Source: Isoetes taiwanensis
Lineage: Eukaryota; Streptophyta; Lycopodiopsida; Isoetales; Isoetaceae
Reading direction: 5' to 3'
Assembly (NCBI GenBank): GCA_021234155.1
Contig: JAJEKV010000006.1
Location: 8,275,003 to 8,339,002, forward strand
DNA length: 64,000 nucleotides
Position numbers and translations under genes: made by a program. Below, one piece after another: positions 1 to 64,000 of this stretch (positions within the stretch are counted from its first letter, which is position 1; the number at the start of each line of letters is the position of its first letter). The notes below the pieces were generated by a model. It saw only the letters and a list, made by a program, of their open reading frames with translations, ran no database searches and was not told the origin of the DNA.

Positions 1-472
1 ATAGAGTATGAGAAGCATTGGTTTTGGAGTGATGGCTGCTCATCACAATTCAAGTCAGAAAACCTTTTTTTCTTAGGCGGTACTTCACAATCAATGACAA
101 GGAAATAGTGTGGAACTACTTTGCCACCGCTCATGGTAAAGGTGAACATGATGGTGCAGTGTGCCGTTATCAAAAGGTCGCTAAGTAAGGAACAACTCAA
201 ACCCAATGGTGTGCAACCGAGGCATGCTAAAGATATTGTAAAATTTCGCGGTACATATTTCAGCCATCTACCGGTCGATGAAACAGATGAGATCAAAAGA
301 TATTTTTGGGAAATTGAACTTCTTTGTTGTGGCAAACATGGAAGAATATGAAATTGAAACACTCAAAGGCACAAAGAAGATTCATCAGATCAGACTGCTG
401 CCAGGACTAGACCAAAACAGCTTGCTCATAGATGCCCCGTCATGTTTTCGCTTCGCTTTGCATGGATCATAA
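1..472 (+). pseudogene. decayed transposase-like fragment
   Basis: Reading from base 1 the + strand encodes a tract with the motifs FWSDGCSSQFKS, WNYFATAHGKGEHDG and, one frame over, AVIKRSLSKEQL. SDG..xQFK followed by W-FFAT-HGKG-DG-KR is an arrangement I associate with transposon-encoded proteins in plants and invertebrates; I cannot name the superfamily. The frame changes near base 150-170 and stops follow, so no intact protein is possible. The window edge cuts off the 5' part. The homology rests on motif memory only and no search was run. Confidence 0.4.
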
Positions 473-1640
473 TTGGGACTCCCGCATCAATACGTAGATT
501 TGGAAAGTGGGAGGTAACCGACTTAAAACCAGGAGTTGAGAAGAAAAAGAGACTCTTGAACAAGCCAATGAATGGATCAAGAATTTGGTAGAGGTAGGTG
601 ACAATTTTGCAAAATTGAATGCCGAGGTAGACAATTCGTGAGGGTGTGGACTTCTACATCCTCAAGTGCACGTAACCCAAATGCACACTTGAAGATTCAT
701 ACAAAGATGGATGGGGGCAAAAATTTGGAGTGCATGAGGTTATCTTAAGTGGATTGTATTATCAATTCTTGGGTAATTTCAAGTATATGTTGCTCACTAA
801 ACAACCCGAAGCCTCCCCAGGTACGACCATGTGGTAAGATATCCTAAAATTGATATGGAGAAAATAGAAGGCACAGACATGTACGTAATTTCACAGAGAC
901 CCATGAAAAAATTATGGCCATCTCCCAATAACAATGTAATTCTTTGACACTTAACCAAATTGATGGCATTCTTTTCAAGTGATTTGTTGTTCCAAAGACC
1001 TAAGCACGTAAGCACACATTTGTATATATATTAATAATAGTGAGGATGCACAAGGGTGGTGTGCATGGACACGCACTTTGAAATGAAGATTGAATTGTTG
1101 TTTAAGAATGTACATTTGTGACATTGGAATAACATTCAATTATTTATTTTGATACCATCACTATCCCAACATTCTTGGCAAAATTATATTGTAAAGGCAT
1201 TTCCTCGATGTGACATGTGTCAATTCCAATGGTCGCATTTAATTATTTAAGCCCGGTTACTTAATTAATTGTTTCGGGCGTGTGAGGTTTTTCAGATAAT
1301 CGACGCGCCTAAGCATAGGATTTAAGCACTAGGCCCCTAATCATAGGATTTCAGCTCTTTCTTACGCCCTCACGCTACCGCTTTAAGCCGCCAGAATCCG
1401 TTTCCACCCGGCCACGCCCGTTTATTTGCAATGGCCTCGTGATGCGCCGGAAAACCAAGCACCGAGTATGTGCTTAAACAAGTGCCGAAGATGCGGATGT
1501 CGCCATAATACAAGGGGCCTACTTCTTCGAGCCGGTTCAGCCAGATTCAAGAACGCATAATCAAGATCGAGAGGAAGAAGAAGGTATTATCTTGTTTTGC
1601 ATTTTTTTGTTTTGTTTTTCTTTTTCTAACATTCTTGTTT
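473..1640. other. non-coding stretch, no gene recognised
   Basis: No convincing reading frame is seen. Bases 1230-1560 are more GC-rich than the flanks and contain several TTTAAGC/TAAGC-type words. These may mark the end of a transposable element or the promoter side of a lost gene, but no terminal repeat could be confirmed. Confidence 0.4.
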
Positions 1641-1649
1641 ACGTAAGTG

Positions 1650-1673
1650 GAGCAGAAGTGTAAAGGTGAAGTG

Positions 1674-1704
<31 letters not shown>

Positions 1705-1840
1705 TGGAAGAAGAAGAGGAATCAAGAAGAAGAAGAAGACAATTTCGAGGAAGACAATTCGAGGAGGAAGAGGAAGATGGAGAGGAAGAGGAAGAGGCGG
1801 ATGAAGAAGAAGAAAAAACCGCTGAGTCGTTATGAAGAGA
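1650..1840. repeat. polypurine GAA/GAG low-complexity tract
   Basis: About 190 bases are almost entirely G and A on the + strand, made of GAA, GAG and GGA triplets. In translation this gives Glu-rich or Lys/Arg-rich strings, and the complement gives Leu/Pro strings. These are composition artefacts and not evidence of a gene. Long polypurine mirror-like tracts can form triplex (H-) DNA. Confidence 0.8.
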
Positions 1841-1906
1841 GCCCCACTAAGAGGGCAGAGGAGGCAGGAATTGAGGAGAATGTGTGGAGTGAGCCGTAAA
1901 GCCCTT

Positions 1907-2002
1907 GAAGACACCCCCTGCTCAAAGACACCCCCCGCTCAAAGACACCCCCAAGACCACCCCCCGATCAAAGACACCCCCCGAATCGAAGACACCTACT
2001 GA
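1907..2002. repeat. C-rich tandem repeat, unit about 17-18 nt
   Basis: The motif AAAGACACCCCCCGCT recurs about five times with small changes. Each unit carries a run of 5-6 C, so the opposite strand has at least five G-runs separated by about 12-13 nt. Confidence 0.75.
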
Positions 2003-2164
2003 AGGCCTTTTTTGTAGAAAAATTTTGTTAATATACAAAAAATTTTGTCTCTCACAATTTTCTATAATCGCCTCATCTACTTCTTTTCAACAGATCACAT
2101 TTTGTTTTTCTATTGAGTAAAGAATGAATTCATTTGATGTTCTTACTTCTATTATCCATGCGGT

Positions 2165-2600
2165 GGCAAAACATTGAATTCTTGTACAGTCCATATTCTC
2201 GCTTGAATGTAATAAAGGTTCGCTCAAACACTAAGCACTTTAATTAGTTTTCAAAGAAGGCTTGTGAGTAAGCAATCGGAATGCAATAGCACACATGCAA
2301 TAAACAAATTTATCTCAGAAACAGTTATATAGCATAACAAGAAGTTAATCGCAAAAAGCATTTAACATATATGTTTTCATCTATGAAATGTTATTTTTGT
2401 CTATCTATCAAATTTATGAAGTTCATTTCTCGGCAGTCCATTCAGATTCTCGCTTGAGTGTAAAGGTTTCTAGCTCTTTCATTAGTTTCAAACACTAAGC
2501 ACTTTAATCACTTTTCGGCATTGGTGCGAGTGAGTAAGCATCGAACACACGAAAGCACTTATGCAATAAAAGCTACCTTTAAACAGCTTATATGGCTTAG
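2165..2600. repeat. imperfect direct duplication, period about 250 bp
   Basis: Two blocks, about 2185-2330 and 2437-2595, share the ordered words CAGTCCAT, ATTCTCGCTTGA, GTAAAGGTT, CAAACACTAAGCACTTTAAT, GTGAGTAAGCA and ATGCAATAAA. The duplication is old and carries small indels. No coding content is seen. Confidence 0.6.
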
Positions 2601-2849
2601 CAATAAGCACAAGACCTTACCCGCATGACAAGAAGCACATGATGACATTAAGCAACTACATAAAAGTATCTGTCATTGAAGTATATATAAACAATATAGC
2701 AAAAACTTATAGACAAGTCCGCATTGAACTACATAAACAATATAGCAATAACATTCTTAAATTAAGATAAAGATGGTACATGAAAAGTGTAGGATTCCTT
2801 GGCCTAAATAAATGACAAACAGGTTAATAATCATGGAGAATGACAAGCG

Positions 2850-3610
2850 CCATCACCATAAACCTTCTCCAATTCCTTCTTCACAAACCCGCAGAATCAA
2901 GAATCGTTTTCCGTAAAGTCTTTCCAAGCATAGCTTCATAATCTTTTCTATCCTGCCTTAGGCCAAGGCTTGTATCTATGTGTATTCTTCACCAAAGTGA
3001 CTTCATTTCTTCCTCGGCCTTGGCCAAGCGCAGATTTCTTCTATCTTTGGGGTGAGTAATGGAAGCACTTCATCATGGACATCCATCTTGAATGCGTGTA
3101 CCCGCAGTAAATTTCCGTGGACCGCTAAGGTAAGACTTGTACAATGAATCATCAAGAAGCAAAGTCTTACCCGAGAATCTTGGGTATGACTCATATATTT
3201 TCCCAAGTGGTTTCATCATGATCGACAGCCTGTGTTTGTTAGGGTGGTGAAAACGGGTCCGCACACATTTTTCCCCGCCCCCATACAAATTCAAATTGCC
3301 CCTCAAAACTGACATAGTACTTTGCAAAAGACATCTTCCACATTGAGAGTTGCATTGATGACCATATACCAACACAACACTTCAGAACAAAGTCTTCAAG
3401 AAGAACACCGCTCGGGTCCGAATATCACTTTCTTTTCGCTAGTGTATGTCATTGTCAATCCCGCCTCCAAGCCGTATGTGTTCATTTGCACCAAATGTTT
3501 TACCAACACACCATTTAAATCCAAGACAATGAGTTTATCTTTATCGGGCAAATCAATATTTAGTACGTTGGAACATCCCGAATACCTACACAACAGAATT
3601 ACTACATGAA
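2850..3610 (-). pseudogene. decayed FCP1/NIF-type phosphatase domain
   Basis: Minus-strand pieces carry the hallmarks of the HAD-family FCP1/NLI-interacting-factor phosphatase domain. The piece at 3593-3396 has KDKLIVLDLNGVLV, the catalytic Asp loop in its plant variant form. A central piece near 3370-3330 reads VGIWSSM. The piece at 3220-3080 has KPLGKIYESYPRFSGKTLLLDDSLYKS, in which LLLDDS is the distal acidic motif. The tail DVHDEVLPL...KIEEICAWPRP leads into further coding-like sequence to about 2850. The pieces lie in different frames with stops between them, so the gene is dead or a captured fragment. In intact plants such domains dephosphorylate proteins such as the RNA polymerase II CTD. 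Confidence 0.6.
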
Positions 3611-5171
3611 TAAATAGATGAAGATGAAAATGAAAAATGGGTTGAATGTGGAAACCCTTTCAGACATCAAACAGGATTTCTCGACCTAACAGAATGAACC
3701 GGTAATCCTACGTTGAATGCAACAAAAGAAAATCAATAATATTCAATATTTTAATCAACACTAAGTTGTGGCCTTCTTGCCCAACAATGCCCATACCCCT
3801 TTCCGTGGTTAGTAATGGCAAAGAATCACTTGTTGAAGATCGTGCTCACCCGAAACTTGAGGGCCCGATTCTGCAGATTTTCTTCGTAACACACTTCGAT
3901 ATGTGTGGTGTCATGATTGAGATCGCTTCCTCGCATCTTTTGCATAGCTACTTCTTGTTCTCTTTCTTGTAGCCCGAACAACTACTTTGCTATCCTCCAA
4001 ATTTTACCCTCTTTGTTCTTCTCGCCCTTTGCTTTCTCGCAAATATTCAGCCAAGTTACCCTCATCCGGATGGAATTACTCCCTCAACTTCCTTAGGTGC
4101 TTCAAGGTGTACAATTGGGTCCGTTGTTTTTTCCACAACCGGTGCCGTGTTTACAACTGTGTCAGTGTTTACAACCGGTGCCGTGGTTTACGCCTTCTTC
4201 TATAGCTTCTTGGACGCCTTCTTGACCGGTGGTGGTGGTTCATTGTTGTAATCAAATCACCACAATTGATCAGATCCTATAGGACTTTGCAGGGTGTTGT
4301 GCATCTTCAAATGGCACCAATGTCCTTCTTTGAACCCCTCAAGGGTGAGTCAATTGCGTGACGGATTAACACATCCTTTTTTGGTGTACTATTTGAAGCA
4401 CCCGCAACATGGCCAAAACCTAGCTCGCCAAATACACCCTCCGCACCTTTCCAGGGCAACCATGAATACATTGTCCTCCTCTCAACAATGAACAACAAGC
4501 TATATGATACTCATGTTGGCAATTCGGTGCTAAACTTAACCTCGTAAGTTTTTAGTGAATTCCGCACCACATGCCGAACATGTATAAAATGGATCTTCCA
4601 CTAGCAACTTATCTCGTGATAATAGTAGAGATGCTAAATGTTGCAGGAGTATCCATTTTCAGCTTCCACAAATTGTTTATGTAGAAATGCGTAAGTCTCT
4701 CGTTCTTCTTCGAGAACTTTTTAACTCCTCCTCAAGTTTGAGTTTACGCTTGACCCCGCTCATTAACGGATGTAGGGTTCATTGCTTTTTGTACCTTGTT
4801 CCCGTGCAAGTTTCCATCCGACAGTCTGCTCCAAATCTTTAATTTCGCCTCCAACTCACATGTTGGATTAAGCTTGAACTCCTCCCGCTTTGTAGCCAAA
4901 TCATTTGTGGTCTGTCTTAAACCTGTTTTCAGCCTCTTCCAACATCATTTTTTCAGAATCCGAGAGGCCTTCTCATTGCCTTTCAGCTCACTTCCTACCG
5001 CTTCCAGATTCTTTGTGATAAGTAAAACTGATTTTCCAATCTCCATCTTCGCATTCTCTAAGGTTTTATGTTTTCATCACATGCACCGACCTCATTTGAT
5101 CCAAACCGCCACCTTTGGCTTTGCCTTCATTTCAGTTTTTCCTAACATGTGCTACAACATCGCCTCTGCTT
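3611..5171 (-). pseudogene. decayed coding sequence upstream of the FCP1-like domain
   Basis: The minus strand shows coding-like fragments in shifting frames. A Glu/Lys-rich coiled-coil-like part lies around 5100-4700, a short Cys-containing piece reading TCSACGAEF near 4585, a Trp/Gly-rich piece at 4498-4307, and a Pro/Lys-rich linker at 4240-4060. Many stops correspond to single changes of Gln codons. It lies between the readable frame at 5636-5172 and the FCP1-like part, so all may once have been one protein. That connection is an inference. Confidence 0.35.
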
Positions 5172-5636
5172 TTACTTGTCTATTGTTGTGGTATCTTTGA
5201 CATTGCACAAAGAAATGCAGCCCGGCTTTACTTTGTGTTCCTCAGGTGCAAGTATTGATCTAGTGCAATTTTCAAACGCAAAAGCAAGGGCCAGTTGCTT
5301 TCTTACTTCTTTGTTGTGACAATTCTTGTAGATTTTTCGGCAGAGTGTTTCCAACTTCTCTTGAAGATGCTCCTTTGCACAGTGCCATTTTATCTTTCCC
5401 TTGTTCAACTTCTTTGTCCAAACAGAATCCCAATCTCGATCCGTGACATTATTTTCCAACCAAACTTCTTCCTCGTGGGGCTTCACCCCCGAATTGCACA
5501 GACCTCTGATGGTGTGAAAATCATCCGCGCTCCATGCCTCCATCGTCAACAGTGAAACACTGATCTGAGTTTTCGCGCCCAGGGGAAAAGGAGGGAGAAG
5601 GGCGTGACGGGCTTCGACGTCCGCGAGTTTCAGCAC
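5172..5636 (-). pseudogene. possible N-terminal part of the decayed minus-strand gene
   Basis: An open frame of 154 codons runs on the minus strand. It has a mixed, protein-like composition, with WSADDFHTIRGLCNSG near residue 34, a Lys/Trp-rich middle (DRDWDSVWTKKLNKGKIKWH) and a Cys/Asn-rich C-terminal third. I do not recognise a family. Because the DNA downstream on the same strand is decayed coding sequence, this is probably the surviving 5' end of a dead gene and not a small protein gene. Confidence 0.35.
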
Positions 5637-5693
5637 TTAAAGTGCTTAAACGCTTCGCCAAAAGTTGTACCCCACTAGCGATTTTACACCCAT

Positions 5694-7817
5694 ATGGATT
5701 CCACTGACGCCTTGCAGCATGATCTTCAGGCTGCCCACGCTCAGAATCAGGCTTTGGAAGAAAGTCTTCAGAGTAAGCATGGGGCTTTGGTGGACACTCG
5801 AGCTGCTCTCCTTAAAGAACAGGAGACACACACTGCTATGGAAGAACAACAAGCTGAACTTCAAGCTATCATCACGGAGCTTCTGGCTCAGATCATCAGA
5901 AAAGACAAGCTTCCTTTTTACGCTCAGGCTCTCTACACGGGGTTGCAAAATGAATATACCCGTCAACAGCATGCCACCACATAGGGTGAAATTCGCATTA
6001 ATGTCTTGGAAGGACAGCTAGCAGCAGTACAGACACAGGTCACGGAACTACAAATGCAGCTCATTGACTCACGGATCTTCGTCTTCACAGGCCACTCATG
6101 CTCACAGAATGATCAATAAACAGGTCCCTCTCCTTACTCAGAAAGACAACAGAATCCATGATCTGGAACATCAGTTGCAGCAGGCAATTCAGTCTGCTGA
6201 TGACGCACATCATTAGCACGAGAACTATGTCTCCTTAGCTGTCCACATGTAGGGTGATTTTCCCAAAACCACGAGCTATTTGAACTATGTTCAACCCGAA
6301 GACATCGTTTTTTGCTCAAGTGGTTCACTAATGGAACTCTTCACAGCTCTCTCACTAGCAAGGATCTGCTCACTATCTGGCCCGATCTTTCCATTGAAGA
6401 CAAAGGCTTTCTTTGTGCTCTTCTTACATTTTAGCTTATTCCTTGTGAAGATCAAGAATTCTTTATTCTTCGCCTTGTTCAACTAATGACCTATGTCATG
6501 CACGATTTCTATTTTGCTGACATACAGGATAAGTTTGATGACGGTCCACACCGTACCGTTCAAGGTGATTCAAATGCCAAATGGCTGTTACAGCAGGAAA
6601 ATAAATATCTTCAAGATCAGCCATGGGTCGCTGCTCTTCAGGCAGAGTACTTGCCCGAGCTAGCTCGCCATTTGCCTCTTCGAATTGCAGAAACTTTACA
6701 GCAAGTCTGCAAAAATTTGTATGAGGACATGGGAATTAAATTCACTCAGATCTACTTACAGCACTTAGGTGCCCTCAACAGTCTCCGTGCCTATCTTAAC
6801 GGCGAGATCATTCATGTGGACTGGGTTCCTCCTCCTATCGACACACTTCTTCCCTGTTCAGAATGGGAACATTGGTGTCAAACCCTGAATGATGATCTAC
6901 TTCAAGAGTTCCGCAACCAAGCTCAACAGCCTATGATGCAGCCTCCTCCTCAGCATGATACACTTTATGTGTCATTAGGGGAACCTCCACGCTGTTAGTT
7001 TCTTACTTCTGACTGACGCTCCTCCTTTTGGACCAAGGCTCTGGCTAATCACGCTGATTGGACCCTGGCACACATCTCTCCAGACCTTCAGTGGGATCCA
7101 CGCTTCGTGCGCCATAATGTCTGGCAGGAAGAAGAAACCCTGGATCATAACCAAAATAGGATATACATTTCTAATGAACGAGGTTGGCAAAACCACGCTC
7201 ATGCCGTCTGGGGACTTACCCAATTCTTGCAAAGGGCTGCCACGTCCCCTGATCCGTTAGTGCACCGCCAAAAAGCCAGTTTTTATGCTGCTTTGAAGTG
7301 TCTTCTCACATATTCGATTGCCTGCCAACGTCCTGTTTACTATTGTAATCCCAATGCCAATGCTGGAACTTTTGATCTCCAAACTTGTCTATTCATTAAA
7401 TGTCAGTATGTTCCCGCTGAGGCTCATCGTGCTTTTGAAGACATGGCCGGCTTTTTGATAGACGCGTCATCCTCCCTTGGGGTACACTCTTCGGATGCTC
7501 TGAAAGATCGGCAAGATCTCATTCCACTCGAATCATATGGCTTCCTAGATCTCAAATGAATGTTGCTCCGAGCAAGATACACTGACTTAGGAATTTCCCA
7601 CCATTGGTTAATGATATTATAAGCTGTGAAAACTCTAGAAGAAGAGCATGTACGGTTCAAATTTGCCTCCGCTTCTACAGATGTCAGAGTAAAGTATGCT
7701 ACTTTGTGTGCATAAACTCAGTCCGCTGGATATACTTCTATAGACATCTCCATGGCCGCCCTAGCATCTTACATTCTAGAAGCATATGAGCAACATGCAC
7801 AATTATATCTAGGGTAG
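5694..7817 (+). pseudogene. unidentified ~700-codon coding relic with coiled-coil N-terminus
   Basis: Three open stretches (5694-5984, 6486-6998, 7107-7559) lie in the same frame, and the gaps also read as protein apart from stops. The frame shifts by one near 6066 and returns near 6310 at a T-run. In-frame stops are TAG 5982, TAG 6214 and 6250 (shifted frame), TAG 6432, TAG 6996, TGA 7014, TGA 7557, TAA 7620, TAA 7713 and TAG 7815. The first ~140 codons are Gln/Glu/Leu-rich and look like a coiled coil. The middle and end are globular-looking, with words such as WLLQQENKYLQDQPWVAAL and GWQNHAHAVWGL. No catalytic or zinc motif is seen. It could be the gag-like or accessory protein of an unknown mobile element, or a dead host gene. 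Function is unknown. Confidence 0.55.
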
Positions 7818-8283
7818 ATACATTCATATCACATATTGTCTAGTAGGTTATTATTAAGGTGTTTGCAATGAAAGCCTATCAAGATGTTGCAATCATGTGC
7901 TTAGAAAAGGTAGACTTTGTTACATCAATGAGGCCCATATCATTATACTCAAGTCCTTTATACAACTCAGACAGACGTCATTTTACATAGCCTCTAGTTT
8001 AGGCTAAAGTGAAAAAAAAGAAGCAGGTAAAAACATTTCCTCCTACTCCATGTAAATTATGTAGTATTTCCTATTCTAGCCACTTAATGTAGAAGTTGTC
8101 CAACAGTTTGCCCCATGATGAACAAAATTAATGTGAATTCTATAACAAAAACACCGTAAAGTGTTCCACGGTCTAGTGTATAACCAAATACAGAAATGCC
8201 TGCCATGTTCATCTGCATGTACGTGACTGGGGATAAAAAGTGACAACAATTAGTTAGAGAAAATATAATTTAATTCATTCCTT
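7818..8283. other. intergenic, nothing recognised
   Basis: AT-rich sequence between the dead reading frame and the 3' end of the DUF3537 gene. No repeat, hairpin or exon-like sequence stands out. It should contain the 3' UTR and polyadenylation region of the minus-strand gene. Confidence 0.4.
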
Positions 8284-10228
8284 CTAGAACTTGAGGGAAT
8301 AAGTATGATGCATTTTGTTTTTGTTTTTAGAACCTTCGCTTGGTATCTTTGCTATAGAAGGCAAAATACACAAGAGACAAGAAATTAATGGGGAGGGGAG
8401 GACACAACATGTTAATTTTGTCTTTTGCAATGAATATAGAGCACGTGCATATACGTATATGCTTGAACAAGATAGAAATTCACATGACAAATGATATAAA
8501 AACATATACACAAAGATATTTTCTTACCTAGGTGTATGCTTAGAATAGGTAGGTAACATGACAAATAACATATAAACAACATTTTCTTACATAGGTGCAT
8601 GCTAGAATAGGTAGATCCACAAGACATGACAAATAACATAAACACCATAGAGAGAGATATTTGTTTTCAACCTAATGTATGCTACACTATAAATAAAATA
8701 GAAAACAAACAGAGGAAGATTCTCTTACCTAGGGCTTGATTTTTACAGAAGTCAAGGACACCATAGGTGGGTTCGCCAGAGGGAGTATCAGAGGCAGTAA
8801 CTGCATGCCATTCACTAACAGCTGCAACAATGCCACCAGCTCTGTGGGAAATGGAAACAGCTCCATTGAGGCAGAGGACAATACCAAGGATTTGGACCAC
8901 AGAGTTAATCTGCAAAGGCCAAGGTCAATATAGGCACAAAAAGCTAAACCTAAAACTACGTAATCATTGGCGAGAAAAGTAGAGACGAGATAGGCAGCAA
9001 TTTTTATGTCATGCCTCATTAGCAACATGTAGAAAGAGAGTTAACAACATGCCATAAAATTTTGTAAATGCATTTTCTTTTTTTTTTCTTTTTTTTTAAG
9101 GCAAGTAAATGCATTTTCAAGCATAGTTCTACACAAAAAAAAAAAACTTACAGCCAAACCGCTGGCTTTCACAAATGTGAGTTCTTCAGGAGAGAGAAGC
9201 AAGAGCACCAGAGAGGAGGCCTGGCTAATTGTGATTGTAAAGAGAGACAGAAACAAGAAGAGGCTACCGCGGTCGCTGATCTTGGAAATTTGGTGCCGGA
9301 TTGACATGTACTCTGCTAAGATAGTAGGGGCATCTTTGGTTTCTCCCAAAAGGTTGTGGAATGCATCCAAACGCAGAGTTTGCAGAGAGCACATGAGCCT
9401 GAAGAGCATGCACATCAGGAAAAACATGCCTGTTTTGTATGTCCATGAAACCATTGAAGCAGCCCACAGAATTACTTCTTCCCATTTGCCAATGTCTAAT
9501 CCTGGAATATCCACTGAGGCCTTGGAGTACCACCAGATTCTGATTGGGGCTTCGATCAGAAACAGAGGTATAAGCATGGTGAACAGGCTATGGAAAGCAT
9601 GCTGCATATAAAAAACCCATTAAGTACTAATCCATAAATAGCAGAGCAAAAAATGCCCTTTCATTACTAAAACTTATGAAAATGAAGTTTGAGCCTAAAA
9701 CAGAGTCTTATAAGTACTCACAGTCACTAATTCAGTGTACCCAGTTTGCACCTCCTTGCTTTCCTTCTTCAGATTATGCAGCAGAAGAACCTTTCTGAGG
9801 CCGTGCTTTCGGAGAATAGAAGATAGAATTAAAAAAGACACAGCAGCAAGGGCAGATTCAAATATATTCTCAGCGATATTGTATGATTTACAATCTGTGC
9901 ACGTAATCCACATAATTTCCAAAACAGGAACAACGAAGACAAGGGCGAAGAAGATGAGCCAGGAAATGAGGGTCTGGAAAGTGCTGGATTGATCGAGGGC
10001 CATCCAGAAGAGGCCGAGGCGAAGGGGCTGGAGATCCTGGCCAAAATCTGTCTGAGATCGGGTGAATTTCTTGGTGAAGACTCTGTTATACATTTTGTCT
10101 CTGTGGATCTTGGTGGCCACAGGGGTGGGATTGATGGGGGATCCGAACCCGCCGAAGTCGCCCATTCGATTGTTGTTGTTGTAAGATGGCGCCAGCAGCG
10201 GAGTAACGGAGGCTCCATTCAGCACCAT
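8284..10228 (-). CDS. DUF3537 multispan membrane protein, 4 exons
   Basis: Model on the minus strand: 10228-9722, 9601-9152, 8909-8729, 8351-8284. All junctions are GT-AG and in phase, giving 401 aa. The protein matches the plant DUF3537 family. The N-terminal block has the family W-x-x-x-DQS signature (LGLFWMALDQSSTFQT), followed by hydrophobic helices, CTDCKSYN, the LRKHGLRKVLLLHNL loop, IRIWWYSKAS, and RLMCSLQTLRLDAF. DUF3537 proteins are plasma-membrane or endomembrane proteins of unclear biochemical role. They have been reported by sequence and predicted structure to be distant relatives of insect gustatory/odorant receptors. The last exon (AKIPSEGSKN...) is the weakest call. With it, the protein ends without the final hydrophobic segment seen in many family members, so a further downstream exon or a true C-terminal loss is possible. 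The first three exons are secure. Confidence 0.8.
8512..8645. repeat. tandem duplication of about 62 bp inside an intron
   Basis: ATTTTCTTAC..AGGTG.ATGCT.AGAATAGGTAG followed by ACATGACAAATAACATA occurs twice in a row within the last intron of the DUF3537 gene. Each copy contains a splice-donor-like word on the minus strand (GTAAGAAAAT), so the duplication may have created decoy donor sites. Confidence 0.6.
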
Positions 10229-10350
10229 CTTCGCTTCTCTCCAACACCAGCTTTCCTCTCTCCAAGTAGTGATATCTATATGAGCTATCTATACGATACC
10301 CTTGGAGTGCTATCTATACAATACCCTATACAAGTGCCAGGATGAAAATT

Positions 10351-10400
10351 GATTTGAATTGAATTGAATTGAATTTTAACGTCCGAGAACGAGAACATGA
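10351..10400 (-). repeat. (AATTG)n tract plus LINE 3'-end-like core
   Basis: Four or five GAATT/AATTG units are followed by GAATTTTAACGTCCGAGAAC. The word ATTTTTA(A/G)CGTCC beside a simple repeat is also the 3' end of the LINE copies near 36.4 kb and 57.6 kb, so this looks like a severely truncated minus-strand LINE insertion. The homologous core is short and the call is tentative. Confidence 0.4.
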
Positions 10401-12500
10401 ACACGAACACAACAAGACACAATTAAGCTCCCATTTTATCTTTATTCCCTCCTTCTCGAACCTTTACCTCATTTCATTTGACTGTGTCAATGCTTCCAAA
10501 GTCCAATCCACTTGGAGAACGTGTTCCAGCTCATCGCCTCTGCACATCCAACTTTGCGTATTCTGAATTATCCATTCCTAGGGTCCCATCCTCTCCATTC
10601 AATGGCATACACTATTTCAATGTCTTTGGCTAGATCTCTCTCCAGCCACATATACCAGATCCAAAATAGATTTACCTTCATCCCAATTTAATGCAATTTC
10701 ATATTCCTAGTAGGGCCACAATGATCGAGTAACTATTTGTATTCTAGTAAAATGCATCCTCCTCTACCAACTCGTCTTGGGGGGCCACTCAACAAGTCTA
10801 CACTACTAGAGCACATGGGGCTCCCATTGAAATGTTTCCAATAAATACAGACAAGCCTGGTATCATAATAAATATAGAGAAGCCTGGTATCATGTATGTC
10901 ATTTTTGTGGGCATCTATGTTGTTATATCTATTCAAAGCGATTGAAATCGACAGTATTCTTATTGCACTTGCTAGCATGTGCTTTCACTAAACCATAAGG
11001 TTTGTTTGGTCATTATTCCATTTGGGCCATGATATTAAGATTTTGTGTATCCCATTTTCTTGGTAGATGATCAATATGCGTGGCCTTTTCCACTTTCTTT
11101 GATTCTTTTTCAAACACTTACCAAGTATAAGCTTAGCCTCATCTAACTCTCCCAAAGAAAAGTTTCTCAAGATTGATAAATAATAATTTACTTTCTCTAA
11201 CAAACGTTGGCCTATACCTTTACATTGACCCCATCAATCACGTAGAAAGGTGAAAGTTGTCAAGGCAGAAAAGCTCTCTTGGATATCAAGCTTTATCTCT
11301 AGTTGATTCATACCAAAGGATATTAGACGAAGACGTGTTGAAAGATTAGAAATCATTAAGTTGCAATTCCTTCAGCTCCTAAAAAGTATTGCTTATCGTG
11401 TACTCCTCAATAGCCTTGTTTTCAAGAACTAATTTACTGCATTTTTCTTGCTAATGAGTTGTACCCGTCCTATGATTATGGGATAAAATATATAGCTTTA
11501 GAAAAATGCAAGTGCATGATGTTGCTATAGTGTAAAACGAGTTGCAAGAAAACAAATATATATAATGCTGGTGTGATTTGCATTTCTTTAACATTTTCGA
11601 TGATCCTTGCCAGCATTTATTACATGCGCCACAAAGTAATATCTATATATGCCATCTTCTCGAACCAAACAACTTGGTTTTTTGGACACTAGCTCAACTT
11701 GAAATTTCTCTTTTGTATAATCGAAATGAATCAAGTGTAACCAATATTTTCCTATGTTGTGTTGATTATTACACCTTTCAACTTTCTCTTGTACTTTGCA
11801 ATACATTTGAATTGTAATAGTATCTCAATGGATTATTAGAATGTTTTACTCTACTTTTTTATTTCCTGCATGGCCTACAAACTTTTTCATAACTTCTTCG
11901 GGGATCCTTTTCCTCATACTTTAAGATGAAACCCACAAAAAGGATGAGCTAGTTCTCTATTTCATAATCCAACAATGTAGAGGATTGGATTGAATGTAGG
12001 GGGTCTTGAATGATGACTAGCTTCCTAGGTACGTGCCGACAGAAATAGTCCTTGTTCCCTCTTTTTGAGGAGAGGAAGTGGGTAGACATTATTGATGCAA
12101 AGTATAAAGAATCAACCTCAATATAAGGATGAAGAACCTTTGCTAAAGGCTTGCAAAAGGTATGGCTTAATCATAGAGTTATTCTAGTAAGTAATTAATG
12201 ATCCTCTGGAAGAAGTCAGTAAGTCTTCCTCGTGTTTGTTTTTGAGTGAAGGACCAAAACTTGAAGGACTGGCAGTTGAAAATCACTGGGCTCTTTCTTT
12301 TGTTGTTTAGCAATAAGCGATCACTATTACATAAAGAAGTCATAAAAAACCCATTCTAGAATCTTTAAAGAATAGATAGGCCTAGTAGAATAGAAGAGGC
12401 ACAGTTGAAATAGTAGAAAAGTGGAGCACGTTTCTCTAGTCTAGAAAAAGTCATGAAAAGGAAAAAGGGGCACCGGAATTTAGATGCCTAAGCAGAAAAA
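10401..12500. other. intergenic, nothing recognised
   Basis: AT-rich sequence with only short reading frames. A small direct repeat (CAAGCCTGGTATCAT, around 10852 and 10880) is present. No exon chain, transposon terminus or RNA gene was found. It contains the promoter regions of both the divergent DUF3537 gene on the left and the GH1 gene on the right. Confidence 0.4.
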
Positions 12501-12505
12501 TGTTC

Positions 12506-12514
12506 CATAAATAG
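12506..12514 (+). promoter_or_regulatory. possible TATA box of the GH1 gene
   Basis: CATAAATAG lies about 45 bp upstream of the start codon at 12555. If it is used, transcription would start about 12535-12545 and give a very short leader. This is placed by sequence match and spacing only. Confidence 0.3.
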
Positions 12515-12554
12515 GGATGCAAAGGCAAACGAGAAAAAACTCTACTCTGGAAAA

Positions 12555-15642
<3,088 letters not shown>

Positions 15643-17639
15643 GGTTTGGTGAACCATAAAAACCCATTCAGTTCAATTCAATTTTATATACATATTTTTA
15701 AATTCCTCAACCAATGAGGGTTTCTTTTATATACATATTTTGAAGAACATGAAAATGTTCAAATGTAAACAAGGTGCTGCGCACGAGGGGTTGCCCTCCG
15801 GTGGCACGAGAGGGTGTTTTTATAGTTTTTGTTTCGTTGTTCCATGTTGAGCCTTTTTTGTTTTGTGCGGAGTCGTGTGAATGCTATAAAAGCATCGTGT
15901 GAATGCTATAAAAGCAGGGTGTGATTTTTTTAGCCCAAGAAGATTTGGCCGCTGCAATTTAACCAATTAGTTTCTGCATGGATGTCAAAGTTATAAGCTT
16001 AACTCATACTTGTTGGTTACTAAACTCGTTTGGCCTTATATAGCCTTCATCCATTAACATAATAGCATGCCATTTTGAAGCACAAAACACGGCAACATAA
16101 TAAAACACGGCATAACGGGTCTCGGCAAACCAGAAACATTGAATAAAGTAAGTCAGTATAAGGGGTACCAATTTCCCCCGACAACCTGAATTAAGTCAGA
16201 CAATAAATTTGGGGACATCTGAGTGCTCCCTTCTATAGATAGATCCACAATAATTTTCTTATTGATCCGACCTTTGGCAATTGCTTTAACATCGAAACAC
16301 AGTGACATGCTTGAGAGTTTTTGAGCTAATGGCATACGCAGGAGAGAATCTGCATGTTGTTTTACAGAGAACTTTGAATCTCCTTAGATTCGAAGGAGAC
16401 ATTAGTTTCAATGGATAAAGGTAAAGAAAGGACACTCCATTTCATCCATGGCCTTCTTAAAAAAAAACAAAGAACCTCTGAAGGAATTGCCATGCCTGTA
16501 GTTTATCACTGTCTATTTTTCTCTGACATCAGATTTCTACATTCTCTTGTTCGCTATCATGACCTTCGTGATCCAGCCAGATAGCTATGCATACGCAAGG
16601 AAGGCGTTGGCTAATAAGAACAAGATCTCTCAGACACCATGACGATCCTTTGTGTCTTTAAGCAAGCATAGGACTACAATACGTGCTGGGATGTCATTGA
16701 ATAACTGGAGATAAAGACTGCCTAGTCAAATCTACTCTACAGAACGCACATATTTCAAGTGCACATTGCAAATTTTGGCAATATACACAGTTACATAATT
16801 CTCAGGAGCACATAAACCTTAACCAAGTTTTGTGAAAACCGCTACTTAAGCTTGGTAAAAGCAATCAACTAACCTTATCTTGGCTCTTATCTTGGCTCTT
16901 CGAACTTCTATTAGACTTATAACTATAAAAAAAGGGGAATAAAATATCTGTAAATTTACATGCAATTGTAAAATATATGCAGTACACCACACATTTAGTA
17001 ATATCCAATAGAAAGCCACCCACAAGCACACTTAAGGACGTAGATTGGGGGATTAACCAAGAACAATTGAAACTTTTATCTCCTTATTCTCAATGGCAGG
17101 ATAACAGTTGGCTTTTGATGTAGTCCAACAACTCAAACTGGTTGCCACAAGGGCAATTATCAGCATGTTTCTTTGGATGCTAAATCTTATTGAGATAATA
17201 CATTATAATATTCGCTATTGCTCTTCATCGCGCACAGTGAAAATGCATAGTGTATCTCGCTGGAAAATTGTCAAAGCAAGCCACCAAAGTTGCTTGCATT
17301 ATAGCCTTTCCAACCACCATTATGACTTTGAAAATATCATTTAAATGTGATCGTGCCTCGATCATCCCGGCCTTTAGAACCATAAGTGATAATCCATCCG
17401 GGTAGAAGTTATGTCCACTGTAGTCCCGTGATTCTCGCATAGACTAGAGAAGAAAACATGAGAACCGCTGCGGTTATATGCCGCCAAGCACATTTCATCT
17501 TTCTTTGCCGCCAAGACCATCACATTTAGTATGTGGCACACCCGGTATATCGACTTACTTCCAAAGATACTTTTCTAGAAACTTCTCTTTGAACTTTTGC
17601 TCACTCATTGATAAAATAGTTCCCAATGCATAGCGCTTT
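15643..17639. other. intergenic with weak minus-strand coding hints
   Basis: The GH1 3' UTR should end here. A tandem copy of GTGAATGCTATAAAAGCA lies at about 15877-15915. Two minus-strand open stretches look protein-like without being recognisable: 16335-16153 (SLCFDVKAIAKGRINKKI) and 17440-17225 (FYPDGLSLMVLKAGMIEARS). They could be exons of an unidentified gene or 3' parts of the transcript of the mTERF-like gene, which lies on the same strand. No start, stop or splice chain could be built. Confidence 0.3.
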
Positions 17640-18620
17640 TTAAGAAGCCATTTGAATACGACCAAGCCATGAGTGCAAGAAGCGGGGCTTGATTCTCTTA
17701 TCAAAACTATACAATAGGAATGTTGGAACTGTCAAGATAGTTGAGATAGGGTACTTTAAATCATCCAGCAAATAAGCTAGCCTCGCCTGGACATTCTCTA
17801 TCCTTCTACACAATATCCGTGGCTGAAATCTTAAAATCCTAAGACAGTCATCTTCAGGCAACCCAAGACCCATAAAATACTTCAATCTCTCTTCCATGTC
17901 TAAAAGGCATTTCCCTAAGGATCTTCCAAAAATGTCAGGTTTACAGGTAACTATTCTTACAATCATTTCATTAGTGAGGCCCCCCCTACGCTTTCCAGCG
18001 GACAGCTTGTCTATCTCTAGCTCATCAAACAGCTTTGGCAAGGACTCAAGCTTTTCATCTGATGAGCATATCAGGATAAATGGAAACCTTAATAGGATTC
18101 GTTCCACTTCTACAGTTGACAATCCATAGCTTAGAAAAAACTCCACAATTCTTGAAAATGCAGCTCCGCCACTATTCCGGGATAGCAACCAATCTGTCCG
18201 ATACACCATAATCTTCCCAATCACTTTCCTTTTCATACCAATCTTATACAACTCAGGTTCCAGGAGCTTCACTCTCTATTCAAGATCAATGCTCAGAAGT
18301 GCAGGGCAACGTTGGATGAATCTTTCAATGCATTTCCGTTCCACATCTAGAGTTTCTAAAGTCTGAAGATTAGCATGTAGCTGCATGGGAGAGGAAGACA
18401 AAAGAGAAGGATTGGCAAGACAAATCTTTGCAATTTTGGCTTCTGGAATTCCAATACTCCGCAGAACCTCATCCACACTGCCATAGCCATCACTAGAAAC
18501 AACTTCGTTTATGGGTTGAAGTGAAACTACCTCTGTTAAGGATCGGACTAGGCATTTAGCGAGGAAACCACCTTCCTGGGCGAGCTCGGATAGACGCCTG
18601 ACGGAACGGCAAAGCGCCAT
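17640..18620 (-). pseudogene. mTERF-family gene with one in-frame TAG
   Basis: A single uninterrupted frame of 326 codons plus the stop runs from the ATG at 18620 to 17640, broken only by TAG at 18278-18276 (codon 115). The product has the repeating helix-loop pattern of mTERF proteins: (I)xxCLANPSLLSSSP, FIQRCPALLSIDLE, VERILLRFPFILICSSDEKL, IVTCKPDIFGRSLGKCLLDMEERLKYFMGLGLP, ILRFQPRILCRRIENVQARLAYLLDDLKYP, and the terminal FLLYSFDKRIKPRFLHSWL block. mTERF proteins bind nucleic acids in mitochondria or plastids and act in transcription, splicing or ribosome assembly. It is short for a plant mTERF but intact at both ends. The TAG could be a real nonsense mutation (CAG to TAG is one change), a base-call error, or a polymorphism. 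The rest shows no decay, so inactivation, if real, is recent. Confidence 0.8.
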
Positions 18621-18985
18621 AGCCCTAGAAATGGCACGAAATGTCCTAGGGCGCCATAGCCACGCCTGCGAAGGAATGGGCTGGATGACCGAGCACTTAC
18701 AGGCACCAGCCAGTTTTTAGCAGTCACCAGTATATGCTAGGCATATGCCGGCATATACCTGGATATGCCCACATACCCACATAAAGGAGGGTTTGCCCCC
18801 CTAGGGGCAACCCAAAAAGCAATTGTTAGGGTTCGCGCATTATAAGCCGTAAGCTATAAACCCTAAATCGCCGAAATTCCTGATCGTTCCTGATAAGTGC
18901 CGAAATTCGGCAATCTGGGCCGATTCATTGTCCCCTTGCTTTCCTTATCTTGGTTTCGTGTTTGTGAGTCTTGTATACTTAATAT
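18621..18985. other. mTERF upstream region
   Basis: More GC-rich than its surroundings, with several CATATGCC/GGCATAT-type words (18730-18775) and a short inverted repeat built on GGTTTGCCCC..GGGGCAACCC near 18787-18814. No gene recognised. Confidence 0.35.
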
Positions 18986-20530
18986 GGATTGTTTATTATA
19001 GATTGATAGATTGATCATGTCTGTCTGCTGCATTTTACTGTATTGCTTTTCTAGCTGCCACCCGAGCCGTGAGCACATAACAAACTATGTCATGGCAAAC
19101 GTTTGGCAGCTTATATTGGAGGTAATTTTAGGTGTATAATGATGTGCAGAGTGCTTCATCTGATAACCTGGGTTTCCACATTTTCTTAGATCTTAAGCTT
19201 CTGTTATTATTGGCGAGCAATAGTCAGTGCTGCTTGACCAGTCCTTGGAAGCAAAACTACTTGCCAATATGATACACGCATATGGTGTTTTCATACCCTA
19301 TGTGTTCAATGATTTGGTACACATTATTAGGTTGTTCTGTTGCCTGTGATCTTAAACAATTTGATATTACAATTTTCTAACCTGATTCGGCAATTCCCTT
19401 CGGAACCATGTATAACTGTTCACGAAGTTTACACACTCCGTTTAGAAGCGTGAATCTATTACCTATTCACTTCCTATTAAACTAAAAAAACAAAACTGGG
19501 TCTCATACCCATTAGGTTTTGCTCATCACAAAAGTTTTCTTCTTAATCATCAAGAAATACGTGTAGAAGTTATCAAAATCTATTCAAGTAGCGATTACAC
19601 AACCAAGTTCAGGAAATTTGTGGAGCCAATTTACTAATACCATCGTCTTAAAAGGTCCAGTGGATGCGTGCAAAACAATAAACAAGCTTTCATTGAATTG
19701 ATCAGATTCCAAATATTTTCCTAGAATAAATTCTCCAAAGACCTGCACTTGAACCACCATTATGCTGTTTTGCAACAAATAGTCATAGACGAACCAGCCA
19801 ATAGAGCAAATCTAGGCTGTTCTTTGGCTGCTTGCTTTCACTAGCTTGGTTCATCTGTTTATGATTGTTTTGGCCCTAACAGTTTTGTATTTAGTGTAGG
19901 ATTGATGATTTTCTTTGATGCATTTTACTATCCACCTATTCTAACTGCTACTCGAGCCTTAATATTAACTAGGTAATGGCAAACATTTATTGAAAGTAAC
20001 ATTAGTTAGATCATGATGTTGCAGAATGCTGCATCAGACAGCCTAAGTTTCCACAATGTTCTTGAAATCTGAATGATTATAAGGGAGAGATTCCCGTTGC
20101 ACCATTCTCTGTCCATTCCACTCTGATCTTCGCGAAGGCGCGTTCAGAGGCATGGTGTACCACTAACGTGGTTGGCTCCTCGCTCAGGTGTCCCGACCCG
20201 GATAGGTGAGGACACGCCGAAAGGACCTTTGTCTATAAGGTGGGGGAGTAGATCATATCCAGGAGAAACTGCGGCTATACATATATATTGAAATCTGAAT
20301 TTTCTTGTAATATTAGCAAGCAAAAATAGTGATGCTTGAGCCCATCATTGAAGCAAAAATACTTGCCAACATATGGTTCAATTGGTAATCATGATCTTTT
20401 AATGATGGCGGAACTCCATCCTTAGTTAGCCCAAAATAATTGGTATTATGCTCCCGACAGAGAAGTACTGTTGAGAAGCTGCAAAACAATAGCTCACGTT
20501 CTATCAATCTCCAACATTTAAGAAATACAA
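18985..20530. repeat. old segmental duplication (two blocks, about 900 bp apart)
   Basis: Blocks at about 19010-19290 and 19915-20380 share, in order, TGCATTTTACT, GCTGC/GCTACTCGAGCC, ATGGCAAACGTTT, ATGATGT.GCAGA.TGCT.CATC, TTTCCACA, TAGCAAGCAA/GCGAGCAATAGT, GTGATGCTTGA/GTGCTGCTTGACC, GAAGCAAAA.TACTTGCCAA and ATATGGT. The copies are diverged. The second contains the insertion at 20075-20287. Confidence 0.65.
20075..20287. mobile_element. SINE-like insertion, 213 bp, with 13-bp target duplication
   Basis: A GC-richer block of 213 bp is flanked by perfect 13-bp direct repeats TTGAAATCTGAAT (20062-20074 and 20288-20300). The paralogous sequence near 19180-19200 lacks the block, so it acts as an empty site. 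The length, the 13-bp duplication, the absence of coding capacity and a TA-rich right end (TATACATATATA) fit a SINE or other retroposed short element. I cannot see a clean tRNA A/B box, so the class is inferred from the insertion signature. Confidence 0.65.
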
Positions 20531-21283
20531 TTTTACAAGTCCAAATAGCACTCTGTCAAAGAAGTTTATGATAGGCAAAACAAACGATGAGCATGAGGAG
20601 ATTATTTTTATGAAAGGCTTCAATCCATACTTCACTCATACCTGACCCTCTCCAAGAAAATGTACTCCAGTGAAAACTTACACAAACTAAAAGGGAAGCT
20701 TTATACATTACATTACAATTAGTCCCTTTTTTTATCTGGCCCTGTGACCAGATTCCAACCATTTTTGCTAGAATGAATCCCCGCAGTTAGGCACATCCTG
20801 TTCTACACCAAATAGGCATACATGTGTGCTAATAGAGCAAAACCAAAATTGTAGTTCAATGGTGTGTAATCCAAATAGTAGCTCAATGGTGTGTTCCCAA
20901 CTTGAAATTGTAGTGAGCGAACTCTGCTCATATGTTTTGGCAACACTTAAGCCCTGTATGTGCTTATACTGGAATTGTAACCAATAGGTAAGTAAATGGC
21001 AAAATGGTGCCTTTTACCACGTCTTTTCACTCTTTATCCCCAAGGCATTTACTCGTGTTATGGCACAAGTATACATCCTTCTCAAATCCAGTTCACACTA
21101 ACTCTCCATGTTTATGTATTAAAATATAAAGTTGATATCTTCTGGTTTCTCATGCTATATCATTGCAAGGCTGCAAAACTTGATAAACCATGCAGCTTTT
21201 GCCATTGCAAGTATGGTTATAAAGAAGAAATCTCACAATAGTCTCCACATGAGTGGAAATGATGAAAACGCATAGAACAAATC
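20531..21283. other. intergenic, 3' side of the PPR gene
   Basis: AT-rich. It contains a direct repeat of AGCTCAATGGTGTGT/AGTTCAATGGTGTGT at about 20849-20895. No gene. The 3' UTR of the PPR gene should lie at the right end. Confidence 0.35.
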
Positions 21284-23848
21284 TTACCAATAGTCTCCAC
21301 AAGAGCATTCCCCATTATGGAAATGATGAAAACGCATTGAATCTCTTACAGTAATTACCCGATCAGCAATGTATGAAATGATCTTTAAAACTGCATGGCA
21401 ATCGGCACAAACTCTAAGATTTTTTAGGATACGAAGAGGAGTGCCAGGAGGGGTATTCATGAGCCCAAATGTGATGGCAAGTTTTTCGCTATGGTAGCAG
21501 AGAAGCTGTTTTTTCCGTTCTTCAGCCACATCATGCAGTACTAAGTTTGTAATTGGGATGTGTCCTGCAATTTCTATGTCCTTGTAAATTTTTTTTAACT
21601 CGGCATAAATCTTGTCTTTCTGTGGATGTGACGTGTCATTTGCATAGAAATGATGCATTTTTCCATTGACCTCAATCGAGCTTCGCCCTGGCAATTTCAC
21701 TATGCCGCGGTCTCTCATTTCTTTTCTCAGTCTCCCAACATCAGCCCATCTGCCAGCTGTTGCATATATATTAGATAAAAGAACATAAGATGCAGCTTCC
21801 TGTGGATTTAATTCAAATACATGTTCTGATGCACGCTTTCCACGGTCTGGGTCATTGTGGTTCGTACAAGCTCCAAGCAAGGTTTTCCAGACCAAAATAT
21901 CGGGCTGAATGGGCATCTTGTTAATAAAATCTTCTGCTTCATCTAATTTTGCGGCACGTCCAAGAAGATCAACTGTGCATCTATAATGTTCCAAAATGGG
22001 TGTGGTAGAGTACTGTTCAGTCAGACTAACAAAATAATGAAAGCCCTCTTTAACTAACCCAGCATGACCGCAAGCTGAAAGAACAGATAGCAAGGTAATC
22101 TCATTTGGCTTTATGCCAGCCAGATGCATTTGGCAAAATACCTCAAGAGTCTCCATGACATGGCCATGCTGCCCATAGGCTGCAATCATGGCAGTCCAGC
22201 ATTCCAGATTTCGAACAGCTAATTTATCAAACATCCTTCGTGCATCCATCAGATTTCCACACTTGGCATACATGTTAATCATGCCGGTGGCAATCATGAT
22301 CTCAAACTCAAGCCCACTATCCACAATATGGACATGAGCAAGCCTAGCCTCTGTAAGGAGGCCCATGTTAGTGCATGCTTCAAGGATACTTAAAAAGGTT
22401 ACTTTGTTTGGTTTCACGCTTTTCTCTATCATTTGTTGAAAGGTATCAAGGGCTTCTTTGCTAAAGCCTTGTTGTGCATAGCCAGTGATCATGGCATTCC
22501 ATGATACTAAATCCCTTTCGGCTATTTTCTCGAACATCCTCCATGCATCCTCTACATTTGAACATTTCCTGTACATATTGAAAAGAGCTGTTCCCACCAC
22601 AATGTCTGAATCTAGTGCGTTTTCAAGAACGCAAGAATGAACAAGCTTACCTTCTGCAAAATATATTGAACTGGTACATGCATTAAGAATAGTTGCATAT
22701 GAGAAATGATCTGGTCTCACTCCTCCTAACCTCATTGCTCTAAAACATCTAAGTGCTTCTTTATGATCCCCATAGTCTGTAGATCCTAAAATCATGGAGG
22801 TCCATGATACAATATCTGGTTCAGGCAATCTATTGAACAGATTTTTTGCATCTATTAAGCCCCCACATTTACAATACATTTTTAGAAGTGCATTTCCAAC
22901 AATAATGGATGACTCTAACTGCCGACCTACAATCCAGGCATGGATTAACTTACCTTCTGGAAAAGCTTGCTCATTAACACACACATTTAAGATGCTGGTA
23001 AAGGTAATTTCGTCAGGCTGCAAAGAAGTTCCTTGAATTTGCCAAAACAGGTCAAGAGCTTCATTGCAACATCCATGTTGTGCATATGCACCAATCATGA
23101 CATTCCAAGATATCAGGTTACGCACTTCCATCCTTCCAAATGTTGCCATTCCATGACTCGGATTACCACACTTGCCATACATATGAATAAGAGAATTCAA
23201 TAAAAAAATGTCATTGCACAATGGACTACTTACAACGTGAGAATGAATCAACTTACCTTCGGCCAGGGCTGCTGGACTGGTACATAAGTTAACCAAAATT
23301 ACATACGTAACTCGATTCGGCTTTGTCCGACCATCCTGCATTTGCCTCAATAAGTTCAGAGCTTCCATCATATATCCATTCTGAGCATATGCTGCAACCA
23401 AGGCTGTCCACGATACTACACTATGATTATCTGTTCTATTGAACACCAAAAGTGCATCATTTGGAGTCTTCGATTTTCCGTACATAACGATAATAAGAGT
23501 GGTCAACACTCTATCTCCATTGATCCCATTTCCAATCACATGGGCATGAATTTTTTTACCCTTTGATGACTTATCACACTTCCTTAAAAGGTTATCATAC
23601 ACGAGAGAATCACTGTTTCTTTTTTCAGAGACCTGCCTTTCTACTTGTTTTCTCTTGGTGGATCGATGTCGGGAGATCGTTTTCTCGTTGCCTTGGGTTT
23701 TAGAAGACTGCCCACCTTTTTCTCGCATTTCATGTGCAATGTCTGTTGATAAAGTGCGACATTTTGCACTGCTACCAGGTTTGGCATGACGGAAACTTAA
23801 AAGCTCTAGAAGCAACCTTAATTTCATTGCTCGCTCTGATGATTCCAC
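21284..23848 (-). CDS. PLS-class pentatricopeptide repeat protein with DYW domain, intronless
   Basis: One uninterrupted frame encodes 854 aa. Residues 1-80 are basic and Ser/Thr-rich with an Arg-rich start, consistent with an organelle targeting peptide. From about residue 85 to 640 there are successive PPR motifs of P, L and S type (for example SWTALVAAYAQNGYMMEAL, SWNAMITGYAQQGFSKEAL, CWTAMIAAYGQHGHVMETL). E1/E2-like motifs follow to about 718. Residues 719-854 form a full DYW cytidine deaminase domain: the PG box (LPGRSSIEV), HSE (His786, Glu788), CADC (Cys814, Cys817) and the C-terminal DYW triplet. All zinc and catalytic residues are present. Family knowledge: such proteins bind specific organelle RNAs and convert C to U. 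The target site cannot be read off here. No broken repeat was noticed. Confidence 0.95.
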   Translation of the reverse strand: MESSERAMKLRLLLELLSFRHAKPGSSAKCRTLSTDIAHEMREKGGQSSKTQGNEKTISRHRSTKRKQVERQVSEKRNSDSLVYDNLLRKCDKSSKGKKIHAHVIGNGINGDRVLTTLIIVMYGKSKTPNDALLVFNRTDNHSVVSWTALVAAYAQNGYMMEALNLLRQMQDGRTKPNRVTYVILVNLCTSPAALAEGKLIHSHVVSSPLCNDIFLLNSLIHMYGKCGNPSHGMATFGRMEVRNLISWNVMIGAYAQHGCCNEALDLFWQIQGTSLQPDEITFTSILNVCVNEQAFPEGKLIHAWIVGRQLESSIIVGNALLKMYCKCGGLIDAKNLFNRLPEPDIVSWTSMILGSTDYGDHKEALRCFRAMRLGGVRPDHFSYATILNACTSSIYFAEGKLVHSCVLENALDSDIVVGTALFNMYRKCSNVEDAWRMFEKIAERDLVSWNAMITGYAQQGFSKEALDTFQQMIEKSVKPNKVTFLSILEACTNMGLLTEARLAHVHIVDSGLEFEIMIATGMINMYAKCGNLMDARRMFDKLAVRNLECWTAMIAAYGQHGHVMETLEVFCQMHLAGIKPNEITLLSVLSACGHAGLVKEGFHYFVSLTEQYSTTPILEHYRCTVDLLGRAAKLDEAEDFINKMPIQPDILVWKTLLGACTNHNDPDRGKRASEHVFELNPQEAASYVLLSNIYATAGRWADVGRLRKEMRDRGIVKLPGRSSIEVNGKMHHFYANDTSHPQKDKIYAELKKIYKDIEIAGHIPITNLVLHDVAEERKKQLLCYHSEKLAITFGLMNTPPGTPLRILKNLRVCADCHAVLKIISYIADRVITVRDSMRFHHFHNGECSCGDYW

Positions 23849-25490
23849 CCATATAAGGGCGAATCCGTCTATTTTTAAGAAGGAAAATAGGAAAACGGGG
23901 TACCATACCTTGGTCGGCTGTGCATAAACTTTGGAGCAGCGGGACAGACAAATTCGAAGTGAGAGAAGCTATGCAAAGAGCAACGTTAGCATTTACTTCT
24001 GCAGCTTTTGTGTTTGACAGGTCTTTTAGGGTGGGCTGCTAGGAAGTGGAGTTCTTTGGGGTTGTCCTATAAAGTGGGGGAGATTCATTTCAGTAAATTT
24101 CTGACTCAGATTGGGTTGCCCTCCGGTGCCCTGAAGGCAAAGTGGCTTAAATTAAACCTTTAAAGTCATGGTTTCACAATCTATATTTAAATCAAAATTC
24201 CTACTTCAAAACATCTTCTTTTTTATTTTGGTAAGGTGTTGGGGAATGTGCCTGTGCAGCCGCATGGAACGCCGCATGGAACGCCGCATACGGCATTCCC
24301 TTTTCCCCTTGCGGGACGCTAACCCGACGCTAACGCGCTATTCCATAGAAATTTCAAAATTTTCTTCAGCCTCCCGCTGCACAGGATTCACTCTCCTCCT
24401 CCAACTCTCATTATTCGCCTCTTGCTTCCATGATTTCCTTTCAAGGTTTAAAATGGAAGAGCGAGCAAACAGATTTTATCATTTTGAAGCCGATTTTGCA
24501 GCAAGGAGGTGTCGTTGAAGCAGGTATGACCCGTGTACCTTATCCTATGCATTTATCTGGTGTTGGTTGCATTGAGAGAGACAATATCAATTCAGGGAAT
24601 TAATCACTGGAGTTTAAATCGCAAGAGCTAGAGCAATCGGTATAGCAGCAGAGCGCATAGGATCGCTGAAGCAAACAGGTCGCCTAAGCAAACAGGTATA
24701 TCCAAGGGCTATATCCCCTCACGGCACTATTTTGAATGTGTGCGTTGTGTTTTGGAGGTCAGACCGTTCCGTCCATTTTTTCCTTATTTTTTCTTCAGCT
24801 GCTTTCGATCTTCTTTTGTTGTCACTGGATTTGACCAATTCCTGACTGGTTCTAGCCTTGAGAAGGGCCAAGTTTATAAGAAAATAACTGCCTTTTTTTT
24901 TGCTAGCAAGGCGGATATTCATCTATGTGCCAGAAGTTTTGCATCAGTGGAAGGTAAAAAGATTTTATCTAAGGGGAAAAAAATGCCGTTTTGCAACCAT
25001 GTTTTTACCTGTCACACTTTTGCAGATAAATCTTGCGGAATGGAGGAGAGGAGTGGAGGAGTGGAGGCGTTATTTCTAAAAATCTTGCCAGATTGCTGGG
25101 TACCAGATCCTTTCTATGCTCTTAGATTTCGAACAAGGTTAGAATGGAGGAAAAGGCTTTCGATGTCTGTTATCGGTTTGATCATACTGCATGTATGCAC
25201 CTGTTTGGAATCTAATTTTGTGGAGAGAGCCGGCTACCTCCTTGGTTTCTTTGAAAGCACCCAATGGCATGGCTATGGCAAACTGAGGTAATCTATTGAG
25301 GGTCGTTCTCTCATTCATTGTTGCATTGATCAATTTTTCTTTTCATATCTGGTAATTCTTTTACAAGTAAGCAACCTCTGACTGGTAGTTTTTTTTACAG
25401 GTAAGCTGCTATTCATTCATGCAACACAAATAAATCTACTTCAGTACACTAGCTATCTTTATCTCTGGTATAACTGGAGCAGTGTAGACA
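23849..25490. other. intergenic with unassigned open frame
   Basis: It holds the upstream region of the PPR gene. A 12-nt tandem (GCCGCATGGAAC-type) lies at about 24258-24290. A 183-codon open frame on + (24740-25291) has Phe/Ser/Cys-rich, low-quality composition and no recognisable motif. It probably represents chance reading through AT-rich DNA or transcribed leader sequence, not a protein gene. No promoter element is clear. Confidence 0.35.
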
Positions 25491-26167
25491 ATGGGAGATA
25501 GTACTAATGTCAAAACTTCCAGGTATTTCTCTAACCACAATATTTAATATTTTATGCATGCTCATAGAATCCATGAGCTATAATGTCTTAGATATTTTCC
25601 TCTTTTACATTGCTTTCATCTTTCATGAAACGCTTTTTAAGAGCAGAGTGTAAGGAGGTTTTGATCCTCTGTTTTTCAGTGGTGGCAATGCAGCCTTGGA
25701 CTCTCTTCAAATCAGACCTGATCGTAGTGCTTTGAGCGGTAAAAATTCTTGCCGTATTTTGGATTTACGTGAGTCTTTTGAGTTTTTGTATGCTCCTGGA
25801 GATGGAACTGAGTATGGAATGCATCTACTTGAGACTAATCATCATTTTCATTTTTGATTTGTTGACTTCCCATTAGGACTTCAATCAGCACCCTCATCTC
25901 CATGCGAACATGCAGCAACAAAGGGGATAGTTCAAGCGTTGGTGAATATTGTGCATGAAAGGTCCTGATTGTTCAACGATCTATTCTCTTCTTATTCTTC
26001 TTTATTGTTATGATCTTGATTGAAGATTCTAAAAAGGTATGATTCTGTATTTTGCTTATTTGTTTCAGTTTCTTAGTACTAGCATGTCAAATGATGAGAA
26101 TATGTCCAAGGATGCTTTAGCATTATTTGGCCTTGATCCTAAAGGGGACGTTACAGGCCTATTCCAG
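25491..26167 (+). CDS. 5' exon chain of an unidentified gene (possibly decayed)
   Basis: Four short exons join in phase through plausible splice sites: 25491-25522 (starting ATGGGAGATAGT), 25680-25738, 25877-25961 and 26077-26167. The predicted start is MGDSTNVKTSSGGNAALDSL, leading through QSAPSSPCEHAATKGIVQAL to DALALFGLDPKGDVTGLF, about 91 codons. Polar N-terminal sequence, conserved-looking phase and good acceptors (TTTTTCAG, CCATTAG) argue for a real gene start. Downstream, a piece at about 26617-26670 reads CLDKKGFNQTEAFLLS, resembling a LisH-type helix, but runs into a stop. The gene is either pseudogenised or has exons I cannot place. No family assigned. Confidence 0.35.
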
Positions 26168-26382
26168 GTAATTCTAGCATTGCAGGTAATCTGAAATTTA
26201 GCCAGAATATTAATATCAAGCAGATATTACTTAGCACCAGAATATCAAATATCAAAAAGAAGTTCCAGACTCTGCACAAGAGGCCATTAGCTTTTACAAG
26301 CAGCTTCTAATGTGTCTTTGGTAGAATCCCACATCACTTATGAACTGGCATGATTCTGTAGCATGTTTTGAGCATTTATAAT

Positions 26383-27780
26383 GTCCAATGCCCATTAGCA
26401 ATTCAAAGATCAGGCTGAAGTTCAAAGATAGCAAGAGGTGTTATGTTCACAGAAATGCCATTTCCATTTGCCCTTGTGTTGTTCTTAATGTTCAAGGATG
26501 CAAGACAATTGTCTGAGATAGTACGTCATTTCTAAGATATTGTTTCTTGGAATTCTCTGCTTGGCGCATATTGTCGGCGTGCATTTATTGATGGGGTTCT
26601 TATTTGTTTTTACAGATGTCTGGACAAGAAGGGATTTAACCAAACAGAAGCATTTTTATTGTCATTCCAAGTATTTGTTCTCAGATGGTAAACAGTCTAT
26701 GCTCACCGTATTACAAGTAAGTTTGAGAAAAATATTGTTGTAGCATATTTTGAGCACTTATAATGTTGTATGTCATGTTTATTTTCGTTTTGTGGAAATT
26801 AAGTTATTGATCAGAATTGTGCATGGACATATTTTTTGCAAAGTTTTCTGCTGCCAACGAAATTTGTATGCTTCAAAGCTGTTGGAGTAATGTTTTGATT
26901 GCCTTTGTACTTTGCTCTATCTTGATTTTTACCTTTATTTTCCATGTGGTAATTAATAAAATAGTCTAGCATACAGGCCAATGGCTTTTCCTCTTCCAAG
27001 AGTCTGGATCTTGCACCTTTTGATTTGCAGACAAGTCTCCATATCCGTCTTCGCAGAAATCTCATTTATCCTTTTATTTTCTATTTTAGGATGTCCCAAA
27101 AGATCTTAAAGAAAGCCCTGATGGGCCGTGACCATTTATAGACTTACTGCCATTACCTGATCCTCTTCGTCATGACAGGGTGAAACAATCCGCTTGCAGC
27201 AGATTAGAAGGATGTGCATAAATCTCAAAGGGAAGCTCTGTTCTTGGCACAAGGGGCTTCGTTGGAGAGCTTAATAAGAGTTCCATAAATGATGCTGGGT
27301 GCATATATCTGGAATATGTAAGGTAAGCATGTCAAATAAATGAAATTACATGGAATGTCTCAATTTAGAGCTGATTAGAAATACTGCCATAACTGCCATA
27401 AACAACCTCCATTTTTTGTGTGAGAGCATGCGTTGGAAAGAGAAGAGGAAGACCTGCAAATGATCTTAGGTGCATATCTCCCAAATTGGTAGCAAAAATG
27501 CTTCAAAATAAAGAGAACAGGCTCATAGATTTTGGGGTAAAGGCGGGTCTAAAATATTGCATACGGAAGTTATTTTGGCGTTTATCGAGAAATATAGCTT
27601 TCGATGGTAAGTCCTTTTGCTTGGATAATGTATAATGCACAATGCACAAATATATGCCAATGCCCGTTAGCAATTCAAAGATCAGGCAGGAGTTAGCAAT
27701 TCAAAGATCAAGCAGAGGTGTTATGTTCATAGAAATGCCATTTCCATTTGCCGTTGTGATGTTCTTAATGTTTAGAGTTT
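26383..27780. repeat. duplicated segment of about 120 bp, 1.25 kb apart
   Basis: About 26385-26505 and 27655-27775 share CAATGCCC.TTAGCAATTCAAAGATCAGGC, then AGAGGTGTTATGTTCA.AGAAATGCCATTTCCATTTGCC, then TTCTTAATGTT. The second copy also has an internal duplication of TTAGCAATTCAAAGATCA. Between the copies lie decayed coding-like pieces, including 27091-27325. Confidence 0.7.
27091..27325 (+). pseudogene. decayed exon-like sequence, unidentified
   Basis: After an acceptor-like TTTTAG, the + strand reads DVPKDLKESPDGP, then a stop, then PFIDLLPLPDPLRHDRVKQS and further to SSVLGTRGFVGELN, ending at a donor-like AGGTAAG. Two in-frame stops (TGA near 27128 and TAA near 27219) make it non-functional as read. 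It may be part of the same dead gene as the exon chain at 25.5-26.2 kb. Confidence 0.3.
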
Positions 27781-29478
27781 TAATGGAGTATATATTGATT
27801 CAAGAAAGAAGTAGTGTCAATAATTGTTGCTGCGTGGTGAAAGGTCACCATAATTGTAAGTGTTCATACCATTCAACACACCATCAAATGACTTGAAATA
27901 GAGAATGTGAGCCCTTGACGATTCAAGATAGCAAGCTTATCACTTCAAACTATTGTACCTAACCCATTGGTAACTAATTTCAAGGTTCTGTTTGTTCAAT
28001 GGCGATGTGTGTTTTCTGGTCAACCTGAAACACAAGGTTTTAGGAATGGTATATTTAATGACCATGTTATTTTGAGTTGGTTGATGTCAAGGTTTAAATA
28101 TTGATGTATAGCGATTGCACTGGGCTTCACACGACCTTATATTTAAAAGAGATGCTATGCAAGAAATTAAGTTAATCTCTCTTTTCTTATTGCCATAAGA
28201 CAGTCGAGGAGGTCACTCCATCATTTCTAACCTTTGATCCAACATCCAATAAAATTCAGCTAACTATTTGAAGACTTATCTTGCCCTACAAAAATAATTT
28301 ACTTTTGCCTTTTTTATCCTACCTTAACAAACAATTTTGGCCTTTGGCCCAAGATTAAAATATTGTTCTCCTTGATAAAATTCATTGAAATGTCTCTAGA
28401 TTACACATGGAGGGCATACACCCATCTTTGCACACACACACTCATCAGTGAAATACAAATGTAATAGGTCATACAAATGTAATAGGTCATACGATGAACT
28501 TAACAAACAATTGGCTTATTGATAAACATTATCACTTATTGATATACATTATCACCACACTCACATTATTGATTATAATGCGAGCAAGGGTGGATTTTCA
28601 TGATTATATTTCTGTCTCATCTTGATTTTCAATCTTGGTTAGAGTTTAGGATTTACAGGTTTATGATTTATTATAGCATGACTTCTCGAGAGGATGAAAC
28701 ATGCAACTTATAACTGACCAAACAATGAAACATAACAACCATAGTAACACATCACCGTGAATGTCTTTAGATATGGAGTCACCACCATGCAATAAATCTA
28801 TAGATTTTGAAAACAATTCCAATGGATTGAGTTGCTAGGTTCTATTGTTATTAGAAATAAAAGTTTCAAGGCATAGATATACTAAATCAACGCAATTCGA
28901 AATAAACTATTTCATTTGATGTGGGTAAACTTAACGAAAAATAAGTCTTGATATACAATTAAACTTCATACAACATAACTCCTCAAATCACACACTTATA
29001 ACACAAATGCCTAAACCCTAAGTTTTGCGATTGATTGTTTTGTGAATCATTTGATTCAATGAATTTCAATAGGAGGGACATCATAAAGGATATAGTAATC
29101 AATCAGTTTCATCAATGGTGTATGCTTGAAGTGAGTGACTATTTTCCTTTCCACATCCCAACATCGCCCGACACACATAATCAATTAAATGCATGTGTCC
29201 ACATATATGAATATCCAATTTTCCAACGTAATCCAATTGGAATTGTGTACATATTGCATCTACACAAAACCAAAGTCCTATTATTAATACATTCTTAACA
29301 ACTACCATTGTTAGCACCAACTAACGACCTAAACTCTACGCACTCCATGACATTTATGTGCTTCATTACATCTATACACTCTACTCCACCTATGTATTGG
29401 AGTCCATTCCATCCTACACATCCCATTTTACCCTCTATATTTGATTATATCAATACATTCCATGTGGCCACAACTAAT
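27781..29478. other. AT-rich non-coding stretch, probably Helitron body
   Basis: No genes. A short tandem (ACAAATGTAATAGGTCAT, twice, about 28457-28491) is present. Because a Helitron 3' end lies at 29507, some of this stretch is likely to be the element's interior. The 5' terminus could not be located. Confidence 0.35.
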
Positions 29479-29508
29479 GCCCGGCATCGCCGGGCACACG
29501 TTTCTAGT
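29479..29508 (+). mobile_element. Helitron 3' terminus, + orientation
   Basis: A perfect hairpin (GCCCGGC-ATC-GCCGGGC, 29479-29495) is followed after 8 nt by CTAG (29504-29507) and then T. A GC hairpin, a short spacer, CTRR and a host T form the diagnostic 3' end of Helitron rolling-circle transposons. The element extends to the left by an unknown length. No Rep/helicase reading frame was recognised, so this copy is probably non-autonomous. Confidence 0.7.
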
Positions 29509-31171
29509 AATAACTATTAACCATTCCCAAGTGTGATCAACCTGAAGAAATATCTGTCCTCGTCATGGAACAAGGATTGCAAAAGCATAAAAACAACTCT
29601 AATAGAGCCGAAAGTAGAAATACATATTCTATTAGGATAAAAATAAGAGTATTCCCTAAAGGCCTCTGATCGAATCTTTGTCACAGAGAAGCTTCAAAGA
29701 TCTGAGGTGCAGGTTTTGTAGAGGCACAAAACATTGCTATATTACTAGAAGAATCCTTGCCATTATCGTCCCTCCATCTAGGTCAGCCCTCATAAGGATG
29801 GTTTCGAACGGATTCTTTTCGCAAAGCATAGAATAAATTCTGACTTGCCGACACGTCTGTCTCTGCATGAAAATGATGATATCATTGCACATGCTATTGG
29901 CGAAACAGCCATAGCAAAAAGGATTGCCACAATTTCACCCTTGATCTCTAAATCATTACTTTAGCTCTAGAAGGGACATCTTATCACGTTCCATATGTTA
30001 ACATTGCTTTTGGGTGTTTTTTCTGGCGACACTCTAGCGGCGCCACCAATAGAGTTATGCTTTCCTACTTGCTCTTCTGTGCCATAGCCTTGCCGGAACC
30101 ATAACCTTGTCATTTTTCTAACGCCATAGTCATAGCCATAGCCTTGCAGAAAACACAGACGGCCATGCCATAGCCTTAGATTAAGTCGGGCTATGTTCGA
30201 TGAAGATGAGCTTTGATATAAGATGGGTATGGACATTAGGCTATGGTGTTCTTGCTTCAGAGGCCTGCACAGGGTGGCTCTTGCATCGAAGGCTCTACAC
30301 AATGGATTTGCAGGGTTGATTTGCAATGGATTCTTGGTGCTACATTGGATTTGCGGGATTGATCTGCTACTTGCCATGTGTAATTTCTGTATACAGGAAA
30401 GGCAATCTACATGCCTTTCCTAGCATGTCAACAGGGCTCCGTGCCCGTCATCTGTCTTTCCAACATTTCTTGTCTTCTGAATCTGGGCCTGACGAAGGCC
30501 ACGTCGAGAAACCTACGCCAAGGAACCTGGTGGCGCTGCCAGGACAGGTTCCTTCCATGAATTTGCTAGTGGCGTAGTTTCCTCCATACGTAACTAAGTT
30601 GTGGGTCCTCTAGACCATTGGTTTGGATTGAGAGTGTTGCGTAAATCTGCAAGTAAAGTAAAAACGTAAAGCAGGTGCCTTTATGTCCAAAATATCACGT
30701 GTTTCCTATTTAAAAAAAAGTCGCGTTAACTCGCCGACAGCTGTCACAAAAGGCACATACAACTACAGATATTTTGCTGGGTCTTTTGACCAAACTACCT
30801 TTTGTTGGATGTTTTTTAGTTTAAGGCATAGAGCTTGTAAGACATGGAAAATAAAAAGATCTGCATTAGAATGCTAGAGAAAGATGTAGTTTACACTAAT
30901 CTCACAGATCTGGTAAGTAGTACAGATGTTGACATGCTTGTTACCAAACGATCCATGAAGAACATGTTGGTCGAGCAGGCTACCAGGTTTTACCTTAGAC
31001 CTTTGCCTTTCAAGAAGCAGAGTGGTTTACATGGAAAGCTTTGGAAATTCAAGAGTTGGTTGTAGGTTATGTTTGCAGGTTACTACACTTTGATTTGCAG
31101 GGCCAAGTATTTGATGCATCCCCAAGAGGGTCCTTTTGTCCCACTGGATTTCGTTCCTTAGACTATAAGCT
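29509..31171. other. non-coding stretch, nothing firmly recognised
   Basis: A GC-richer patch at 30020-30560 contains repeated CCATAGCCTTG words and an imperfect inverted repeat built on GGAACCTGG..CAGGTTCC (about 30522-30554). Open frames here are short and show no motif. Confidence 0.35.
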
Positions 31172-32720
31172 GTGAAAATAGATCTAAAAGAGAGCAAGGA
31201 ACTCTGTGAGACTAAAAACCAGTTTGATTTAAGAATTGAGTACAAGAGTCAAGGACAGCCAAAGAACACACGAGATAAAGTCTATATTAGACTAACCTTG
31301 TACAGACTAGCTAGCTTATCCCACTGCTTTGCAACAACCAAAGTGAGGACATGTCTAAGCTATTAAGTTCTATCACGTCGGGGATCATCATCGTATATCC
31401 CTAGTAACCAACTTCCAAATATAAGAGACATTTGCAATGTCTAAGCTTTTAAGTTCTATCACGTCGGGGATCATCATCGTATATCCCTAGACCAACTTCT
31501 TGTACAGACTAGCTAGTCTGTACAAGAACACACGAGATAAAGTCTATATTAGACTAATCTTGTACAGACTAGCTAGCTTATCCCACTGCTTTGCAACAGC
31601 CAAAGTGGGGACACGTCTAAGCTTTTAAGAGCCAAGGACAGACAAAGAACACACGAGATAAAGTCTATATTAGACTAATCTTGTACAGACTAGCTAGCTT
31701 GTCCCACTGCTTTGCAACAGCCAAAGTGGAGGACATGTCTAAGCTTTTAAGTTCTATCACATCAAGGATCATCATCGTATATCCCTAGTAACCAACTTCC
31801 AAATATAAGAGACATTTGCAATGTCTAAGCTTTTAAGTTCTATCATGTTGGGGATCATCATCGTATATCCCTAGTAACCAACTTCCAGCTATAAGAGACA
31901 TTTGCAAGGTTTAAACACATGACCAAATGAACACTTATTTTTGGCATTAATAGGCCTATACCAACTCACCACACATCCGTTGGGCAAAACTTTTGCCCTA
32001 CATGCACACTTTGTAGGTAGGATATAACCCCACCTTAGGAAGTCTAGGTCCAAGGGCGTTGTTTTTAAGCCTCACCATCCTAATGCCACCTATCATGGTC
32101 CCGTTGTTTTTATACTACTTTGTTTAAGGTCCATACTAGACTAATCTTGTACAGACTAGCTAGTTTATCCCACTGCCTTGCAGCAGCCAAAGTGGAGGAC
32201 ACATCCAGGCTTTTAAGTTCTACCACGTCGGGGATCATCATCGTATATCCCTAGTAACAAACTCCCAAAGATAAGAGCCATAAGTTCTACCACATCGGGG
32301 ATCATCATTGTATACCTCTAGTAATCAACTCCCAAAGATAAGAGACATTGGCAATGTTTGAACCCATGACCAAATGAACACTTATTTTTGGCATTACTAG
32401 GCCTACACCAACTCACCCTACATCCGTTGGACAAAACTTTTGTCCTACATGCACACTTTGTAGGCAGGATATAATCCCACCTTAGGAAGTCTAGGTCCCA
32501 GGGGCAACTCTAGGGCATTGCTTTTAAGCCTCCTTTTCCTAGTGCCACCTACTATGGTCCCGTTGTTTTTTTTATTACTTTGTTTAAGGTCCATACTAGA
32601 CTAATCTTGTACAGACATATAGCTTATCCCACTGTCTTGCAGTAGCCAAAGTGGAGAACACATCTAGGCTTTTAAGTTTTACCACGTCAGGGATCATCAT
32701 CGTATACCCCTAGTAACCTC
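31172..32720. repeat. complex direct-repeat array
   Basis: Two interleaved units recur. A unit of roughly 180 bp contains CACACGAGATAAAGTCTATA, TTGTACAGACTAGCTAG, CCCACTGC.TTGCA.CAGCC and GGGGATCATCATCGTATATC (the last about seven times: near 31379, 31465, 31763, 31851, 32229, 32296, 32690). A larger unit of about 445-460 bp carrying ACTTATTTTTGGCATTA occurs at about 31930-32130 and 32373-32590. Copies differ by substitutions and truncations. No coding content and no LTR or primer site was identified; it may be a degenerate satellite or nested non-autonomous element. Confidence 0.75.
31499..31526. repeat. perfect 28-bp palindrome
   Basis: CTTGTACAGACTAG is immediately followed by its exact reverse complement. 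It lies where one array unit appears to join an inverted fragment of another, so it probably marks a rearrangement junction and not a binding site. Confidence 0.85.
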
Positions 32721-34161
32721 ATATATACCCCTTAACGAATTCCATTACTCATTGAATCATTTCCATATGAAGAGCTTGTGTGATTTCACAAGCTAACTGC
32801 TCGAAGTAGCTATGCACAGCAGCTCAACACCAAAACGTTTTTGCTCATGAGTTCATCAAAGCTGAACCTTAAGATCAGTTATTTCAAAAACTCTTATTGC
32901 TAGATGTTCATTTTACAGATTTTTTTTTTAATTGGGCAAATGAGGTTATATACATTACAGATCTGTGTATTATCAACTTGTTAACTTCTTCAAACGTGTT
33001 TACATCCTTAGCAATAGCAAGGTACATTCATCACAGCTATGAGAATCTTAGACAATGGATAGACAGCTTCATAGACATTTCAAGGAATATGATAGTCAAT
33101 GTTAAAATAAACATGCGTGCAAATATTTCACAACCTTATGTAAAACATGGGATTAGATATAAGTGCACGCAGTCACTTTTATGTCATCAAACTAAAAGAA
33201 ATATTGCTAATGATCATTGTTTTGTGGTTAGAGTCACATTTTTTTCGTATTTGTTCGTCACAATCATATAAAATAGCTTTAAACAGATTTTTTATTGTCC
33301 ACTATAGGACTTTTTCAACACCATAGATACCATAAACTGGTTGAGTTGAAGCAAACATCTAAGCATTAGAATGTCAATTGAACAACACAGAAGTGCTACT
33401 GGTTACATTAGTCTGAGTAAATTGCTTTGGTGGTTGTGAAATAGCATATACTAGGACACCCATCAAGAATGAATTAGTCAGTGCTTCATAATACCTTGAT
33501 GCATTTGGCATAAATACAGCTAGCTCCTGTGCTTTGAAATGGATATTCCTTGTATCTGCAGCAATCAATCAATTAATATAAGAGAAACGATATAATTACC
33601 GACAAAGATAGATACGAAACCATAGCTAACAAGAAAGGCACCTGTTGTCAAGTCACCTCTTTGCATATAGAGTTTTAATCATTTCGGTCTTAGATTCCAA
33701 CTCTTTTTGAAAGTGCAGTGGAACAGTCTACGAAGCCCATAGGAAGACAATTTCGCAATCTTTGCACAAGGCCACACAATGTCACAGTGGATATTCCTCA
33801 CAAGGTATTGTACTCACAAAAACTTGTCCTTGCCTCCTCCCATTCTTCATGTAGACGGTCATCTAAATGTGCACAATTCATCTACAAGGCAAAAATCACA
33901 TGTTCACATCTAAAAAGGTATATAAAGAAATGAAAGGACAGATGTGCATCAAAATGCACCAGACACGGGCACAGTAAGTGCTCAGCCTAAAGAGGTACAT
34001 ATTTCAGGGAAAATAAGAATGGAGGTCACTGTAATACTTAAACGTGACCTTGTGTCCCAGTTATGTTATGATAATAAAGTGGCAAGGTAGTGTATGAAAT
34101 CTTCAAGTCTACTTACCTGGCCTGCTAAAAATCTTGATAGAAATTACTGCACTTGTATCTA
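32721..34161. other. intergenic, nothing recognised
   Basis: AT-rich. Minus-strand text at 33568-33374 (NIHFKAQELAVFMPNASRYY) looks somewhat protein-like but has no splice-consistent partner. No gene called. Confidence 0.3.
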
Positions 34162-34556
34162 GTATAACACAAACCATTACATTTCACACTAAGAAATTAA
34201 ATTCCCCCTTAAACCCCCTTTGGTTTAGGCGCATATTCACATGGGAGGTGACTCTGGGCATCCAGACTGTCGAATAAGCATATATGCCCTTGTATTCCGC
34301 GACGTAGACTGTAGATAGCGATCCTCGTTTGTGGGGTATGCCTGTACAAATTTTGGTATACTGTATAATTCGATTTGCAAAATACTATAAGGTTTGAGGC
34401 AATGTACTATATGGTGTTGATTTTGTATATGTATAATACGATTTTAGGGGCTCTCGCTGCTTTATGTCACCCCCCGTGTGAATATGCACCCAAACCAAAG
34501 GGGGTTTAAAGGGGAATTTAATTTCTTAGTGTGAAATGTAATGGTTTGTGTTATAC
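34162..34556. mobile_element. foldback/MITE-type element, 395 bp with about 91-bp TIRs
   Basis: 34162-34252 and 34466-34556 are near-perfect inverted copies of each other, beginning GTATAACACAAACCATTACA with about five mismatches over 91 bp. The unique centre is about 213 bp. Length and structure fit a non-autonomous DNA transposon. No clear target-site duplication flanks it, so the superfamily is not assigned. Confidence 0.8.
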
Positions 34557-34564
34557 CAAAAAAA

Positions 34565-34660
34565 ACATTGGCCCCTTTGGGGCCTTCAATACAAACCATT
34601 ACATTCACCCCTCGTGTGTATATGCACCCAAATCAAAGGGGGTGTCAAGGAGAATAATAT
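34565..34660. repeat. rearranged fragment related to the adjacent foldback element
   Basis: Just right of the 395-bp element lies CAAACCATTACATTCACCCC followed by GTGTATATGCACCCAAATCAAAGG. This is the outer TIR joined directly to the inner end of the right arm, as if the centre were deleted. A short palindrome (GGCCCCTTTGGGGCC) precedes it. Confidence 0.55.
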
Positions 34661-35228
34661 AGTGTTGTAAGTGTTAGGGGTAATCGTTTGCAATAGCATT
34701 TTTTAAGACGATTTATAATTCACCTAGTATCTTTTGCTGCACCTATGTATAATATAAACAACAAAATCAAGCTTAATTTCAATATCTAGCATAATAACAG
34801 GTCAAATGAAAGCAAATACATTGTATAAAAGAAACACATCAAATTAAAAAAAAAAAAACAAAAAAAAAACAAAAAGAATCAAATAACTAGCCACAAATAG
34901 AGCTCAAATATACTTAAGACCTAAGCATAGTTGGCATAGTTAGCCTCAACATGCGCAATCACAGACATATTTTAAATGTGCAAAACAGCATGTGTAATCA
35001 CAGACATATTTGGAATGTTGTTCTTCTTGTCTATATGGTTGAGCTCATCTACTGGGAGCTTTATGTGTTCCTCAAAAAATTGAATTTGTGAAGAGAGCCA
35101 GCAAACACATCAATGATTAATAAGGTTGTCTCATATACAGTGGTTTCAATCATTTGATTTAAATGTACGTCCTCTATTACTGCATTTAAATATGCAATTT
35201 AGATGTGCATTTTGCACTTTAAAAACTA
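34661..35228. other. non-coding, A-rich
   Basis: Includes a poly-A/CAAAA tract at 34846-34875. No gene, RNA or element terminus seen. Confidence 0.35.
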
Positions 35229-35256
35229 CTAGTTATGGTGCCCGGCGTTGCCGGGC
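35228..35256 (-). mobile_element. Helitron 3' terminus, - orientation
   Basis: On the minus strand, hairpin GCCCGGC-AAC-GCCGGGC (35256-35240) is followed after 7 nt by CTAG (35232-35229) and T (35228). The hairpin arms are identical to those of the + strand terminus at 29479-29508, so both belong to one family. This element would extend to the right; its 5' end was not found. Confidence 0.65.
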
Positions 35257-36354
35257 GTAGTAACAATTTGAAAGGTAACCTTGTTTAATGCTCAAAACTT
35301 GCTGGGGCATGGAAATATGCATTTGAAGATTGTAGGAGGAACAATGGAGTACAAAGTTTGCATTCTTGCCACATGTATATCATATACAACAATTTGGGCA
35401 ATTCCACTACAACTATTGGCATTGCAGGGCTTAGCAAGAATCTTCTATGTTGAGGGGTAAGTTACAAAACATAGATGGCCAACAATATCAATCATAAGAA
35501 GTTCTTATTATCAAACGTTTTCCACTACCAAACTCATGGACGTAGCATGCACCTAGCAGTGACACCAGAATCTACATATCAAGCCCAACTTGTGACAGCA
35601 AATCTTTAGTATGCCGTCGAGATGGCCACATAATTCATATCATTTAGCTTTCAATTCGTATATTTGTAGTTAGAAAAGTATTTGCAGATCCTTTGATTTC
35701 AAATTGAATTGAGTATGGTTACTGAACTTTATTGGTAAGTTTTTAGTAATAATGTATTAAGTATGTTGCATTTGTATTTATATAGTTAGAAATTAAGTCC
35801 GAATAAATCATTAATATTATACATGGATACTAACCATCTTACTAATTCATCATCTATGGATCAACATCCACATATACAATTTGTTAAGAACTACTCGAAG
35901 TTAATGAGTTGCAAGGAAGTTTGAATATAATAGTTTGTCATAGGGGTCTATGATGATATGCATGGGTATAACATTACATATAGCCTATGAAATGTACGTA
36001 AAGCCAATGCCCGATTGGACCACGTCCATGAAATGCTATTGTTGCCAACATGTTGAAATCCCTCATGAGATGCCGAATAATGTCATCATATGTTGGAACG
36101 GTGATGGGATGCCTATGTTGTGCATAGGCAAGAGTCGTTGAAGCAAAATATGAAGTCGATGAAGTCCACATAAGGTGTTTGTACACATATTTCATTGAGG
36201 AGGTAGATGACAGGCAATGATAAGATCTGTGTTAAAGAACTCGTTCCTTATCATCGTCGTGCAGTATGCGAGTACAAAGTCTCACTATGTCTCGTGAATT
36301 CATTCACTTTAAATTCTAAAAATATGTAATATTACAATAGTAGTGTTTAATGAC
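35257..36354. other. non-coding stretch, probable Helitron interior
   Basis: AT-rich, with no recognisable protein. Short opposed frames at 35950-36195 mirror each other and show no motif. Confidence 0.3.
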
Positions 36355-38317
36355 TTTAGATAAGATAAGATAAGATGAATTTTTACGTCCACTGGAACCC
36401 AACGGGTTATGGGACGGCACATGCAAGGGCAACAGCCCATCTAAAACCTGGGGACTAGGCCCCGTCACCAAACACAAGAACCAAATATTAAAAGAATACC
36501 AAGAAGAAGATAATGCTAATGCTAGTGGTAATTTTGTGCTTCTAAAATTATCTAGACATAGCCTGTCCAATGATTGGAAGGCCATTGATCTAGAATAATT
36601 GCTGCGCCTCCCCTGTACACTGCCCATTTCTTTTGCAGGCGGGCTGCCCTCACCTTGCAGAGCTCCTCTTTACGGTTATACAACTGAAGAGGGGAGAGGT
36701 CCTCCTGTACTGAGAAACTAGTCCCTCTGAGATGGTTGCCATGCTGAAGAACATGTAAGCGACTAAGAGTGTCTTGAAACTGAACCAAAAGATGGCGAGG
36801 ACGATCAGGTCTTGCCGCTCCCACCCTAGTAGCGGAGACAACTCCACCAACCTTCACATGCATGACATCAGTGAAAAAAATGCAAAGCCGCATCCACATC
36901 AGAATGGGCATCATCTTCTGCCTCTGCAACCCCTATAATATATACGTAAGTTCAGGCTCCTGGTAACAGAAGATACTGAGGCAACCTGCTCCTTTCTGCT
37001 AGCTCGACACTGCGACTCCTGGTCCCCTTGGGATTGTGGAGATGAGTGTACTCCCACATCAACATGTTCCCTTTCCAATACTCCCGCTTCAACACAATGT
37101 TTCTTCTGTGGCTGTAATTCTGTATCTAGTGTCTGTACTGAGGCATCACATGTGCCCACATACTGGCAGGGTTGCCCTTAAGGCCAAATTTGTCTACGCA
37201 TAATTTAGAAGGTTGGGCGAATAATAGAGTTGCAAGATTAGTTATGCTGGCGAATGTTTTCTAGACATGAATTTTTTTTATAGAAATCTAGGCGAATCAT
37301 GGCCAATATTATTTTGCCAATATTTAAGTGTCTTTATTTTCCAAGTGCAATTTTTGTGGTGAGATTTTATTCATCGGCATCCATATTTAATCAAGGACAC
37401 AAACACATCATAATTATAGTTGCATGATGCAATACCACAACTTAACCTTTGCAAATGAGAACGTGGCTTATCCTTGTAGATAAAATAAATCTATGAAAAG
37501 GGAGGTCTGTAAAAAAATGCTCTCCAGTGCATCCTTAGAAGAAGTATTTGAAACACAATAGCTACAAAAATGACTCTTAAAATTATCATATGTACCTGGA
37601 TGTATATGGAGAATAGATAGGTTATGAAGAAAGCCTAGAATATTAGGCGATTCCTTAAGAAATCTTCGAGAAGGAGGGTAGAGGATAAGGCGAATCCATA
37701 GTTATGACGCTTAGTGGATGTGGCGAATTTTCAAGGGGAGTGAGATTTGTTTGTAGAAAAGTTGGCTAATTTTATTTTTTTCATCTATAACGGGCCCTAC
37801 TAAACCATAGCATCAAAATTTCTCGATACCCTTAAAAAATAGCCTTTTGGCGAACTTTCGTCCTTAAGGGCTACCCTGCATACTGGGCTTTAGGGTCTGG
37901 AATAAAGGCATGTATTAACTGTAATAAGTGTGTCCATTTCTCAATAGACACAATCATAGATGTGGCCGTCATTCCTCCCTCAGAATGAATAAGTCGTACC
38001 TGGTCACGAAGTGTAGGCGGCAAACACTGAACTTGCAGGTCTAGAGCACTTTGGAGATCCTCTCTATCTTGAAAGGTAAATGTATCAGACCTGCTTGTAC
38101 CGATATGAAGAGGCCGCTGGGGACCAAAAAGAGAAGATGGCAAATCCATTGTTACACTGGAATTAGCTTGCCCCTGACCATGGAGCTGTATACTAGACCG
38201 AGCACTTGTGGGACGAGGGACCTCCTGTGTGAACAATGATTCCTGAGGAGGAGGCTTCTTCTTTTCCCTGGCCATCCTTACACCAAATCTCTCCTTATTA
38301 CTGGCCCTTTCTGTCAT
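36355..38317 (-). mobile_element. LINE relic carrying ORF1 but no RT, with (TCTTA)n tail
   Basis: The minus strand from 38317 reads MTERASNKERFGVRMAREKK..., then continues past the hAT insertion (37167-37878) at 37159-36911, and after a frameshift near 36930 into 36929-36552. That last part has the pattern of a LINE ORF1 nucleic-acid-binding domain: RPRHLLVQFQDTLSRLHVL, the basic loop, then EDLSPLQLYNRKEELCKVRA and KKWAVYRGGAAIIL. Within 100 bp follows the 3' end common to the other LINE copies here (GTTCCAGTGGACGTAAAAATTCA then TCTTA repeats, 36355-36380). No ORF2/reverse transcriptase lies between, so this copy has lost ORF2 or belongs to an ORF1-only lineage. ORF1 is inactive. Confidence 0.7.
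37167..37878. mobile_element. non-autonomous hAT-type element, 712 bp
   Basis: 17-bp terminal inverted repeats CAGGGTTGCCCTTAAGG / CCTTAAGGGCTACCCTG (one mismatch) are flanked by a perfect 8-bp duplication CATACTGG (37159-37166 and 37879-37886). CAGGG termini plus an 8-bp target duplication are diagnostic of the hAT superfamily. The interior is AT-rich and non-coding. It splits the LINE ORF1; removing it with one target copy rejoins the ORF1 frame exactly at the CAG TAT G boundary. Confidence 0.9.
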
Positions 38318-39007
38318 GGTGAAGCTCTCTAAATGAAATCAAAGCGGGTATATACAAAAGTTAAATCAAAGCGGACAGAATATAGAGCAAACCAAATCAA
38401 TTTGTGAAGCCTTAATCTAAAAATTCTGTGAAGCAATATCCAATACTGCAAATCCTACCAAATCCGGCCGGAATATGACTGTTTTGGCACAGAAAACGTA
38501 ACCAAACATGGCCATCTCATACACCATCGAAAAGATCTCGGAGAGAGCTTTCCAACGCAATAAGCCTCACTTGAAACGGAGTCCTGGATCAAAAGTTATG
38601 CTAGAAACTGTGTTGCCGGCGAACTGTGTTAGTGAACTACCATGTAGGAATGCATGATGTTTTGCACGATGTCGAGGTAAGTTGTCATAAGCAAATTGAG
38701 AAAGGTAATAACTTGAAGGTGGATTGATAATGAGATTGTCGACAATAATAGTTGCAAAGTGTAGATGCTTCTTGGCTTTTTATTTTAGAATAGACCAAAT
38801 ATTTTATGCTCAAAGTAGCTCTTTAAGTTGCATTTAACACACACCATTGAATATTTATAGTGCTCAAAATAGCCCTTTTAATTACACTCAATATTTGTTA
38901 TACTCAATGAATGTTTCAATATTGATGGGCTTTTAACAGTCATTGATATGTCCCAATATTAGTGGGCTTTGACAACCATTGATCATGTCAAAGCTTATTT
39001 GCAGGGT
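38318..39007. other. probable 5' part of the LINE and flanking sequence
   Basis: Bases 38318 to about 38640 are GC-richer and may be the LINE 5' UTR. Beyond that the sequence returns to AT-rich background. No 5' terminus or target duplication could be fixed. Confidence 0.3.
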
Positions 39008-39064
39008 AGAGAATAGAATAGAGTTTTTATTGTCTATAGGCCTATCGTAGATCCCATAAGCCTA
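39008..39064 (-). repeat. truncated LINE 3' end with (TATTC)n tail
   Basis: On the minus strand the order is TTATGGGATCTACGATAGGC, CTATAGACAATAAAAACTC, TATTC repeats. This parallels the 57.6-kb copy (GGGTCCCATAGGCC...GTGGACGCTAAAAATC, TATTC repeats), so it is probably a very short, diverged member of the same family. Confidence 0.4.
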
Positions 39065-42000
39065 TGATTTCTTTCTGTAGTCTCTGATGTCCAAAGGCAT
39101 GCATTAAATCTCACTTTAGTCTTGCAAGGTTAAACATTAATTATCTTTAATAAGTTTATGTGCAAGATGAATATGGCATTTACACATTGAGCAATTTTTG
39201 CATTGTCAACATGCAAAGAAAGAAAAAGCTCAAATCGGGCTTTAGAAATGATAAGTTATATTGAAGATGTCGACAAAAGAAAAAGAGTCATCAAATCATT
39301 GATATAAATCAAATTGTGTTGCATTGAAAAGTCTGTAAATGAATACAATGTTTATGCCATGAGATGCTCTTTGGAAGGCAAATGATCTATTGCAAAGTTG
39401 TCATTGGAAGAACGTGTCTTTCTAGATCCAGAAGTTAGCATAAAAAGCATTCGATGTGCATTCTTAAAACAACAAAAAAATGGAGAAAATGAAAAATGTG
39501 TGCTAGGGATAAAGTGCAATTTGTGTGAAATAAAATTGTCATACATTAATAGCTGTTAAGAAGCTAGGCATTCAAGGATATTAACCTCATAATGTATGCC
39601 TAGTTAAAACCAATCGAATAAGCATGGTGTCGTATCATATATAAAGGTCATCCAAGTTGTATTGCTAGGAAGCAAATTTTAGGCTATCCATATCAGAACC
39701 AAAGGGATCCTAAGAATATGCACATTTATGTATCTAGTAGTATAAACTACCCACTTTCATTATGTGATTGTATGATAAATGATGTTGGAAGCCGTGGTTG
39801 AGAAAATAGCAAAAAATAGCTATCTAGATGTCCCAAGGTGGCATGCCCTTTGTTAAAAGCATGGTTGCATGACATGTTCCACATAGGGATGTAGGCCTTA
39901 TTGAGCTTCAATGGCTATCTTTGCTAGGGATGGTGTTTAATATGCTATGCATTAGTAATGCAGTTATCATGTAGTTTTGTTTTCTACTAAAAGGAGAATT
40001 GTCTCACAAATTTAATAGATAATAAAATGAACTAACAATTGCCTGACACAATTAACTATTTAAGAAATTTCCACTGTTAAAGAATGCAACATCTCCTACT
40101 TTGTCCAATTTTTTTGTTCTTAAAGGGCATATTGTAGTATGGCATACCCTGAGGTTTAAAGTATTTACCCCTCATTCAGGCTTATTAAAGAAATTTCTAT
40201 GGACTCCCCTTTTCTCTAGGACATTATTGAAGATGTTTTCTATTGACGACTTATACATTAGCTTATACATTTTTCTGAACCCAATAAGATTGTATATATA
40301 GCCCTTTGTACGTCAAATATAGTGCTTGCCACTATTAAGTTCTATTATCACCCACCAATAATTTAATACTTATATTCAAGCTATAGCATATACAGACATC
40401 TAGATTCAATATGCTTTTATTAATATAAATAAGCTTGCTCAATCCCAAAAATATTCCTGCTTATAGACAGCCTTCCATCCCGCCTTCATAGACCTGTTGC
40501 AGAGCAATCAAATCCAAAATATCGAGGACCTATGCAATAAGGCAAAACACAGAATAAATAACATTAGGTAATAGCAATCTAAAGAAGAGCTCTGCCAATA
40601 TTGTGTTTATGTTAGCAATAGTCAAGATTTGATCTCTAGCAAATGTTTGATCTCTAGCAAATGGAGTTGCAAAAGCTGTTATAGTACTTCAGTATGGGAA
40701 CTTCAGGTTTATGTAGGTCTGAGTTACAGTATAGATTTATTGTAATTGAGTACTAAATTGCCAAGACAATTTGCTCACCTGTCAGAATGGTATCTACCTA
40801 GTTATGGCCATTAAGCTGCAGGATTCTCATATTAGAATGCCATGTGAATATCATAAGTCCATCTTCTCGTATATTGCATTTCCTCATCAATCCTGAATAT
40901 GTTTTGTCATCTTGCATATGGTCAAACATTAAGAAGGAAAATTACATGGAAAGCCCTTCATTCAAAGTGTAAAGGCTTGAAGCATCCATCTTGAGAGGTT
41001 CCTTAAGTTGAGAAAACATACGTCTATGGAACTGCATTTGTACCAAGATAATGGCTTGATCTAGCAATTCGTAGTCTAAAAGTTTTAACATAGACATGGC
41101 TAAAACAAAACCTCAACTTGGGGATATAACATGAAGACAAATCAATGCTCATCGAAATTTCCAAAGGATCTTAGCTTGAAGCATAGCTCCAGAACTCAGA
41201 ACCCTATAGATTAGATGTCAGAAAGAAGTACAAAACTTGCAGGGAGTTGTTACATACCCCAGGTAATTTGTGCCAGAACATGAAAAATCTCCACATAAAT
41301 AGGCCGTTCTTTCACATAAACAGGTTGATATTAAGGGTTTATGGTGGTGACATGTATGCTTTAGGGAACCCCATGGAAATTGAGTTCATATTGCCTGTAA
41401 TATGCTGAAGAGGGCATCTTAACATGAGCATAACATATCTAAGTACTGCTATGAAAATATAGACATTATGACATTTCACTTCTCAGATGACACATTTTGA
41501 AAATTCCCCCTTCCAAAGCCTAAACAGGAATTAGTTCCTATGACATCCAAATGGTAATAAAAGGCATACTTATCTGACTCGTCTTGTAGCCTTTTTAAGG
41601 AATTTGCTTCTTGCTGCCAATAAGCCTGCAATTAACAAATTAGAATAGAATAGAATAGAGAATATAATCTACTGCAATTATTGTATTATTTAGATAATGC
41701 AGTCTCTTGAACATTTTGAATGTTTGAATCTTCATGCAACTGTTCAATAAAATTTCCCATGGCAATGCAACTTTAAGCTTTTATTTGCATAGAATGAGAA
41801 ACAATGGACAGAAAATTGAGTGCTTACCTACAGAGATAGACCTACTTACCCAGAGAGATAGACGATGTGCAATTGCTCAAAGAAACGTTGCAAACAAATG
41901 CTTTTTCTATTGATAAGCAAAAGAGAATGAGTCACACTTGCATGCAAACAAAATTTATGCGTGTTAAATAGAAATAAAGAAATGAAGGCAGCTATCATTC

Positions 42001-45000
42001 ATTCAAAATATGGATAGAAGTTTAAATTAAAAACAATTGTACATGCAAATAACTCAAATGCATATCTCGTTGATGTCAATGGCTAGATGCCACAAATCCG
42101 AGCTGGATTAGAATGTTGTAGTGCAACCTCATCCTTTCTACCTAGGAGAGTCTTCCGATTAACTTTTAAACAACAGAAATATAGGTCAATTATTTAGTCA
42201 CCTGAGAGCACCAGGATTTAGAAGTTATCTGATAGGTTCTCTTCAAATGTATTCAAGGAGCTTGTGTCCTGTAACATGCAAGCGAGAGAATGTCATTCAT
42301 CTCTATCAAATTTAAAATGCATCAAAGACAGTCGGAAGGGCAACCATAGTAACCACAATAATGTTAATTCTAAAGGCTCTATCACATACCTTAAGAAGGC
42401 TACACATCAAATGCAAATGATCTCAAACAACAAGTACTAAAAGCTTTCAAGATTCCCCTACAAACTGGATCTATTCACATATTAATTTTCCCTGCAAAGC
42501 AAAGTGGAAGTATCAGTCAGGTCTTAAACTCATAATTCCCTTGCAATTTTAGATGGAATGTTATTTTCATTCACCTATCTAGAGATCTTTGCCTACCAAC
42601 ATCTGGTGCAAAATACCAGTTATTGATGACAGATACTTATTTTTAGAAGCCATACCTTAGGTAATTATCCACCTGCAAAAATGAGAAGCCATGTCCGTGA
42701 GTAATATACTGTCCCAAATGAACACCTTACACAGTCCCATGTAAAATTATGGGACCATAATAGAATATGAAAGGACTTGAAGTACAGTTTGCCTCCATAC
42801 CTAGGAAATAACATATATGCATAAACTTGTATGTCACACTGAAATTACTGGCATATATAGTCACTGTGAGAGTACAAAACCAACCATAGCTGGACAACAC
42901 CTCCAAAAGCAGCAAAAGATATATCTGATTTCCAGAGCAGCAAGAGTTTCATAAAAGAACAATAGATATGCTCTAGAACTTTAAATCAAGACTTGAGAAA
43001 GATTCAAAGCATGCAGGCAAGTGGAAGATGAAGAAAACAATAAAGTTAGAGTCACTGTGGTTCCAAGCAATTTTACAGTAGACAGAGAAAATTTTGGCAA
43101 CCTCCATTGAAGAAAACAAAATACTACGTGTACAAAACCAAGTTATATATATGGTCTGGAGCATTCCAAATGTCTCAGGAAGAAGAAAAATTAGTCTGCA
43201 GGTATGCAATCATACCCCAAAGAAGAAGTAAATTTAGTCTGAGGCACCATACCATGCCTAATACTTCCAGAATCATCCACGGGCAATCATAATGTTGCAA
43301 AACCTGGAAGCAGCTGCAGTATTCAGAAATTAGCTTGAAAGAAAAAAAGAAGAGAGGATAGAAACTTCCAGTAGAACATGCCACAGAGCTCCTTCTGGCG
43401 CTGCTAATCTATCCCGGGTGGACCTGGATGCCACCTGTAAGCATGCACAATCATGCACGATTTTGCCAAAATAAGGTGCGCAAATCCCTCTGAAGATATC
43501 CTCGTCTGCGGTGGAAATCAAGGAGCAAAAACTCATAGGAAAACTCCCACGATTTTTGGAAACCGGTAAGTTTTTCCGGAGTTCAAAAATCCCAAAATCA
43601 TAGGAAATTAAGCTAAAAAAAAATCCAAAAACATTTTCTGCCAGGCCGGATAATCCCAAATTAACAAGGTAGATAGTGACTAAAGGAATACTATGGAAAT
43701 TTGAACCATGGGATATAACCATGGAATCCATATAATATTTATAAGTATAAATTATATAGTCTAACCTGATTTTGGGACATGAACATATATCTACAGTTTG
43801 CAGCTTGTGACATAGTATCTCCCAAAGTAATCGAACATTATATCTGCTATGAATTCAGAAATGCTTTTCCAAATCTTCTAAGGAGAACCATAATTCTGGA
43901 AACAATAGACATATGTGATCGTTGCTATGTTCAGCCCAAGGCAGCAATAATTTGTACTCGAAATTTGAAATTTTTAGCATAAGTGTATCTTCTGTAGGGC
44001 ATCGATCTCTTGTATCTTGGAGTAATATAATGCTTAGTTAGCATAGAAACACAATATCATGACAAACCTACCTAGTTTTTATTGTTATTATATTAGAATG
44101 GAAAACGTGCTATTCTTATATCTGTTATACAAAACAAATAGGTTTTGTGTCTACTTATACCAGCATAAAGGTTTTCCTTTAAACAACTGCTACAATTATA
44201 CGATTATAGGCACAGGCAGTTGCTCTTAAATGTGGAAATACAAAACATGAAGGCATATCTGGAGTGTATGAATGGCCAACATTTTCGTCTAGTACTTATT
44301 CTGCACAAAGGGTTGTTCCTCAGAGCTATGTCAAACAAAAAATCCTTCATTAGTCAGAAGCTTTTTTGGAAGCAAGACTTGCCAATCCTTACGTCGCTTC
44401 ATCATCGGGATCAAGGCTACCTGACCAGCCATCACAGTAAACTCGAGAGATTTCTCTTTCCATAAAGAATGCTTACATGATGCCGGTGCCTACCTCCACA
44501 GCTGCTGACTACCATCTGACCGGTTAGGATAAAACAAGACTTCGCTTTGGCATATTAGGCAAGAGATGATCCCCTGCAATGGATATTTCATAACCCACAA
44601 TATAAACTATTGTATAATATCTAGCACTGCCACAGTAAATCCAACATTGCCGCAGTGAAAATTGATCCATTGCCACAGCAAAGATCGATGCTCTTAAAAA
44701 AGATGCCAAATCTGGAACCCTGGAACTGTAAATCAAATCAGCTAAATCCCGTTCGAAATCAGACAAAAACCTATTATGAGACAAAAACCTATTACTTTTA
44801 GATGATCATCGATTCAAACCTAATAGTAAGAGCGAAAGATGTATCCTGGTGTATGGAATAGCCAATATATGGTATCCATCTGCAAAATCGAAACTTGTGT
44901 CTGCTATATCTTTGTTCTAGCAGGAACTGAAGTAAGCATGTGCCTCAAGATTTCAGGATGAGTAAGCATCTTCCCCAAGCATCTACAGATAAAACAATTC

Positions 45001-46270
45001 GGATGTTTCTCAAAAATGCCTAAGTTAGCATATACATCCGTCCTCTAGCTTGAGCCGCATCCTTTCAACGGCCCGTCCAAAACTACTATTGTTTCGAAAC
45101 CTAATATGTAGGCTATTACACGCTAAAAAACAAACAATAAACACTAAAAAAAGAACATACAAACAATAAAAAACCTACAACCACACGATTTTCCCTCTTC
45201 TTTAAAATCAATGGCTAAGAAAGGGGTGCACTCTAGAAATACTGTTTAGTACATTCACGTGAATACATCGTCCAAATCATAAAAAACCTTTAGTAAAAAG
45301 CGTACAAAAAAACCAAAGAAAACACCTATTATTATGCTAGATATTCATACATGTGTACCATCACACCGAATCTAGACTTGGATGGACACAAACCTTAATC
45401 CACTCAAATTATTTCTGCTCAAAATATAATGTGTTTGCAAACATCTCAACATACCATCCTCAACATGGTTAGTGAGGCGCATTCGAAGTTAGAAGAGGAA
45501 AAATAAGCAAAAAGCATCAACTACATTACGAGTTTTGAATTTCTCATATGACCACGGCCCCCTGAGCAGAAGATCCCAAAACTTACTCTGTCAAATATCA
45601 AAATGGAAAAGCTGCCACATGTAAAAGCAGCTAGGAGATCAGTATTTAATGAGCTAATGTTTAGCTGGGTTGAATATTGCAGGAACTTGCACTTGCAGAT
45701 CGACATCCAATTCATCCAATCTGATTAGGGTTGGCGCCAAATTTCTCAGTCTTGTATTTCGAAGTTCTGAATTTTCCAAACCCAGCCTGTCTGCCTACAC
45801 CTGGATATCGCAGATTATATAATACATAAGGAAACAGGGATGATTGAGCAAATAGATTACATAAGAGTATGATGGCTTACCTCCTAGGAGCTTTTCAACC
45901 TTCTGTCCTCTGCTGTAGAGTTTATTCATAACAAAAACCATTTCTCTGATAATTTACTCAACCAAAACCCCCAAAGCAAATAGACAAATGACTCGACATG
46001 CTTGCTAGATCTAGCCTGCGATTTGCCTGTTAACTTGTGGAAGTTGTTTTTCGTCGGCCAATCTTGAGAAGCTAAAGTCTTTCTGGCAATCAGGTTAAAA
46101 TAACGCGATGAGGCTTTCTGGCATCGATTTTGCTAAACAGATTATAGATTTCAGCCAGTTAGCCAGTTTGCACAGCGACTGCCCAACAATACTGGAGCGA
46201 AAAAACAGGCAACAACAAGTTTGGAGCGATTTTTTGCTATTCTAGGCAGATTCTAGCATATACTTACAAT
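39065..46270. other. 7 kb of AT-rich sequence without a recognisable gene
   Basis: Only short frames occur on either strand. A short (GAATA)n tract lies at about 41643-41660. GACAAAAACCTATTA occurs twice in tandem at 44761-44795. Segment 43580-43690 resembles 63690-63835, with shared words AATCCCAAAATCA, AATCATAGGAAA and AAGGTAGATA/TAAGTAAGATA, suggesting an old dispersed repeat. A minus-strand frame of 133 codons (43731-43330) has no motif. This could be introns of a transcript whose exons I cannot recognise, or ancient repeat DNA. Confidence 0.35.
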
Positions 46271-46289
46271 ATGCCAAAAACCCACATGA

Positions 46290-48402
46290 GCAAGGGTTTG
46301 CCCCTAGCTAATGGGAAGGCAGCTGACCTCGATGGTATGCGTGCCGAAGTTACTCAAGTGGGGTGGCAGCCGCTTGTGCCGGGCCCTCACTACCTCGCTC
46401 AACGTAGCATTGCAGAGGGTTTCCCGACAATGGACCACGCGTGGTTGTTCCCATTCACAAGGCGGGCGACCCACATCGTCCGCCAATTAATGGACGATCA
46501 TGGTCGGTTCAAGATTTGCCAAACCGCTATCGGCATTCTCGAGCAAGCAGATTGACCTACCGGGCGAGGCGGCCGGATGTCGAGACCCTCACACAGGCGT
46601 GGCTCTCGACCCCGCCACTCAACGATTGACCATATCTTTACGCCGCGGGCACCGGATTGAAGACACCGGAATCATCGGTGGACTTGTATTCTTTGCTTTT
46701 GGACTTCCCGCAAAAGGCTTTTGATACTGATCCCCTAAAAGCCGTGGGCTAGACTGCGTTTGGGGGCTCCCCGCTTGTCTAAGAAATGCCATATACGAGG
46801 TTGTATGAGAGTTGTTTTGGCGGGGATGCGGCCGCCGGGCCAAGCATTCACCCGGTAGTATCGGGGTCGGCGGGTTGCCCCCCTCGCCAACACTTTTGGC
46901 CTCTACATTGATCGGTTAGAGCCACGGCTTCGCGAGCATGGGGGGATGGCATCTGACTTTTGCACGGGTCATCCGCCCGGCTCATCTATGCGGACGATGT
47001 TGGCTGCTGGCCCACACCCCCGAAGCTATGCGATCTCACGGATGCCCTAGACACATTTTGTCGCTACGAGACATGCGTCAATCGGCCAAGACCGGGGTGG
47101 TTCTCATATCCTCTTCCGTCACCCCATGCCTCCTGCACTCACATATCGGGGGGGCGGCTTTGTGGGCGTCCGCCCACCTACAAGTACCTAGGGGTGGAGT
47201 TCCCCTCCTGCGCTCTTGGGAGGCGTCTATCGCTGCGGGTGATGGTAGGCCGGAAAGCGCTTTATGCCATGCGAGAACAACAAATCACCGTGCGAGCTAT
47301 ATGATTGGGGCCATCAGTCACATGCTCGCACCGGTCGAGCCGGCCCTTCAGACGGGTCGAGGTTTGGGGCCCGGCCGCCTCTCTTTGGCGACATTGGAAT
47401 GACTTGGAGCAGAAGGCATTTTTGGCACGGGCACTTGGGGTGAAACCTTCAGTCCCCTATCGATTACTGGCTGCAGAACCGGATTCTTTCGCCAAATGGG
47501 CAGCCCTTGATAGACACATCGCTCTATTTTCGTAAAGTGGTTACTATGGGTGATGCTCGGCTCCCCGCGACTGGCTTACACTTGGGCCATGAGTCCGGCG
47601 GCTTAGGGCCCGCTGGAGGGTAAGAGAGATCGGTGGTTCGCCAGATGGAACGTGCGGAGCAATGATGCGCATACCGTTGGCAGCAATGGCCGATCGCGGC
47701 GACTGGCGGGAGTACCTAGATGCTTGTTTCCTTGGCAAGCTCGGGACCCCATTGCTCTAGAGCAGTCAAAATGGCCCATTACAAGGGAGCACATCAACCC
47801 AGGTGTTAGCCCGGGGCCCACGGCTCACTGCGTTCCCGGTTTGCCCTCTAAAAAGCCTTGAGACTCATTGCCTCCATTCGCGACGGTGCCCACCATCGCC
47901 GCGATCGAGGCAGGCGGTGGATTGGGAGCCCCCGGGGGCCGAGCTCGCCAGCGGTCTTTGCCAAACGGGTGCCATTGAGGATGAGTCTCACACTTTCCGA
48001 GAGTTGCTTGGTGTTGGTCCGATCCGGGCGATCACGGCTCCTTAGTACGGCCGGACGTGCCCTTGCATTTGCCGATGAACACACCGCCAAGACGGGCCAC
48101 CGGGTCATACATCCGAGGTACCGGACTGCGAGGTCACATTTGCCCCCTTTGGGCTGTCCGTGACACTAGGCACTACGGGGTGGTGCATGACCGTATATAT
48201 TGGGATGTTTACGCATTTTATATGATTAGCACGGTTTGTCGGCGAGTGATTCGATTGCCCACGGTTTTTCCTCGAAAACCCTTCGGGCGGGTTTTTTAAT
48301 CCGGGCAAGAATCCGCTTGTCGCGTTTTTTGTATTGGGTCCCATAGACCGATTGGTCTCCGTGGACGATAAAAGTACCTTCCTTCCTTCCTTCCTTCCTT
48401 GG
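46290..48402 (+). mobile_element. 5'-truncated LINE with decayed reverse transcriptase and (TTCC)n tail
   Basis: A GC-rich block in AT-rich DNA reads on + as a frameshifted LINE ORF2. It shows PLANGKAADLDG (RT start), PIHKAGDPHRP, FGLYIDRLEPRLREHGG, the catalytic LIYADDVGCW (YADD at about 46987-46998), CGRPPTYKYLGVEFPS, then WGPAASLWRHWNDLEQ and ALGVKPSVPYRLLAAE, and the C-terminal IASIRDGAHH..., TGAIEDESHTF zinc-knuckle-like region. Several frame changes and stops make it dead. The 3' end runs GGGTCCCATAGACC...GTGGACGATAAAAG and ends in six TTCC units (48379-48402). It shares the family of the 57.6-kb copy. Confidence 0.85.
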
Positions 48403-48779
48403 GGGCAACCTGAAAAGGGAGCATGAAATTTCACCCCCCAAACAGTAGCTTCTTGTGTCCAGACATTTTCATTCAATCTCCACTCGACTCTCAATCCTAT
48501 GGTTGCATTCCCCTGCTAAGCGGTGCCCTCCTAAATTAAGCGGACTCTGTCAGAAAGAAAAAATCGGGGGCAAATTTCACACCCCTTTTGTTTTCATACT
48601 AGAAGCCGCCAGAAAATTTCAAACCGAAATTTTTGACCGACGAAATTTTCTTCTTCCTATACATTGTTTCTACAGCATGGACTTCTAGATTTATTAATTA
48701 AATTGAATGTTCCAATAATGCTGCATACAGTAGCATCGCGATTATATAGTACGTGTTAAACTTAGTTTTCCTCTAAATA
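48403..48779. other. LINE 3' flank, nothing recognised
   Basis: Mixed-composition sequence after the LINE tail. No gene or repeat recognised. Confidence 0.3.
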
Positions 48780-49350
48780 AAAAATGTAGTGCACATATCA
48801 ATGGCAACATTGGAGTTAAACAACACCACCAACCCTCTTTGGTGTATAACATAGATGAGTTGGAGAAATGGCTTAAATGTGGTCAGGAAGGAGCTATTGT
48901 AGGTGATATTTTGATACAAATATTGCTACATGCAAATGATATTGTGCTCATATCTAGAACTGCAAAGGGGTTGCAACACCATTTAGATGTATTGGAGAAG
49001 TATTGCAGATAGACAAGCTTGTCCATAAATTTGGACAAAAAATAATAATGATTTTTGGATCATGGCAAAAGCATATCTTCTACTATGCAGGACTATTGTA
49101 CAACAAGTACATATTTATAAATATTTAGGACTTGAACTGACAGATAACTAGAAGTGGAATTTAGCAGTGGATAAGCATATAATTGCAAGTAAAAAGGCTT
49201 TTTTTGCGATGCAAGCAAAGTGTAACAAGATTCAACTATATGATTGGAACATGAGACTTCATATGTATAAAGCATTAGTGCAGCCAATTATTTTATATGG
49301 ATGCCAGGTATGGGAGCCAAGTTTAGCAAGAAAACAATGGATTAATATAA
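48780..49350 (+). pseudogene. second, AT-rich LINE reverse-transcriptase relic
   Basis: The + strand reads INGNIGVKQ...YNIDELEKWL, ILIQILLHANDIVLISRTAK, HHLDVLEKYC, IYKYLGLEL, then KKAFFAMQAKCNKIQLYDWN and YKALVQPIILYGCQVWEPSL. This is the palm/thumb part of a non-LTR reverse transcriptase in which the YADD box has become HAND. Four or more stops are present. The base composition and sequence differ from the GC-rich family just upstream, so this is an older or different LINE lineage. Confidence 0.75.
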
Positions 49351-50240
49351 TTATAGACCCAGCTGAAGGAGTAAAGAAGTTATGCATCCCCAATTTAAGT
49401 TGTTTTCAACCAGCTCACATTGTAATTGCATCAAAAATTCGTAATGTGAAACTTCTAGATTCCAATGTTTGAAAATTAAATAGGCATTGGTCAGCACCGA
49501 GTCCAACATCCCCCAGAATATAGTATGCCACCACTTCCATTGTACCATCTCCCTTTCCAAACTATAGTTTGAAGCAAAGCACATTCTGTCATAAATATCG
49601 CAACTAGCTTTGTACCTATTGTAGGCTGCAGCTATCGCTGAAGCTGAAATCTCTTCTCGCTGTGGTGGTTTAACCAAACGTCTCACAACAGTTTGATCAA
49701 CACCGATGCAATTAGAAGCAAAAAGTATTTCATCCATATCCTACCATGCACAAACAACAATACCAGAATTCTTACAATATGCAAACTTGTACCTACCTCA
49801 TGGCACATCATCATTTTTATTTGTAGCCAATTTTAGCTCCTTCAATGGAAACATCTTGTGGCAAATACTCTTTACTGTTCCACAACCGCCCTGACATTTT
49901 CCTGATAGCCAATCCAAGAGCTTCTTGCTTGTAAAGTATCTGTCAAAGTATACATAGTGCCCACGAGACCGTAGCTTTGCAACAAGATGAGTGATGGCAT
50001 AAAAACAAGACCCTCTTCCCTCTCAACCTTATCATAGATAGAAAATTGCAAGCAATACCCTGATGCAGATTCACACAATGTCCAAAGTTGTGCACCAAAC
50101 ATATGTGTTTTTTTTGGATTGTAAATTCTTATCGGGTTGAATTTATTCCGAAATGGAATAATTCTCTCATCCACGATCACTTCTTTTCCAGGAATGAACA
50201 ATTCAATGAACTTAGAAATAATGAGATCGGCGTCTGTTTT
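49351..50240 (-). pseudogene. piggyBac-like transposase relic
   Basis: The minus strand from about 50230 reads KFIELFIPGKEVIVDERIIP (a match to the Pgk.L.vDE.m.pFkGR catalytic block), then IYNPKKTHMFGAQLWTLCES and GYCLQFSIYD. After a frame change, the region 50000-49870 gives SRGHYVYFDRYFTSKKLLDW and GGCGTVKS. Finally 49737-49351 gives IGVDQTVVRRLVKPPQREE, AAYNRYKASCDIYDRMCFAS and WWHTIFWGMLDSVLTNAYLI, matching the YnkyMggVDraD and WW..vf.hLld.alvNAyily blocks. Order and spacing fit the DDE_Tnp_1_7 domain. At least two frame changes and a stop (CAA-GAT region near 49870) make it inactive. Terminal repeats and TTAA sites were not located. Confidence 0.8.
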
Positions 50241-53200
50241 CTTAGGTTTGTTTCCAAGTTATTGGTCGTCTAGAAACTGAAGTGTTCTGGTTTCATTTGG
50301 AAATTACAGCCAACAAGACTTTCTAAGAACACAAAGAAAATAAATCACCAAGGATGGGTTCGTCACGTTCTAATGTTGAGTCCGCCTGCCAATGGGATGC
50401 AGTTTATGAGAAGAAAAAAGAACATCTTCTGCATCATAAAGCAAAGTAAGGGTAAAACTTAAGTTAATGGCAAGCAAAGCCACTTAACCACGGGATGCAT
50501 TTGAGGCATTGCAAATCTGGTCTTCCTTACTTGAAAATGACTGAAGAAAGGAGAATCTAAAAACTTTATGGCACTGCGCGCATGCGAAATTCATTTGGTA
50601 ATCACTAACAGTGTTATAACGTCCATCAGCATTATGAATCAAGAAGCTCTGGTTTTATTGGTGGCCACTATTACGCATCATGCCAGTGCAAATATGTATT
50701 ATTTTAAGTTTGATAGAAATGGTTCATCACTGCGTAGGCAAAGAGGGCATCATTGACATGAAGCCCAAACAAACAACAGTACCTTGAAAGGGATGTTTTA
50801 CCTGCACTTTCAAATCCTACATGCTCATTTGGAAAATGCTGCAACTTACAGAATGCAAAGTAACTTAGTGCAAGCAAAATCCTACCTATAATGTAATCGC
50901 TATCTGGTCCCCCTATATCCACAAATTGATCCATACCTCCTGATGCAAAATAATTTAAGATCACATTTCCAAATGATGAAAGATAGAAACATATAAGCAT
51001 GCATCCCCAATCCATGAACTTACTTGTAATATCAGATAAAAGTGTGATTTCTAGTTATATTTAAACTGTCCAGGCTGCTACTGCTGGGAATCTAATCAAA
51101 GGATACTCAACTATGTAAGCAATTTGGCACCTTAGATTTTAGTATAGATCTTTAAGCACCCTAGGCTTTTTCCAAACTGACCCGAGCTGCAGAATAATAC
51201 CACAACCATTTGAGGCTAAGTACAATTGGTCAGCTTGAGCTTACAGTGCTATTTCGATCTGCACTTGTCTTTAAATTTGTTAGTCAAAATAACAACTGCT
51301 CCATCCGTCTGTCATTACCTACATGCCATTTCAAAATAATTTTCTAGTGTCTGGTTATAAATGGTTTCACATCGAACAATCGGTGTCGTGAACCAACCTG
51401 TGTTAGAGCTCTGCAGAAATGAATGAAATAAGAGAGATTTCACTAGCATTTGAAAGGCTTCTACAAATGGAGATTATGATACTGTAAGATACCACCAGAA
51501 ACGCTTAGATGAATATTGCCCTTTTTTAATCCTGCAAGAAAGAAACATAAATTGAACTGGCCAGTGATTTCCCCACATAACCTTACATACAAGTAATTGA
51601 ACAGAATAGTAAGATGTGGCAGGAAATTCAGATTGCAAATGTATTTCCAATGACAGAAAAAAAAAAAAAAAAAAAAAAACAATAGCTTATGTGCAAGCTG
51701 GACAAGTAATCTTCTTTTCTCCCAAACTAAAGATATGCTGCTTGTGAACTAACAAAGAAGTCCCATTTTCGGCCATTGCCATTGGTTTTGCGATAGCGCA
51801 CAGAATAATATAACATGTGTTGTTCTAACATGTGCTGCAGCACTAGTAAGGCAAGATGGTCCTTTACTAAACTTTATAATGCTATATAAGGAGATCTGAG
51901 TAGGCAAAAAAGCACATAGCAGTTATTAAAGTGAACTAGTACCACTATAGGAATTAAATTTGCTGTAAAATTGAAAACTATAAAACACTTCCATGTAGAT
52001 GGCAACAAATAAGTACTGCACAACTGCATGACATCCACATGGTTGTGCAGAGCATAGGATACAATAAATGTCTTCATAGCTGAAGGACAAAATATTTTGT
52101 ATCTCATATAAGAACTCTATCAGCAAACATTGGGTTCAATCTATAATAGCAGTAAATAAGGTGATTACTAGCAAAACAAAGCACAACAACAAGATGATTT
52201 GATGCCACTGACAAGACACTTCATATCTTAGCTACAACTTGAATTCAGGTTCAATGGTATTGCATCATCATACACAAGTGATTATGCAGTAATAAGTGTT
52301 TGGCAAAAATGCTGAATTATATCATACCCAAAAACAACTATAATCAAACTATATAGTCTAAGGAGTCCCCATAGTTTGTAAGTCTGAGCACACACACATG
52401 CGTGGAAAAGTAGGCATGGGAAATGCGTGGAAAAGCAGGCGTGCATCTGCCTCAATTCTAACAGAGTATGGGATGCATGCGAAACGAAGCATCTAACATA
52501 GCAAATAAACACACTTTTTCTCTTTGAATCGGCACAAAATTTTTTGTGATGCATTCTTACTGGATGGTTATTGCACATAAGGTGCAACCATTTCATTATA
52601 AGAAAGAAGGTTTTCAGTGTGTTTCATAGAAGACAATGCATTTTTGTTCAGATTTTCTATGCACTGAAGCACATCGGGGTATTACAAGTGAACAATTCAT
52701 AGATCTGATGACACTTCAATCGATTGAGAAGGTTTTTCTGTGGAAATGTCTCAACATTGTCAGACTCCAAGCTAACCAGAATAAGGTGCATGGTCCACAC
52801 AAACAGTACATAACGCTTTAGAGTCCTTCCAAACCAGTAACATATTGTTTGTGTTCTAGAGAAATTTGAATTCCAAGTCCAATATTTTGTTCAAGTCATT
52901 CTTAAAAATTGTCTATATTGTTGGTAGTACATCAAGCCTGACTAAAATGTTCTCTAAACTGCTGGTGGTCTTTCTTCAATGGTCCACTCGCCATATGTGG
53001 AGGTGAATAAGTGGAACAAAGACAAAAATTCCATATAGAAGACAAATACAACTACGTCGGTGTACGAGTGCAGGAAATTACCATAGTCCTTGCTAAGTCC
53101 ATCAAACATTTGAAGAAATGGGAGCTTCTTAAAAATATCACGCGTTGGAATAATTTGAAGAAATGTAGCTTCTTAAAGATGATCACGCGTTGAAATAGGA

Positions 53201-53300
53201 TTTGTGCCACAAAATGCCTAATACGTGTGAACACGAACACACAAGAAAAAGTTTAGTCAAGGAAAAAGTAATTCCGTAAAACCACCGACTCACGTTTCCT
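50241..53300. other. intergenic, nothing firmly recognised
   Basis: AT-rich. It includes a poly-A tract (51658-51680), repeated CATGCGTGGAAAAG/AATGCGTGGAAAAG words at about 52395-52435, and a 45-bp tandem duplication at 53108-53195 whose copies each end in CACGCGTTG. A minus-strand frame at 51015-50704 is Gly/Phe-rich but unrecognised. Confidence 0.35.
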
Positions 53301-53309
53301 TCGAGGAAA

Positions 53310-53375
53310 ATGCTTGGGACCACTCATTCAAAGAAAATGCTGGGACCACTCACCACTGCTTATATTTAAGGAGGG
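53310..53375 (+). promoter_or_regulatory. phytocyanin core promoter: repeated element plus TATA box
   Basis: AAAATGCT(T)GGGACCACTCA occurs twice in tandem at 53310-53352, directly followed by a TATA-like TTATATTTAAGG at 53360-53371. The start codon is at 53504, so a leader of about 100 nt is expected. The duplicated element is a candidate cis-element by position only. Confidence 0.4.
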
Positions 53376-53503
53376 ATCCAAAATCCATGAGAGAAGTCTA
53401 AATTTCAGCAGCAAGCAGGAGATCGATTGAGAAGAAGGATTAATTTTAGAGCTTTGCCGGAGATATATTGGGCCTTCCAGATTCTACTTCTGAATCGATC
53501 TCC

Positions 53504-54426
53504 ATGGCTTCATCCAGCGAAAAGAGGGCCATTGCATTGCTGATTGTGATCTTTATGGGGGTGCAGCTCTGCAGCGCTGAACAGTACACTGTAGGAGGCA
53601 GCTCGGGCTGGACCTTTAACGTTAACTACACTAAGTGGGCATCCCAATATACCTTCAGGGTCGGAGATACACTCCGTAAGTCCTTCTCTATGGTCTTGTA
53701 TGTATTTTGTATGTATTTGTTGCCTTACCATAGTTACTATGGTTATGTTTGTATGTATTTGTTGCCTTACCTAGGGTTCTAGAATCACTATGTCGTGTTA
53801 AAATTGTATTTTGGTTTTGTTGCACAGTGTTCCCATATACCTCAGGTGAGCACGACGTTGTGGAAGTCAATGCATCTGAGTATAGCTCATGCAGCGCGTC
53901 TACGGCTATTGCTACATATACGGAAACCAATTCTACCGTTACTTTATCCAGTGAAGGCAAACATTATTATATATGCAGTTATACTGGACATTGTAGTGCG
54001 GGGATGTTAGTCGAGATTGATGTTCTAGCTTCTTCTTCCTCACCCTCGCCCTCACCTTCACCCTCAAACTCAAGGTCCCCCTCGCCCTCACCCTCACCCT
54101 CAACCTCAACCACACCCACACCCTCACCCACAACCACACCAACACCCGCAACCTCACCTTTACTCTCAATCACACCCTCAAGTTCACCTTCACCATCATC
54201 TCCATATGCTTTGTCGCCTACACTCTCTACATCCCCTACACCCTCTCCTAGCACTACTGCTTCACCATCTGGCACGCCTGCCAACTCACCATCTCCAACT
54301 CCCTCACTTGAAAGCTCACCACCCAATCCATCATCACCTGCACCTGCCCCTGCTAGCTCTTCTGCAATTTCAACCAAGTGGGTTGCCTCAAGCTTGCTGC
54401 TTATTGCATCAAGTCTTCTTTTTTGA
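53504..54426 (+). CDS. GPI-type phytocyanin (early nodulin-like/uclacyanin class), 2 exons
   Basis: Exons 53504-53675 and 53828-54426 (GT-AG, phase 1) give 256 aa. Residues 1-25 are a signal peptide (AIALLIVIFMGVQLCSA). The mature domain begins EQYTVGGSSGWTF, the phytocyanin start. Type-1 copper ligands are all present: His66 (EHDVVEV), Cys107, His112 and Met117 (YICSYTGHCSAGM). Cys79 and Cys113 can form the conserved disulfide. Residues about 125-235 are a Ser/Pro/Thr-rich linker of SPSPSP and TPTP type, expected to be arabinogalactan-glycosylated. The C-terminus WVASSLLLIASSLLF fits a GPI-anchor signal. The intron splits the domain just after DTL, the usual phytocyanin position. Role: extracellular plasma-membrane cupredoxin, probably electron transfer or cell-wall related; exact partner unknown. 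Confidence 0.93.
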
Positions 54427-55105
54427 GCACTTGATTTACTTGGTGCATGATTTTTTTATGATGCCATTACATTTTTTGTCATAGACATTGTAAAGGTTTA
54501 CACACATAATATAAAGTTATTTATATTTATGATTTGCTAGTAACAAATGCTGCATTGTTGGGCATAAATTGATGTGAAGCATTTGGTTGGATTGAATAGA
54601 TTATCTTAGATATAATGAACAAATTAAATGTTGAAATTATGATGTCGTTCAAGTTGGAATTACGATATGAATATTATATTAGTATTATCTATTACGAAGG
54701 GAGAAGGTTCGGCTATATGTAGCGACTTTAAATTTTAGGTGGATGTTTTATGGGATGGGATAGTGGAGTCTTGTGATATTTCTTCTTATGGAGAATCGAG
54801 TGCATTAAGTGGGCTTTTGCAAAGAGTTTTTTTTATGTTACACACGCCACCACGCACTCCATTTTTCTATGAGAAGGCATTAACTTGATATAAGTGTATT
54901 ATATCATTTGGGGTGTATTATAAATTTTTGTGACCATTGAATGGAGGCATATTACACATGATATTCCACATCATGAAATTTGGACCCTTCAATGCAAGTC
55001 AAGATGGGGTCAAATCCATCCCATTTGACTCACCCCTTAGAACCATCATTTCGGCCATATAACCATCCCATGGTTCCATATCCTAGAAGCATAGTTCAAG
55101 CAGCA
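54427..55105. other. 3' UTR of the phytocyanin gene and intergenic DNA
   Basis: Possible polyadenylation words (AATATAAAG near 54508, ATAATGAAC near 54615). No gene. Confidence 0.35.
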
Positions 55106-55222
55106 GCCATTAAATTACAATGAGCCTGGGGAGTCGAACCCCAGTATAATTCCCATGCTCATCCAAGCATAGCATGCATCCCACAAAAGGGATGCTTGCT
55201 ATGCCCAGGGGCCGAAGCCCAC
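55106..55222 (-). repeat. tRNA-like / SINE-like remnant with B box and hairpin
   Basis: On the minus strand CTGGGGTTCGACTCCCCAG (55142-55124) contains the exact Pol III B-box GGTTCGANTCC inside a T-arm-like stem. About 28 nt upstream is TGGATGAGCATGG, a one-mismatch A box. Farther upstream lies a near-perfect stem-loop around GCATAGCATGCATCCC (55167-55207). It does not fold as a full tRNA by eye, so a SINE or decayed tRNA gene is more likely than a functional tRNA. Confidence 0.4.
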
Positions 55223-55499
55223 TAACACATCAAACAAGTTAGTCCTATTTATAAAACATAAATAAAAAGTGACCTCATAACGGTCCCTAACCAATTTCAG
55301 TTTAATCGCAATCATTAACAAACCATTTCCTATAACCAGCATCACCACAATTATACAGTAACTCAAAAACAAACTTTACAATGTTGAAGAACACTCAACC
55401 AAGCGAAGGAAGTTGAACTCCCCAACACCAAGGTGCTCCAACAAGCACTACAACACAAATCTAGATCAACCTCCATCAACCTCACATACAAATAACAAA

Positions 55500-57200
55500 C
55501 TAACAAAACATAACCACCAAAACATATAACAGAACTAGTTGAGCATGCCTTATCGCCGCATCTAATTGACGTATTTCTTGCACAAGCAATGCCCTTGCAA
55601 GGCTCATATGAGAATGCAATATGTGCAATTCAGAAACTGGCACACCCAAGAGAAACTGGCACACCCAAGTGCTCCCACTCCACAACAGATATAGCACTGT
55701 CAATGGACATGCAGAATGCCCTAAGCTGTCGGTGAAGCACACGGAGTGATGCCGCAATCCTATGTGCCTCAGTGCCAACCTGAATGACATTATTACGGCA
55801 AAGCACACGGAGTGATGCCGCAATCCTATGCGCCTCAGTGCCAACCTGAATGACATTATTACTAAACTCCTGAGAGGAGAACGCTGCCTCTGGTCCAGCT
55901 GAATACACAACAAGATTGGGATGGAATGCATCTATGTCAGATGAAATGAAAGACTCTGGCAAGGACACAACTGGCTCGTCCACACCAACAACTGGTTCCG
56001 GATCAGTCTCAACACCAACAACTGGTTCCGGATCAGTCTCCATGACTCCTGCAACTGTACAATAAAGAAAAACATGAAAACAAAAAAAGTGAGTTGTACA
56101 ACCAACACCCAAGCAAGTCTATCAACCAACTGCCATCGTACGATCACCCTTGTGCACAGGGATATAATCTACGCCAGGCTCAAGTATCACGACATCAAGG
56201 CTATCTGCACTGTAAGAAGCATCATGTATGTCCTCAAAATTATTGTCTTCCTCATCAGTAGGAATAGCATCATCCCAATAATGCATGCGGCCAGGCCCAT
56301 TCCTTTCCACAGGCACAAAGCCTGCTGGCAAACCAAATAGGATCATCCTCATGTCGGATGGCATGCAGTGGCTAGGATTTAGCAACACTCTCCAGGCTGC
56401 TCGAACACGATTCTCATTGATATGAGCCGTGTTTGAAGGGATGATCCAAGAACTAGACAAAGTAAATTTCCCAGATTGAATCATCCTAGCCAAGGTATAC
56501 AATAGACTCGCAGTCAGCCTACGATTCCCATGGTAATTCACAAAATGTGCAGCTCTATTCAAAAGGTTCTTATTGTCAAGCACAACAAGGTTTTTCGTAT
56601 CACCAGCTCCCCATCTCAAATAAAGGTCTTTTCCTTTTTCAATAGCAACTTCACTAACATTATGGAGGTGACAAACATAATGGACTTTCCCAACATCTTT
56701 CATGCAGTACCCAATCATGCCTTCAAAATAATGAAGGCGGCGGTTTTTAAGGGCTTTACATACCAGAATCACACCTGGTGGCTTTGAAACCCAATTGAAA
56801 TCCTTTTTTATAGCATCATTCATGACCTGGGGCTCTTGAACCGAGCTCTAAAAATAGCCTGGCAGTGCAAGTGATCAACGCTTGCACCACGCTCCATGGC
56901 CACAGCTCCAGCCAAACACCTTCAATTGCAAAAGCCAACAAGGGCATCATAAAAACTCGTGGGCACATCTTGCCCAGACAAACCCAAGGTGACACAGACA
57001 TCTATGCCACTTCAATCCTGACCAAGACAAGAACCAGCAGCATGTCCTCTAGTCTAGGCTCTCCAGAAGAGGACCCGATTTTCAAAGAACTCAGAGAAGG
57101 AGGCACAGACCAAGCAACATCCTTCCCATTCCTCGCTGCTCTCTTCAAAGACATCACAAACAAACAAAAAAACCAGCAAACCTGGCTTACCTGTGACAGA
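55500..57200 (-). pseudogene. HUH endonuclease (Replitron/Rep-like) transposase relic
   Basis: The minus strand encodes the ordered motifs of a single-Tyr HUH endonuclease. A motif-I-like strand VCVTLGLSGQDV lies near 56997-56962. Motif II is ERGASVDHLHCQAIFRA with His-Leu-His at 56873-56865. Motif III is GMIGYCMKDVGK with the candidate catalytic Tyr at 56709-56707 and its Lys three residues on. The frame continues 56823-56122 (NILNRA-like LLNRAAHFVNYHGN, LARMIQSGKFTLSSSWIIPS), typical of these eukaryotic HUH proteins. After a short probable intron comes a C-terminal part (56060-55630) with internal tandem duplications. Inactivating lesions are TGA at 56924-56922 and a +1 shift at the G-run 56829-56832. 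No helicase motifs were seen. Termini not identified. Confidence 0.65.
55632..56045. repeat. three short tandem duplications within the HUH relic
   Basis: A 19-bp pair (AGAAACTGGCACACCCAAG, about 55632-55669), a 66-bp pair (55733-55863, differing at about three bases) and a 30-bp pair (about 55987-56040, containing AACTGGTTCCGGATCAGTCT). All keep the reading frame or nearly so. Their near identity shows they are recent relative to the decay of the gene. Confidence 0.8.
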
Positions 57201-57620
57201 AATCCCCTGACAGAAAGCTGCAGATGCCCTTCCAAATAGCTGAGATGCTCCCTGCTTATTGTGTGGCCCAAAACAGAAAGACTGCGAGAGCGAAGACACA
57301 TACCCAGTGCCGCCGTCACCATTTCTGCCATGCCCATCTCCAGACCACGTGAGAATACGCAGTTCCGACCAACCCAAGCAGAGATTCCAGCCCTAGATTC
57401 CCATGTTTCAAATCCACACTGCCAACATCATTTCCTACCATATTTTTATACGAATACGCATACTAACCATGCACAATCTTAGGTTATAAAAATACCCTTT
57501 TTTATTTCGGCCACATAATATATGCAATGGTTGAAGTGCATACATAATTGTTCATCATAGTCATTTTTTGGGTGTGTTTCTAGTAAGAACACACATATTG
57601 GTCCATGAGTCTCTTTAGTA

Positions 57621-58260
57621 AGAATAGAATAGAATAGATTTTTAGCGTCCACGAAGACCAATTGGCCTATGGGACCCAAACAAAAAGAGAGCAGCAAGCG
57701 TATTACTGACAGGATTAAAAAACCCCTGCCCCGAAGGGTCTTCGAGGGAAAAACCTTAGCAGTAATAAGTATGCTGGCACGCTGTACAATTGTATAGGAC
57801 AGTTCAATACCGTCCCATATGACACAAATGAGTCCGTGCATCCATAACCTCCTAGAGGTATGACCCAACCAAACCCACTGACGCCGTAGTCAATAACTGA
57901 TGCAACGGCTGGCCAGACACTAGTAATCGAACATATCGCTCTCGGATATGGGCAAATGCTGGCCAGATCTGGAGGGCATGACATTCATCCTCAATGGCCC
58001 CCTGGTGGCAACACTGGCAAAGCCTTTGCTCTCGTGCTTCCCGAGCCCAACGCCCTGTTTCAATGCGGAGGCGATGTGCACCCGTGCGAATGGAAGCTAT
58101 AAGTCTGCGCTTCTTCATGGGCAGCTGGGTGTACAAGTACTGGTGTGGGCCTCTTGTGAGCCCAAGATTGACTTGCTGCTGATAGTGTGCCAGTGTAACG
58201 TGCGTCAGAGCCTCTGCATCCCAGAGCTTTACATAGTTGTTCATCATGGTCAATTGCTAA
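57621..58260 (-). mobile_element. 5'-truncated LINE copy with (TATTC)n tail
   Basis: The minus strand from 58253 reads LWDAEALTHVTLAHYQQQVN, then RLIASIRTGAHRLRIETGRW and RLCQCCHQGAIEDECHAL (a CCHC-like C-terminal motif of LINE ORF2), and AFAHIRERYVRLL. It is followed by a 3' UTR nearly parallel to the 48.3-kb copy (CTCGAAGACCCTTCGGGGCAG, GGGTCCCATAGGCCAATTGG, GTGGACGCTAAAAATC) ending in TATTC units. Only the last ~130 codons of ORF2 remain. Confidence 0.85.
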
Positions 58261-59047
58261 GGGACATTTTCATGTAGCACAAAAAGATTTAATTGATTTT
58301 TAAATAAACAATACGGCATAAGTAGCTAGAAATTCCAAAATTCATTCTTGTTTTGGACGGCACAATAAGCGAAGCTAGTGTTAGCACAACATGCCATCTT
58401 GCCACAATGAATATACTCATGCACCATATAATGCCACAAATAGTTTACTCATGCACTTCCAAAATTAGTATAGGCATAAACTTAGAGTGAAAGACACCTC
58501 TGAAGAAGACATCTGTTTTAGAAAATAAAGCAAGGGAATTACCATAAAGTTTGTTGCAGTAATTGTATCATGAAGGATTGAAAGCGTTTAGTGAGTAAAA
58601 TGAACTATTGCTTTATGTTCAAATGTGAGAGAGCCTTTACGGATATACCAGCACACCATTTGTAAACTAAGCATATTCATTTACATTTTCTAAGGAATCT
58701 CAAGCCTCATTGTTGTGGACACGAGGTTTTGACCATTCAGTAGTGTTGTTTTGTACGTTTTGAACCTTTGTTGAGGTTCGTTGTCTAAGTTATGAAGTCG
58801 CATGAAGCAAGTATCAATCTTCTAAACAAGTTAAGTTCATTCAAAACATCTCAAATAGAATGAGAGAACATTATAACATTTTAAAGTGACATGAAAGAAA
58901 GCTAACTATGAAAACCTGGCATTTCAATGGAGTTTGGCATTTTTCATCGAATATAAAAGCCACAAACTTCCAGAATATCAAGACCATTCTAATGGCAATA
59001 GGTATTATTTGCATCTCTGATTAAATGATTCTTGTTCGAAATTGTTG
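58261..59047. other. intergenic, nothing recognised
   Basis: AT-rich flank of the LTR element. No gene, repeat or RNA found. Confidence 0.35.
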
Positions 59048-59052
59048 ATTTC

Positions 59053-59698
59053 TGATATGGTTTATGGTTAATAACTAATAATGGTGCTCGGGGGAGTGGC
59101 CTTGCATGAAACAATATTCATTGATATGATCAAGTAAGAAAGCCATTCAGTATGTCTAAGCCTTGATATTATCAAAAAGAGAGCTAAAAATAAACCTTGA
59201 TCTTTATTTAAAAGCAAAAAGGCAGAAAAAGGTGTTGTTACCTATAAATAGAAGGACAAATTTGAGATGTGATATCTCCGCGCACACAACTCAGAAATTG
59301 GCGATCCTTACCTTGTTGAAAAGCCCCTGAAGTCTAGTTTCCAGATTGGCTTGGTTGTCTATAGATTCCTTATGGTTTGAAAGTTATGTCCAGAAAGGTG
59401 CATAGGGGTCTAAGTTGACTGCACAACTAGATCTGCTTCTTCCTATGTTGATGATGAGCCTAGCCTTACCTTCTAGTATCCTCTCTTGTTCCTTGCTTGA
59501 TCATATCATTAGAAGGAGTTCATGTAACACCAGTGGTTGGTGGCTAGAGAGTGCTTGTTTTTGTACAGTCTTGCGAAGTAGCTTGACTTGGTGACATCTC
59601 TTCTAGTTGGTCCGGTTGGGTGGTAAATCGAGCACCCTGTGGTGTTTTACTTTCTAATATGTTGATGAATTTGCAGGAAGAAGAGATCATTCGTAACA
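59053..59698 (+). repeat. 5' LTR
   Basis: Contains CTATAAATAG (59242-59251), a canonical TATA box about 190 bp in, so transcription would start near 59275-59280. Confidence 0.93.
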
Positions 59699-60961
59699 AT
59701 TGGTATCAGAGCGCAGTTCCGGTCTTTACCAACGGAGCTGTGGGTGATGGAAGCGTTGGAAATTTGAGTGGCTTAGCAGCACACAAGATATCTTAAGGCA
59801 ACGCAAGAAGCGAGAACTTCTGAAGTCGAGAAGAGTAAAGGTGAAAAGTAGGTAGCACAAGAGGTTCAAGAGGAGGACATTGCAAATAGGTTAGCTCTTG
59901 TCTGGTATGAAATTGATGTTTACGGATTGTGATTAGAATCTTTAGATATTTCTTATTGCATCCTTATGGTTGAGGTTGATGCCTCAACGGATAATTTTAG
60001 ATTGTTGTCTAAAATTATGAGCAGTAGTTGGTGCTACTGGCTGAGATTGTTGCCTTAAGGATGGAAAGAGTTGGTGCTCTTGTCCAAGTGATTTGAGCGG
60101 TTGCTAGGTCCATGATTGAAATGAGCAGATGCCATATCCAAGAGGTTGGAATGAGTTGATGCCATGTCCAAGTGAATGGAATGAGTTAGTGCTCATGTCC
60201 AGGTGAATAGAATGTTTGTTATTCCTGATGTTTGCATTTGAGCCATTACTTACGTTGGAATAAACCGTTTCAAGCCTTAGAACTTCCTATAATGTTTATT
60301 TGGGTATGCCGAAAGAAAAAAAAAATCATTTAAGACTATGTTAGTAAAGAACCATACCATTTGGTTGGGTTTGCAGGTTCTAATGCCAAGATTGAGTTTT
60401 TCGCAGGACACAGAAATTGTCATGCAGGGAATTGTTTTGGGAGATATTCTTACCTTCTTATTTGGCACATTAGCAACCTAAGTTTTAGGCGGCTATCGGG
60501 TAAACGTATATTTGAGTTACATTTGCCTTAGGGGAATTCTAAGGAGGAAGTATAATGTGTTCTTTTCTTTGTGTAGTGTGTAGTAAATCTTGAGACAACT
60601 AATATGTCTGTAACATAATAGTTGGACTTGATTATTTTCTAGTTGTGGATTCAACTAGGGTTGTGATTATTTTCTAGTTGTGGATTCAACTAGGGTCGCA
60701 ACCATGGACTTGGTTGTGACAGATTATTTTTCTAGTTGTCGACTCAACGAGGGTTGTAACCATGGACTTGGTTACGAAATTTTTTAGCTTAAAGGGCTGG
60801 ACTTGAAATTTTTTAGCCTAAAGGCTGGACTTGGAAATTTTTAGCTGAAAGGCCTGAACTTGACAACTTTTTATTATGCAGGTTGTAGCCATGGATTTGG
60901 TTATGCTAATTTTCATATAATTTCTTGATCGAGGATGATCAATCCCGAGAAGGGGAGAAAT

Positions 60962-61607
60962 TGATATGGTTTAAGGTTAATAACTAATAATGGTGCTCGG
61001 GGGAGTGGCCTTGCATGGAATAATATTCATTGATATGATCAAGTAAGAAAGCCATTCAGTATGTCTAAGCCTTGATATTATCAAAAAGAGAGCTAAAAAT
61101 AAACCTTGACCTTTATTTAAAAGCAAAAAGGCAGAAAAAGGTGTTGTTACCTATAAATAGAAGGACAAATTTGAGATGTGATATCTCCGCGAACACAACT
61201 CAGAAATTGACGATCATTACCTTGTTGGAAAGCCCCTGAAGTCTAGGTTCCAGATTGGGCTTGGTTGTCTATAGATTCCTTATGGTTGGAAAGTTATGCC
61301 CAGAAAGGTGCACAGGGGTCTAAGCTGACTGCACAACTAGATCTGCTTCTTCCTATGTTGATGATGAGCCTAGCCTTACCTTTTATATCCTCTCTTGTTC
61401 CTTGCTTGATCATATCATTAGAAGGAGTTCATGTAACACCAATGGTTGGTGGCTAGAGAGGACTTGTTTTTGTACAGTCTTGCGGAGTAGCTTGACTTGG
61501 TGACATCTCTTCTAGTTGGTCCGGTTGGGCGGTAAATCGAGTACCCTGTGGTGTTTTACTTTCTAATATGTTGATGAATTTGCAGGAAGAACAGATCATT
61601 CGTAACA
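60962..61607 (+). repeat. 3' LTR
   Basis: Same length as the 5' LTR. It carries the same TATA box (61151-61160), and an indel pair compensates within the copy (TTCTAGTATCC versus TTTTATATCC region and GGCTT versus GGGCTT). Confidence 0.93.
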
Positions 61608-61612
61608 ATTTC

Positions 61613-64000
61613 CTCGTACAAGATATGCTCCCCATACAAACCTAATTATACATGAAGAACGTAGTTTAGGTGTCAATCTTCTAGAGTAGCTAGATCCAAA
61701 TTCTAAAACTTACTATGTAAATCAAGCACATTCATGTCTTATAGACTCCATCATACATGTAATATACCAATGGATATGAAATCCTTTGCCACTGTATCTG
61801 TCATCATAACAATCTAAGATATTTGCAACTGTGTTTATAGGATATAGGCGTGTTAGCTACTGCATCTGTTGCTAAGTACCTAACATATTTGCAACTACGT
61901 TCAGGGTATAGGTGGGTCAGGCTTTCTTTACACTCATTAAAATTTGAAAAAGACTAGCATCAATTTATGACTTCAAAAATACAGTTGTGATAATTATCTT
62001 TCATTCATTCACAACATACCTTCTAACAACTATCCATGTTGGTCCTTATCTGCCATTCCTTCAAAATCCTAGAGAACTTTTGTAGTAAAAAAAAAGGGAA
62101 AAATTACCAACTTGAAATAGCAAACAATAAATTTTCTAATAGTGCCACAATGCAAATAACAGATAGAAACTTATAAGGTATTTTATCAATATCTTTCAGG
62201 GTAGAGATGTATGTCGTGCCAACGTCGCATTTCTAGATGCCATATCCGAGCATTGTAGAAGATCATGTGTGTATCACGGTATTTTAGAATTTTCATTTGT
62301 TAGGCTCTATAACTTTAGTCTAAGTTATGCATTTCCATATTGCTCACTTATAGCATGATTGGAAAGATGTGGCTAAAAATGCAATAGAATCAAAGTAAAG
62401 AACACAAAGTTTGGTGATTGTAGTTCGAAATATGTGGTTAAGCATACACTAAAATAAAAGTAAAGAACACAAAGTTTGGCTATATACTAAAGAGAATGAA
62501 GGCCCCATTGATCTACATTATACATGCTAATATTGTACAATCTACATTATGCGTTTCGATATTGCCCAGTTATAGCATGGAAGTAGATTAAGCAAACCAT
62601 GAGCTCGGACAATCCCAAACGTCCTAAGAATGTTTGCAATTTGACCAGGGACATGAATTTGGATCAGTGAAAACTATATAGCCTAAGCATATGCTAAAAT
62701 CAAAGTGAGGAACACAAAGTTTAAATTTGTAGCTGGCAGAGACTGAAGGCCATATGATCGGAAGCAGCCAATTGCTTACTAGTTCATTATTATTATTTTT
62801 ACAAGCTCTCTTAACACAAATTTCAATATATCTTTCTTAATACAAATTGATATGAAGCACTTGCTTCTTCACTGCTTTATGCCTACGGTTATTAGATCAT
62901 CATCAAGAAGAAAAAAAAAAAAGCATCATTGGTACTATATGAGCTCAATGTATTCTATGTACAAATACATCAAGACAAAAGGTTTTAGAATTACATACTA
63001 AGAGCTCTTCAAATATGATGTATAAGTTGCACATGCATCATTTGCAATTCCTCCGACAATAATTAGCATTGCATCTGATTATTACAGATTTTCTGTTTTA
63101 GCCAGCAAGTATTGGTTTTAGCATTACCTTGAGCTTTTCAAGCACGGTTCTTCTTTTCCATACAAGAATATAGATTGGCATATAATTGCACGACCGAAGT
63201 AGTAACCGTTCCTACACAAGCCCAACCAACCACAAAGAGAGGCATAGGAAGCTTACTTGAATGAAGCCTCATGGCTTTATCCTAAAATGTGTATTGCCTA
63301 TCAAAGTAAATTGAGTTGTTTGGGCTACATGAACAGTAAAGAGTCGTTACCTTTCAATTTACTTCTAAAATTCGTTTTCATCTTAACATTTAGACCTGCA
63401 TTTCTTAACCCAAAACAACAAATAATATAAATAGGTCTTTATTGGTAAAGCTAAATTGATTTGTCTGGAAGTTCATAGAGCCAACATACACTACTAACCA
63501 TCTTCATGCAAACTTATCCCCTGAACTTCACATATGTGGCAAAGCAAGAACCATCAAAAGAAGATGGAGATATAAACCAACTTACAAAGACATGTTACAG
63601 TAGGCAGAAAACTCCACTCGCTCTTGAAAAGTTTAGGCCCCCAATTTTTTAGCTAGCAAATCGGATCCAGGAGGAAAAGATCGGGAAAATCCCAAAATCA
63701 CAAATCATAGGAAAAATCTTCTCTCATTTTGGCTGATTGACAATTTTGACCCTTAGAAAATTGACATTAAAAAGACCATTTTTCTTTCTTGCTAAACCCG
63801 AAGATTCCAATTTAGTAAGTAAGATATTCGCTATATAATAACACAATTCTTTTATACAAGTATATTCACCTTGCAACTAAATTGGAGTCATAAACTTGGA
63901 GTATACTTCCTTGTTAATGTATATACATTTCCCAACAATGAGGATGCAACAAACATAAATTGGATAACTAGTCTAGCAATGAGCAAGCAATTTGAATAAA
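61613..64000. other. non-coding right end of the window
   Basis: AT-rich, no gene. It contains short direct repeats (AGTAAAGAACACAAAGTTTGG near 62395 and 62461; CTAA.ATATTTGCAACT.CGTT-type near 61815 and 61885) and a segment at 63690-63835 resembling 43580-43690. Confidence 0.35.

Follow-up and report, generated by a model that had tools for sequence, protein, structure and literature searches.

A decayed Replitron-type transposon with a single-tyrosine HUH endonuclease, and its multicopy family, in the genome of the lycophyte Isoetes taiwanensis

The minus strand of the window—the whole stretch of 64,000 nucleotides analyzed here, positions 8,275,003 to 8,339,002 of contig JAJEKV010000006.1 in the Isoetes taiwanensis assembly GCA_021234155.1—carries an element of 2.63 kb (54894–57519) that is almost certainly a decayed Replitron-type element. 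To the whole explanation, a decayed Replitron in the sense of a eukaryotic DNA transposon with a single-tyrosine HUH (Rep-type) endonuclease, we assign a probability of roughly 0.85. Replitrons and Helitrons are, to our knowledge, the only HUH transposons known in eukaryotes; the founding description of Replitrons is reportedly that of Craig in 2023. Passages of a review (PMC10741241) already list lycophytes among the Replitron hosts and, hence, the element type as such is known. A term search of the main texts of both Isoetes genome papers (one being PMC8566536) did not find the word Helitron, and neither paper was among the matches of a full-text literature search for "replitron". Judging from these searches, Replitrons are probably not named in the Isoetes genome annotations.

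The bounds of the window copy follow from homology edges against 20 copies, which place the 5′ end at 57519 (ATTATGTGGCC) and the 3′ end somewhere in about 54884–54897. The extent of 55500–57200 given in the original prediction was, hence, too narrow. ORF1 (56128–57154, minus strand) encodes the Rep/HUH transposase and is broken: compared with the open copy P0001 (L009:3993-5021, minus strand), which serves as the reference for ORF1 damage, its reading frame shifts twice and meets two or more in-frame stops. The term relic was well chosen for this copy. The order of strand I, HUH, and Y-x-x-K motifs on which the prediction was built is there on the minus strand—VCVTLGL at 56979–56999, ERGASVDHLHCQ (DHLHCQ) at 56859–56894, and the catalytic tyrosine motif GYCMKD at 56695–56712—but not in one reading frame, as the first two motifs share a frame with a stop codon in between and the tyrosine motif lies in another. 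The spacing from HUH to tyrosine, predicted as about 55 residues, comes to about 53 codons in the window copy and to 52 residues in P0001 (H97 to Y149).

Family membership is carried by the Pfam profile Replitron_HUH (PF21859). The window piece 56122–56847 matches it with 36.8 bits (E 5.9e-9) and P0001 with 68 bits at a curated cut-off of 28.5, and all aligned ORF1 members, 17/17 and 29/29 in the two sets, match at E 0.1 or better. The companion profile Replitron_C (PF21860) stays sub-threshold; it reaches E 0.1 or better in 15 of the 29 members, with a best E of 0.0052 and with shown scores below the 27-bit cut-off. An alignment of 29 sequences—28 from this genome, the window included, plus a sequence termed L041—shows G103, Y104, C105, K107, and D108 to be invariant (GYCxKD) and HLH to be nearly so; over the alignment, W, L, GYC, KD, G, and H are kept invariant. 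Protein searches for relatives among PDB sequences, plasmids, and phages found none, and PHROGs returned an unnamed family alone (E 0.045 and 0.0014). In prokaryotic records, one match was found among 75 pattern-bearing stretches, namely L041, which lies on a contig of 5 kb from a Cyanobium MAG. Since this PF21859 match (L041:2472-3436) is the sole one in that assembly, L041 is probably an algal contaminant.

The Reps of CRESS-DNA viruses, which are fused to a superfamily 3 helicase, have the same motif order of strand I, HUH, and Y-x-x-K. ORF1 could accordingly be read as the replication gene of an integrated, geminivirus-like CRESS-DNA virus that was amplified in the genome. However, at E 1 or better P0001 and the window pieces match no Pfam family other than Replitron_HUH and Replitron_C, and no helicase family appears there or among the families listed for the 17 and 29 ORF1 members and for 16 members of the second coding part described below. 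A search of viral contigs with two peptide patterns matched 41 stretches, 0 of which were confirmed as relatives, and the element bears the ends of a transposon. A viral origin is, in our view, highly improbable.

The structure prediction suggested along with the original prediction did not prove the HUH fold. The models, with a mean pLDDT of first 34 and then 57, show a ferredoxin-like core. Foldseek gave no match at E 0.001 or better, the best rows being PII proteins, a deformylase, ribosomal, and SerB2 chains, and no HUH nuclease is among the best 50 rows of either structure search made with this low-confidence model. As the part of the model that holds the tyrosine has a pLDDT below 50, the missing HUH match is no evidence against the fold.

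The family is large and diverse, and it was mobile at least in the past. The copy counts that follow are lower bounds: the DNA search of the genome gave 861 candidates, of which 40 were scored (window included) and 40 matched, with the DNA of the window element recurring in the 39 other scored places at 81–92% identity (main match per place). The protein search gave 4677 candidates, of which all 118 scored match with 63–100% identity in the main matches; by hand count, 58 of these 118 relatives have no stop in the matched stretch, some of them being matched only in part. The PF21859 search gave 2165 candidates, 150 scored and 150/150 above the cut-off, against 0/14 in control genomes. In a tree of 22 of the 29 alignment rows (the seven omitted rows being the window piece plus six that are fragments or near copies), the genome copies form four or more groups—the window family with L039/L040, an L043-type, an L050-type, and L055/L060—at UFBoot values of 87–97. 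L041 forms a long branch there, and the program warns that long branches meet. A second, more distant Replitron relative (about 42% identity) is found at L011:7090-7832, about 0.8 kb past the 3′ end of a family copy.

The two ends of the element behave differently. At the 5′ side (57459–57519 in the window, minus strand), 27 of 33 copies share a start at an AT[T/A]A.GTGGCC-like sequence, and the other six are truncated or without a 5′ end that could be found. The flanks of the copies with this common start are unrelated, the pair L017 and L022 excepted; these two, separated by about 20 kb of a single contig, have the same flanks, a local duplication, and were counted as one insertion for this reason. 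The 3′ end enters a tail of the unit ACACCCCAAATGATAAT (54894–54925 in the window, minus strand) and stops at points that vary among copies. In addition, the first 17–65 bases of the element recur in direct orientation about 150–370 bp before the 3′ end, above all 50 shuffles in 15 of the 27 copies; 11 of these 15 repeats start at base 1, and 3 of the 15 clear the shuffles narrowly. The window copy bears a degenerate form of this repeat (55048–55062, minus strand; 15 nt, 93%; repeat search), which does not rise above the shuffles. The genome-wide search for multicopy elements with shared ends, suggested along with the original prediction, yielded at least 150 HUH domains and one 5′ end in 27/33 copies. 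The alignment of copies for termini and target site, likewise proposed there, gives this 5′ end, a 3′ end that varies, and no target-site duplication beyond chance.

Insertion sites were assessed by searching the genome with the joined flanks of 18 + 7 copies. Three empty sites, L025 (GCA^ATAAGG), L011 (GTG^AAATGT), and L032 (GCA^ATAACT), could be recovered on both sides in paralogous repeats, the insertion of L032 having cost a few target bases; for L027 (GGA^ATAGCA), the empty site is present on the left alone and the right side is lost. No empty site was found for the other 21 of the 25 copies. At all four sites, the target continues with 1–4 bases matching the element start, which makes the junction ambiguous by these 1–4 bases. 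All four insertions lie beside an A, four being few for a target rule. Over 22 copies, the longest common suffix as a measure of target-site duplication is 2–4 bp with a mean of 3.2, as compared to 2.9 in mismatched pairs (up to 7). The empty sites are compatible with a duplication of 0–3 bp, and the 22-copy comparison leaves room for 2–4 bp.

The lack of a clear target-site duplication, the A beside the insertion in 4/4 empty sites, and the lack, in a repeat search of the window copy, of terminal inverted repeats at least 14 nt long would also suit the relic of a Helitron. Helitrons, however, work with a pair of catalytic tyrosines and have a helicase fused to the enzyme. The Isoetes element has one tyrosine in its invariant GYCxKD, no helicase family in ORF1 or the second coding part, a match to PF21859, a length of 2.6 kb, and other ends, which makes a Helitron origin scarcely credible. 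Shared with Helitrons, as described in part in passages of a review (PMC10741241), are an HUH enzyme, the lack of a terminal inverted repeat, no clear target-site duplication, and hairpins near the 3′ end. The claim of a Replitron-type single-tyrosine HUH endonuclease rather than a Helitron in a plant is, hence, borne out by the PF21859 match, the lack of a helicase family, the invariant tyrosine, the many copies with a common 5′ end, and the empty sites.

Downstream of ORF1 lies a second conserved coding part (55539–56049, minus strand), hereafter part 2, which starts near METD and in the window copy carries tandem duplications of 66, 30, and 19 nt. The sequence TTGCAG or a near variant precedes it in the listed copies, L036 excepted, and part 2 may for this reason be a spliced exon 2. 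The splice donor for joining ORF1 to part 2 varies among copies, which is compatible with a putative exon 2 as well as with a separate ORF2. Pfam scans of 16 members gave no family common to the members and no convincing match; four families appeared, each in 1 of 16 members at E 0.059–0.19, and were put down to chance.

From their substitution patterns, both coding parts look constrained. For ORF1 (about 340 amino acids), the median dN/dS is 0.15 in the 55 of 78 pairs with finite values (23 saturated), a low value that is favored by the picking of these copies for open frames. For part 2 (about 138 amino acids), 66 of the 78 pairs give finite values (12 saturated), with a median of 0.18 and one pair above 1. 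Such low ratios in both parts might point to an immobile, domesticated family of host genes. We consider this very unlikely for the family, as the many dispersed copies share one 5′ end amid unrelated flanks and have empty counterparts in repeats. Single members may nevertheless have been domesticated.

Between part 2 and the tail of the Replitron lies a structured block of 115 bases (55116–55230 in the window, minus strand), with three hairpins: one of the sequence GGGC-TTCG-GCCC, a long one, and a T-arm-like one (loop TTCGACT) within a further stem. Its alignment holds the 25 copies with the T-arm motif within three edits; L032 and L039, which carry the motif without the rest of the block, were omitted. 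The RNAalifold structure of these 25 copies has 35 pairs, with 96.9% of 868 cells paired and 4 pairs changed on both sides. The covariation amounts to 0.133 as compared to a shuffled mean of 0.090 (0/500 shuffles as high) and to at most 0.046 when the structure is slid, where the shuffles ignore relatedness and the structure is scored on the alignment from which it was derived. The count of pairs changed on both sides is weak by itself, as 71/500 shuffles also reach 4. When eight regions are compared in 16 elements, the block ranks first with a median pairwise identity of 90.7%, ahead of ORF1 (88.7%), part 2 (86.4%), and the remaining five (74.5–82.1%). A search of the genome with the block gave 499 candidates, of which 40 were scored, all with at least 92% in the main match.

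Hairpins at a subterminal 3′ position are common signals of HUH transposons, and this speaks for a block that is read by the Rep as single-stranded DNA. Alternatively, within the same element, the block might act in RNA, in 3′ end formation or tRNA-like processing or as a Pol III box B. The T-arm-like hairpin with its TTCGACT loop and weak sub-threshold tmRNA matches suggest as much; ARAGORN, however, finds no tRNA or tmRNA in the window. We regard such an RNA role as possible yet doubtful. Among the Rfam matches, the tmRNA family hits the block at 55126–55222 (minus strand) with 14.1 bits at a cut-off of 47 (E 0.0078) and is found sub-threshold once more at L031 732-749; the tmRNA, RT-17, and SMAD5-AS1 matches were all rejected as sub-threshold. 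The block also carries GGTTCGACTCC, which resembles the Pol III box B by comparison with its consensus.

For the Replitron with a DNA-level signal, a mechanism can be proposed from these sequence features. The Rep would nick single-stranded DNA before AT[T/A]ATGTGG, with its tyrosine becoming joined to the 5′ end. The displaced strand would then be carried to a target starting with the same first 1–4 bases (A, AT, or ATAA). There, the 5′ end would be joined precisely and the 3′ end loosely, aided by short homology between tail and target. The hairpin block and the 5′-end repeat in the 3′ region would be the likely recognition or termination signals. Of this scheme—Rep nick, precise 5′ joining, and loose 3′ joining—we infer that it is somewhat favored, at slightly better than even chances. 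A parallel in bacteria are the Y1 elements of the IS200/IS605 type, which likewise combine a single-tyrosine HUH enzyme and subterminal hairpins with a target that resembles the cleavage site and which, where the Isoetes element shows none beyond chance, make no target-site duplication; their protein belongs to another family.

Around the element, several further features were noted. An open frame of 134 amino acids at 57852–58256 (minus strand) resembles, by eye, the terminal part of a LINE reverse transcriptase and has no match in a Pfam scan, and the adjacent 57724–57849 of the window recurs inside locus L014. An 894-amino-acid open frame at 21284–23968 (minus strand) is by eye of the PPR-DYW type, and PPR-like frames also lie close to the copies L025 and L027; many PPR genes are described in passages of the Isoetes taiwanensis genome paper (PMC8566536). 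At 31834–32718 lies a tandem array with two copies of a 447-base unit, and 46001–48000 forms a GC-rich island of 56%, the other 2-kb blocks having 34–45%.

As summarized in passages of a review (PMC10741241), Replitrons measure 0.9–4 kb, lack terminal inverted repeats, and bear direct terminal repeats of 5–11 bp and target-site duplications of 2–8 bp. The Isoetes element agrees with this in its 2.63 kb and, for the window copy, in the lack of a terminal inverted repeat, as it agrees with Replitrons in a Replitron_HUH match above the cut-off, a single tyrosine, no helicase family, and a non-seed plant host. It differs from those passages in that no target-site duplication beyond chance is seen and that, instead of short, clean direct repeats at its termini, the 5′ terminus is repeated inside the 3′ region ahead of a variable 3′ tail. 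As compared to Replitrons as known from Pfam and these passages, it also has part 2, a conserved coding part that Pfam does not match convincingly. Part 2, the 3′ hairpin block, the recurrence of the 5′ terminus close to the 3′ end, and the variable 3′ end without a clear target-site duplication were less expected than the element type. Tentatively, and with the odds rather against it, the Isoetes Replitrons might represent a one-sided-insertion variant with exact joining at the 5′ end, 3′ joining by tail homology, and no target-site duplication, guided by the three-hairpin block and an extra protein part that other HUH transposons are not known to have. With at least 150 HUH domains, many open frames, and usable empty sites, this genome offers a direct way of testing the ends, target rule, and cis signals of Replitrons.
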